Source of the DNA: Bugula neritina
Lineage: Eukaryota; Bryozoa; Gymnolaemata; Cheilostomatida; Bugulidae
Reading direction: 5' to 3'
Length of the DNA: 64,000 nt
Assembly: GCA_964035545.1 (NCBI GenBank)
Contig: OZ037765.1
Span: 13,634,698-13,698,697, forward strand
Shown here: piece by piece, positions 1-64,000 of the stretch
Position numbering within the stretch: the stretch's first letter is position 1
How the letters are laid out: each line of letters starts with the position of its first letter
Program-made: the position numbers and the translations under genes
Notes under the pieces: model-generated
The model's database searches: none
What the model saw: only the letters and a program-made list of their open reading frames with translations
Told to the model about the DNA's origin: nothing

Positions 1-1862
1 GACCAGCCAATTGACAACTGTAAGCTAAAGCATTTTCAATGTTAAGCTCAGTTCCACATTCCTGCATAGTGGCCTTCTTCATATAAAAGCTATCAGCTGC
101 AGCTGCTTCTTTATTTTGCTTGTCAGCAAGAACCAAGTGTGCTGGAGCAATGGCATAGACTATCCTACATGGCATATTGTTGTCAGCACTTATCTTCTCT
201 GCAATAACAAATGCTTCACAGACAGTTTGTTTTACTGAGTCAGTCCACAGCTTTTCATTCTTTAATGTTTTCTTTTTGTTGATAGTCAGAACTTTCTCCC
301 AGCTTAGTGTTTTCATTGTGAATGGATTGTTGCTACTCTTTAAAGTTACTTCAAACCTTGTAAGCGATTCACTGTGCAGGTACTTCTGAAGGTCTGGTTG
401 AATTTTTAAAACATTTCTTCCAAGCACTAAAATTTTTCTCCAATCAATAGCTGACTGCCCAAAGGTAGCATCACTTATGTTGTGGCTGTCAAGAAGGCTA
501 CAACACATGAAGCAAATTGTCAAAAATTAGATAATACCTATAAACTAATAACAATGAATTGAAAATTTATTAGAGCACTAATAGGTTGAAATCAATCAAT
601 TTGTTTTATTTTATTATGCGATGATAAAAAACCCACTTTTCAATAGTGTCCATTAGTGATTTTGGTGCAGGTTCATAAAGTGCATCTGGTGACAAGTTTT
701 CTGTGACATGGTTTAGTATTACAGGTCCTGCAACAAGTTGTGTGAAAAACACAAAAGTAATTGTTGATATTGAAATAAATTGTGCTTTTCAATTTTAACA
801 ATAAGTAACAAATTTAGACTACCTTAGTTGCTTGTCAGTTATTGTTAGCGTTTACTTTATTGCTCAAAGTGCTATATATTTGAAATGCCTTATGCTCTGC
901 TAAGCTTTGATGGTCTGTCATGCTCTGAAAACTTATTTTTAATTAATTTTAATAAGCTCTCTATCTTATTATATTTTGAGCTAAAATATATTAGTTTGTT
1001 TACAGATTTTAAGTAGACTTAAATTATGCTTCCCAATAGTAGACTTGAATCTAAATTATTTTCCTTGCAAATCCGACAGTTCAAAAGATCTGAGTCTTTT
1101 TGGAAAACTTGTTTTTAAATAAATAATCTCAAGATTTAATGCTATGATAAAAGGTATAAGTAAAAACCAACCTAAACCGTATTTATGTACAGGAAAATCA
1201 CTATTATATCCTGGTAAAATACCAGCTATATATAATTGTTACAATTTTAATTGAACTTTCCAACACAGACTAATTTCAAAAGTGTGAAATCTTCAAAGTT
1301 TGCTACTGGTTTAGGTACACGTTTGTTTGTTTTTACTATTATTTTCTATATAAAAAAAGATAATATTGCCACTTTTGACTGTAAATTATATAAAGGTTTA
1401 TCGGAGGTTAAGTGATAAATATGCAGAAAAAAAGTATTGAGAAGTGATTGATGATACTGCCACTTTAGTTTTAAATTTGAAATATACTTGTCAGACAACA
1501 TATAACAATTAGTGTGCAACAAGAATATGATAGGTAAAAATGCCAATACAAAAAAAATAAGAAACTGTTAATTGGAATATTATTGATATAACTGAATAAT
1601 TAGTATATTTTACCATTATTCTCAATTAGACTTATAGGCTCTTCCTCCTTTTGAACATTTGCAGCAGTATTTCGGTTTACAGAGTCAGCTGCTCCACATG
1701 CTAAAAAAGTTTAATCCTCTAAAATTTCAGTCATCTATTCACTTTAGAAAGACTCTGCTCACCAAAATTATACAATACAAAGTGCAGCGTAGAGCATCAA
1801 GTGGCAAAAATCAAGCTCTGCACCTATATAACACTAGAATTAAAAAAGCTTTCAAAATTTTC

Positions 1863-1916
<54 letters not shown>

Positions 1917-2327
1917 CTTGATTAATATATATTATGCTTAACCCACACACCCATTAACAAATGCAACTTACGAAGTGGAAAATACTCATATCCTGGTGAA
2001 TCTCTCCTTGTTTTTTTTGATAATGTTGATAAATTGCTGTTTTCAGAAAGCAAATGTTTCTTTACAGCTTTTTGTGTCTGTTGGTGTTGAGTATCTCCTG
2101 CAATGATGATAAGCATCATATAATAGTGTATATTAATATGTACATACTCTGATCTGTGCTGATGAGGGGACAAATCCCGAAACAGCTGCTGTCCACAGAG
2201 TTTACACACCTTTTAAATATGCTTTAGTAGAAACATAAGTTTCTACTATTGCGAAGGTGTGGGCCATGGTACTCTGTTCTGTGCTGATGAGGGGACAAAC
2301 CCCGAAACAGCTGCTGTCCACAGATTG

Positions 2328-2407
<80 letters not shown>

Positions 2408-3902
2408 CACACACAGGCGCGTAGGGACTGGCCATGTAACATAATTAAATGTCATATGCTGAAATAAAAAAAGATAACAAAGCACATGAAGATCAAAGAA
2501 AAAAATAACCTAAAAGAAGTTTATCATTACTAAGATCTGATCCAAAATATAATGTGACTGGAGGAAAGCAATTCAATTGACGAAGTGAAAATATTTGAAA
2601 ATCAAGAAGAAATCATCAGTTACAAAGTGGGTCTATTAGACCATTTTCCAATTTCCCTGATACATGCTGAAATGGCAGCTATGATATAAGTCCCAATAAT
2701 CATTTGTTGTGCTGACTGTCATCACTCTGTTTATAGTTGTCAACCCTTCAACTCTTTAGATAATAAAATGGTCAAGTTACACTGTATACAGTAGGCAGCA
2801 TGCAATTATGATATATAGATGGAAGGATAGATGAATGGATAGATAGATCGAAAGATAGAAAATTTGATAAATATTGTTTACGTTGCTATATGCATGTCCT
2901 TAAAGTAGTAGTGTACTACTTACCTAACTTTTTTGTGCTGCTTGTTTCAAGTTCAAACGCTTGCCTCTCTATGCTGAAAAGTCTGCCAATATCATCTGTT
3001 GACATCATTTCAGCTATGCTTTTGATTATTTCTGAATGACCATTGAATGTGATGAAATGTATTGCTGTTTGACCATTTTTATTCCGAAGAGTGAGCAAAT
3101 TGATTAAGTTAGCTGTCGGTAAAGACTTGATGATAAATTGAAGAGGTTTTTGATGAACCGCCTGTGCTGCATTGTGTACAGATGTATTGCCATCTTTATT
3201 TTGTAAACTGAGTAGTTTGTACAAGTCAGCTGCTGGTACAGAGTCTAAAATGCATTTTGCTGTCTCTGTATGACTTCTTTCCGCTGAATTGTGTGCAGCT
3301 GTGTTACCATCTCTATTCTGTATACTGAGTAATTTGTACAACTCAGCCGCTGGTACACAGTCCAGAATACATTTCACTGTTTCTGCATGGCCCCACTCTG
3401 CTGCTCTGTGCAGTGCTGTATTACCATACCTATTTTGTATACTGAGTAATTTGTACAATTTAGTCTCTGGCACATGTGCTAGAATGCATTTTACTGTTTC
3501 TGTATGGCCCCATTCTGCTGCCCGGTGTACAGTAGTATTTCCATATCTATTCTGTATACCGAGCAGTTTGTACAAATCAGCCTCTGGTAATTGTTCTACA
3601 ATACATTTCACTGTCTCTGTATGAACATTTTCTGCTGCATTATGTACAACAGTATTCCCATACTTATTCTGTATACTGAATAGTCTGTACAAATCAGCGG
3701 CTGGTACAGAGCTTAGAACACACTTTACTGTTTCGATATGACCTTTATCTGTCACGTTGTGTACAACTGTATCTCCATTGTCATCTTGTAGACTTAGCAC
3801 TTCTAATTTATTTTCATTAGAGAGAGAGGTCAGTGTCTCCTTGAACTTAACCAAGTTATCCTCAGCGGCATAGTCTTTCAGCTGATGGTAAACTTCTTCC
3901 AT
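1..3902 (-). CDS. Ankyrin-repeat protein with unrecognised C-terminal region (5 exons, C-terminus beyond window)
   Basis: Exons, in order on the minus strand: 3902-2924, 2097-1972, 1700-1614, 727-637, 497-1 (open at the window edge). Every junction is GT-AG and keeps phase; the exon 1 donor is G|GTAAGT. ATG at 3902 follows a short leader. About 593 residues are visible. Residues ~30-300 form about seven ankyrin-type units of 39 aa (core IQNRYGNTALHRAAEWGH, then ETVKCIL..VP..LYKLL), longer than the usual 33. Then comes a Lys/Ser-rich linker from exons 2-3. Exons 4-5 encode ~190 aa with no family I recognise (begins near GPVILNHVTENLSP, later WRKILVLGRNVLKI, PCRIVYAIAPAHLVLAD). No transmembrane segment is seen. 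Ankyrin arrays bind proteins; the specific role is unknown. Exon 3 is the least certain (short, but with a good pyrimidine-rich acceptor). Tandem hammerhead motifs lie antisense in intron 1. Confidence 0.75.
741..1613. other. Intron of the ankyrin gene, no feature seen
   Basis: AT-rich intronic sequence between exons 3 and 4 of the ankyrin gene. I see no coding segment, RNA or repeat in it; the short ORFs here have no recognisable composition. Confidence 0.6.
1867..1912. repeat. (TA)n microsatellite
   Basis: Uninterrupted TA dinucleotides over about 45 bp, inside intron 2 of the ankyrin gene. The tyrosine/isoleucine-rich ORF across it is an artefact of the repeat. Confidence 0.95.
2154..2198 (+). 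ncRNA. Type I hammerhead ribozyme motif, copy 1
   Basis: All hammerhead core parts are present in order. Stem I 5' strand CTGTG (2154-2158); CTGATGA (2159-2165); stem II GGGG/TCCC closing loop ACAAA (2166-2178); GAAA (2179-2182); short stem III ACAG/CTGT with a 3-nt loop (2182-2192); cleavage-site C at 2193; stem I 3' strand CACAG (2194-2198). Cleavage is predicted between 2193 and 2194. The very short stem III is typical of hammerheads in Penelope-like elements and metazoan retrozymes. Activity is inferred from the motif only. Confidence 0.85.
2279..2323 (+). ncRNA. Type I hammerhead ribozyme motif, copy 2
   Basis: Second copy exactly 125 bp after the first. CTGTG 2279-2283, CTGATGA 2284-2290, stem II GGGG/CCCC with the same ACAAA loop (2291-2303), GAAA 2304-2307, stem III ACAG/CTGT, cleavage-site C at 2318, CACAG 2319-2323. 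Compared with copy 1, the last stem II pair changes from G-U to G-C, so pairing is kept. It is followed directly by a (TA)n tract. Confidence 0.87.
2331..2406. repeat. (TA)n microsatellite
   Basis: About 75 bp of TA dinucleotides directly following the second hammerhead motif, within intron 1 of the ankyrin gene. Confidence 0.95.
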
Positions 3903-6010
<2,108 letters not shown>

Positions 6011-6154
6011 TATGCGTATAATATATGTATGCTGATTGTCAATTTAGTTAGAGCTGTAGCAACGTAGAGTGCTCAATATCACAGGTGACAAAGCTAATAA
6101 TTATAATGTAGTGCTTTCAGATTGATAAAGATATATATTTTATTTAAAATCTCC

Positions 6155-6197
6155 CACGACTTAATAGTTTCATACAGTGAACTGCACTCATCAGGTG
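6155..6197 (-). ncRNA. Hammerhead ribozyme motif, minus strand, single copy
   Basis: On the minus strand: stem I CAC (6197-6195), CTGATGA (6194-6188), stem II GTGCAG/CTGTAT with loop TTCA (6187-6172), GAAA (6171-6168), stem III ACT/AGT with loop ATTA, cleavage-site C at 6158, then GTG (6157-6155) closing stem I. Cleavage is predicted between 6158 and 6157. Flanks extend stem I as an imperfect rod: GCTTTC (6113-6118) opposes GAAAGC (6218-6223) and TTGAT (6122-6126) opposes ATCAA (6213-6217). Stems I and III are only 3 bp near the core, so this is less certain than the tandem pair. Confidence 0.72.
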
Positions 6198-6553
6198 TAT
6201 ATGTATATGCTGATCAAGAAAGCTCTAAAATGTGTATAGTGACCATACATAAAAGTACCAAATTTAATGACTATCAAATTGTAGGTATTTCAGAATAATT
6301 GTTAATTATGCAATTTTCAAGATGTCATCAATTCTAAAATTTCAATATTTATACTCTGTGATCTAATTCATCTAACTTGTAGCATAACTAATTGGTGTCA
6401 TTGGCTTCCTGAAGGCGGTCAACTTTTATCTGCAACCATCCATTCCATATATATATGGTAATTTGTAGGCCACGATGCAGCTGTATGCTATGCAATGGGC
6501 TACGGTTGGTCTGTGAGCTGGGTCATTTTACCAGCAGATTCCAAAGTAGGAGG

Positions 6554-8113
6554 ATGGCACCAAGAAGCATGGTATTCACAGTGGCTATACTGCTAGTTGT
6601 CAGCAGCATTCACAGTGTAACAGCAACTACAGATGGAGCTCTATCTTCTGCTTGCACAAATGCTAACATGTTTCCATCTGGACATGGAGCTAGTGCGCAA
6701 ACATCACCATCACCTTACGCTATTGAGCTCAGCAACAACACATATTCACCTGGTGGAGAAATAACAGGTAACTTAACATATAATTTTTCCTAACTTTGAA
6801 AAAAGCTGCAGTTTATGTAATTTAAAAATGTTTAACAAATAGAAAGGTTTAAAAAATGAAGAGGTTTTTTTATGAAAACTACAATGCTGTAGTGTTCCAA
6901 CTATTTTTGAATGAACAATGGTTTAATCATGCATTATGTACAGATGTTTTGCTAATACATAACTTATTCATTAGATACTGAGTATAAATATTAATATTTT
7001 ATGAAATTCTAAATATTCTTATTGTCTTTTCATGAGCATGAGCCATCTATTAACAAATTCATCAGCATTATCCTGTAGCTACAACTAAATATATACATGT
7101 ATATGCATGCATATGATTATTATATTTTAGTGACTTTAAAGGGATCCCAATCTTTTAAGGGTTTCATGATTCTTGCATTACCAGAGAATGATGCAAGTGG
7201 ATCCCCAGTTGGAAGCTTTGTAGTGGATGGATCTCATATTAAACCTCTTTGTACTAAGGTGAGTTTTTATTGAGATATCTCCCAGACTGCACTGTTGGAA
7301 TGTAAAGCGATACAGGCAATTCTGTGTACAGTCAAGGTTGCTTGAAGTATATATATGTATATATCAAATAACTTTAATGTGATGATTGTAGGGGTTGACT
7401 CATACCAGAGATTTCTCCTCCGCGCCTACAGACAATTTGGTGCTCAAATGGACAGCTCCAGATACCTATGAAGGAAACATAGTGTTTTAGTAAGTCTACT
7501 GTTAGTGTGATTGCCGATTTGTTATTTATAAAATGATATGATATTTGTATGTCATATTTTCTTGTACTTTTACAAAGAATGGTGTTATATTCATTGAAAC
7601 TGTCTCAAATGAGAATTTATTTCTGTTAAATTTCCAAGGCTGATGAAATATGAATAGGCTTTCATTGGCTATAGATTTCTACAACTACTATAATTTGCTA
7701 CTTGCATGGATAAAAGCAATTCAGCGAACAACTTTGCACGTTTGCCTTTGCTGTTTGGGAAGTGTTGGAGATTTCAGTTTGGGAGTTTGGAACCTGCCAG
7801 TACTTATAAACAAATTATAATATCAACTTCAGCTCTCAAGTATTTATGGGTGCATCAGAATGGTTTATATATTTTGTTAGTGCAACATTTGTACAGACAA
7901 TGCCTACATTCTGGGTTAAAGTTCCATCTGCTGTACTACAGCCATATACAGCAACAGCTACTACCACAACACAAACTACAACGAGAACTACAACCCAAAC
8001 CAGTAGTAAAACCACAATGAGATTAAGAAGTACTACAGAAACAGGCACAGCCACATATAATACAACACCCAACTCTGGGACAAGACATGCCGGTATATTG
8101 CTAGCCGTTAGAG
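6554..8113 (+). CDS. Secreted reeler-domain protein with Thr-rich stalk (at least 4 exons)
   Basis: Exons 6554-6767, 7131-7258, 7392-7489, 7881-8113; all GT-AG and phase-compatible. The start is the ATG before MAPRSMVFTVAILLVVSS, a typical signal peptide; an upstream in-frame ATG at 6455 would bury it. The mature part follows reeler-domain order: an early Cys, MFPSGHGASAQTSPSPY, NTYSPGGEITVTLKG, FKGFMILAL, GSFVVDG, LVLKWTAP, and a final ATFVQTMPTFWVKV strand. After residue ~185 comes a Thr/Ser-rich, probably O-glycosylated stretch. The last exon ends at a good donor (AGAG|GTAAGA), so the gene continues. A candidate exon begins at 9828 after TTTATTTTAG and stops at 9877 in the expected phase. 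Reeler proteins are extracellular, in matrix or insect-type immune contexts; the role here is unknown. Confidence 0.8.
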
Positions 8114-8769
8114 GTAAGAGCTGCTCATGTGGTTGAAGACAACTATAATGATAGCAAAACTATAATGATAGTATGACTAGTTATGATTAGTTCCATGCTT
8201 CACATTCTCTTCTCTATGCTCGAAGTGGAAATGGTTTAATTGTCATCAATTTCGACTGCCTGTAATTAACATGATTGCCACTAACTTTTTGGTGTGAAAG
8301 AACTTGTAATCACCGATCTACTAATAACTAGCTTCAGTGGACATCTTATTATAACTTACTTACATATACATATATGTATATGTATACATAATATAAGCTC
8401 ATCTGTACATGGGCTTATGACTTTAGGTGCCCTGGCAGTTTATTGTGGGTTACTATAAAATGAAGGGTTAGGTACATATATTTTATCAATCATCCATGCT
8501 CTGGTTATGACCTTGTGGTCATGAGCACCTTGGGTAATGAATGCACTTTAGGTCACTATAAGTAATTGTTGATCAAGTATCTACATTATATGTTAACCAC
8601 ATGATGACTAAATTCCTTGTTATGTCAAGAATAATAATTTTCTCAGTTGAATTCTGCAGAAGTTGTATTACTTGAATTGGGTTGTTAGTACAAATAGTTA
8701 TGACCTCTTAAAGCCAACATTTCCTAATTCTGCTGTATAAAGTTCAACTAAAGCTCACCTCAACAAGTT

Positions 8770-9316
8770 TAGTGCTAGGTATCAACAGCTATAGTGCTAG
8801 GTATCAACAGCTATAGTGTTAGGTATCAACAGCTATAGTGTTGGGTATCAACAGATATAGTGCTAGGTATCAACAGCTATAGTGCTAGGTATCAACAGCT
8901 ATAGTGCTAGGTATCAGCAGCTATAGTGTTAGGTATCAACAGCTATAGTACTAGGTATCAGCAGCTATAGTGCTAGGTATCAACAGCTATAGTACTAGGT
9001 ATCAGCAGCTATAGTGCTAGGTATCAGCAGCTATAGTGCTAGGTATTAACAGCTATAGTGCTAGGTATCAATAGCTATAGTGCTAGGTATCAACAGTTAT
9101 AGTGTTAGGTATCAACAGCTATAGTGCTAGGTATCAACAGCTATAGTGCTAGGTATCAACAGTTATAGTGTTAGGTATCAACAGCTATAGTACTAGGTAT
9201 CAACAGCTATAGTGCTAGGTATCAACAGCTATAGTGCTAGATATCAACAGCTATAGTGTTAGGTATCAACATCTATAGTGCTAGGTATAAGAAGCTATAG
9301 TATTAGGTATCATGTA
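8770..9316. repeat. 22-bp minisatellite, about 25 copies
   Basis: Head-to-tail units of the form TAGTGCTAGGTATCAACAGC plus TA. Copies differ at a few fixed positions (GTGCT/GTGTT/GTACT, CAAC/CAGC). It lies downstream of, or in an intron of, the reeler gene. Confidence 0.95.
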
Positions 9317-10286
9317 CTATAATAAAAGCAACTCAACTGCTGGCAGTGAATGACTCATGGTAGCTAATGACTAAGTAAATGAAATTTCCGATCAACTATT
9401 TTTAATATCTTTCGGCACCCCCAAGTTTATCATTAATTAACTTAATATATAAACTCAATGCTTGATTTCCATTTTGATGCAAATCATTCAAGTACCTTAT
9501 GCGGCATTGCTTGGAGGTTTTTAGGAGTTGGGGAAACAGAATTAGAATTAAGAGGAAGTAACGCATAAGATTTGCCGATTAACACTTCATCGGAAGCAAC
9601 CGCTATTTGAGTCATACTGTTGAACTATTGGTTCCCCAAATAAGCTTTATAATGCTGTTTGGTCAAGTGACTTGACAGAAGCTGGCTTCTTATTGATGGG
9701 GGAATTTTTGCATTTAAAAATAAAAACATAATAATAAACATTAGAGCAAGTGATAAGATTTATATCTATATTAGAAAAAAGGTTTTAATGGACTCTAAGA
9801 ATAAATGGTTTGTTATTTTTATTTTAGATATGGCTGTTGACTGGTTGTTATATGTTTGGAACATGTCTACAATGTAAGCAATTGTAAGCTCAAAGCTGAA
9901 TGATATAAGAACAATTATGTGAGGCCTAGCCCATCTATTCTAGAAGAAAGAAAGTAAAACCAAATTACACAAGGACACTTACTTTTATACTAAATTATAT
10001 TGATAATTAGTTTTTATTTTATAACGATTTATTATTATGATAAACAAAGATGGTGCAATAACATAACAATTTTATATACTGATATGTTGTTAAAGTTTAA
10101 CATAACACAGCTACAAAATGTTATCTAATTATATGCTAGTTTTTGTCTAGAAATGCTGTTAAAGAGTTCATATCAAACTTTTATAGTTTTTTCATTAAAT
10201 ACAAGCAATGCTTTCTAAAAGCATCACATGAAGTGTAATTATCGTATAAAATCCTGGCTAGTAAGTGGAGACCTGCAGATTGTGTG
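9317..10286. other. Region between convergent reeler and UBE2U-like genes
   Basis: Holds the possible last reeler exon (9828-9877) and the 3' UTR side of the UBE2U-like gene; a TTTATT near 10027 would read as a poly(A) signal on the minus strand. Nothing else coding is seen. Confidence 0.4.
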
Positions 10287-12955
10287 TCAGTTATCAAGGT
10301 CTTCGGCATTGAGATTCTTGGTCCAAGTAACCAGATTGTCATGCTCACCTTCGCTGTCGGAGTGCCTAGTTGGTGACCGAGGTGTGGGCAATGCTAAACA
10401 AAAAAACTTGAATGTTATTAACTGAATGTACAACACACCAGTATAACAATTGCTATTAATGGATGAAGGCTAGCAATGAGCATGGCAAAAAGTTACTGTA
10501 ATACTGCATAAGCTAGAGACGCTAGCTGGAGTTGATAACTAGATAGGACAACCTATGACTTATATAGCAATTAAAAGATTAAAGGAATTGGATGTCTTGC
10601 ATGGAGTTGAAGGAATCAGGGTTTTAAACAGTGTTGAATGAAAATTTGTAAAAAATAAATGATTATATGATATTTAGCTGCTAAGCTACAATCAACAATA
10701 AAATCAAGGTCACAAGAATAATAATATACTAAAAATACAATACTTTATTATAATTCATACCATCAACTACATAAGTTATGAAAAGAATGCTACAAAATAA
10801 TGAGAGATGTTAGTAAATCACAGGGCACCAGTGTAATAGCCACTGCATACACAAAACTCCTTCAACATTCAGATTATGAATGCTGGAACTAAGCAAATGA
10901 CCCTAATTATGCAAAAAGACTACAACATACAAATACCAAGTGATTTTCTAAGATGTAATTAAATAATACTTGGAAGTGCTACGTCTATAGCCTATTATTA
11001 GACAAATTGATCTATTACACTAGTTGCAATTTATTATCACCTGCAAGCAGGCAAAAATTTATAACCATCTAATTTAAAATGCCTCAGATTAGGAAATGGT
11101 TAGCATAAATGCTACCACGAATAGGGACGTCATATTATCATCATATGCCGTAAATATATATACAAAACATTTTCAACCTTTCCCGGTATTTACTAATTAT
11201 GCTGAGGTAATTAAAAGTGGTGTAGTCTTTGGTAAAACCTGGTATTCCTGTCATTGGACATATTAAAACAACAGATATATTAACATAACAGACATATTAA
11301 AACAACAGATATATTAACACAACAGACATATTAACACAACAGATATATTAAGGCAAAAAGGAGTTTATGTAAAATGTCTCATTTTCCCACTCTCGTTTGA
11401 TAAATTTATCATAGCTGAGAAACTGAGCTTCAGACTAAATGCTTAAAGATATCACATATTTGCAGCTTAACTGTTCATCATAATAAAACTTGTTTGAAAT
11501 TCTATGAGCATGTGATAGCAGAGCTTAAACATAGCCTTACGCTTTTTTGGTAAATAAATTTTCCTCATCTGATTAATTCTGGCCAATTTAGAATCTCTCC
11601 CTGTACTCTTTTCAGCAGCAGACGGTTTCTTCTGGTAAATAGAGCCGTAGTACACAGCATCATACCTAAAAATAGCTATTTATACGAATACCGGCCATCA
11701 CATTGAGTTTTGTAGAACTTAAGGAAGAAAATGTAGAATTATGTAAACAGCAACATATCAGCATAATATAAATAAAGCTACATGATGAAATTTAATGTAA
11801 TTAAAATAATATAGAGTCAGATGTGTGGTGGTTAACTGATCTACATGTATATGACAATTTCTTCTGTAACATATTGGATTTCAGCATTAAAGTGGTAGCA
11901 ACAAGTGGTGATAATTGACATGCAGTGCCAAAGAACATTTGGTAGTTATTGCAATTTCCACAGTCAACTGGGAACACTCACACTACTTAATCTGCTGCAA
12001 GCTTTCTTGTAAAGTTACTGCCCTGTAGCACATTGCAGAGTATTGAATGTTTAAAACACATTGCAGAAGAACTTTAACATCACATGGTACTGCTTGAAAG
12101 GAAACCTTTCCTCCATACTACTATTACATTTCACATATTCACCAAGTATATTTTGTTTATATCTATATAATTCAGCATCAACACTAAAAGTAGCAGCATA
12201 TTATACTAATAGCAGCAAAATGAGAGAAAGTTTCTAATCCAAAGCACTTACTCCATCTGCTTGTCATATTCTTCATCTAACATCTCTTCTTCAGTCATGT
12301 CAAAGTGAATCTTCTTGAGAAGGCTATCATCTTTAATGGCGTCCAAATCTGTGAATAAATTAAGAATATTAATATATGCATCTCATAAAATTTCATTTAG
12401 GTACTAATTTAAAGACTAAAAATAAAAATATCCTAAACTACACGAATAGCATAATGTAACAACATGCGCTACATAGATAAAAAAACCTAGCCTATGTAAC
12501 TCAACCCATCAAACTTACCAGATAGAACACTTGTAATTATACACTATAAACTGCAAATTTTTTTTTGAAATAATATGTTTGGCTACAACTTGAACCCACA
12601 CAGAACCAGCTTTATTTGCGGTATCATCACATCACACCCAGAGAGAAAGAAGACTCAGTGATGAACTGTATATCAAGAACCCTTACATTTGTCTAAAGTT
12701 TTCATTCATACGAGAATCTCAGATGAAAGGATTTTAAAACAGATTAAGAACATGCCTCTCCTCATGTTTTGAGAGCTTTTACTTTAGCACAGGATCAATT
12801 ACGACTGAATGCTCTTCTTCACACCACCCATAGCCAGGAGTCACATACTAGGCCAGTGCAAAGGAACAGTACTGCTCTCATATACAAAATACTGACTAAT
12901 ACCGGAGTGGTATATAATATATATTAGGAGTGTCGACTTTAGAGCGTGAAAAGTC

Positions 12956-13052
<97 letters not shown>

Positions 13053-16000
13053 TTTTTTTTAGCATTGTTATATGGTAGCTTAGACGAGTATTAAACTTCT
13101 TTTAGGACATAAACCTAACACTCAGCTATGTAATCAAAATTAACTCACATGTGTTTATAGAATGAAGATTTGGTTTTGTTGTGGCCATTCCATTCCACTG
13201 GGTGAGGTAATCATCAAATGACAACTTAGTTATTCGTTTTTGTTTGCTGACTTTACTAATCTGCTCAGTGGCATCACCCGCTGGTCTAGTGGAAGCAGGT
13301 ACTACACTCTGCTTTTCACCAACTGCCTTGAACTCACCACCTCAATAATAAAATAGTCACTCAACACAGGCTAAACTGAAGAAGCTTTAAAAAAACATCA
13401 GCCGTGTTCACATAGATCATACCAGTACATGCTTGCTTATGACAACTTAGTTACTTTGGTGACACCCAACACTGATTGAGTGACCACTTGTATCTTAAAA
13501 CATGATTCATAAAAATGTCTCTCATCTTAAGTCAACAAATTAGAAGCCATATGATGCTATGCCTACAAGCAAGTGCAAAACAGAATGTGAAGCTAGTTAT
13601 ACATACACACATAACTCATGATGTACAGCAGCTATTTTAGTTTGTCTCTTTATCGGTACAGAATTCAACATAGTATACATTCTTACTATTTATCAGTCGA
13701 CTATACTCCACACATTCCCTGACTATTTTGTTGTAAGTGAAAGGGGAGGTGGCTAACATCTCTGCTGCCTCAATGTTAACTGCATTGTCTGTAACTGGAT
13801 TGTCCAGCATGTTCTGCAAGATGAAATATTTCAAAAAATTAACGATAAATAATAAATAATATATTCAACAACTGCAAATGTTTATAAGTGTATATTGTTG
13901 CCAGCTTGATTTTAAAGTTTGTATTTGTAAAGCAGTAATGGGACTCTTAAACCATCACAGAAAATATTTTGTAAGATTGATAAAATAAATGTACAAAAGC
14001 AAAGTATAAAGACCTACATATATAGAAGTGCTGTGATGAAGCTAATTATTACCAACAAAACCTATGCATATTGAAATCAAACATGAAACGTTGAGTAAAC
14101 AGTTTTCCTGAATAGGTGTAACAATTTGATACACAGTTTTATTTCAAAGTGAAGCATTAACTTCATTGCAAGACGCAAGTTGGGTCACCTCTTCCAACGA
14201 CAACAGCCTTTACTGAAGTAATGAACCATAAAGAGACAACTCCATAGTAAATGTAATTGTCACAAAATACTAGTAAAAACCTAAAATAACAAATACGTTT
14301 GTCCTGACGAAAATTTAAATGTAGATTACAGGTATCAGATTTTCAAACTGCAGTCAGTTTGATTGCAATTAAAATGCTTCTATTACTAATATTCTATAAT
14401 TCCGCTCCATTTATATCAGTTTAATAATTGCCTATAAGCAGCTTATTTAGAGAAGATAACTCTAATATAACTATGACAACATTGTGCAAAGCAACAATGA
14501 TATGGTATGCCTGTGAAATAATGCAGCTAGTAGCTTACTGAACAAAATATTTAACATATCGATACTACCTGGATTTGTAATAAAACTGTAGACATTTTAA
14601 TATTTGGTTCCCACAGACTATAATCGTCAAGGTAATCAATGCATGGTTTGCCAGTAATCATGTCTATGTTAGGATGGTAAGGGATGGTGTGAAAGCAGAC
14701 CCGGGGTGGTCGATTGTTGTAGTACTCATCAAACTTCAAGTAAACTCTAAAGACTCCTCCTGTAAAACACACAACAGCTTCTATAACCTAAACTGGAGAT
14801 AGAAACAATTAAAACAATAGCAAAAAGAAAGATAACTCCAACTTTGATTCAAAAACATAACTTTTTGGTGTATTTGGCGATTGAACAGTAAACATTTAAG
14901 AAGCTGTTTTTCTTTAGTTAAAAGTACACTAATGAAAATAAATGCATGTTATTTTAGTGTTGTTGGAAAAAATTGATGGCTATAATAAATAAACTTAAGT
15001 TTTAGTTTAGTAATTCGCTGTTTTCAAAATTAGTAGAGTTCTAGTAAAGATTTTGTATGTGTAGACAATTTCACCATTTAGCTGTCAGCTGATGCCTATG
15101 TAAAATATTGTATTTCATCCAGAAATAATGCAATACCTACTTACTTTTCAAGTTTACTTTTTATTTAGTAAAAACCATTATTCTAAAATTGTTGGAACTA
15201 AATTAATCAGTGTTTTTTTGTTCAAATTACTAAATGCTTCTCAGTGCCAACGATTTTTAAACAGATATATGTAAAACAAAATAATGATGTCTAGTACATG
15301 ACTTGACTTGGTTAGCCATTAACAATTGATTTGCCAGTTTGGCGAGACTTCAACCCAGCTCTGGTATAGCTATTGCAACATTTAAAGGGCGCTTACAGTT
15401 ACTTTGTAATGGATACGATGGTATATTATAGTAGACTACAACTTATATATTTATGTTTATGTTTATCCTGCATGTCTATTTTAGATAAACTTTATCGAGT
15501 AACTTAGTTACAAAATATATAAAAATATTGATTGAAATGGGAAAGGAAAGCTTTATAGTGGCCAATTTGAAGGCATCTGCAGTTTGTAATATAAATAAAT
15601 TCTACAATGCTTGCATTGGTATGCCACCAATCTTTGTAGCTTTCTTGCTTTATTACTACATTACATCCAAAGCTATTCTTAGCTTATAGCAGTGCTGTTA
15701 TAATAATTCAATGTCCCTAGCACAGCACAGGTCAGTGTGTTCAGATCAAGCAGCCTCAGAGGAACTTTTTGAATTTCCCTCTTTTAACTGAAGGCTCACT
15801 ACATCTGCTACTATACTATACAAACACACAATTTTATACTCCAATATTTTATACTCTGGATCTAGACCACTGGTTTGTCATTTTGGATGACAAAGGATAT
15901 CTTATCTGTGCATCAATTTTGTAAGTCTTATTTGGATTAATATGATGTCAATTTACCTACAGTTTATGTATACATTTTACAATAGCTAATGTCATCTTGT

Positions 16001-17472
16001 TTAAATCTATAATATTCTCATAATGTTTCTCTAACTTTTTAATCTACATTGTTACTTACAACAGCTTGAGTCACTATGACTATGTATATTTATGCATTAC
16101 CTATAATGATGATGCCCAACTATTTTGATTTTGATGTAACTTATATTATCTAAAACCTTCCTGTGGTCTAATGCAGTTTATATAATTTCTATTTTTCCCA
16201 TTATATTTCCAGGGTACGATTTGATAGTTAATAAACTTAATGAACCTGTTGCCAAGTTGGCTGATAGATAAAGTCAATCACAATCTAAGTCATCCAGACA
16301 CTGTCACAAACCTGATACAATGCTATACATTTACAATTATTCATTTCCAAGATTATTTGGTGATTTAATTTTAATTCATTCAACTTTTCTATTACATTTT
16401 ATTAAAAGAATATTAATAAACAACACTAAACATTATAAAAATACACACAATAAAAACATACAGGTGCTGCTTTTTATTTACAAGTATTCATACAATCATA
16501 AATCAAATTAGTTTCTACTAGTGTTTACCTTCCCATGGTGTTCCAACAGGTCCACATATCTGAGCAGACCACTCATATATATTGTCATTGATTAAAGAAA
16601 CATCTATTCCCTACAAGCGTTTACAAAAGTAAAAATATTGATATATATTGTAAATATTATATTTGTTGCACATAGTCCAATTTTCACTTCAGGCAAATGT
16701 TTCAAGATTAAGTCAACAAATCTACATTAGCCTAGAAGGCCTTGAGGGCATATCAAAAATAGAAATGATAATACAACAAATAAAATATCCGCTATCCCAA
16801 CCTGACTACAAAGCTTCAAAAAAATAAAATTTAAAAAATCAAAATATTCAAGAACTAGAGTGTTCTTGTAGGCAAATTCAGAGAAAATTAAATACCAGTT
16901 TCAGAGTTAGAGAATTGGATGACTAATTTTAGGCAATGTGTAGGTATTCGTATTCTTAAAAACCATAATATTTATAATGCAGCCATAGCTTTGCAATCAT
17001 TGTTATTTTAGTTTTATTAAAAACTTGCCAATTACACCTGACAAAAGCAAGGGTAACATGTATACAAAAAATTTCGCAGTAACTTTGTAATTAAATCTCA
17101 AAGTCCTAAACTTTACTTAGTTGCAAATATGTGGTAAAATTACAACAAGCTAAGTAAAAAAAATAGCAAAATCAAGTCTGTTAATGAATCAAACAAAAGC
17201 TACAACTTGAGTTTACTACGGTCAATGTTATTTTACTTAAAGCTTGTCGTTCTCATTCTGATTTTCATAGTCAAAGTGGTAATGCTATTTAAAAAAATTA
17301 ATTGTTTAAACACAGTAGGTATTTCAATAACTTGATTCATTGTGAAATAGACAAATAGTTTAGAATTTAGATAAATAAAATGTCTTACCCACAGTGATGG
17401 GTTTCCCGTAGAACTAGAAGTAGATAGGGATTTTAGTTCTTTCTGAATTAACAGATGCGAACGAGATAGCAT
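10287..17472 (-). CDS. UBE2U: Ubiquitin-conjugating enzyme E2, UBE2U-like (complete, 8 exons)
   Basis: Exons 17472-17389, 16610-16529, 14759-14569, 13813-13687, 13340-13149, 12348-12252, 11665-11541, 10393-10287. Each junction is GT-AG and in phase, giving 334 residues and a TGA stop. The UBC fold covers residues ~1-150: HLLIQKEL helix, [38 protein letters not shown] with the HPN motif, active-site Cys ~95, then SLWEPN and the [16 protein letters not shown] helix. E2s carry ubiquitin as a thioester on that Cys and pass it to a substrate with an E3. Downstream, [15 protein letters not shown] and the C-terminal [16 protein letters not shown] match the long C-terminal extension that sets UBE2U apart from other E2s. 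Substrates are not known from sequence. A CCAAT/ETS-rich region lies upstream. Confidence 0.88.
11262..11356. repeat. Short tandem repeat of about 17-18 bp in a UBE2U-like intron
   Basis: Several imperfect copies of ACAACAGATATATTAACA alternating with ACATATTA variants, in the last intron of the UBE2U-like gene. Confidence 0.7.
12957..13052. repeat. (TA)n microsatellite
   Basis: About 90 bp of TA dinucleotides with one G interruption near the end, in the intron between UBE2U-like exons 5 and 6. Confidence 0.94.
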
Positions 17473-17649
17473 AATTAGTAATTACTTTTAATTAATCGTT
17501 TAAACAACTATTTTTATTCTGAAACACGCTATAAAATTATAATAACTATATTGCATTGGTTTTGCTTTAAATATGTTTAATTTACTCTGTAATACTATCA
17601 ATTACAATCATAAAAAAGCACTACGGTTATCATTATGATTATATTCGTG

Positions 17650-17850
17650 TAACGTGCTATATGCAGTAAGCTTCGTTGCGGATATTATTGGCCGAAAAGT
17701 CATAGCTTGCTATTATTGGTCAAAGCATTATTATTTGGCGGAAAGTGAGAAAGCAGCCATTTCGATTTGTAACCAAATAGCTTGCGCACAGTCAAACACT
17801 ATTTGTAGGTATCCAATAGCGCCGGAAGTTGCGTTTTCTCTGCGCCTTTC
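17650..17850 (-). promoter_or_regulatory. Probable UBE2U-like promoter region: CCAAT boxes and ETS site
   Basis: In otherwise AT-rich DNA, 200-380 bp upstream of the UBE2U-like ATG, there are three CCAAT/ATTGG boxes (17687-17691, 17715-17719, 17813-17817), a TTTGGCGGAAA E2F-like word near 17733 and a strong ETS/GABP site CCGGAAGT at 17822-17829, with several CpGs. This mix is typical of TATA-less promoters. It could also serve the plus strand, but I find no gene there. Confidence 0.5.
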
Positions 17851-17899
17851 TGATGATAATGCTTGGCTAGCTAGCCAGAGTGATTTCGCTTATTAGGTT

Positions 17900-19193
17900 T
17901 ACCCTTATTAGTTATTACATATAAGATTTGAGAGTCATCCCATGCATCTATAACTTTTGAAGTATAGAACACCAGATGGTCTCCTATACCTACTGATGAC
18001 ACTCCCAGTATAATATTACAGACCCGCTGCATATTTCATGACTAGCCTACTTAGCAGCTATAGCATGGAGTTGAAATGCTATTGGCACTTCACCCAATTG
18101 TGACAACTGGCTAGTTTGCAATAATTATAATTTTACTTTTTGTCCAAGTTTGCTGGGGTGTACTAAATAAATTGAAGTAACCCTTATACAATTGCTGAAT
18201 AATTTGTTTAGCCCATGAGCTGAACTGTAGAAAAAAAAGCATCTGCAATTGTTATCTTGCATAAACAGGCATTGGCGCATCCAGTGATTTATAAACATTA
18301 GAACATATTTTTAGTAAGCATATTACCTAGTATTTTGGTGGATTTGAATATTAATTGTGGGAAATATATTGAAAATGTTTTACGGCCCTTTGCTACAATA
18401 AGTACACATATGTATCATACTATAGACCTATATGTATTTTATGTATTTGTAAAAATTGTGCAGCATAAAGCCAAGACTGATAGCTCTAGCATTGTTTAAA
18501 TGAAAAGTGGGTTGGAAAATGCATCATTTGAGGGACAGATTTATGAACTATTCTTTCAACTTCAACTGAACAACATAGTTCTAGCCACAATAGTCATAGC
18601 AATTTTATTTTAATCAACACATTAAGGCCAATTGTTTCTTCAGAGCATCTACTACAAACATAAGTATTATACACCATATTTACATACAATAATATATGGT
18701 ATCACTTGCTCTTAGGTTGGGCATATCAATTATGCAACTATATGCCTCCCAACACTTGAAGGAATATACTTCTAAGAATACTTTATGTTGACTTGGCAAT
18801 TAAATGGTAGATGCCATAGACATGGTCAATGCAAGTCTCTTTTATTGAGCTACATTACCAAGTGTTGATAAAAGCAAAGTATTTAAAAACGTACATTTTG
18901 TAGTTGATACCAGCAGCATGCGAGGCTAGAAACAATAACACTTGTATTTCAACGCATCAGCATTCATGAGAACACAACTCCAAAACATAAGCAAACTTCC
19001 ACCAACTATGTATTGTAATTGATAGTGTATGAAGTACTATTTTAGCAATCTTGTGAAATCTATATCATGTTGAATAGTTACTTACACAACTTATATAAGA
19101 ATTTAGAATACAAGGTCGCTACATCTATAAAATAATAAAAAATAAATACAAAAGAGTGTCATAAAATATCTTGTACAAAACAAAATGCCAATA
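17900..19193. other. Intergenic, nothing recognised
   Basis: AT-rich DNA between the UBE2U-like promoter and the 3' end of the phosphatase gene. No coding or repeat structure is supported. Confidence 0.5.
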
Positions 19194-22017
19194 TCAGAGT
19201 GCGACTGGTGTATCTTCGAGGCTTAGCTGAAATTTACATAGCTGCCGTAAAAATCCTCGGTTTGGCATGACCATCCGTTTTTGCAAAATTGTTTGTAGAC
19301 CTTCCAGTGCCGTCATCTTATGATAAATCATCAAGTAAGCAATAACTACAGCAGCAGATCTGCTTATTCCTTGGTGGCAATGTACATAAACACCTCCTGC
19401 GTATAAAACACATATCAAAAATTAGTCACTAAATTAGAATAGCACAGCATATGCAATAAATTAGATTAACGCAATTGCAGGTTCACATAATGCTACTTTT
19501 CCTAAAGTTTGAAAATTTGATATCTGAGAAATTATTGGTTTATTAATTTTTGCTACTGATCTAATTGCAATAATAATTAATAATATGTAGCAACCAGTAT
19601 GTTGATATGCTAACATTCCTAGACTAGATGAGTCATCATCAGATTTTGAGAAATATGTTTTTCTATTATAAAATAGGTTTTTTTAATTCTGATAATAGCA
19701 TGCATCTGCTCTAAGCTATAAGTTGGAAAAAAATTGTAACCAACTTAAAATCTGAAAAAGTATATTTTGTAGCCTTTAGAAGTTATTGTAAAATGCTTAG
19801 CAGTCCAAGTTCAAAAGAGTCCATTGTAAATAATTGATGTGCACATTTCAAAAAATAATAAAATTTACACCTGTTTCTAGCTTTTCTTTTATATACTCTG
19901 CAGCATCTTTGAAATATAAGGAGATGTCAAACTTTACACTGTCATGACCAGGAATACCAAAGTAGGAAATTCCAGAATCAGCATAGTATTGCTCATTTGT
20001 ATCCACTTGGCCAAATCGTTTTCCTTGGGCACAGTTGATCACACACGTTATCTGATTTTCCTTCAATTTAGAAATGTCTTTAGCTGTCTTTCTGCAACAA
20101 AGAAATTCTAGCATAATATCCACCACAAAAGGAGCTGTACAACTGTATTATAATAAGAATGCTGTCTTAAAATATTACTATATAAGTTTATCTGTAGGCA
20201 ACACTACAACATGATATTGAAAGAGTATTAGGCTCAGCTAATATTTTTAATTGTAAAATACTTGCACTGCAACAGTTTGCTCAAGCATTTTACATGACCA
20301 CAAGTTATGCTACAGATACTAGGGGCCTCATGTAATTAAAAACTTATTATTCTATACTAATCACTGAAAAATTATGTGCCTTGTTTTATTACAGAGCCTA
20401 TCTAGAAAAATTAGGCTAAAGCAAAAACTAGTTGACAATGTAATATTTTCAAGATACAAGACATACTCTTTAGACTTTAGTCATTTTTAACCACAAAGTA
20501 GAAATATATTTTAATAAAGAAATAAAGCTTTGCCTACTCTCCACCAATGTATATTCTTTCAAACACTTGATCAAATTCATTTGGACTTGGTACCAATGCA
20601 CCGCTATGATGGACAGCCACAAACTGTCTTTTCCCTGTTGGAAATAATAATTTTATAATGAGTAATAACTACATGGGAGAGGATATGATAAATAGTATTC
20701 GATTTATTACAAAATCTGACAATTTGAAACTATTTGCTATTGGAGAGCTACTGTAGACTCTGGTCTTTACACAGTATGCAATAATATGCAAGATATGCAT
20801 GCAATAAAATGGAGCTCTCTGAAAAGTTGTACATAAGAAATTTTAATGTGAAATTGTGCTATATACATAGTAACATTTACCGCCAAAAGAGTCTAGTAAA
20901 AATATAAGTGTCACAAATTCTACTTTATAAACTGTTATAATACATATCACTCTCTTTTGTTGTTTAGCTTACACTTATAATTAGTATGCCACACAAGTCT
21001 ATTGCAAGTATTATTGCGCAATAATTGTTTACATTCTTAATCACTTTTCATTGGCTAATGAATAGTGCCTGTTCTGCATGAGTCATGCACAGTGTGTAAT
21101 GTGACAGTATTTTCTAGACTTATCAATTTAGTATAAGAGCAGATGCTTTACTTGTAAAAACCCAGTTCAACAATAAAGTTCTTATAAACCACACAACTCA
21201 ACAAAGACCATTATATTACAACAGGACATCTTATCTCTAATTCTGGTAGAAAAAGACATCTCGATATTTTTAGACACCAGATGTTTCTAATTGAACCGTC
21301 ACACTGTGCACACCCAAACTTTGTGACAATAATATAAGTCAAAGACTGAAACTAACTGCAAGGTTTCCGCTGTTTGAATTAAAAACTTAAGACTAGTTTT
21401 TTTTTCTAAAGTGAAGTCGCATGCACTATGGTTTGAAAATTTAGATTTTTAAGCAACAGTGATGGTGTTGAAAATTATACAAGACAGTGAACTTCCAACC
21501 TTCTAATATTTGTGAACCTACCGCAGAAATCTAAAAGAGTCATGTTTTGATCTAGTAGCAGAAAACATCTATGGCTTTATAGAATTACAGAGAAACTATT
21601 CCAAAATGTGGTTTGCTAAGTACACTTCTCATGACAGAAAAATACAATTATAGCACAGTGGTACTTTCATCAAACAAAAGCAATGCTTTTTAAAGTACCT
21701 ATGCAGATAAAAGCTACTATGGATATGGCAAGGCAGACAGATAAATTGCATAACTGCTGCTTAGATAGCATCAGTAATCCTAAAATAAATAGTCGTTGGT
21801 CATTTATAATTTTTGGTGATCTAATATTATTTGTTAAGTTATACTTTCAATGCCAATTTACCAACTGATTTGTTGGTTATTAGTTCGTTGAAAGTTTGTA
21901 AGTAATAGACAAAATATAACACAAGCCTCCAGAGTCTTTAATGGCTTCAGCATAAGTATAGTCCAGAAAATTCTGCAGTTCCTCGAGTTTTTTATGCAAG
22001 GCTTCACTAGCATCCAT
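19194..22017 (-). CDS. Atypical dual-specificity protein phosphatase, DUSP3/13/26-like (4 exons)
   Basis: Exons 22017-21921 (ATG; donor uncertain), 20634-20538, 20091-19871, 19396-19194 (stop). Exons 2-4 join cleanly in phase; the whole gives ~205 aa, close to DUSP3 (VHR, 185). Visible features: FDQVFERIYIGGE recognition start, ITCVINCAQGKRFGQVDT, YFGIPGHDSVKFD with the general-acid Asp, YFKDAAEYIKEKL, and the P-loop VHCHQGISRSAAVV (HCxxGxxRS) with nucleophile Cys and Arg, followed by PNRGFLRQLCKFQ. This family removes phosphate from pTyr and pSer/pThr, often on MAP kinases; it has no CH2 docking domain, so it is 'atypical'. Exon 1 (coiled EALHKKLEELQNFL) ends at either a weak T|GTTATA donor or a GC donor; both keep phase. 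Confidence 0.82.
20635..21920. other. First intron of the phosphatase gene
   Basis: AT-rich intron with no supported coding segment. A further short exon cannot be excluded because the exon 1 donor is weak. Confidence 0.4.
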
Positions 22018-22640
22018 ATTTCCTATAGAATAAATGGATATATAAACTACTGCTTGGTACTATTGCTAACCAATACTTATAGACAGTTAGAGTACCCAGA
22101 AAAATTGAGCAGCGTCTAAAAATATTAGGCTACTAGAGATAGTTGTCAGCTTAGCTACCAGCAACATTGATATATTGTGAAATTGTTAGGACTGCCATAA
22201 TAGTTATATACTTCTTAATGAAACACTCACTCCTTACTAGAAATTTTACACTTTTTAATATTTAAAAAATGTTTTTAATTTTGAAAATATTCTCAAGAAC
22301 CAGAATCAATAACAATAGCTGAGAAGGCAAACAGAGTGAAACAAACATTAACTTTAGGTTAAAGTTTACAGAACCTCTGACATACTTTATCTATGCAGTA
22401 ATGAAAAGTAAACACAAGCATGCACTTTGAACTTTCAAACAGAGTCAGTGTATAAAGGTGTGTTGCAAAAATAGACACAGCTGTGGCCTGCATTATCATA
22501 AACATGAAAGACTATATACAGCTAGAAAAACCAACTTTGACTAACACTAATGTGACAAAAGCAAATGTCTGGGGTAAACTAGACTCTTCATATGATACAT
22601 CAACAGAGAGTTTGTTGAACGTAAATTTTGTGTCGATGAC
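22018..22640. other. Intergenic between the phosphatase gene and a copia relic
   Basis: No gene recognised. The ORF near 22483-22758 may be a diverged protease / pre-integrase portion of the following copia element, but I see no protease motif. Confidence 0.35.
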
Positions 22641-24335
22641 AATAAATAGCATAGTTTACTTTCCAGGACCACAAGCCAAGAAAGAAAACAACATGAAGTT
22701 GCTGAAGAATTACACCAAACTGTCGTTTGTGATAAAAAATCAACTCATTAGTAGATGAATTTACTGACATTTTGCTTCCTTAGCATGTAAATGACTTATC
22801 TACTGAGTGGGGTCGCTGGTGTAAGACTTTCAGTGATAAATTACTAGCTATTAATCTGGTAGCTAAAACTGAAACTGCAGGGAGACGCAAAATAGCTTTG
22901 TTTTGACACATAAGGGGTGAAAATGTTTGTTAGCTGTATGGTCAGCTAGAGTTCTTCAACGAAGATGGTACTACAGAAATAAATGAGGGCACAGATTCTG
23001 CTTGCGTATCAAAGACCATAAAACAATGGCACATAGACTTTGGCCACATGAACTACACTGACATATGCCAGCTAGCACAACAGGTATGCAAATCCTGCAA
23101 TCCAGCAAACTCTGCACAAGCTCCACATGTCAGACCAATAAATTGGGACAGCAAACTAAATCTCAAGATGAATCCCAACTACATGCTACAAAACCATTAC
23201 AACGTGCACACACGGATTTACCAGGTCCTATCTCTCCTATTTCACGTAAGGTCACAAATTCATCATAAATTTCATTGACGAATACTCAAGCATGATCTTT
23301 CAATATCTATTACGTTTTAAAGATGAAGCTTTTTCAGCCTTACAAAAGTTTTTAGCTGACGTAGTGAACATAAGCAAAGTCCATGAACCCCACAGCGATA
23401 GCGGTAGAGAAGACACCATTCAAGTTTTTCGGAACATAATCCTTCAACACGGTATAAAACACACTAGCATTGTCTCTCACTCCCCTTACCAAAATAAAAA
23501 AGCAGAGCGACCTTAGCACAGCACTTTGGAAATGGCTCGCTGCCTTATTTCAGACGCCCATTTGCTTAAAAATCTTTGGCCACATGATATTAACTGCTCT
23601 CAATACTTTTGCAATAGAAGTTATCAACAGCGAACCAAATAAACAGCCTATGACATTTTTACTCAACTCAAACCTGACATGCGAAAATTTTTAATTTTGG
23701 CTCTTAACGTCATTATCTCGACGAATCACCTCATTCTAAACTTTCCTTATGGCATAAACAAAAAAACCCACAGTTACTTCATTCTAAATGAAAATAGAAA
23801 TAAAGTTGTAACTACAAGAAACGCTATTTCAAGTCCTCGCTACTCTTCATAATTTCATGAACTAGAGGAAGACGGCAATCATCGACCAACCCTTCCTTCT
23901 AAACCTAATAATTCATCTGATGAAATAAACGAACCTACATCTAATCGTTCAGAACATTTCACTGAACAAGAACATCCCAATCATGAAAACCAATCTCCAG
24001 TCTCTGACTCACCTGAATCAGAATCAATTGCCCAATCTAAACCTCCCCGTAAACACCGCATGCCCACGAAATTTGATGATTATCTCTTCACAACATCCAT
24101 TGACTACCCATATGCAGGCATTCCCGATTTACCCAGTCCTATGAGGAGGCTGTCAACACAGTAACTCTGAAAACTTGAAAGCAGCCAAGCAAAAAGAATG
24201 ACCCGCTAGTCAAAAAAAACAAACCTGGACCGTCACTCCTTTTTCTCCTAACTGCTCAGACATGAAAGGACGCTGGATCTTTATGCTTAAACAAGGATCC
24301 AATGCCAACAAAGTCCAATACAAAACAAGACATGA
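22640..24335 (+). mobile_element. Ty1/copia retrotransposon relic (pre-integrase, integrase, start of RT)
   Basis: Broken pol in several frames. In order: the pre-integrase words QWHIDFGHMNYTDICQL and a CxxC region; the integrase approach HTDLPGPISPISR; the core IDEYSSMIFQYLLRFKDEA (DEYS Asp, ~23275-23330), the Asp after it in HSDSG, then QNKKAERP with the catalytic Glu (~23500). After a stop-laden linker the RT begins with KGRWIFMLKQGSN (~24265). No LTRs or gag are seen. The order protease-integrase-RT is specific to copia. At least six stops or frameshifts make it inactive. It breaks off into LINE sequence near 24340. Confidence 0.75.
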
Positions 24336-24339
24336 GCCT

Positions 24340-24740
24340 GCGGTTACTCTCAGAAACCCTATATCGACTACACATTAAACAATTAAAGAAAATTGAAACT
24401 TGGTGCAATAAAAATAAATTAACTGTAAACATGAGTAAAACAAACTATATGATAATCAAAACAGCGCAAAATAAACAAGATTTAAATGGCTTTGCCTTAG
24501 AAATGTTCAACAAAAAATTAGTCGAGGTAAAATCAACTACCTTCTTAGGTATTATAATAGATTCACATCTTTCTTGGCAACAACATTGCAGTAAACTTTG
24601 TCAAAACCTAAGGCCCTTAGTAGGCTTGATAAGTAAATGTTCCCATCACCTACCTAGAAAAATTCTAATACAAATATAGAACTCTTTTGTAAATTCTAAA
24701 TTAACATATTCTCTAGAATCGTGGGGTAATACAGCAAACA
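24340..24740 (+). mobile_element. Non-LTR (CR1/Jockey-like) LINE, 3' part of reverse transcriptase
   Basis: One ORF encodes the end of an RT and its thumb: WCNKNKLTVNMSKTNYMII, then FLGIIIDSHLSWQQH and LISKCSHHLPRKIL, followed after a stop by YSLESWGN. The order (NxxKT...FLGxxID..LxW..H) is characteristic of LINE RT C-termini. The catalytic palm (YADD) is not present. It joins the copia relic directly, so one element truncates the other. Confidence 0.75.
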
Positions 24741-25121
24741 TTTGAAGACCTCACTGAAAGAACCATCAAAGTCACATTTTTGTCAAATTGCAGTTATCTG
24801 CACCATGCGATAGCTTGGGCATCAAAGTTTGTCATAGTAGTGCCAAACTAGCATAAAATGATCAAAGTCACATGAAAACAAGGGTTAAAATATTGCCTCA
24901 CTGTGAAAGAATGATCAGAGTCAGTCTAAACTATAATACAATGATCAGGGTCCAATGCTAACAATGATAAAGTGATCAGAGTCCAGTCATGTGATCAATA
25001 TTAGCCAATGAGATCACTTGACCTTCGTTTGTCCTATTTTGTAATGTTTTTATTTCTAATAAGCCTAGTTCAGTAGTGGTTGTTGTGTGAAGTTTTCCAA
25101 GTTAGCCAGCAAAATTCTACC
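24741..25121. other. Spacer with degenerate ATGATCAgAGTC repeats
   Basis: Four to five loosely spaced copies of an ATGATCA(A/G)(A/G)GTC word between 24857 and 24990, just upstream of the following pseudogene. They may be part of its 5' end; no terminal inverted repeat was found. Confidence 0.35.
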
Positions 25122-27692
25122 ATGGAAGAACACCCTGAGCAAACTGATAAGCCTAAGAAGAGACAGAAACATCTCACTAAGGCAGAAGAGGCTAAAAAAC
25201 GTAGAATAATGAGGCATAAAACTGGAGCTGATTGCCAATGTTCCAGGTTTAAATGTTTTGATAACGTGATTTCAACTGAGAGAGATATGTTGATTTCACA
25301 GTTTAATGAAGACTATAAGTCTAAAGATGAGCAGGATGCTTACTTAGCAGGTGAGTTTTTAGCCTAACATGTACTCACAATGTATGTAACCACAGCATAT
25401 TTATCTGCTTTTTGTTACCGAGTGTAACTGAAGCTTTTTCTAATTAATTACTCGTATAGTCTGTTGTATTTGTCTGATGATAACATCCTAACAAACTTGA
25501 GACTACAGAGCACATAATTTCAAAATAATTATAAGCAATACATTTTTTCTTTTTTATATATTCTGTTGGCAATGCATTAGTGAAACCATTACCATTGGGT
25601 ATTTTATGTAAATCAACATTAAATTTAATGAGAGCTTTCATTTTGGTTAATTGAAATTAATGTAGCACTGACAAGGTTATTAATGCTTTTCTACTGGTAA
25701 GTTTCAGTGGTAATACAAGTAGTAATAGAGTAGAGTTTGTTCATTTGAGTTGTGTAAAAAAGATTTCTTGGTGCAACATGCTGGGAGATTTTGCTGTTTG
25801 ACCTTGTTTAGATAATCAAATCGAAAATAGAGAAATCAGTTTCTTGAATCCCTGTATTCAAGCGCCTACTAAAAATGTAAGTTAGTTCTGAAAAATACTA
25901 GTTCAATACGCTAACTTTTACTGGCTGCAGGATTGAATTCAGTGCAAGATGTAGCTAGACGGCGGTTCAGAAAAGATGATGTGGATGAAAAAACCCCCCA
26001 CAACTACTCATACATTTACAGTGTGCGTGTTATGAGAGAGGGCACATTAAACACTATACGCGTATGCTTCGGGCATTTCAGTCTCTCTTGGATATCAACA
26101 ACCGTCGACTGCAGACCATAAAGCATTCTCTTGCGACCACCGGTAGGTTGTGAATGATCAATTATAAGACTAAGGAAGCAAGGTTTGTCTAATAATATAA
26201 ATTACATTACATAAATGAGTGAAAGTCAGCAAGACTGAGGTTAATAAATTTGGTACAAATAGGTTTCAACTAATAGTAATGATTACTGGTGCATTTGGTG
26301 AGGCACTCTGTTTTTACATTGATGTCGTAGTAACAGCCGCTGCTAGGAAGTGATCATTGCTTAATTTCATGAAGTGACAGAACTCTTTATTGAATCTATG
26401 TTGTAGGCAAAGCACCAACTGACGAACGTGGTCATCACTCCAACTACTCACATAAACTGCCAGCAGAAACTGAAGCGTTAGTCTGTCAGCACATTGAATC
26501 ATTGAAAGGACAAAAGGCTCACTACAATGTGCATAAGAGTAAGCGGCTGTATCTACCGAAACATTAAATCAGGCAAAATTGTTCGAGTTGTTAAGAGAGC
26601 AGCATTCTGATGCAAAGTGTTCGAAAGAGACCTACCGTAAAATACTAACTACGATGTACAACATAGCATTTGGGTATCTACGATCTGAAACCTGTTAAGC
26701 ATGCAACGAGTTTTTAGCTTCCAAGCGCACTTTAGATGCCAAGCTAAAAGACGACCCCCTCAATTCGCAACTTCTTGAAGAGTGTCGAAGCCTGGAGACT
26801 AAGAAAGCTGTTTATCTGAGTAAGGCTGAAGTATTTTATGAGCGAAAGAGACAGGCAAAGCTGAAAGCTAGGCAAGATGGACGTATGTGGCAATCTGCAT
26901 GGATTACCAGAAAAATTTGCCGTGTCCAAACATAACAAATGACGTGTATTACATGCGACAACTTACATGCATTTCGTTTGACATTCATAATCTTGCACCT
27001 AACAACGCTACATTTTGTGTATATGATGAAACTGGCTAAAAAGGGTGCAGATGATGTGTGCTCTATATTGTCACATTTTGTAAAAACGTTATTCCCGTTA
27101 GTTGCAATGCTACATATCTTTTGTGACTCCTGCGCAGGGCAGAATAAGAACTGGACAGTCATCCGCTTCTGTCATTACTTGGTAAATGTGGTCAAGCAGT
27201 TTCGTGAGCTACAACTCACATTCCCTATTCGTGGCCATTCATACATGGAGTGACAAGAATTTTGGGGCTGTCAATCAAAAACATCCAGCTGAGGTATCCA
27301 AAGAATGGTGGTCTGAATTTCGAGCATGCAGAAAATCTCCCGGCCTTATTCTGTAGTTGAAATGGAGCAGGATATGTTATACAATATATCTGACTGTTCC
27401 CAACCCGATCAGCACGAGAGACAGTACTTCGGCAGGCACTCTCAAAATCGGTAATGCACCTTGATTCGTGGAATGGGCAATGGAAAGTTAGTCAAGTAAC
27501 AAAAAAGAAAGGGCAGTGTGCCTCCCTAAAAAGAAGCCGCTATATTTAGAACGTCTACCAATCTTACAAGATAAATATGACATTCAGCACTTGAGGAAGT
27601 TTTGTGGACCGGAGGCTAAAGTGTTATTCGATGAGTTGAAATCTGACAGTCAGCTGCACGATGAGCTCCAAGAGGAGATTAATCCTAAATAA
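25122..27692 (+). pseudogene. Multi-exon RNase-H-like 'GQNKN' transposase-type gene (DUF7869-like), decayed
   Basis: ATG in an ideal ACCATGG context at 25122; exon 1 (to 25350) encodes a Lys-rich start and GADCQCSRFKCFDNV, ending KDEQDAYLAG at a GTGAGT donor. Exon 2 (25931-26142) has HNYSYIYSVRVM and then shifts frame by one base near 26067 before NNRRLQTIKHSLATT. Exon 3 begins at 26407 (APTDERGHHSNY, YNVHKSKRLYLPKH) and continues with stops near 26564 and 26694. It then shows FCDSCAGQNKNWTVIRF and FPIRGHSYME (~27120-27250) and ends LHDELQEEINPK at 27692. This architecture occurs in repetitive animal protein families; I believe Pfam calls the domain DUF7869, probably a D-D-E-type nuclease fold. 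The copy is inactivated by several lesions. Confidence 0.65.
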
Positions 27693-28195
27693 TGACTTGG
27701 TATTCAGGAATTTGAATGTTTTCATATTAAATATGACATTGAATGAACTTCATAGATTTTTGTTTTATAAACTAACTATTTGTACTATCCCACAAGATTT
27801 TCAGAATTCAGTTACAATTATATTGTATAGTTTTTGAGAGATAAAAGTAAAGATATTTGCAACTGAGTTGAATTGCACGATGTCTATTAGAGCATGGAGA
27901 ATAGCAATCAAAAACAGATGCCCACTACTGGAACTAAAAGCCGAAGTTGACCTAATGGTTGTCAGCCCCATGATATGCAAGTACAATAATGGTGAAGAAG
28001 ACCATCTGGAAGCGACTAGGAATGATTAGGTTATGAAGAATATAACTCAGATTACTGTAAAACTAAGCCTGCAAAGTCATTATTACTGAGTGAAAACGCC
28101 TTGGGCTAGAATGATCAAGTTATAATCTTGATATCAACAAAGAGACTGACCAGATACAATGACTTGAAACCATGATACAACTACTATCACAAAAA
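27693..28195. other. Spacer, nothing recognised
   Basis: AT-rich DNA after the GQNKN pseudogene with no feature I can support. Confidence 0.4.
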
Positions 28196-28530
28196 TCATA
28201 GAAGTTGAGCTCTACACTCTCTGCAATACTGATATCCAATGTAAAAATAACTTAATAAAGAACCATCCCATTGAACTATATGTAGCATTACGTGTGTCAA
28301 TGAGGGATTCCAAGGCAATTCAACTAATGCATGACTGCGACGACATGTAGCTATGATGAAGTGCTGCCCTTTAAGAAATCTGCTTCTATAGCAGCAACTA
28401 ATGATCCTGACAAAGGGGGAATTTCTAAGGTACAGAATAGTTTGGTACAATTGGTCATCAATAACTTTGATGACAAAAATTTATTCACTGATTGAAAACT
28501 TTCTGCTTTCTCCTAGGCAAAAATAATCAT
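28196..28530 (+). pseudogene. Short relic of a repeat-associated protein of unknown family
   Basis: Plus-strand frames here read AALRVSMRDSKAIQ-like and then SLVQLVINNFDDKNLFT before breaking up. The NFDxN word resembles uncharacterised ORFs common in invertebrate repeats. Several stops; the family is not identified. Confidence 0.25.
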
Positions 28531-29555
28531 TCAGCTACATTGAAATATCAAGTGTCAATGTTGGCTAGCTACAGCGAATATCTTAAGACTAGATGTTCGA
28601 GCCATTGCATGAAAAGCATAAAAAGTTTGATTCAAATAACAATTGGAACTTTTAGATTACAGTAACTAACATATATAAGATTAAGCATGCCTGGGCTACC
28701 TCTGCCTAGATGAATGGTGAAAAGGCTATTTCAAATGGCTATTAAGAACTACTAGGTATCATAATATACTTGAGTAGGCAGTCAATGCCTTTTCAATAGA
28801 GCTTGTAAAATAGGCTTAGAGCAGTGCAAAAACAAGTGGAAGTGTCTACAAAAAAACTGCCATACATAGAGCATATTTAACCATTGAAGGAGTCAAACCT
28901 AACCTAGCCAAAGAAAAAATCTTTCGTTCACTTTTGTATTTGAGACTCTAATTGAACATTCCAAAACAAGTAATATGCATGAATTTAAAATACTAGCTCT
29001 CAATTTGTTCCGCTGACATTTGCCCCAGAAAGCTGGTCTCTTGCTAAAACTGCAAAAAAATTCATTTTTTAGAAATAGATTGTCAAACAAGCAAACAAAC
29101 TAAATTAAGAAAAGGGCTTACTAGAAGAAAAAATAAGCTAAAGTAGGTAGGCCACATCTTAATGGGAAAAATGGTTTAATCATTATTTTATGAACATGAT
29201 TTATGCACAAGATTTTTCCTAAAGCAAGAGACTTCAAATCTGTCAAAGGTACTGAAGAAAAACGCTTTCATGTCTAGAAGCATGTAATTCTTACAATAAA
29301 TGAGTTGTTAAAAAATTACAGAAATACATATTATGAAGACAAAAGGGATCGATCAAAATTAGCATTTTCAGATCGCAGCACTGCATAACTGAAGGACACA
29401 GATACATTCAATGTTGGTTTGTACAGTGCATATTACTTTTAAATTCATAATCAGTACAATTCCTGCACTTACTACGGTCATTTTATGATCTAATGGATTA
29501 GGTTGTATGTAACGCAAAGTCAAAACTTTACAAGGTTCACCAAAGTTCAAACTGC
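28531..29555. other. Degenerate DNA, nothing recognised
   Basis: Both strands were read; only short unrelated ORFs. It may be eroded 5' sequence of the following SDG/HGK-type relic. Confidence 0.3.
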
Positions 29556-30240
29556 TAGGATAGAATTCTGTAATCCGCTATCTTGAATTATTTTGTGATA
29601 AAGATAATTTGAAACATTTTGCAGAGACTTTATAATGCAACCAGTGGATGACCACATATTGTACAACTCTACACAAACCAATTAATACATTCCCAGAGAA
29701 TTGTCAACTTGCTTGCAGGAAATCTCGACAAGCTGACAGCTCACCATTATGTTGCAAAGAGTGAACGTATCTCAATAAAGAGAATGAAAATTTTCTTGAA
29801 GATGAAGCCATCCTCATTTTTAACTTCACAGAATATCATAGCGTCATTATAAAAGATGAGGAACAGGGGTTTCACTAGGAGAAATCTTAAACTGCTCAAC
29901 ATCTCTTTAGGGCTTATTTTCCTAAGATGAGAAAGTTAAACCTTACTGTGTGCGTGAAGTAAGCAATTGCTTACAACATTCACAAATCACATAAAAAATA
30001 AATATTCCTACTTGAAAACAGTATTTCTTTCATGGAGCAGCTTCGAAATATGAGTTATAAAAAATTTGTAATCTTTTGTGATATAAAGATGATTTTGAGC
30101 TTCATGTAGAATGGAATCTCTTAGAACCAGTCATGGCAAGAATGCTTGTGATGGTGTAGATGGTGCAAATAAAAAAAAATCTGCTAAAGCAAGTCTGCCA
30201 AGACCAAACATCAAGACATTTGGTTACTATGTGTAAGAAT
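29556..30240 (+). pseudogene. Ruined copy of the 'DFAENY / SDG / HGK' element family
   Basis: Fragments align in order with the better copies at 40 and 46 kb: AGNLDKLTAHHYVAKSE (~29720), then FNFTEYHSVIIKDEEQGFH (~29830), the counterpart of VVDFAENY...EAQSAYY. Near 30125 comes SLRTSHGKNACDGVDG followed by Lys-rich KKKSAKASLPRP, the HGKxxxDGxGGxxK box of this family. Stops and frameshifts throughout. It is the most decayed of three members in the window. Confidence 0.5.
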
Positions 30241-30299
30241 TAGAAGCTGACGAGAAAAACTTTATGGCCTAACTAATTAGAAGAATGCGTAGGTGAGAG

Positions 30300-31760
30300 A
30301 GAGAAAATAGAAGAAACTCTTGATGATATAATATCTTTGCATAGCTACCCAAGTATTCCTTCTCCAAAGAGTATTGCAGGTGAAAATGGGAATGTAGCAC
30401 CAAGTTTCAACGCTGAGCATTCAGCAACAAGTAATAGGCAGTCGTTGGGCAGCAACGTGAGTGATCTACACGTCTTTGAGAAATCCATAACAAACGCTGT
30501 GCATGTGAATTATCTCCTCATACCTGAACTGCTGGTGTCTGCAGGTAACTCTCTTGAGTATGCAGATGGGAGATTTCCCTTAGAACTCTTGTATAAAGAA
30601 CAAATATTCCTGAAAGTGACTAAATTGAATATTTGAAAAAGTATGTAGAAATCTTTGTAAGGAAAGCAATTAATGGATATAGCCTACTAAATTCTGATGG
30701 TGCATATTACAAAACATAGGAGATTTTATGAGAATGATTTGGTTTTAGTTATACAGGAGCTGAATCTTTCAGAACAAAATTGAATAGTTGGCCTAAAATC
30801 AAACCTCGCGACAGACTTGCTATTCAGAAATAATAAAAATTTTTGTGCCAATATGAAGCTGCTATGCTCAAATTTAATGAATCGAAGATTCTCAATGATT
30901 CGCAGCAAAACAAATGCATGGAAACTTTCTGAGTGGATGTCAAGTAGTTGGAAAAGAAAGGCAGGTCAATTTAGGAAAGCAGATAGTAGTTAACCAAATT
31001 TTGGCTTGTTTGCAGAATTTGTTGAAATTAAACCAGACATTATTGATTTTGTGAAAGGTAGTGCTGAACACACTGATAGATTGGATGCCAAAAAATACAA
31101 ACAGGCACCAGTTCTAATAAACCAGTCGCCCATACACGTTCAATTTCATTCAGATCAAGCAAGCAACATATATTTTGCTACATGAGTAACCGCGTAATTG
31201 GTGAATGCTTATCTTTGCCAAGCTGCCATTACATGAAAAAACCAGTATATAGGTAAACATAGCCTTTGTTTTCAATGTCACAAAACAAACCACACCAAAG
31301 CACAATGCATTAGACCATGCATTTACAAGAAATGTCAAGATAAACACCCTACTAGCACTCATTATGGAAGTACACATAGCAATTCAGGCGACAGTGAAAA
31401 AATTCAGTCTGATGTTGGATGGTGTAACCATAATGATGGTCATGGTCAAGATTACTAGTAAAAGCAGTGTACCCAATGACAAAGAAAATGCAACTCCCAA
31501 CTTAGACAGTGCTGAGAATGCAAGCAACTGTTTTAGTACTATAATTCTGGCCTAAGTTTCTATATAGTGCTGGTCTGGTTGTCTGACACAAATGCACCCG
31601 AAAAAGAAATCTTGGTTTATGAAATGTTTGATACTATGTCTTACACTAACTTTGTTACAACAGAAGTAGCTAATCAGTTAAATGCACTTGGACTCAGACA
31701 TGCTAAACCGGCAGCCTTGTGACTTTTAGCGGCCTTTTGAGTTGGTAAATATGGCATTTG
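30300..31760 (+). mobile_element. BEL/Pao-type retrotransposon relic (gag, zinc knuckles, start of protease)
   Basis: Gag begins around 30337; KINGYSLLNSD-like and LNSWPKIKPRDRLAIQKY-like segments lie in shifted frames near 30680-30850, and FGLFAEFVEIKPDI follows near 31000. Two Cys/His clusters follow at 31262-31370: CFQCHKTNHTKAQC (CCHC) and CIYKKCQDKHPTSTH, the paired knuckle pattern of BEL/Pao gag. Near 31620 EILVYEMFDTMSYTNFV corresponds to the retropepsin start. No RT or LTR is visible and there are many stops. It is followed by a hAT relic. Confidence 0.6.
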
Positions 31761-31979
31761 GATCTATTATTAAAATGAAAGATTGGTTCAGCTTCAACCC
31801 TTTCTGAATTGTGCTCCTTACTAAGGCAGCCAAAACTGCGAACCCTACAATTCTGGCATTCCCAAGTTTATTAAATGAATAATGACTGGCAAACTTGAAA
31901 AATAACCCCATTTTTCATCATTATGCTTAGTTGATCATTAGCTGCCTATTAGTATTATTTGATTAGTAACCAAGTGGTC

Positions 31980-33900
31980 AGCATGAGCAAACGACAGGAA
32001 CTGTAGCGCAAAAGAAGTCACCTAAATGATGCTGAGACAAAGGAACTCCTGATGGTACCTCTTTTTTTAGGCGGGAAGCTTTGTGCTGAATGCAGCAGTA
32101 CAGTAAAAACCAAGGAACGATGCAATGCTAAGTCTCACTATGAGGTAAAACATGGCCAAACATACAATCAAGAAAACCCAGATATTAAGAAGGAAAAAGT
32201 GGCCTCTTTGATGAATAGCCATCAGAAGCAAGAATCAATGATGAGAAGGCCGGCAGATGAAAACAAGAGAGCACTGCTAGGTGGTTCTAAGATAAGAGTA
32301 TCTCATAAACAAAAGAGGAAAATTTTGTAAGCTAAGTTTCAATTTTTAGATTTACATGTATTTTATTACTGTAAATCTTTCAGCAAATTCTATTCCAACT
32401 CAAATCCTGAAACAAAGTTTATACTTACAAGATCCATTCTCAATTTCCTATGTAAACCTGGTCAAATTATTAAGGGATGCATTGAAATTGCAGCGAATAC
32501 CATCTGAGATAGTGAGCAAGCCAAACAGGTTTTTCAGAAAATCTTCCTGTCACGACTTACAATAACTCGTCAAACTGAGCAGTTGAATATGAATATCTAG
32601 ACACAATTGGAAAACAGAGTGAAGGAATTTGTAGCTTACTCCATAGCACTCAATGGGTGAACTGATAAGAGTGGACACAGATAAACTGAAAAATTTCATT
32701 AGAGGTGTAAAAAAATCACATAGTCATTGAGAATTTCATATCTGTTTGACACATGAAGGACACCGCTACAGGTAAAGATATTTACAAGGAGGTCATGGCC
32801 ACCATAGAAACTAGAAATTTGATTCTCAAACAACTCAGTGCTATTATAAAAGATGGAGAACCATCTATGAATAATGTTAGGAATTGCTTCACCACCTTGT
32901 TTCTTGACAAGACAAAATATAAGGACATCAGTCCTTCAACTTCGGCATTTCATTGCTGTATCCATCAGAAGAATCTTGCAGCCAACATTCTTTGGGGTGT
33001 GAAAAAACTGCCAGCTACATCAGTCCAAGAGGTCTGAAACATCAACAATTCCGACAATTTCTTGGTAAATTACAAGTAGTATATGAAGATATTCTGTATT
33101 TTGCAAGAGCGCAAGGATATTTAAAGGGAAAGATGGTGGGAAGACCATAAAAGCTCCAAACAGATTCTTAACTTTTGTGAATGTCATGGGAGAGATCTAC
33201 CTGAGTTCAGAGATCCAGCAATTTCTCAAGGAATTGGCATTCCGTTTTGACATACTCACTCATCTCAAGAACCTAGATACAAAACTGCAAGGCAAGGACA
33301 AGCAAATGTCTGACCTGCATCACTATGTGGGTGGATTTGGTGAAATGTTTGAGCGTTGGATATAAGAGGCAGATAGTTGCTATGTTGACCCATAGAGCTT
33401 TTCCTCACTGGCAGGATGTCCTAGGGAAAATCAGGACATAGGGAAAATCCGATAATTATTGATCGTTATGAAAAATTTGACAAGAACTGAAGGGTAAGTT
33501 TGAGAATAGATGCATGAACTTCAAAAACAGCAAGGACAACATCACTGCTTTTTCAGCAATACTCCAACTCAAGGCGTCTGGTCACCTGCAAAATGAAGTC
33601 ATTCGGCTGAAAAATGATCTAGTTTAGACTCCTCTCATGGCACCTGACCAAGACCTGCTCAATATATACCCATGCCTACCCCCAACCTACTACCCAAGGA
33701 CAAGGAGTTTTGCTGGCAGACTTCTCAACATGTTTGCTAGCACATATCGATGCAAACAGTTATTCTCTTTCAAATTAGGATCGATACTAACAGACTCGCA
33801 TCTGGCCTGAACATTTCATATAATTGCATCAGACATTGAACGAAAATATCAAACCATAAATTGCTCCGTTCAATGCCAACACTTCCATTGATATACAATT
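31980..33900 (+). mobile_element. hAT transposase relic, GTF2IRD2/ZBED5-like
   Basis: In order across three frames: a start region with AECSSTVKTKERCNAKSHYE (BED-like Cys/His, ~32085); MKDTATGKDIYKEVMATIE and LKQLSAIIKDGEPSMNN (~32753, the catalytic-core Asp region); FHCCIHQKNLAANIL (~32950); LKHQQFRQFLGKLQVVYEDI (~33030); LAFRFDILTHLKNLDTKLQG (~33230). The C-terminal dimerisation segment is FAGRLLNMFASTYRCKQLFS (~33710-33770). The layout is that of hAT transposases that gave rise to GTF2IRD2 and ZBED5. Several stops; TIRs not found. Confidence 0.7.
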
Positions 33901-34825
33901 ATATGATTACAGTCTTGAACAAATCAGGTTATTCTACTAGATTTTTGTTTTTAACAAAATAACTACATCTTAAGGGGGAAAGTCTTTCATTATTAAATGT
34001 GAATGAATAGAATGTGATTGAAGCTATCCAAAAGGTCACCCAAACTACAGATTAATTAGTCTACCATCTGAAGAACAGAGGAAAGCGATAAAGAAAACAA
34101 ATTTTCAAAATGAAGAATCTGCGAAACCGAAACATTTACAAAACATGCATTCTTTCTGTAGAAACAAGTACCACACGTGACACATCAAAGTAAAAAAGTT
34201 TCACGATCTAACTGGTCAATGACATTACCATTTTGTGGATCTGAAGAAAAGGAGTGATTAGATAGTTTTTAATAATATATGTTAATAACTTTGAATTCAC
34301 CATCTCTACCGATTTCCATTAGATTTATTGTGAATGAAACTTGGTTTATCTTATATGCTACAAGGTCTAATATTTAGTAGAAAAAGCAAGCTACAAGCAT
34401 TTCTTAATATTTCCTAGTATAAATATGAGAGTGCTTTTGAAGTTTGCCGCCAAATAGGCTAATTCTAAGATCTCTGTATAAGGTTCAAACTAAAGTACCT
34501 CTCTTGGCAGCCATTTTTAGTAAATTAAAAACTTCTAAGCTTATTTAAGCTTCCTCATTAAAAATCATTATGACGATGAAGAGAGACTCAGCCCAAGACT
34601 ACAGGGGTCTATTATCTTTTGTATAATTGTAGGGATGCGGTCTCTGTTTAGACCTTAGTAGAAGTAATTGCAGGAACAGATAATTTTTTCTGGTACTAGC
34701 AGTATATGAATAAGAAATTTTGTCCAAAATGCTATTCTGACACTGGAGAGTTACATTTCAGCTAGGTAAAGCTTGCTGGGAAACCATAGTACTTTTAAAC
34801 ACTATAACTAAATTATTAGAAAAAA
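33901..34825. other. Spacer, nothing recognised
   Basis: Low-information AT-rich DNA between the hAT relic and the recombinase-like gene; no supported feature. Confidence 0.35.
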
Positions 34826-37800
34826 ATGCCTGTTTCTACCAGAAGCAAAAATAAAAAGTTGAGCAGCAAGTTGGAGACAGCAAAAGGTATGTATCTGTTT
34901 AGGTCGAGTACTATTTTAATTTCTTCCAGGACTACCAAAAAAATGTTATTGCAACTTTACCTGTAGTTAAGGGACAGTCAATTTTATGAGATAATGGACA
35001 ATTTTGTTCATGTAACAATTTGTACTAAAAGTACCATTGTTTTTTCTAAATAATTCAAAACCTCAAACTGCATAATATGACTTTTTGTTGATTGAGAAAA
35101 CAATCATGCATAACACTTACCAAAAAAACTATATGTCTAAACTGCGGTGAGTAGCCAAGGAGCATCTGGCAAGGGACTGTCAAAGATCAGTCATATGTTA
35201 CCAACCTCCAACCTTGACCCGGAGTTGTCAACATTGTTTAAAATATGAGAGAAACTACAGAAAATCCAGGTACACATTTATTATTTGAGCCCAACAACCA
35301 AAAAATTCACAAGATTTGTGTCTGCTAGTTTCTTTGGCCAGTAAAAAGAATTTTCTGCAATGTGGTTACAAGTTATATTATGAATTTATTAATGAAATGG
35401 TGTGTCTTATATGCAAGTGATATCTCAAGTTGTCAACTATTTTTTTACTTTCAGGAATATTGCCTCTAATTGAAAAAGGACAGTTAATTAAGAGAGATTG
35501 CTAAAGGTCAGGTTCTAAGAACAGGGTCCAACAAGGATCGAAGGGCCGCTGACTTTAATATAATCAGAACTAAATCGCGTTTTCTTGGGCGTTTATTAAA
35601 AGAACTGCACTCTAATGAAAGCTGTTCTTTTTGGGACTTCCTGGTACCAAAAAAGTATGAGGCAGTTAAAATGTCAGTCTCCAAACTTGGAAACCAAAGT
35701 GCTCAAATTTCCTTACAAATCTCACACTATATTAAACGCCTGGCAACACTTAAGGTTGGGATGGCAAAATCATTAAAGGTAATGAGGAATCGCAGAAAAA
35801 TGCTGAGAACTTCCTCAAGTTGTATGAAAGCAATTGGTCGGCTGAAATTAGTGCCCCCCCCCCCCTAAGCGACAGAGATTGCAGAAACTGAATAAAAAAT
35901 ATGAAATGACTTTGGATACTGACGCTAGTAAACTCTCGGAGTTTATAGACATGGAGCTCCTACTCTCACTGAAGTCAGATCAGATAGGTTCCAGCTGTGA
36001 TAGAATTACTAAGCTTCTGTTAGCAAAAATAATATTATTTATTGGGAGAAGACCAGCAGAATGTGCTGAGCTGAAGGTTGCAGACTACATGAGGTCTGCA
36101 GCACAATGTGAAGACTCACAAGAAATCATCAAAAGCCTGAGCAACTTCTGCCAAAACGTAAGTATATTATTTAACTGTGTTTTGAGCCTTTATGTTCAAT
36201 GACAGGAATTTTGTTTTTTTCATGTCAGTCAGCAATAGAATAAATAAAAAAAAAAACAATAATTTAAAAAAATGTATATGTTATTTCATATGTTATGTAT
36301 ATTTTATATGCTTTTGATGTGTGCAATGATAAATGTTCATTATAATAAAAGTATTATTGACCTTTAATATTATAAAATTACGACAGTTGTGTATATTTGT
36401 AGCAGAAGAGTCAATGTCCAAAAATTTGTATTACTGTATGTTTGTAGTCATTCAGTGGTTGAAGTACGAGGCAAAAGTACAAGAGGTCTTAGAATAGTCT
36501 ATATTTTATTTGATAAACTTGGAAAAGAAGCTGTCTCATTTATTTTGGAAAACCGAAGCTTTTCCAGCGAATTTGTTTTTGGAGGGTATAATATATTTTT
36601 AGCACACTTGATTCAAATATGGTTAAAATACCTCTACTATTTAGCCAATTGATATACCATCGGTCAGGGTGGTGTAACAGTAATAATGCATTATTTTTTA
36701 ATAAACATTTTCCAACTTTAGGCCAAGAAGTCTGCGGTCATTAGATGGATCTACTACACTGGCAGAAATAGTGAGCTGGTGCCCAGATCTAGAAAAACCG
36801 GAACTAATCAAGTTCAGACATGTTCGGAAATACCTGGGAACCGTTTGTCAGGTGATGAGTGCTGTAATTATTATAAAAAAATCCAAATTTTACAAAGACG
36901 TAAAACGAAATATTCAGCTTCAACCATTTAAAATGAAAGAACACAGCTTTGAGCCCGGAAAAATCTTGAGAAGATAATCTTTTAGAATTGCTACAAAATT
37001 TTAAATATTCTGGTTGGGGTGGATGAAAATTTAAATTGTTAAGCCGTTCCTTGATTATACTTGAAGGTTACATGCAATGATAAAACAAGTTTTGGTTACT
37101 AATTATGTTAAATTCTATTCATAAATGAGTTGTAATACTGCTGATGGAACTTCAGTATTGTCAATAAATAGCTTGCCAAAATTCTACTTTGTGGGTTTAT
37201 TGTTTGATGCAAGAAAATTATTAAACTTTGATGTTATTAAACAAATTTGATTTTGTGTTAATAGTATTTTTGCTTCTTTCAGTAAATTAAAAATTATCAA
37301 TATTTATTGAATGCTACATTGCATTTTAAATCTAGTTTACAATACCTAAAATTTGCCTGCTATTTATTTTATATGTTAAAGCTACCTGATAATGAAATCA
37401 GGATGGTTGCTGACCACATGGGTTATGAGCTCAACATTCACACAAGCATATATAGGCTACAATCAAGCCTGATCAAGAGAGCAAAAGGGGCCAGAACTCT
37501 TACTGCTGCCCAGAAAGGCAATATCCATAGGTTTAATCAGACTACTGATCTCAATAGCATTCCTGATGGTATGTATTACTTCTAATATCTGAGATTAACA
37601 AGATACAACATATTTCAAACAGCATTATACTCATTCTTAATAACAGAAGAAATAGAACCGTTGGATAGTGAAAGCGACGATGAAGATAAAGAACATGTAC
37701 ACCAGGAGAACTTTTCAGGTTTGTATCATCAAGCAATACTGACATTGAGTAGCAGTTGTGTTCTGGGGTTCTATAAACTCAGGCAGTGTATGTAAACGTT

Positions 37801-38554
37801 TTAGATAGCACTGCAAATGATGTTGAAAAAAAATATATACAAATCAGTTGCTTAAAAAATACTCTGTCTTATATACTGCTTAATTTTATATTGCTTTAAA
37901 GTGAATTCATTTCCATTATTTTTAAAAGGTAGGCAAATAGATAGTATATCTAAGCATATGCTCTACATATATTTTTTGTAGTTGTGAATTTAGCATCAAC
38001 TAGTTTTATGTTTTTATTTGTTTTCAGTCAACAGTGCAAAGAGTGGTGAAAACAAAATGTAAGTATCTATGAGGAAGCCTACCTTGGCATTTAATCTCAG
38101 CCATTTGTTGTATAATTTTGACAACATTGCATAATAGATCGAAAAAGTTTAAACGTGCAAAAGAGTTTATGTATAAAAAGATTTGGTGATGATTTTATAT
38201 TATTGTATGATTTGTTGAAATAATTTTGGTTTAAAAGTAATAAGTTTCAATTAAATTAATGACTGAGAACATCATTATTGCAAAAACAATGACCTTCTTT
38301 TAGTGGAATGCCTAACGAATAGCTTTCATGATTTGAATTAATGTATCATTACAGCAAGGTGGTCAATTAAGGAGCAGCAAGTTTTTAAAAGGCTCCTTAC
38401 TGGGAGAAATATGCCCAGTAAAGAGCAGCTTGATGAGCTTGTAAAATGCATTCCCACAAGGACGAGGCAAAAAATCTTATTTTATATATCACGCAGGTCA
38501 AAAATTATACTGATTTTTTTGCATATCTCCCCAAGTTTCAATAATTTACAATAA
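34826..38554 (+). pseudogene. Multi-exon tyrosine-recombinase-like (Crypton-related) gene with broken second exon
   Basis: Exons: 34826-34886, ~35455-36157, ~36448-36585, 36722-36851, 37382-37568, 37647-37718, 38028-38058, 38359-38554. Exons 3 to 8 join in phase with GT-AG sites. Exon 2 has TKSRFLGRLLKELHS, then loses frame near 35780 and again at a run of 12 C (35854-35865) before LPxTxD-like sequence and KIILFIGRRPAEC. Exon 3 carries VEVRGKSTRGLRIVYI. Exons 4-5 carry FRHVRKYLGTVCQ, then VADHMGYELNIHTSIYRL, the H-x-x-R and terminal Tyr boxes of tyrosine recombinases. A short acidic linker is followed by MWSIKEQQVFKRLLTGR, a Myb/SANT-like end. Such genes recur in many invertebrates. Whether the breaks are mutations or base-calling errors is unknown. 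Confidence 0.6.
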
Positions 38555-38624
38555 CTGCCACTCTCTATTCTTTGTGTCATGCATAACGTCTAACATAAAT
38601 GTAATAATTTTTTAATTTCATTCA

Positions 38625-38695
38625 TTGCTACTCTGAAGATGGGTACAGTGGTACCGGAAATATCAGTATAATTACTTTGCCTAATAAAGTAATAA
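38625..38695 (+). repeat. Dispersed repeat: CTCTGAAGATGG...AATATCAGT...AATAAAGTA, copy 1
   Basis: About 70 bp shared with an inverted copy at 63690-63765: a TTTCATT lead, ACTCTGAAGATGG, CAGTGGT, GAAATATCAGT, and AATAAAGTA at the end. The middle can fold (GGTAC/GTACC). It looks like the conserved 3' end of a non-autonomous or LINE-type element and ends close to a (TA)n tract. Confidence 0.6.
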
Positions 38696-38747
38696 ATCAA
38701 CAATGTTTCTCGTATACTTATTTATAATCAAATTGCTAGCTCGTAAA

Positions 38748-39799
<1,052 letters not shown>

Positions 39800-42290
39800 A
39801 AAAGTTTATTGATTTGTACAAAAAAGAAAGGCATAGGAAAAAAGTAGAGAAAGCTCGTCTTTGGCGACAAGCACTTCGGGAAAATGCTAAACAAAATAGT
39901 TTAGATTTAAAAAAAACCCGAAATGCTGAATATCGCAGAGAATATGGAGCTAAGCAAGACGAATTCAAGAAGCAACAAACCTTATCTACACCGACAACGG
40001 AGGCAAAACATATTGCTCAGCTTATAGATGGTGCTTTACCTTCAACAAGTGCTTGTCTAAAAAGTTGCTACTTGAAAAAATCTTGCTAAACAACTGCTGA
40101 ATACAACATAGTGCAAGCTGCGTCCAGCACATGTCAAAAAGTTCCAACAGTTCGAAAAGTGTTGGTTAAAGAACTTGCTAGCTGTAATAAGTTGGCAGTA
40201 AGTGAATGCCTAAAAATATCCAGGAATCACTTTTACTATATTTCACAGAAAGGTAAGGATCCGAACATGCCACTGGAGGTTGTCCATTCCGTTTGCGATT
40301 TTTAATAGTAAGCAAGTGACGTCAATTTGCCTGAATAAAAAATGCAATGGGAAAATACTCGGTGTACTTAAATTTACCCAGCGAAGTGTTTTTGACATTT
40401 ACAAAACTGAACACCTGGGGGTTTCTATCAAAAAGGCCACCTTTGATAAGTTGAAACCTCGTGACATCAAACTCATGAGTGCCTCTAAATATCTCCAATG
40501 TCTTTGTGACATTTGAGACAATGCAAAAAGTTTGCTGCTATTCGATCTTCAGCAGCAAAATGCCTCATCAACATATCATTGGACTTATCGAATGAGGTAG
40601 GGACCACCAAAGCCCATGTGTAGCTTGCGCTCTTTTTGGTGTATCGACTGGAAATGCAGTCTTTGTGGAGTAGGCAAAATAAACGAGCTGCTTCAACAAC
40701 AGGTTCAAGATGATGACCGTGTAAAGCTACTGTACACTAAATGGTCAATGGTGACTGAATTCATCAACGGAAAAGAGATTTGTCGAATACGAAAAGTAGT
40801 TTCAAGTGGAGCGAGATAGGAGTTAGCAAATGATTTGTGCAATCAACTAAAAGCATTTCCATACCACATTTACAACTGTATCTCGCAATCTTCTGCATTC
40901 ACCAACTGCAAAGCATCATTAAAGCGCGGACAGGTAGTAGTTGTTGCTGACTTTGCAGAAAATTATGTCGGCCAGCAATTTGCGGAGGCCCAGTCTGCTT
41001 ACTACTGTCATAACTCAGTAACAATTTGCCCATTTGTTTTAATTTTTCCATCAAATGCTACTGTAAAACATGACTCATTAGTAATCGTATCCAATGACCT
41101 CAAGCATGACGCCTATGCTGTGCAACACTTCATGATAGTATTAGGATCACACCTACAATCCTTATACCCAGAAGTTACAGATGTTATAATGTGGTCTGAT
41201 GGTTGTACATCTCAATACATGAGCAAGCTGCCAATACATAACATAGCACAGGCATATAACATTCCATTCAAGTTAACATGGTATTTCTTTGGTAGCAGGC
41301 ATGGGAAAGGAGAGGCAAATAGTGAATCGGCAGAAGCAAAAGAAACTTGATACGCTGGTCAGGGCTCAACACCTCATAATAAATGATGCTGTCGATGCTT
41401 TCAAGCTGTTGAGGGATAGTGGTGATGTAGAAATCCAAACTGGTCATTTACGTCATCTGTTCTATGTTCCTCATCGTGAAATTGATAGGACTCTAATGGA
41501 TCTATGTGGAGTTTCGGGGGTCAGGCGTCTTCACCAGGCCAAGCAGGGTAGCAACTCATCTCTTATATACAGAAGATCATCATGCTGTTGGGTTGAGAAT
41601 GATTGCCAACATGATGCTACCAATTTATGGACTTCCTTCATATATCCTGATTAGTTATCTAGCTTGTATTCTGTTTTATGTTTCAGTTAAAGCATTTTTG
41701 TTTGTTTTGTAGAAGACGTTTCATATAGGCATTGACACATTTCACTGCTTTGCTTACACTAGTAAAGCTTTTAAAGCTTTCTAAGCTCATACATGACTAA
41801 CAATGATATTGTGACCTCCTATTTCTCTGAAAACCTCACACGTTGCACAAGTGTTCGTACAGATATTGCTACAGAAAGATTGTTAATTATCCTAACCTAA
41901 CCTTTGAAACTATAAATTTTTTGTCTTAAGGTAGTCGGTGCGATTGATGAGAGTGATCACATAGATGCTGCTTTTCGGGTTTTTTGTAAGGAATTGACCT
42001 ATATAATTACCACCCAAACAAAAAATATTATATTATGTTATATTGTAAATAATTGTAAAACAGTTTCATGTAATATAATAATGAAAGTACAGGCAGAAAA
42101 ATGGCAGATGATATGAGTAGGAGCATTGACCCGGTAAGTACTGTCTTTAGCTTTGTTTAAATTGCTTTTGTGCAAAAAAGAAATTACTTGTTATATGATT
42201 GTGGATTATCTTGACCAATCCTGAAATTTTCAATGCAGACAGTGAATGCAGTAACAATGAGTTGGAGGATGTGTTGGCACTTAAATGTTC
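39800..42290 (+). pseudogene. SDG/QYK element family, copy A (frameshifted)
   Basis: Six successive ORF pieces in changing frames give the same order as copy B at 45.5 kb. First, a Lys/Arg-rich start (KKVEKARLWRQALRENAKQN); LKISRNHFYYISQKGKDPN (~40215); LKPRDIKLMSASKYLQCLCDI (~40452); then one open stretch 40835-41350 with VVVADFAENYVGQQFAEAQS, SNDLKHDAYAV, IMWSDGCTSQYMSKLP and FFGSRHGKGEANSESAEAKE. The end HLRHLFYVPHREIDRT lies at ~41440. A small acidic tail exon is recognisable at 42241 (DSECSNNELEDVLAL) after a TGCAG acceptor. The invariant Asp of DFAENY, Asp of SDG and the HGK...E box look like a D-D-E/D nuclease arrangement. That is inference. Confidence 0.65.
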
Positions 42291-42375
42291 CTTGTGATGT
42301 TCTGTATTGCAAGAACCATTGACTTAGTTTGTTCATTTATTGTTTATTTTACGTTGGAAGAAAGTTTACATTTAA

Positions 42376-42465
42376 TGGTTACAATAGGGCTCCTGGGAAA
42401 CCCTCCACTTGAAAAAAAGGTAACGCGCGTTAGTGCCTACCCTTAAGGTGGTGCAGAAATGGCAC
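42376..42465 (+). repeat. 3' terminal motif of SDG/QYK element, copy A
   Basis: ATGGTTACAATAGGGCTCC, then GGGAAACCCTCCACTT, an A-run, GGTAACGCG and GCCTACCCTTAAGGTGGT. It matches, at roughly three quarters of positions, the stretch directly after the stop codon of copy B (48186-48275), so it probably belongs to the element. Confidence 0.6.
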
Positions 42466-43165
42466 TTTTGCGAAAATGCCAGTTGTGCTTATACCAACAG
42501 CAAAAGATGACAAAATGCTCGCATGCTTTCAATCAATATGTATACAAGTTAAAGCATGAAAATTCAACACTTTAAATCAGAGTCTTATCAGAGGTCATTG
42601 AAATCTCATGAAGCTCTTTTTCATCTCACGACAACGACCTTGATTCATGCATATGAAAGACCCCCATAGTAAATAACCCTACATGTTAGGGTGAAGCAAA
42701 TCCAACCACCCTAACAGGATGTGATTATGTGCATTTCTATATCTAAATACAATAATATATGGCATAAAAAACTAAATATTTCAATTATTTACGTTACGTC
42801 ATGTATATGACTGACCCGCCCCCTTCAATCGAAGGTTAACTATATATTTGGATTCAGCCTAAAAAATAACCCTTATCAAGCTGAAAAATAAATTTCCGGA
42901 CAAAAGGTATAAAATATAAAGCATAAAAAAACAATATTGTGTCTTTTCATTAGGTTGCGTCATAGTCATGCTTGACCCCCCCCCCTCTGATCAAAAGTAA
43001 ACTTGCATATTCAGATTCAGCAGGTAAAAATACCCCATGTAGATTATTTTAAAAAATATAGACTCAAATATAATTTTCACTAATTTTTTTGCGTTTGTAC
43101 TAAATAACCTGGATTGACCCACATGCTATAGAGATGTGGGATTTTTTCTAAAATCAAAATCAGTA
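42466..43165. other. Spacer, two poly-C interrupted stretches
   Basis: Two related segments, each GACC(C)n followed by TC(T/A)ATC(G/A)AA and a short T-rich part (about 42812 and 42974), suggest a diverged tandem duplication. No coding sequence. Confidence 0.35.
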
Positions 43166-43558
43166 CAGCTTATGAATAAATATGTACCAAAAAGAGCAAA
43201 AAAGGCAAGAAAAAGACCACTTTGGGTGGACTATAAAACAAAGAAGTTATGTAACAAAAAATATAAAAATTGAAAGTAGTAAGTTAAATTTCCAACTATA
43301 AATAAATATGATCAATATAAAATTGCAAGAAACACTTACTTTAGAAGTCAAGCGAGCTAAGATGAATTTTAAAAATAAACTGGTAGACAACATTGAAGAA
43401 GACTTTTTATGCCATATTCGCTCTAAGTCGAAGACTAAGGACAGCATTTATGAGCTTGAAAGTTCTAAGGGTGCAACAATACAGACTAAGGAACTGACAA
43501 ACATATTAAATGAATTCTTTAGTGCTGTGTTTACAGATGAGGATTTGACTGACATATA
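43166..43558 (+). mobile_element. LINE fragment (linker between endonuclease and RT)
   Basis: The plus strand reads KRAKKARKRPLWVDYKTKKL, then after stops LTLEVKRAKMNFKNKLVDNI, RSKSKTKDSIYELES and TNILNEFFSAVFTDED. This is the conserved stretch between endonuclease and RT in CR1/Jockey-like LINEs. It is cut at both ends: no endonuclease or RT follows. Confidence 0.7.
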
Positions 43559-43837
43559 GATTATGCGTACGTATTGTGGGCTGTAACTTGACTGATCACG
43601 CACAAAGGTCATGTCCACCAGTTTGACACTAAAACTTGATTGGCTAATTTCTGTGCATCGGTTTTTTGTATGCTGACAATATTATGCTAGTTGGTAGCGT
43701 TGACTGATACGCTAGTTTGATTCATTTGTTGTTTTATACTGGTAGCTGTGTTGAGTAAAATGTAGAAATCATTTACATTAGTAAAAAGACTAATTGATTA
43801 ACTACAAGTTATTTCGGCATAATTTTAAAGATTTAAA

Positions 43838-44575
43838 ATGGCTAATGTAACGTTCTCTGGCATCGTATAAAATTATGTAGACTACAATACTAGTGGAGAA
43901 CTTGTTGTTTGGGTGGAGACACTATAACTAGTAGCCCAGCTGGAGGATATAATTGACAAAATTGAGTTTCTACCACATTTCGTGGCTGGTCCAGTTATTG
44001 CTGTCTACCAGCAACTCTGATGATGATGATAAAAAGGACTAAGAAAGGCTAAAATCTCAGCATACTATTGCATTCAGTACAAATTCATTTGCAGCATATA
44101 AGCAGTTCCTTGACAGAGTTTAACAGTTGAGTCAATTGATGTATATCTGGCTCAGTTAATAGGTCAAAAAGATGCTAATGCTTTCTTACGGTGGGCTTTT
44201 GTAGGCGGTTTACCATCTGCGATAGCAATGCAATTAAGATTTCCTGTCAATGTAAATAAAATAGTGCCCTCGTAAATTGTTGCAAAAGCAAGAGGCATGC
44301 TTGCCACTAAATCTTATGATGCCGTTAGTTGAAATGCTTGTGCAGGTGTTGATCACTATCAAACCAATAAGCGATTTAAGAAGTACTGTAAATGTCAAGG
44401 ATATATGGCAACACTAAACCAGAGGATGCTAAATTTTAAAGACGTAATAAGTGCAATATTTACCAGTTTCAATGCCAATAAGACTCCTGTTGAAGAAAGG
44501 TTTGAAAAGCTTGAAAAAACCTACGCTGAGGCGGTAAAGGGAAATGCTGTGAATGTGAAGAAAAGCTCTTAGTGA
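43838..44575 (+). mobile_element. LTR-retrotransposon gag relic
   Basis: Plus-strand reading with stops: ELVVWVETL, IDKIEFLPHFVAGPVIAVYQ, then ESIDVYLAQLIGQKDANAFL and RWAFVGGLPSAIAMQLRFPV, KARGMLATKSYDAVS, and VEERFEKLEKTYAEAVKGN. The spacing is that of Ty3/gypsy-type capsid. No protease or RT adjoins it. Confidence 0.5.
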
Positions 44576-45502
44576 GTTCTTGAAGAGAGCAAATGCTTCC
44601 CTTAAAAATCAAAATATCTTCTGTAACCTTTATAAGAGCAAGGAATTGATGGATGAGCAGTATAAGCTTCGTAGACTATAAAAGAGATGAAAGACGAGAA
44701 ACCAAATCTTAATTTTAGAATAAGGAATAACAGAATATAAAGTAAAGAAATACAGGGGGAATGGAGCTATGTGAACCTATTATCACAGACCACACAGACT
44801 ACAGTCTAAAACTATTTGTAGCTAACATAAGACCTCATAGAGGTAAAAAATAGTGCGGAAACTAACATCTAAACAAAGGAAAATATACATGTTCAAGGAG
44901 ACAGGAAATGACTTTAATTGAAAAGCAGCTGCTTCTCACCGCAGAGTCTCTAAAAAGGCTTTCAAAAAAGTAAAAAACAAACATTGCAAGTAAACCACTT
45001 TTTGAAGCATTAACTTGTACTTGCATGCCTCAACTTCAGCTTTGAATTTGAATAATTTATATTCAACAACAGTTCAATATCGTAATCAGCAACGTAAAAT
45101 TCTAATTACAGTAGTTCGAGACTTTAATGGTAGTACTTATCCTAATAATAAGAGTATAAGCATTCCTAATACTGATTGATGTTTGCTGTTTTCTGTAAGC
45201 TTCTTTCTCAAATTTAATTTAATTAGAAACTAACGTAGCAATAATAACATGTTAATACTTCGTACTTGGTAGTAATTTTGATTAGCTTCTTGTTAAACTA
45301 GTAAGTTTTAAACTCAGATTAAAAATAATATACTTTCAGGCTACAGTAAATTAATAGTTGTCAATAGCAATCATTTGTAGAAGGTAACGAATTGAGGTAA
45401 TAGCCTTTTAACAAAATAATTCTTCTTAGCATTTGTCTTAATAGCTTACCAAGCTTTACAAAATCATAATTTTTGATTTGCATATTTTTTATCAACTTGA
45501 CA
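44576..45502. other. Spacer with possible retroelement remnants
   Basis: The first ~200 bp reads FLKRANASLKNQNIFCNLYK and then an Arg/Lys-rich FRIRNN-like segment, possibly a LINE ORF1 scrap. The rest up to the SDG/QYK copy B start shows nothing. Confidence 0.3.
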
Positions 45503-48185
45503 ATGCCTCCCAAGACCAGGCAACAGTCCACTGCTAGAGCGGCGTATTTCAGAGAGTACAGGAGCCGTGCATCCTCAGAAAAAAAGAAGCAGTGGTCTGA
45601 AGAGCGGCAAGAGAGGCGGAGAAAGCAACAACTGAAAGGTATGGCAACATCTAAGCATGATCTAGATAAATTGAAAGTTCAGAAAAAAGATCATAATAAA
45701 ACAGCATACTTGAAACGTAAAGCTAAAGTGAGTTTAAATAAATCTTTTGATAATGCCAGTACAATAGCGGAATCAATTGAGCAATCTACTCGTACAACTA
45801 GTGAAATTTTATCTTTGAGTAATATTGAGAAAGCTACAATAAGATCAGCTCAAGCTCACATAGTTTCTGCCACTGCTACTTGCGTAAAAGAAAGCTGCAA
45901 GTTGAGAGCTGATTTGCTAAGTAAGTTTGAAGAATCAAACAAAACAGCTGTGAGTAGTTTGCTAGGCATTTCACGCAATCACTTTTACTATAAAAGTAAG
46001 AAAGGTTTCAACCCCAAATTTTCACAATCTAATGTAAATACTATCATGGCATTCTACAATCAACCATCAGTTGTTACCATCTATCCCAACAAAGGAATAT
46101 CTAAAGGACAACCCAAAAAGTTTTAAAATTCACCATGGCACAAACATATAAGCTGTTCACTGAATCAAAATAGGCATAACTACAATTTCTAAATTACGGC
46201 CAAAACATGTTAAATTAATGAGAGCTGCAAAATGGTTTCAGTGTGTCTGTGACATTTGTAATAATGTTAAAATGATTTGTAAGGCGATTCATTCTTCAAT
46301 GTTGCGCTGTAGTATGACACCTCCTGAAATAGTGCAAAATGGCGAGGAGTTTAATTTAGCATTAATAGCAGTTTGCGACATTCATAGTAGGTCATGCTTA
46401 AATAGAAACACTTGCTCATCTACACCATCAATACTTACGCCATATTTTTGTCAATGGTTGCAAGATGATACTCACATTCCAATAACTTATGATAAATGGC
46501 AGCAAGTAAAAGAGAACATAAATGCTAAAGTAGTCACAAAATTAAAAAAGTGTGCTGCCTCAGGTTTTAGATGGGAACTTTTTAATGAGCTTTGTGGCCA
46601 GCTCAAAAGTTTCCTTATTCACATTCTTAATGCCATTAGTCAACTTTCTGCCTATTCTAAATGTAAAAAACAGCTTAAGCCTAACGAAATGATCTGTGTA
46701 GTAGACTTTGCAGAAAATTATGTATGTAAGCAATTTTCTGAAGCACAATCTGCTTATTATTTAAGAAATTCCGTAACAATTCACCTCATGGTAGGAATTT
46801 TTGCTAACAAACAAACTGATGTAGCTAGGGATTCTGTAGTCATGATTAGTCTAGATTTAAAGCATGATGCCAGCAGTGTAAAAGCATTTGTGAAGGTATT
46901 TAGAGCTCATGTTGCCATCCATTACCCTAGCATTGAACATATCATATTTTGGTCAGATGGATGTGCAGCCCAGTACAAAAGTAAAGTGCCTTTTTTCAAT
47001 ATTAGTCAAAACTATAACAGCTCTCAAAGAATTACTTGGAATTTTTATGGAAGTAGGCTCGGTAAAAGTGAGTCTGATGGGGAATCAGCTGTAGTTAAGA
47101 ATTTCTTAGATAGGACTATAAACTCTAGACAACTAACAATTAACAATGCCAAAGAAGTTTTTGAGCTTTTGAGTAAATCTGAAAAGCATATTGTTGACTC
47201 TACTAATCGTAGGCATTTTTATTTTGTTGGGCAACCTATGATTGATGAGACACGAAAGGAGCTTAGTGATGCTCGGATTTGTTCAATACCTTATGTGAGA
47301 TCAATCCACCAAGCAGCTGCTAGCCAAAAGTCTCTTTTGTATTCTCTATCATCATGTTATTGCCTTACTGAAAACTGCTGGCACACTGCTGAGATGCAAA
47401 AAGAATTTAAATATCCTGGTTTGTCTGGATTAATTTACTTGTTACTGACGTTGTTTCCTTTACGTTTACTTACTTTACTTATTATGAATGTTTTAGATTA
47501 TATTCTCAAGACATGTATTCTGTGTAAAACCTTTCCTAGCATTTGCTAACATACTAGAAATACACTGTTGATTTTCTAACATTTCCTTCTTTCTATCTTT
47601 GCTGCTTCTACCTGTAGTACAACCATAACCTCTAATAGATGGTGATGGCTATTTAATAAAGCTATAATTTGCTGCTCCTAAAACACAATGATTTTATATT
47701 TAGCAGTAAATTTGTTAGTGTATCAACTATACTATTTCTTTTGTAAAAATTCCATCAGTCTTGTTTACATAAATGAAAAGTACAGTTTTCATGTTACTTA
47801 TTGCAAAAATGCTGTTTACTTGGTTTAGAGACTTATTTAGAAGTAAAATTCATAAATGGCATTGTTGAAGATGAAAATGTTCAGTTATTGCAAATGGAGC
47901 AAAACATAGATGGGTGATTGAGGACAGTACTGGCGGTGACAGTGCCCTTGCAGATGACGAGTGTGAAGTGATGCAGGTGAGTTTATCTATAAGTTTATTT
48001 TTAGCATGGAGTTGTATTATTCAAAGAGAAAATACCTTCAACTACTAATTTAACTTTTCATTGCATATTTGCAGTTTGTTAACAATAACCCCGATCTATT
48101 TGCAACTGAAAGTGATAGTGAAGATGATTTAGAAGAGTTTAATGATTGGGATGTTTTTGATGTGCCTTGGGTGAATATTTTGTAG
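45503..48185 (+). CDS. SDG/QYK element family, copy B: probable RNase-H-like transposase (best copy, two frame breaks)
   Basis: ATG at 45503 (ACAATG). Segment 1 (to 46126) is a basic, coiled N-terminus (RQQSTARAAYFREYRSRA; KKQWSEERQERRRKQQ), then LLGISRNHFYYKSKKG. Frame shifts by one base near 46115 and again near 46170 before LRPKHVKLMRAAKWFQCVC. From 46218 the frame is open for 400 codons: MICVVDFAENYVCKQFSEAQ, ISLDLKHDASS, IIFWSDGCAAQYKSKVPFF, NFYGSRLGKSESDGESAVVK, NRRHFYFVGQPMID. The likely exon end is 47418 (CCTG|GTTTGT). Exons 47885-47976 and 48075-48185 follow in phase and end in an acidic tail (TESDSEDDLEEFNDWDVFDV, stop TAG). The pattern suggests a DNA-transposon nuclease. No TIR was found. 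A domesticated gene is less likely given the decayed sibling. Confidence 0.65.
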
Positions 48186-48275
48186 TGGTTATAATAGGAC
48201 TACTGGTAAACCTTCCACTTTAACAAAAAGGTAACGAGCCACTTGCCTACCTCACAGGTGGTTTGGAAAAGGCAT
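48186..48275 (+). repeat. 3' terminal motif of SDG/QYK element, copy B
   Basis: Begins right after the stop codon: TGGTTATAATAGGACTACTG, GTAAACCTTCCACTTT, an A-run, GGTAACGAG and GCCTACCTCACAGGTGGT. Shared with 42376-42465. Confidence 0.6.
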
Positions 48276-48429
48276 CTGCTGTATACATATGCTGTCAATT
48301 TTGAGATTTAACCTGTAGAAAGTTATTTCACAAAATAAAGTCAATCTGGTTAAAGTCATAAAACTGTTGTCTATGAATTTATAAATCACTGCATATTTGT
48401 TAACTCCGACTTTACAGAGCCAAATGTCC

Positions 48430-48800
48430 AAATGGAACTGTTACAGAAAAAAACTAGTATTATTTTTGAAATCAGAGCCATTTAATTAATATAAAACCAT
48501 ATTTCGCTTGTTCAAATACAAACATTTATATTTCGCCAGTTTTTGGACTGCAGAACTTAGCAGTGTCAAAGGTCAAACTCAAGTACATTTAACATAAAAA
48601 ATAATGTCATTTCTGAACTCAGGAGCATTAAATTAACCTAAAGCAATGCTTTTGTTGTTGAAATAAAAATATTTTTATTTTGCCTTTTTTTGCTGACCGA
48701 TAACTTTAAAGGGGTCAAAGATCAATATGAAGCACCCGCAGAAAAAAATAATGTCATTTCTGAATTCAGCACCTATGAGTTACCCATATGACAAATTTTG
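48430..48800. repeat. Degenerate tandem repeat, about three units of 130-170 bp
   Basis: Three units share an A-rich lead, (AATA)ATGTCATTTCTGAA(C/T)TCAG-like text and a TTTT(A/T)TTTCGCC or TTTTATTTTGCC box (near 48450, 48605 and 48750). No coding sense. Confidence 0.45.
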
Positions 48801-48939
48801 AGCTTTTTATCACAACTTTTATTTTTTGATAATTTTTTTCTGTGTACCAATTATTTTGAGTTGGCCCTTTTACAAACATTTGAAGGGCTCCACTAAATCC
48901 TGTAATCAAATTAGGGTTGCTATGCCAAATGGTGATCTC

Positions 48940-49800
48940 ACATAAGACACCAAAAAGTGTGCTGATATACTTAACAGCTTTTTCCACCAGCAAGTTACCA
49001 CATTTCATCAACTACCCACGCTTGGCTATGAGGCGGCCATCGAAGTGTCTGATGTATCTCCCTCTGGGGTAGTTCGACAAATAAACTTGAGGTCTGGCAA
49101 GGCTCCAGGTCCTGATGGTTTTCAAAAAGCTGATTTGAGCATAGATTATCAGCTGACCACTGCACGCTAGAGTAGGATCTTTCAAGTCTCCCTTTAAACT
49201 GGCCAACTTCAGTTGGATTGGAAAACAGCTCATGTGTCACCACACCACAAATCATGGACTATGGACAGTGAAATCTGAGAAATCTGCTCGAAAAAACTGA
49301 CAAAGCTTAGCAACAGACAGCACGGTTTTAGAAGAAACCTCTCCTGTGAGAAGGAGATCTGTGAAACTATGTATGACATTCTGTATGCTATCAACAACCA
49401 AAAGACTGTCCATGCTGCTGTGCTATACTTTACCAAGGCATTTGACCGGGTCCTACATGCCCCCCGTTTTAAAAGTTTTTGGAAATTGCAGATGTTGACA
49501 ATTATCTCCTAAGTTCAGATCACAACTTTCTTACAGACAGACTACAGTGTGTTTTGTTACAACGCTGCAGCTAGGATCCAAAACTGGTTTGCTCAGGTGA
49601 ACCACAGGGATCAGTGTTAGGGCCGGTACTTTTCCTAATCTTTATAATGATCTTTTTGAGTGTCTCAACCGCTCTTGTGCTCTTTTTGCCGCTTACCAAA
49701 AAAATTCCTCATTGGAAGACTGTAAGAGACTTCAGCGAATTGTGGACTCTCTTAGTACTTGGTCAGAAAAGGGAGGGGGAATGTCATTCAACATCTCCAT
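48940..49800 (+). mobile_element. CR1/Jockey-like LINE, RT 5' half (interrupted)
   Basis: In mixed frames: KCADILNSFFHQQVTTF, VVRQINLRSGKAPGPDGF, QLDWKTAHVSPHHK, KLSNRQHGFRRNLSCEKEI, AVLYFTKAFDRVLHA (RT motif with catalytic Asp replaced by Thr: FTKAFD for FSKAFD), EPQGSVLGPVLFLIF. It ends within the palm at FNIS near 49797, where a second LINE begins. Reading resumes at 50881. Confidence 0.75.
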
Positions 49801-50880
49801 GAGCAATTCATGTCACTGAGTGGATTTACGGCATTCTTACAGAGTACAGCGCACATAGTGGATAGCATAACATCAAATTCAATCACAACTAACACAGGAA
49901 CTCCACATGAGTGCTGTTTATCTCCACTACTATTTTCTATTTGCACCAATAGGATTAGCTCAAGCCAGAGCAATGTAACCGTAATTAAATATGTAGATGA
50001 CACTTGTATTATTGGCTGCATTGGCAAAGAGGCTGGTTTAAATATTTACTTTGATGATATTAAAAGAATTTCTAGACAATGTGATCATTCAAATCTATTA
50101 TTAAACCCGACGAAGACCCCAGGAATGATATATTCAACCTATTGCGCTAAACCTCCTACCTCTACTCTCGTATTGAATGGAACTAATATTGCATTGTCTG
50201 ACAAAGTGAGATACTTTGGTGCGTTATTGAATCAGAATTTGAGATTTCAAGAGCATGTACAATCAGTGGTTACAACAGTATCAAGAGGAATGTATATTTT
50301 GAAAAAAATTGGGTATTTTAGTTCTAAACCTCTAGCAAATACATTATTCAAAGTTTCATCTTTTTTTCTCACCTCCTATTCTCTACCTATTATTTCCACT
50401 TATATCTATGAGAGAAGGGCATCGATGTCAACAATTGGTACAACTTGGCGGCAAACAGAACTCTGTGGAGAAGGTTGATCCATCGTCAGTCATTGTCATT
50501 TTTGACTGACTGCTTAGTGAGTGAGTGATATCTATACCAATGATAAGGAGGCTATCAGAAAGATTTTTAAAAAATGCTTCCAACTTGGCATCGAGTATCA
50601 TGACATCGATTTGCCATCAAAGTTATAGCTGACGACCATCTTATTAATGATTTTCTGAGTCAATGCCTTTTTGGAAGATATAGAACCATCAAATAAAGAG
50701 GAACATGGGCCAGAGATAGCTTTTTACGATACTTTGCAAATACTTTAAATGAGCTTTTATTTTAAATAGCTAAACATAGTTCTGACTTGTTTTTTTATCC
50801 AATTTTGTCCATGCTTAATTATTCTAGCTAGTATTTTACACTGAATATGCAATAAATCGATCAATAAACTAATCAAAATA
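49801..50880 (+). mobile_element. 5'-truncated second LINE, inserted inside the first
   Basis: Starts mid-RT and runs TNTGTPHECCLSPLLFSI, VIKYVDDTCIIGCIGKEAG (YVDD catalytic box), LLLNPTKTPGMIYS, VRYFGALLNQNLRFQEHVQS. The coding sequence breaks after 50478 but the end FGRYRTIK-like text is visible near 50670. Its 3' end is an AATAAATCGATCAATAAACTAATCAA tail, close to the AATCAATCAATAA tail of the related element at 61.6 kb. Same family as 61600-63205. Flanking FN-encoding TTCAAC on both sides may be a target duplication. Confidence 0.7.
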
Positions 50881-51620
50881 ATCAGCTTCAACCCTAAGAC
50901 CAATACTCCCAAATACAAGCTTATTGGATTAGTGTTGGATCATGTTGACTCAACAAAATACCTTGGTGTAATACTGCAATCAGACTGTAAATTTGAATAG
51001 CGCATCCCAAAGAAGGTTCTTGTTGCGAAACAGCAATTCGGCATGATAAAACGTGCACTCTACTAGGCCCCCAAGAGAGCAAAGCTTATAGCCTACAAAG
51101 CCCCTGTTTCCAACACTTGAAATATGCCAGTGCAGACTGGGACCAATCCAGCAAAAACCATATTAGTATAATGAAAAATGTACCAACAGATGCTGTGCAT
51201 TTGATCTCTAACAACAAAGGAAATACTGATATTGGTAAGTAAATGAAAAAGCTGTGTTTGGAGCACTTGATCTAAAGAGAAAAACCGATGCACCAGCCTT
51301 CTTTTGAAAATTTTGTCTAAGGAATAACAACATCTAACTCTGAGTGCTGCCTATGATTTTCTGGATTAGCGGCCACAAGCACTGTACAGGCTCGATCTCA
51401 GGTTTCAGGATTTATCAGATGAGAGCGAACAAGAATGAATACCTTTATAGTTGTCTCCCAAGAACGATAAGAGATATGAGATTCAGCACTGATTGAATGA
51501 CTTCTCCAGAGCGGCCCATAATCGTAAATCACACACAGAAAAGCTAGTTAGCCTGTCGAGCTAATCTGTACAAGACCGTTAACATTGTTTAAACTACCGC
51601 CCAAGTACTGACAACTTATT
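50881..51620 (+). mobile_element. CR1/Jockey-like LINE, RT 3' half (continuation of 48940-49800)
   Basis: Picks up at the position where the first part stopped: FNPKTNTPKYKLIGLVLDH, STKYLGVILQSDCKFE, KKVLVAKQQFGMIKRALY, then scattered VPTDAVHLISNNKGNTDIGK and LSAAYDFLD. Together with 48940-49800 this is one old element split by a younger insertion. Confidence 0.7.
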
Positions 51621-51639
51621 TTCTATATGTGGCACACCC

Positions 51640-53300
51640 ATTTTTCTCTTTAGGGAGGTCTAGTGTGGAGAAAACAGGTATCAACAGGTATTACTATTAG
51701 TATTAGTATTATTAATATCACTATTAATATTATTAATAATTATAATGATACAGTTACTAAGTCTAATAGTAATACTAATGGCGATTTATAACTTACAAGG
51801 ATGAAGGAATGAATTAATATAAATAATTGTATCTCATAATAATAATATTAATTCCGTCAAATTTAAAATCAAATTCAATGTGATAGTAATACTAATAGTA
51901 ATAATCATGATAATAATGAATATTAATAATTATAATAGTAATCACAATGCGTTGCTTTATCATTATGATTATGATTATGAACTCATTATCATTATCGATT
52001 ATGAAGTGTTGAAATTGAGAGATTTACTTTTAGTATTTGTTATTACTATAATAGTATAATACTATACTATTAGATACTATTGCTTATAGTTATACTAACG
52101 AATGTGATCTATTACCCTTTTGATCCAAATTGATCAACTAGACATAGAACTTAATTTAATGAGGTTGCTAGAAAACAGTGCTAACTTTCCCGAAACTTTT
52201 CTTCACAATTCCCAACGTGCTACGGAAGACCCGCGCGTTCTTCTATTTCGCGACTAATGTCAATGAAAAAGTCATGGTGTAGTAGAGTAGCTTTAGAAGC
52301 AACCCCAGGTTGGGGGTATCTCATATCTGAGTGCAGCGATATAAAGTTTTCAAGTTTGGATTTCGGGCTTCTACAGGACATGATAATAAAAATCATTATG
52401 ATGAATTCGTAATGACAATGATAATCTGAATCATAATGATAATACTAAAGTGATAGACTGAAACTGAAAAGTAAAAATGAAAGTATATTAATATCAAATT
52501 AAAATTAAATACAAGTGAATATTATTACTATATTTACTTACAGACATTTTATTTTTACTTTTAGTATTTAATGTTTACATTTCACTTTCAGTTACTTGGT
52601 AATGTTTACTAGTAGTAGTACTAGTACTAGTAGTAGTAGTACTGGTACTAGTATTACTATTACATTTACTTATTTACTGTATTAGTATTAGTACTAGTAG
52701 GGTACTGGTGTTATATATTGAAATGACACATCGTACTTAGCTATTATATTAAGTGCATCAGTACATATGTAATGCAGTTTTGCTTCTCTTATAGTTATAC
52801 TTATGGCTAATACTAATAGTAATATGTATTAGTAGCATTTTTGTTTAATGTTCTAGTAGTTAGAGTAGAAATTTGGACAAGCTGACATACCAGCTTGTAA
52901 TTAGGTCAAACATCAATTAGTTAGCTTCTAGATAATACACAGTTAGGCCTACTCTAATTGCAATGATGACAGAAACAAGTAACACAACAAACAATGAGAG
53001 ACCATCTGCTACGCTATTAGTATTATTATGTCTTTACATCTATGCAGGAATAACTAAACAATAAGACACTCATTAGCATAGCTAGACATTGCTGCTCCAA
53101 ATATTATTATTGGGTGAGAACTTAATTAGATAGACTAAATTAACAGTAAAATAAGAAATAATTGGTAGCAATTTAAATAATAAAACCAGAATAAACATTG
53201 TTACTATAAAGCAAGGGCATTAGTCGTACAGTAATTGTATAATAATAAAATTAATTGAAAAGTGAAGATTAACAGCAAAATAAAATTTAGGTGCCAAATT
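51640..53300. repeat. Low-complexity AT-rich region with ATT/TAG/AGT triplets
   Basis: Long runs of TATTAGTATT, AATAATAATT, TGATTATGA and, at 52608-52680, ACTAGTAGTAGTACTAGT text that is nearly its own reverse complement. A small CpG-rich pocket (CCCGCGCGTTC...TTCGCGAC) sits at 52228-52256. No gene. Confidence 0.6.
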
Positions 53301-53326
53301 AGTTTTCATAAACAACCCAAGTTAGA

Positions 53327-54362
53327 ATGGCCAGCACAGCAACAACTAACATATCAACAATTGATGCGCTTGCCATGCCTACTTGGCCAAAAAAATATGA
53401 GGATGCTGATGGTAATAAAGTGAAGGAAGTTATAGATTTCTGGGACTCGTTTCCTGAACGGTACAAGCTAATGGTTCTAGAAAAGGGAACCAGGGTAAGT
53501 GGAACTAGACAGAAAGTGGTTAGCGACACTACTACCACTACCAATACCATACCAATCACTACAACACCACAAGTTAATCATACCATACAGCCAACCACAT
53601 TATTTCCACCACCTCCAGTTACTTCTAGAAAAACTGCCGAGTCTTACCATGTCAATTGAGCCTCAGCTTGACATACGCCACCATTATCGTTTATATACAA
53701 CCCCCTCTCATTACGCACCAGCCCCAGCCTTCATCATGCCGGAATTTTCAAACTTTGAAACCTTTTCAGGCATACCTAATAAAAGTTGGGAAAACTTCAT
53801 TAACCGATTGGAAATACATATCTTAACCTACCAATTCGACGACCAACAAAAAGCACTGAACTTACCATGGAGATTTCATGAAACAGCTTTCACAAAATAT
53901 AAAGACCTTATCCACGAAAAAACTTAACTGCTTGACAAATTACATTATGCTGAAAGAAGAACTGAGAAAATATTCACAGCTCATATCAGACTACAACCTC
54001 ACAATTTAAATAATATTGTGCGGGGTAAATGAACTGTAGGCGAATATTATGTAGAGTTAGCAGCAGCATGCCAATCAGCATATGCTAATGTCCCCGAGAT
54101 TCACCGGAACAAATTTCTTGACAAATTTACCCGAAAACTAAGAGATCCTATATGTTGATGGGTAGACTCAAAAAGTAGTTTATCCCTGAAACAAGCAATA
54201 ATTGAAGCAGAGAAAGCAGAGCTTTCTGAAATTCCGACCAACCCTTCTAAACTAGTCGCTCAAGTGCAGAAGAGAGATGAGATAAAACCTCTCGGAAGAC
54301 AAATTGAAGATCTAAGGGCGTTGGTACAAAGAGAAACGCGTCTCTTAGTTGACATCACTTAA
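53327..54362 (+). mobile_element. Ty3/gypsy-type gag relic
   Basis: Begins MASTATTNISTIDALAMPTW after a leader, followed by a Thr/Pro-rich segment. A frame change near 53650 leads to MPEFSNFETFSGIPNKSWEN (capsid start), FDDQQKALNLPWRFHETA, and, after a stop, VGEYYVELAAACQSAYANV, FTRKLRDPI and QAIIEAEKAELSE. It ends IEDLRALVQRETRLL at 54362. No zinc knuckle or pol follows, so it is gag only. Confidence 0.65.
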
Positions 54363-56247
54363 GATCGAAGGCTAAAATTTATGAATGTGCTTACATACAC
54401 TCAAAAACTTTTTACGTTTCTTAAAGAATGACAACTCTGGTTGCTTTAGAATGTACTTTTCATAGCTGCATAGGTTACTTCAGTTAATTACAATTTGCAT
54501 ATTCTTATAATGTTCCATTTGATGTTGAATTGTGTATTGTTTTCTTTCAAATTCCAGATGTGCTTACTGAGTTGTGTATTATTTGCTATATTTGGAAGCT
54601 TTATGAATATTAAATCTAGTTTTCGAGGGTTGTTAAGTAAAGTCCTATGTAAGAATGGTTAGAGTTGTTGTCATGTCTTGTCACAGTTGTTTGGTAGATT
54701 ACATTTTTATATAGGCATTTTCCGTTTAATGGACAGTCTGAAGGTCAACAGTTGCATTGTGTGCCGGTCCGTGTTAGTACTAGTGTTATGTGTAGCTTTC
54801 GGTTTGTGTTGACTTGAGCCATCCATGACATTTTCATATTAGGCATACATGAGTAGCTAATTTTTGTGGTTTGTCTATTGAAAATTTATTCAGCTGATCT
54901 AATGGTGGAAAGCATTTGTGTATGATTTATAAACATTTTTCCCTATGTTGGTTTTCATGATCAAGTTGAAGGGTGTAAAACCCATTTTTAGCTCTGCTAT
55001 TAATTGAATCACCAATATGCATTTTAGTTCAAACAATTGTATTATTTGTCGCCATTCCCCCTGCATCATTTAAACTTGGATTAACATCTCCTGTCCTAAA
55101 GTTGATGTCTGGATTGTCAAATTTACGTTGCTTAGCTGTTGGTTGCATCTTGAATTCATTATCACGCTGATATTTGGACCTTACCGGTAGGCAGAATGCT
55201 GGTAGCCCTCTTCACCTGTGGTTAATCCTTTTCAAAAATTCCACTTTTTTCAGCTTCACTTTTAAATGTTAACTTAATGAGTCTAGTTTTACCCTCTTTT
55301 CTGCTCCTAGTCAATAGGCACTTACTGGTTTTCATATCCTTGGAAAACATTATATATTCAGAAATTTCGATAATTGTTCTAGCACTGGTTTATTCAAATT
55401 TTGCTTTCAAGCTAAATAAAATACTATTAATATTCAGGCATCTGAATCTGCATTATTCAAAGATAGCTGCAGCAACTACATAAATATTAAGTTGGCTTAT
55501 GCTGTTGTACTTAGCAACACAAACTATTTAAAATTAAGCTGGTTGAAATTTCAAAATGAAATTCACTCAAATGAGCTACTCTGACACTCAACAACATTGA
55601 ATATTTGTTATTTTGTTAGTTCACCGGTTTTCCTACACCCTGGCAGCTTCTAAAAAATTAAGTTTTTTTACCAGTTTGTTTGTTGATTTACATTGTAATA
55701 CATGCTTTATAGTTATAATATTTTGTAGACGAGTTCTGCCCTGACAAAAAGCTGCAGTGAAGAATTTTTCACTGTCAAGCAAAAACTTCTATTGTTCAAA
55801 GCATTGAAGTTATTAAGCTTAAGCATTACACACCCAAGCTTCAGTCTCTGACTCGAAAATCTTAGTCTTTTGGCTTTTTTTGCTTTGCTTTTTATCCTGT
55901 TTCTTTGGATAATCTGTTTGTTGATAATGATCTTCCATAATAATTGCTTTCACTCAAATACTAAAAATCTTTCAATCCCAAGTCACAATGCAATATCCAA
56001 ACTAGTACAACTACTACACTCTACTGTTATAGGAAATTGCAGAAAGTTCACTAATACCAATCGCTAATTCCTACAATCGCTAGTTTTGATTGGTGCATTT
56101 CATGAACAACTCATGTCCGTTATATTTTTCTAATTCAGTTGTTTCACATTGATTGACAGATGTACAGTTACTGACCAGTGATGTATTTTTTAAAAATTTT
56201 ACGGTTTTCATCATACCACATGCTACAGTGGACAGAATACAGCTTCG
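54363..56247. other. No feature recognised
   Basis: AT-rich, no repeated words, no protein similarity I can see on either strand. Short ORFs (for example 55277-55483) look random. Confidence 0.4.
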
Positions 56248-56538
56248 CTACGAATTCAAAGGTAGCCTCAATGTGCTGAACATATTCTCCAATGGCGCTG
56301 ACAGCAGGCTCATGTGAATGACGTCTTTGTGGGATGAATTGGTAGATGTAGTACCCAACACATCACTGGTGTTGAGAAAATGAGTACCACATGTCTGTGG
56401 GTAAAACTTACTCACCTTTAGTAGAGCTATATGCCCAAAACTGTTAACACAAGCTTTAATTACCAATAAGTCGATTGGTGATTGAATGCGTGTGTGTACG
56501 AGATTAAGTACGTGAGTAAGTAAGTTGGGATCAAACAA
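56248..56538 (-). CDS. Unidentified 96-codon ORF
   Basis: Open from a TTG, not an ATG, near 56538 to a stop at 56248; reads NLLTHVLNLVHTRIQSPIDL, then PQTCGTHFLNTSDVLGTTST. No family recognised. It lies just downstream of the ORF at 56591-57238 on the same strand and could be its continuation, or part of an old retroelement. Confidence 0.2.
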   Translation of the reverse strand: MFDPNLLTHVLNLVHTRIQSPIDLLVIKACVNSFGHIALLKVSKFYPQTCGTHFLNTSDVLGTTSTNSSHKDVIHMSLLSAPLENMFSTLRLPLNS

Positions 56539-56590
56539 TGTTTACATCCTCTTCTCCCCTAGTCTCAGTTGCCCGAGACTGGCTAGAACT

Positions 56591-57238
56591 TTAATGCTGC
56601 GCTTCGGGGTTAGAAGATGTTTCCATCTTCACCTCACCATTCCCAGTTGCCTGAAACTGACCAGAATTGTTGGTCGGTCTCAGACCAAGGTCTGAATCAC
56701 CATGTACACCAGGGGTTGGCGGTTCATTGGCCATTGACACTTTCCGAGGGCGACCAAGGGTCGGCGATTCCTTTACGGCCTTTGACTCCTTCTGGTTACT
56801 ACTAGAACCTTCCGCAACTGTGACTGCATGGTTTGGTATCGTGCTACCCATTTTTCTGGAATGCACATTGGCCACACAGGCCCAGTTTTCTATTGCTACT
56901 TTCATAGCCATTGAACACTGGTATTCCTTTTCCAGGAGACTCTTGCTCACTCAGCTTTTCCAGTTGCCTTGCAAATTTTAGTTGGTGTTCTTGTCTTTCC
57001 GTATTTAACTGCTCTCTCCGCTGTGCATATGCCTCCACATCAAGGAAGTTGCACCCTGTGAAGCCATTCAAAAACTTAGAAACTTTGCTAACAATAGCAT
57101 TTTGAGGCTTTATTGCATCTACGTAGCTTGATGACTTTACTACACTACCGGAGGCAACACTAACATAGTCTAAGTTCTGGTTACCTGAGGTCTTGTTTAC
57201 TTGTGGTGCTGGATCTTGAGAGTCAAAACTATCTACAG
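56591..57238 (-). pseudogene. Gag-like or unknown coding relic interrupted by a hAT insertion
   Basis: Two overlapping minus-strand frames. The first (57238 to 56844) reads QVNKTSGNQNLDYVSVASGS, FLNGFTGCNFLDVEAYAQRR and a charged coiled stretch (LNTERQEHQLKFARQLEKL). The second (to 56591) gives NHAVTVAEGSSSNQKESK and ends EVKMETSSNPEAQH. A one-base shift in the overlap 56844-56950 would link them. The frame is open right up to the hAT terminus at 57239, so its 5' part was cut off by that insertion. Composition suggests a retroelement gag or an intrinsically disordered protein; not identified. Confidence 0.4.
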
Positions 57239-59227
57239 CAGGGCTGTCCAACAGGCGGCCCGGGGGGGCCAGATCCAGCTCTCAAGCTATATTTATGTGG
57301 CCCCCCAAGGTATAGCAAGTTTCAAAAAATGCTCACTCAAATTTGCTATTTAGCCTGTAACAGCCAGCACATAGCATAGTTGACGGCATCCCACTAAGAA
57401 TGTCATAAAATTCTATTAAAATGTAGTTTAAGTTCTTGTACAGTATTGTTCTGTGAGTGGCGTGCGTGTCGCCTACTTGTCATTGTTTAGCCTGAGATTA
57501 AACTACAACCACTAAACAGCAAGCTAGTCATTATAACCTGTTAGCTAGCAAGCCTGTGACTAGTAAGGTGCACGCCAATATTATATTCGCATATCTACGC
57601 GTTCACTGAAGTGTAAAGTGATACACAGTGCTAATTACTCAAGAAAAATACACCATTTTAGTGTATCAAGCCATAATTTATATAAAAATATCTAGAATAG
57701 TTATTGCATTTTATTCAGATATTATGTTTTCCTGCTGAGCTATTTTACCGGCACTAAAAGTCAATTTTCTCGGTAAAATTAGCCAAAAATATGCAGTTCT
57801 TTTCTATAACTTTGAAAAAAAATTCCAATAAGTCGCACTGGGGAAAAATAAGATCCACAACATAGTTTTTAAGTTTGATTCCAGTACAATTAGTCGAGAA
57901 TTTATTTTACTGGTACTGAATTCTTACACAATTACAATGCTAACCTCAGCAAAGCAATTGCCTTTAACTATCCTGTGCAAACACATATTTTAAAGACCTT
58001 TAACAAGGACCAGCCATTATATAAAGACAAGACTTTTTTGAAAGTATAACCTCTAAGATCTCATTTTCAATGAGTTTTTTGTGAAATAAGTAGCTAACCT
58101 GATTTTGAAATCTAATATGCCTACCTCAAAGTAGCTAACCCAGTTTTATTTTAACTGATCAAATAATTTTATTATGTGTTTGTTTTCTAAGTTGTTGTGT
58201 GCCGCCAAGGCAGCAGCTTTACTAATTTAACCAAACAAATATAATATATTTTGTGTGTTTGCTTTGTAAGTTATTGTGTAAGTATTGTCATTTTCCGTTA
58301 CAATTCAGTCTACAACTGCCTTGTGTAAAATACAGTTTTTTCTACAAGTACAAGAATAATAATTTTCAAAGATTGCAATGCGCAAGAAAGTTTATCAGGA
58401 GTGAAGAGTCTTCAGAAATAACTGAAATATTCAGTATTTTATCAAATACTATTTCTGATGTTGCTTAGCTTGCAATTATGTTGATGACAAGTCTAATGTT
58501 ACCGAGGATTTTCTAACAATGTGTAGCCTGCATGGAACCACAACCATAAAGAGTATCTACTACAACTTGCTGAAAGCGCTGACAGATTTTAGCTTGTCTT
58601 TGAAAGAGATGTCTGGTTGGCGTACAGATGGAGCTCCTGCCATGATTGGAAAAGCCAACGAAATAATTGTATCATTGCCCATTGCCTCGTTGGGATATTC
58701 TCCCTATGCCTCTTATGTATCACTGTGTCATAGATCAAGAAAACTTGGCAGCACAGAGTTTAAAGATGAATCATGAATGTGATGCTAGTAGTATCTTCTG
58801 CAATCAACTTTATAAGATCAAGAGCTTTGAATCATCGAAAGTTCAAAATTATGCTGGAAGGGTTGGAATTTTACTTTAAAGATGTCACATACTGTTTCAA
58901 AATCAGGTGGCTTAGTAGTACCAAAACATTGCACAGATTTTACTATTTGCTAAATGAAATATATGTATTTATGCGAAGTAAGGGGCATGAGCATACTGAG
59001 TTTATAGACAAGCATTGGATCTCAAATTTGGCATTTTTGGCTGATATCAGTGAGCACATGTCAAAAGTGAATTTGCAATTGCAGGACAAGCAACTCTTCA
59101 TATCTTCACTTTAGGGGCACATAACTGCTTTTAAAACCAAACTCAAGCTGTGAGAGCAACAAGTACGAGGAAAGAAAGTTATTCCCACTTCAAAACACTG
59201 CTAGCATGAGGTTATAAATATATATAT
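57239..59227 (+). mobile_element. hAT element, GTF2IRD2/ZBED5-like, 3' end missing
   Basis: Starts with a typical hAT terminal repeat, CAGGGCTGTCCAACAGGCGG followed by CCCGGGGG (57239-57270). A noncoding 1 kb follows, then transposase text in several frames from ~58450: MCSLHGTTTIKSIYYNLLKA, LSLKEMSGWRTDGAPAMIGK (catalytic-core DG), HRSRKLGSTEF / CVIDQENLAAQSL, INFIRSRALNHRKFKIMLEG, KIRWLSSTKTLHRF, WISNLAFLADISEHMSKVNL. It resembles the relic at 31.98-33.9 kb. No matching 3' terminal repeat is found: it ends where the gypsy LTR begins at 59228. The 8 bp before it (ATCTACAG) would be the target duplication. Confidence 0.75.
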
Positions 59228-59413
59228 TGTTGCATGTTATGAATTACCTGTTAGTCCCGTTGAGTCTCATAGATGTATTAAACTAGCAATTGAAATGTAC
59301 CTAAGTATAATGACTGGCCAGTCTATTACTAACACTTAGTCGTGACTGCTCTCTCTATCTTCGCTATGTAACAAGAGAGGGTAACTACCAACAACATAAT
59401 ATAAACTGCAACA
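59228..59413 (-). mobile_element. 3' LTR (186 bp) of the gypsy element
   Basis: TGTTGCA at 59228 and TGCAACA ending at 59413 give a TG...CA repeat with 7-bp inverted ends. Directly outside it, on the coding (minus) strand, is a polypurine tract GGAAGGGAAGGA (59425-59414), as required next to a 3' LTR. The LTR is unusually short. Its 5' partner is not in the window. Confidence 0.7.
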
Positions 59414-59611
59414 TCCTTCCCTTCCAGGAAAGCACAAACCAAAAAGATCCAATGGATTACACATAGACACACAAGAAGAAACGAGTAACTATATACAAGG
59501 AAATCTCGATCCTCAGCGAGGATTTAACTAAAAAATAATGACAGGACCGGATATACCTATATAACATCAAAAAACAACTTATTACTATGTACATGGATAT
59601 GGAACAGTTTG

Positions 59612-61560
59612 CTAGTTCATATCAAATTGAGCATATCTGCTGGGCAGAGTGCCATGAGTAGCCCGCGCACTTCTTCTAGCGGTTGGTTCTGGGTTCCTTG
59701 GAATTGTTGTTGGTTTTCCAACATCCACATAGCCTTCAGTAGCCACATCTGTGGTGGCTTCGAATTGGTCTTCGAGATCTGCATCAAGAACCAGATGGGA
59801 ACTGGATGGAACAGATTTCAGTTGAGTCCTATTCCTTCGAAGTTGGCTACCTCCATAATCAACAATGTAGGATCGAGGTTGGGGTGACCTTGCTAGCACA
59901 GTTGCTTCATTCTATACCTGTTGATCACCTGCTCTGACCAGCACTTTATCGCCTCCCACCAATGGCTTCAAGTCTTTCGCTCTCTTATCATACATCTCCT
60001 TCTGATGCCTTTGCCTCTGTTGGACCGATGGCAATGCCGCGGGTACCTGCGGTTTTAGCATTTGTTCAGGGCCTCTAACACAACGACTAAAAAGCATCTC
60101 TGCTGGGCTAAATGGCAAACCAGCAGTGACTGATAAATATCTGAGTTGGAATCGACCGCCTTCTTCAGAAATTGTTTGACAGTCTGGACATATCTCTCGG
60201 CCATTCCATTCGATTGATGGTAGTGGGAACTAGATGTCGTGATCTTGAAGCTCCATTCCTGAGAAAAACGTCGCATAGCTTCACTGCCAAAAGGCATATT
60301 GTCAGCAATAACTTCAACCGGAATACCATGAACCGCGAAAATAGATCTCAAAGCACCAATGACATGTTTAGCTGTTTTGCCCTTGATGAGTCTTAGTTTT
60401 GGAAAGTGAGAGAAGAAGTCAACAACTAAGTAGTTGTGACCCTGAAACTCCAAAACGTCCATTCCTACCTTGTTCCAAGGAAGTGTTGGGATCTTATGTA
60501 GATGCAATGGCAGTCTTTGCAGGTTGCACACTCAGAAATCAGTCGCCTTATATCTCCATTAATTCCTGGCCAAAAATACTTGGCTTTGCCCTTTCAATAC
60601 ACTTCTCCATACCAAGATGACCCATGTGCAGTCTTTTGAGGTAGGCACTGCGCTCCGACTGAGGAATAACAAGGCGTTCAGCCCTATAGACCAAATCCTC
60701 CTTCACAAACACTTCATCTCGAAAATTCCAAAAGGTTGAAAGGACAAGGGGACTTGTTTCTTAGTTGGCCAATTCCATCCGCCAGTTATCGCGGACTTGA
60801 GACTGTGCATGGTATCATCTTGACCATACGCCCTATTTAGCGTTAGTTTTGCTGAATCCTCCAGCTGTAGGCAGTGTACCATCACTACATCATCCTTTAT
60901 CGCAGGCTCTGTAGTCGGCAGGTATGCCATTAAAAGCGTATCAGCCAAGTATATGATGTTTCCTGGAACATAGCTTATCTCTCTAACCTGGTAACGCTGC
61001 ATCTTAGTCAGCAATTTCTGCAGTCTGGGAGACGGCATTCACGACAATTTCTTTACTATAGACACCAGTGTCTGATGATCAGTCTGAACATCTATGTCCC
61101 TATCATATGTATAGGTATGAAATTTTTCACACCCATACACTATGGCTAGTAATTCCTTGTCGATCTGTGGATAGTTTTGTTCTGCTTCATTCAGAGCTCT
61201 TGATGCATAGGCCACTGGCCTCCCTTCTTGCAAAAGCACGACTCCTAGCCCACCTTTTGAGGCATTGGTCTGTAACACAATGTCCTTAGTCACATCAAAA
61301 AATTGGAGAACAGGTTCACTCATGAGGATTGCTTTGATACGCCTCATCGCTTCATGTTGGTCAGGTGCCCAAATCCATGTTGCATCAAACTTCAATACAT
61401 CTCTTATTGGCTGAATTACCTTTGAGACATTTGGTAAGTAACCTCGAAGAAAGTTCAGTGACCCCATAAGACACTGCATACCTTTTTTTTCAGTAGGATC
61501 TAATCTGGTCAATGGCTTGAACCTTCTCAGGATCAGGTTTGAGTCCTTCTTTCGAAATCA
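59612..61560 (-). mobile_element. Ty3/gypsy pol: RNase H, integrase and tail (frameshifted)
   Basis: On the minus strand from 61560 down: EGLKPDPEKVQAI and GMQCLMGSLNFLRGYLP (RT connection), then RNase H VLQTNASKGGLGVVLLQEG with Asn where the catalytic Asp is expected, NYPQIDKELLAIVYG and VQTDHQTLVSIV. Next come a tether (REISYVPGNIIYLADTLL) and the integrase core YLVVDFFSHFPKL, VEVIADNMPFGS and SNGMAERYVQTVKQFL, with D, D and E present, 60180-60440. The tail ends with SYIVDYGGSQLRRNRTQLK and RYAQFDMN (59612). ORF breaks at ~60540-60700, 60100 and 61510. Confidence 0.8.
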
Positions 61561-61599
61561 TGTACAAAGGTAGCTTACCTCAGATCGATTGTGCTGTAT

Positions 61600-63205
61600 T
61601 TTCTCTTTGTTTTTTTTTGTTTTTTTTTTATTGATTGATTTTATTTCTATCACTAACATGATATATGTTGTGAAAAAAAGGTGTTAAATACCGATGCCCA
61701 CAATATTAAAGATGATAACAGTGTAACATACATGGCTTAAAAATAGGAGTAAAAAGTCTTTGAGACTGGAAGTCACTTAACAAAAATTATTATACAAGTT
61801 TGTTTAGCTTGAGTGCTGCCTGGCGTATAAAAGAATATCTGCCCCATGTGCTTCTGTATTTAATAGTACGATATCGTCCTGATGGGCACTTTTCAAGAAA
61901 GTCATTTAGAAAATGATTGTCATCGTGTATATATTGTAGTAGTAAGGTTTTAGTTATGACATCCATTAGATTGTCGATATCCCCAAGATCTTTGATGCCT
62001 AGTTTGAGTGCCTCTTTAAAAAAGTGTTGGAGTTGCTTTTTATCTTTAGCGTACAGGGAGGTGTAAAGAATGGGTAGACAGTAAGTAAGAAGGGAAATAA
62101 TAAAACTTAAATAGCATACTAGCCAGGGTGGTTGAACTAAGGTAAACAAAATTTCTAACAATATACATTCTTTGACTAGCTTTTGTTGCCACAGAGTTGT
62201 TGTGCTCTTCAAAACGAAGTTGGTTGTCTATCCGTACTCTTAGATATTTCATATTGTCACTAAGACTGATACTAACATTATTCAAAATCATAGCAGGGGT
62301 GTCTGGCTTAATCCTCTTAGTGGAAAACAACATTTGTTAGGTCTTACTTGGGTTCAACAAAAGGTCTAAGGAATTACATTTATTGGATATTCTATCTACT
62401 TCAGAAAAATAATTACTCAAATCAGACTCATCAGAAATACAACCTATTACACAAGTGTCGTCTGCATATTTTAAAATAGTGACATTACTAGTTTGAGATC
62501 TAATTCCATCAGTGTAAATAGAAAACAAAAGAGGGCTTAACACAGAACCTTGGGGAGTGCCTGTATTGGTGACAATAGGCTGAGACATAGTGCCATCAAC
62601 TAATGTTCTTTGAACTCGACCACTGAGGAAACTGGTTATCCATCCTGTTACATTACAGTCCAGATGTTGTAGCTTAGGTATGAGATGACTAATGTTTATA
62701 GTATTAAAGACCGAAGAGAAATCTAGGAACAGGCATCGTGAATAATTACAAGCTTGTTTGTCAATAAAATTAGTAACAGTCGTAGTGAGGCAGAGCACTG
62801 CATCTTGGGTTGAAGGATGTGAGCAGTAGGCAAACTGAAATTTATCCAAGGGAGTGTGGTTAGAAATGTAGTTCTTCATAAGTCTCTCTAATATTTTCAC
62901 CAGGCAGCTAGTCAGAGCAATAAGACGGTATTGTTTAAGTTGATCCGGATTGTTCACTTTTGGTAGTGGTTTGATTGTTGCAGTCTTCCATATTGAAGGT
63001 GTAGTTTGAGTTTCAATGCAGCGGGAGTATAATTTAGTGATAACATAGGATAAGCCAGTTGCACAGGTTTTAAGAACTTTAGGGATAATTTTGTCAGGTC
63101 CAGCACTTTTTCGAGGGTTGAGCAGCTTCAGACTTTTTAGCACAGTATCCTCATCAATGTCAAATGTAGGAGCAGTTTGAGTTGTAGGGATATCAGCAGT
63201 CTGTG
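61600..63205 (-). mobile_element. 5'-truncated LINE inserted into the gypsy RT
   Basis: One RT ORF from ~63200: LLNPRKSAGPDKIIPKVLKT, WKTATIKPLPKVNN, YRLIALTSCLVKILERLM, FLDFSSVFNTI, TGTPQGSVLSPLLFSIYTDG and LKYADDTCVIGCI (YADD intact, ~62475). One in-frame TAA at 62337-62339 and one frameshift near 62100 interrupt it before LLTYCLPILYTSLY and the end FIRQAALKLNKLV (61790). The 3' end is AATCAATCAATAA plus an A-rich tail at 61611-61640. No endonuclease, so it is 5'-truncated, as is usual after target-primed reverse transcription. Younger than its host gypsy. Confidence 0.8.
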
Positions 63206-63497
63206 TTGAACCTTACATTGAATTCTCTGTCTCTTTGAAGCACCTTCTTCAGCTTATGGTCATGGTCTTCCTGATTTTTGCCTGCTATTATGAGGTAATC
63301 AAAATAATTATATGCTTACATCTAGATCACCAAAAATTTCCTCGACTCGTTTCTCCAAGACTTCTGTGCTGGAGTTTATGCCAAATGGTAACCGTTTGTA
63401 GCAGTACCTTCCAAAGGGCGTGTTGAATGTGGTTAGTAACTGCGACAGTCGATCAAGTTGGATATGCCAGTAGCCACTTTTTATGTCAACTATCACC
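63206..63497 (-). mobile_element. Ty3/gypsy reverse transcriptase fragment (other side of the LINE)
   Basis: Minus-strand text: VIVDIKSGYWHIQLDRLSQL, TTFNTPFGRYCYKRLPFGIN (RT palm), then after a one-base shift YFDYLIIAGKNQEDHDHKLK, where YFDY replaces the catalytic YxDD, and LQRDREFNVRFNTD, at which the LINE starts. The RT continues beyond the LINE at ~61560. Sequence above 63497 is unrelated, so the element is truncated here. Confidence 0.75.
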
Positions 63498-64000
63498 TGC
63501 ATAAAAATGTACACATTAGGTAATATTATGATTGTTGTGAAGTGCGATAAACTGTTTACTAGTAGTTTCATATGTGCATGCCACAGTCATGAAATAAAAT
63601 GTATGAATGCTATCAAAGGTACACACTAAAGTTTGCAAATCTGCACAAAAAAATTAAAAATGGTAAACAGGAGTCATTTTGTTTTTAATACTTTATTGAT
63701 CGAAGTAAACTGATATTTCGAGCACCACTGTGTCCATCCATCTTCAGAGTATTACAATAAATGAAAGGGATGAAAGTTGTTTCAAGTTAATTAAAAAAAA
63801 GGAAAATACTCTCATTTTTATTTTGCATGAGTAAAAGAATTATAATGTTTTCTCTGCATAGAAATAACTAAAATTTGAGAAAAAAATTTATACATGACAA
63901 AAACAACAAAATTTGTGAAAGTTAGTGGAAATTAATTAGTATAGAATTTATTGGTATGGTTTTAACGGTACCGAGTAATTTTGTATATCAAGTTGAGGTT
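63498..64000. other. AT-rich sequence carrying the second copy of the dispersed repeat
   Basis: The inverted copy of the 38.6 kb repeat lies at 63690-63765. Apart from that, no feature is seen to the window end. Confidence 0.4.
63690..63765 (-). repeat. Dispersed repeat: CTCTGAAGATGG...AATATCAGT...AATAAAGTA, copy 2
   Basis: On the minus strand: TTTCATTTATTG, ACTCTGAAGATGG, CACAGTGGTGCTCG, AAATATCAGT and AATAAAGTATT. Matches 38625-38695 in order and spacing. Confidence 0.6.

Follow-up and report, generated by a model that had tools for sequence, protein, structure and literature searches.

The window analyzed here, a single stretch of 64 kb from Bugula neritina, carries two hammerhead ribozyme cores on its plus strand, adjacent to a (TA)n tract and within an intron of an ankyrin-repeat gene read from the minus strand (Table 1). 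The original prediction, made from the letters of the window, had claimed two type I cores at an exact 125-bp spacing, and both cores and spacing are present; its placement of the pair antisense in an ankyrin-gene intron was likewise borne out, with about 47 bp to the acceptor AG of the minus-strand exon. A pairing-aware descriptor (helix I of at least 5 bp, CTGANGA, helix II of at least 4 bp, GAAA, helix III of at least 3 bp and a cleavage base other than G) matched only two sites on the two strands of the window, both of them the hammerheads, and gave no match in 100 dinucleotide shuffles of the window. Type I was assigned from the descriptor, since a 3-nt loop caps helix III while helix I is left open. 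Both hammerheads are thus confirmed at the sequence level, and cleavage is predicted. The Rfam covariance models suggested as a check did not recognize them: no family reached its gathering score in the window, and the best permissive match was RAGATH-1-hammerhead (19 bits, gathering score 56.3, E 0.61), to the first copy only. The minimum-energy folds are likewise a point against them: GCUG of the core is paired with CAGC of helix III, and the three-helix catalytic fold is absent. The window also contains a 22-bp minisatellite at positions 8770-9312 (24.7 copies, 91% matches).

Table 1. Features of the hammerhead locus (positions in the window)
Feature	Position	Strand	Support or remark
Neighbouring host exon	~1972-2097	-	Splice signals, by eye
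T-type retrozyme fragment, 5'-truncated, holds hammerhead 1	2145-2199	+	54/55 identical to T reference, 53/55 to C reference
Hammerhead 1	2154-2198	+	Descriptor match
Hammerhead 1, helix I, 5' strand	2154-2158	+	
Hammerhead 1, CTGATGA	2159-2165	+	
Hammerhead 1, stem II	2166-2178	+	
Hammerhead 1, GAAA	2179-2182	+	
Hammerhead 1, helix III	2182-2192	+	
Hammerhead 1, predicted cut	2193/2194	+	
Hammerhead 1, helix I, 3' strand	2194-2198	+	
125-nt stretch between predicted cuts	2194-2318	+	Read as an accidental unit
C-type retrozyme fragment, holds hammerhead 2	2200-2333	+	134/134 identical to C reference; descriptor match
Perfect 10-bp hairpin, loop ATAA	2225-2248	+	By eye; also in predicted fold of the 125-nt unit
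Hammerhead 2	2279-2323	+	Descriptor match
Hammerhead 2, CTGATGA	2284-2290	+	
Hammerhead 2, predicted cut	2318/2319	+	
3' tail CACAGATTGAGG after the cut	2319-2330	+	Fixed 3' end of C subfamily
(TA)37 tract, presumed target	2331-2405		Tandem Repeats Finder, 37.5 copies
Ankyrin-repeat ORF across the intron, exon end near 2924	2919-3932	-	Pfam Ank_2, E 1e-28

The genome searched for further copies comprised 215.8 Mb in 295 contigs, including nine large contigs and a mitochondrial contig of 15,248 bp; the published B. neritina assembly tzBugNeri2.1 is given as 216.00 Mb in 320 scaffolds in the accessible part of its description (PMC11480708). A 35-nt core, allowed up to three mismatches, yielded 499 genomic matches on contigs C1-C9 and C107, with copies on all nine chromosomes, and the reversed pattern used as a control yielded none. 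Regarding the exact cores, 186 have UCCC in stem II (here the T subfamily) and 96 have CCCC (the C subfamily); no exact match to the core was found in the IMG/VR and GTDB contigs. These hundreds of copies, some of them in tandem arrays, fit the retrozyme identity proposed in the original prediction. The reference monomers measure 271 nt (T, from locus L092) and 272 nt (C, from L002), are 96% identical, have GC contents of 45.6% in one and 43.2% in the other, and lack coding capacity.

Sixty-five elements were counted by their coordinates, two pieces cut at locus edges being excluded. The set is non-random and consists of the best matches (L001-L030), 20 of the 76 loci with an exact C core and 30 of the 85 loci obtained from the first 100 of the 186 exact T cores, all of the latter on contigs C1-C2. 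Element lengths range from 53 to 1393 bp, with 30 elements of up to 265 bp, none of 266-271 bp, 15 of 272-286 bp, eight of 287-330 bp and 12 longer ones. A single hammerhead is present in 50/65 elements and two or more in 14/65. The spacing between neighbouring hammerheads of one element (n = 19) was 272 bp in 12 cases and 271 bp in three, with 125, 261, 280 and 497 bp found once each. Two 433-bp retrozyme elements adjoin in one TA tract at C8:2722306-2723305 (L003), likely by local duplication.

Monomers of one array are a median of one edit apart (19 pairs from six arrays, six pairs with zero edits), compared with three edits between monomers of different C elements (210 pairs, four with zero) and seven between those of different T elements (91 pairs, one with zero). 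The low divergence within arrays fits one template per array, a contrast that is weak for C, because 4/210 C pairs are themselves identical. Copies of the C subfamily are often 99-100% alike, and the family looks young. Among 57 elements (a set that lacks distinct copies whose sequence is contained within a longer array), intact diagnostic motifs are unmixed between the subfamilies except for stem II, with five single-state exceptions plus the window element, which has both states, and the tail, with one exception.

Both monomers are predicted to fold into rods (-109.9 and -105.5 kcal/mol, z -7.7 and -8.3). When the 12 differences between the two reference copies were mapped on the circular fold of C, three two-sided changes preserved pairing (C-G to U-A, G-U to U-A and loss of one G-C pair), two one-sided changes did so as well, and no pair was broken; the 10-bp hairpin is shorter by one G-C pair in the T reference. 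In 20,000 trials with nine substitutions placed at random, all pairs stayed intact in 0.02%, and about 0.1% had two or more two-sided changes. This pattern suggests that the predicted RNA fold has been under selection. RNAalifold applied to 52 truncated copies gave no informative fold. With regard to the loop-loop contact of canonical type I hammerheads, the family sequence has an internal loop past which helix I can continue, as judged by eye and from the predicted fold.

The insertions have fixed 3' ends and variable 5' ends. Regarding the 3' ends, in 62/65 elements the sequence passes into (TA)n 9-15 nt beyond the cleavage site (9 nt in 12 elements, 11 nt in 16, 12 nt in 30, 14 nt in two and 15 nt in two); of the remaining three, two have degraded ends and one is an inverted fragment of 61 bp. 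Within 25 bp, TA repeats are present downstream of 62/65 elements and upstream of 54/65, the other 11 having none upstream, and they occur in 3-5% of random 25-bp stretches from three backgrounds. Regarding the 5' ends, 18/65 fall at monomer positions 6-16, where 2.6 would be expected if they were uniform; in the wider interval of positions 6-22 there are 18 ends versus 4.1 expected (P 6e-8). These 18 belong to 15 one-turn elements and three arrays of whole turns plus a little. An excess of this kind would follow from synthesis that has a constant starting point on a circular template and that frequently ends once a full turn is complete. The start site is itself TA-like, so that joining to TA alone could favour positions 6-16; other TA-containing monomer positions (127 and 168) have four ends each.

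Much shorter insertions were sought as TA followed by up to 28 nt and the tail, a pattern that detects insertions at least as long as the tail motif, and at least 171 overlapping matches were obtained. From the matches listed, 24 independent insertions on contigs C1-C5 were taken, with four local duplicates excluded and junctions read by eye. Among these, 22/24 keep 3-19 nt from upstream of the cut and 2/24 end no more than about 1 nt downstream of it. The sequence is therefore continuous across the cut site in most cases, and most templates must have been so too, which points to circular or uncut RNA and not to a cut linear monomer. Some ultra-short scars among the matches listed lie 37-90 bp apart in locally duplicated TA tracts (C1:13288391/13288456, C4:8950208/8950292, C5:12847666/12847703 and C5:16844218/16844308).

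Against this background the window element is, by its sequence, a T-type fragment fused to a C-type fragment, the T call depending on one position. The original prediction had described stem II as changing from GGGG/TCCC to GGGG/CCCC with pairing kept; the letters are as described and the change is a one-sided G-U/G-C exchange, but it is a fixed T/C subfamily difference and not a change inside one repeat. The predicted perfect 10-bp hairpin is there. The proposal of a 125-nt monomer, by contrast, did not survive. As a genuine replicating unit it would account for two cores spaced exactly 125 bp apart and has a strong predicted fold (-47.1 kcal/mol, z -4.8). Its junction, however, occurs once in the genome (up to two mismatches), its two sides are T-type and C-type, and it accounts for 1/19 spacings, the other 18 lying between 261 and 497 bp and 15 of them being 271-272 bp; we consider such a unit exceedingly improbable. 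The lack of other copies with the same period, named beforehand as evidence against the prediction, applies to the 125-bp period and not to the family.

The fusion may have arisen by a second insertion into the tail of the first element or by template switching, and the 125-bp spacing of the two hammerheads would then be fortuitous. Another possible origin is that a mixed T/C array lost an internal stretch by deletion, since neighbours in arrays are usually 271-272 bp apart and the unit in the window is 147 bp shorter. In the six arrays tested, no two monomers of an array are more than four edits apart, so that mixed T/C arrays look uncommon, and we hold a deletion to be rather unlikely; second insertion, template switching and deletion would each yield the same fusion.

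Taken with the family, the hammerhead locus is best explained as a rearranged member of a B. neritina family of metazoan non-LTR retrozymes, spread by a proposed circular-RNA cycle (probability about 0.8). The best reading of that spread is that circular RNA is reverse transcribed into TA repeats by target priming, for which we infer ribozyme activity, the enzyme and the order of events. The hammerheads would cut transcripts of arrays, and a monomer would be ligated into a circle folding as a rod. A borrowed reverse transcriptase would nick a (TA)n tract and begin cDNA synthesis 9-15 nt beyond the cut and ligation point of the circle, where the RNA would read (A/G)UAUUA. The cDNA would cross the ligated junction, sometimes stopping within the ribozyme to leave an ultra-short insertion, often stopping after one whole turn and sometimes making several turns to leave a tandem array, and its end would then be joined to the other TA side.

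That the template was circular seems reasonably probable. The same family could instead be copied from uncut linear multimers transcribed from genomic arrays, with the whole-turn excess produced by joining at TA-like sequence. Continuity across the cut fits this equally well, 5' ends at other TA positions do exist, and for a Penelope-like element of anole the available part of one study reports that hammerhead mutants had no effect on in vitro insertion and that unprocessed RNA was the main substrate (PMC11167929). Yet exact ends bounded by TA behind GCTGTCCA number 251 in the genome and exact junctions between monomers only 80, so that most copies could not give multimers, and 18 ends lie at positions 6-16 against four each at 127 and 168; we regard linear multimers as a fairly unlikely template. 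Ordinary satellite DNA, expanded by unequal crossing-over or slippage of TA tracts with no RNA step, would explain the head-to-tail arrays at some loci and the local duplication of some short inserts. It is hardly compatible with copies on every one of the nine chromosomes, the predominance of single-hammerhead elements, 3' ends that are fixed while 5' ends vary, and subfamily differences that preserve pairs, and is given almost no weight.

The original prediction had also seen a Penelope-like pseudo-LTR pattern. Hammerheads do occur in Penelope-like elements, where reverse transcription begins internally, downstream of the ribozyme, and AT-rich DNA is the target of cutting, according to the portion of PMC11167929 at hand. 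In B. neritina the elements are built of 271-272-nt monomers, hold no reverse transcriptase or GIY-YIG frame and are too short for such an enzyme; the C monomer is merely 272 nt long and is repeated head to tail in arrays. A genome search for GIY-YIG (PF01541) gave one match, in an 87-aa frame away from the element, which we take to be SLX1-like; the search included no eukaryotic positive control, so that this single match does not establish absence. Since the only match lies in that frame, this domain search found no endonuclease-bearing Penelope element, and pseudo-LTR remnants of such an element are a very unlikely source of the family.

Candidates for the helper enzyme were also inspected. 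Among 20 reverse-transcriptase loci, taken from 150 scored and 2124 first-look candidates, 18 have (CAAA)n tails, one has a (CA)n tail and in one the tail was not seen; none holds the core, and a LINE helper was rejected for these loci. Because 20 of the 150 scored loci (2124 candidates) were inspected, the helper may be among the remaining ones. A helper sharing the tail was rejected as well: 60/311 exact tails are not preceded by an exact GCTGTCCA, and the eight of these 60 that were inspected are six ultra-short insertions and two ordinary copies with decayed cores. One very uniform LINE family (L036-L055) combines (CAAA)n tails with frames as long as 961 aa and was probably active recently. 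We tentatively suggest, as a possibility of less than even weight, that the mover is a reverse transcriptase not of the endonuclease-bearing Penelope kind that primes directly from TA microsatellites at (A/G)UAUUA, 9-15 nt beyond the ligated junction, and that the insertions record whole turns of circular RNA.

The mitochondrial COX1 reads through TGA, and ATA as methionine and AGR as serine fit conserved positions; a tunicate host, considered at first from the nine chromosomes, was dropped in view of this code. A near full-length COX1 also lies on a chromosome scaffold (C6:11174072-11175412) and has nine TGA codons like the mitochondrial contig; it reflects either recent insertion of mitochondrial DNA or a join made in assembly. 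Further COX1 sequences occur on small contigs, without TGA and bacterial-looking on C17, and split, with TGA codons, on C65 and C196; these look like cobionts.

As far as the available text of PMC7229834 goes, the family shares with metazoan non-LTR retrozymes a type I hammerhead with a short helix III, no apparent LTR, tandem repeats of about 170-400 nt, a GC content below 50%, many copies and self-paired RNA. Circular RNA of metazoan retrozymes has been demonstrated in coral, mussel and axolotl (PMC7229834; Cervera and de la Pena 2020, in the portions accessible). The B. neritina family differs in its bryozoan host and its TA-repeat flanks, and in a 3' end 9-15 nt past the cut with a whole-turn excess of 5' ends; the accessible part of PMC7229834 contains no such end analysis. 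The same part states that Penelope-like elements coexist in all retrozyme-bearing metazoans analyzed, whereas the GIY-YIG search in B. neritina found no coexisting one. With the anole Penelope-like element Poseidon the family has in common a hammerhead, tandem copies, AT-rich targets and an internal start of reverse transcription downstream of the hammerhead, with two adjacent starts in Poseidon (PMC11167929, available part). Unlike the B. neritina family, Penelope-like elements encode a reverse transcriptase and a GIY-YIG endonuclease, and in Poseidon initiation at 111-118 nt and a hammerhead cut 26 nt into the same frame put the start about 85-92 nt past the cut, versus 9-15 nt here (PMC11167929, same part). 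Plant LTR retrozymes are likewise non-autonomous and hammerhead-processed with a circular RNA intermediate, a proposed one in B. neritina, but have type III hammerheads, LTRs, a primer-binding site and a length of 600-800 nt (PMC4918200, PMC7229834, accessible portions); a plant-type LTR retrozyme is ruled out by the type I hammerhead.

Metazoan retrozymes and internal initiation downstream of a Penelope hammerhead are thus already known from the available parts of PMC7229834 and PMC11167929. A literature search that covered few subscription papers found nothing on a retrozyme family of B. neritina. How animal retrozymes re-enter the genome, in terms of RNA form, enzyme and site, is given as a model and not as a result in those same parts. 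The family described here is compact and young-looking and inserts into a simple repeat, so that a single public assembly offers hundreds of insertions from which it can be seen where synthesis began, where it ended and how many turns it made, all of which could then be put to the test by RNA work and in a defined reaction in vitro. If TA-primed synthesis by an enzyme outside the endonuclease-bearing Penelope kind is the true reading, the insertions of B. neritina would be a readable fossil record of circular-RNA-templated retrotransposition.
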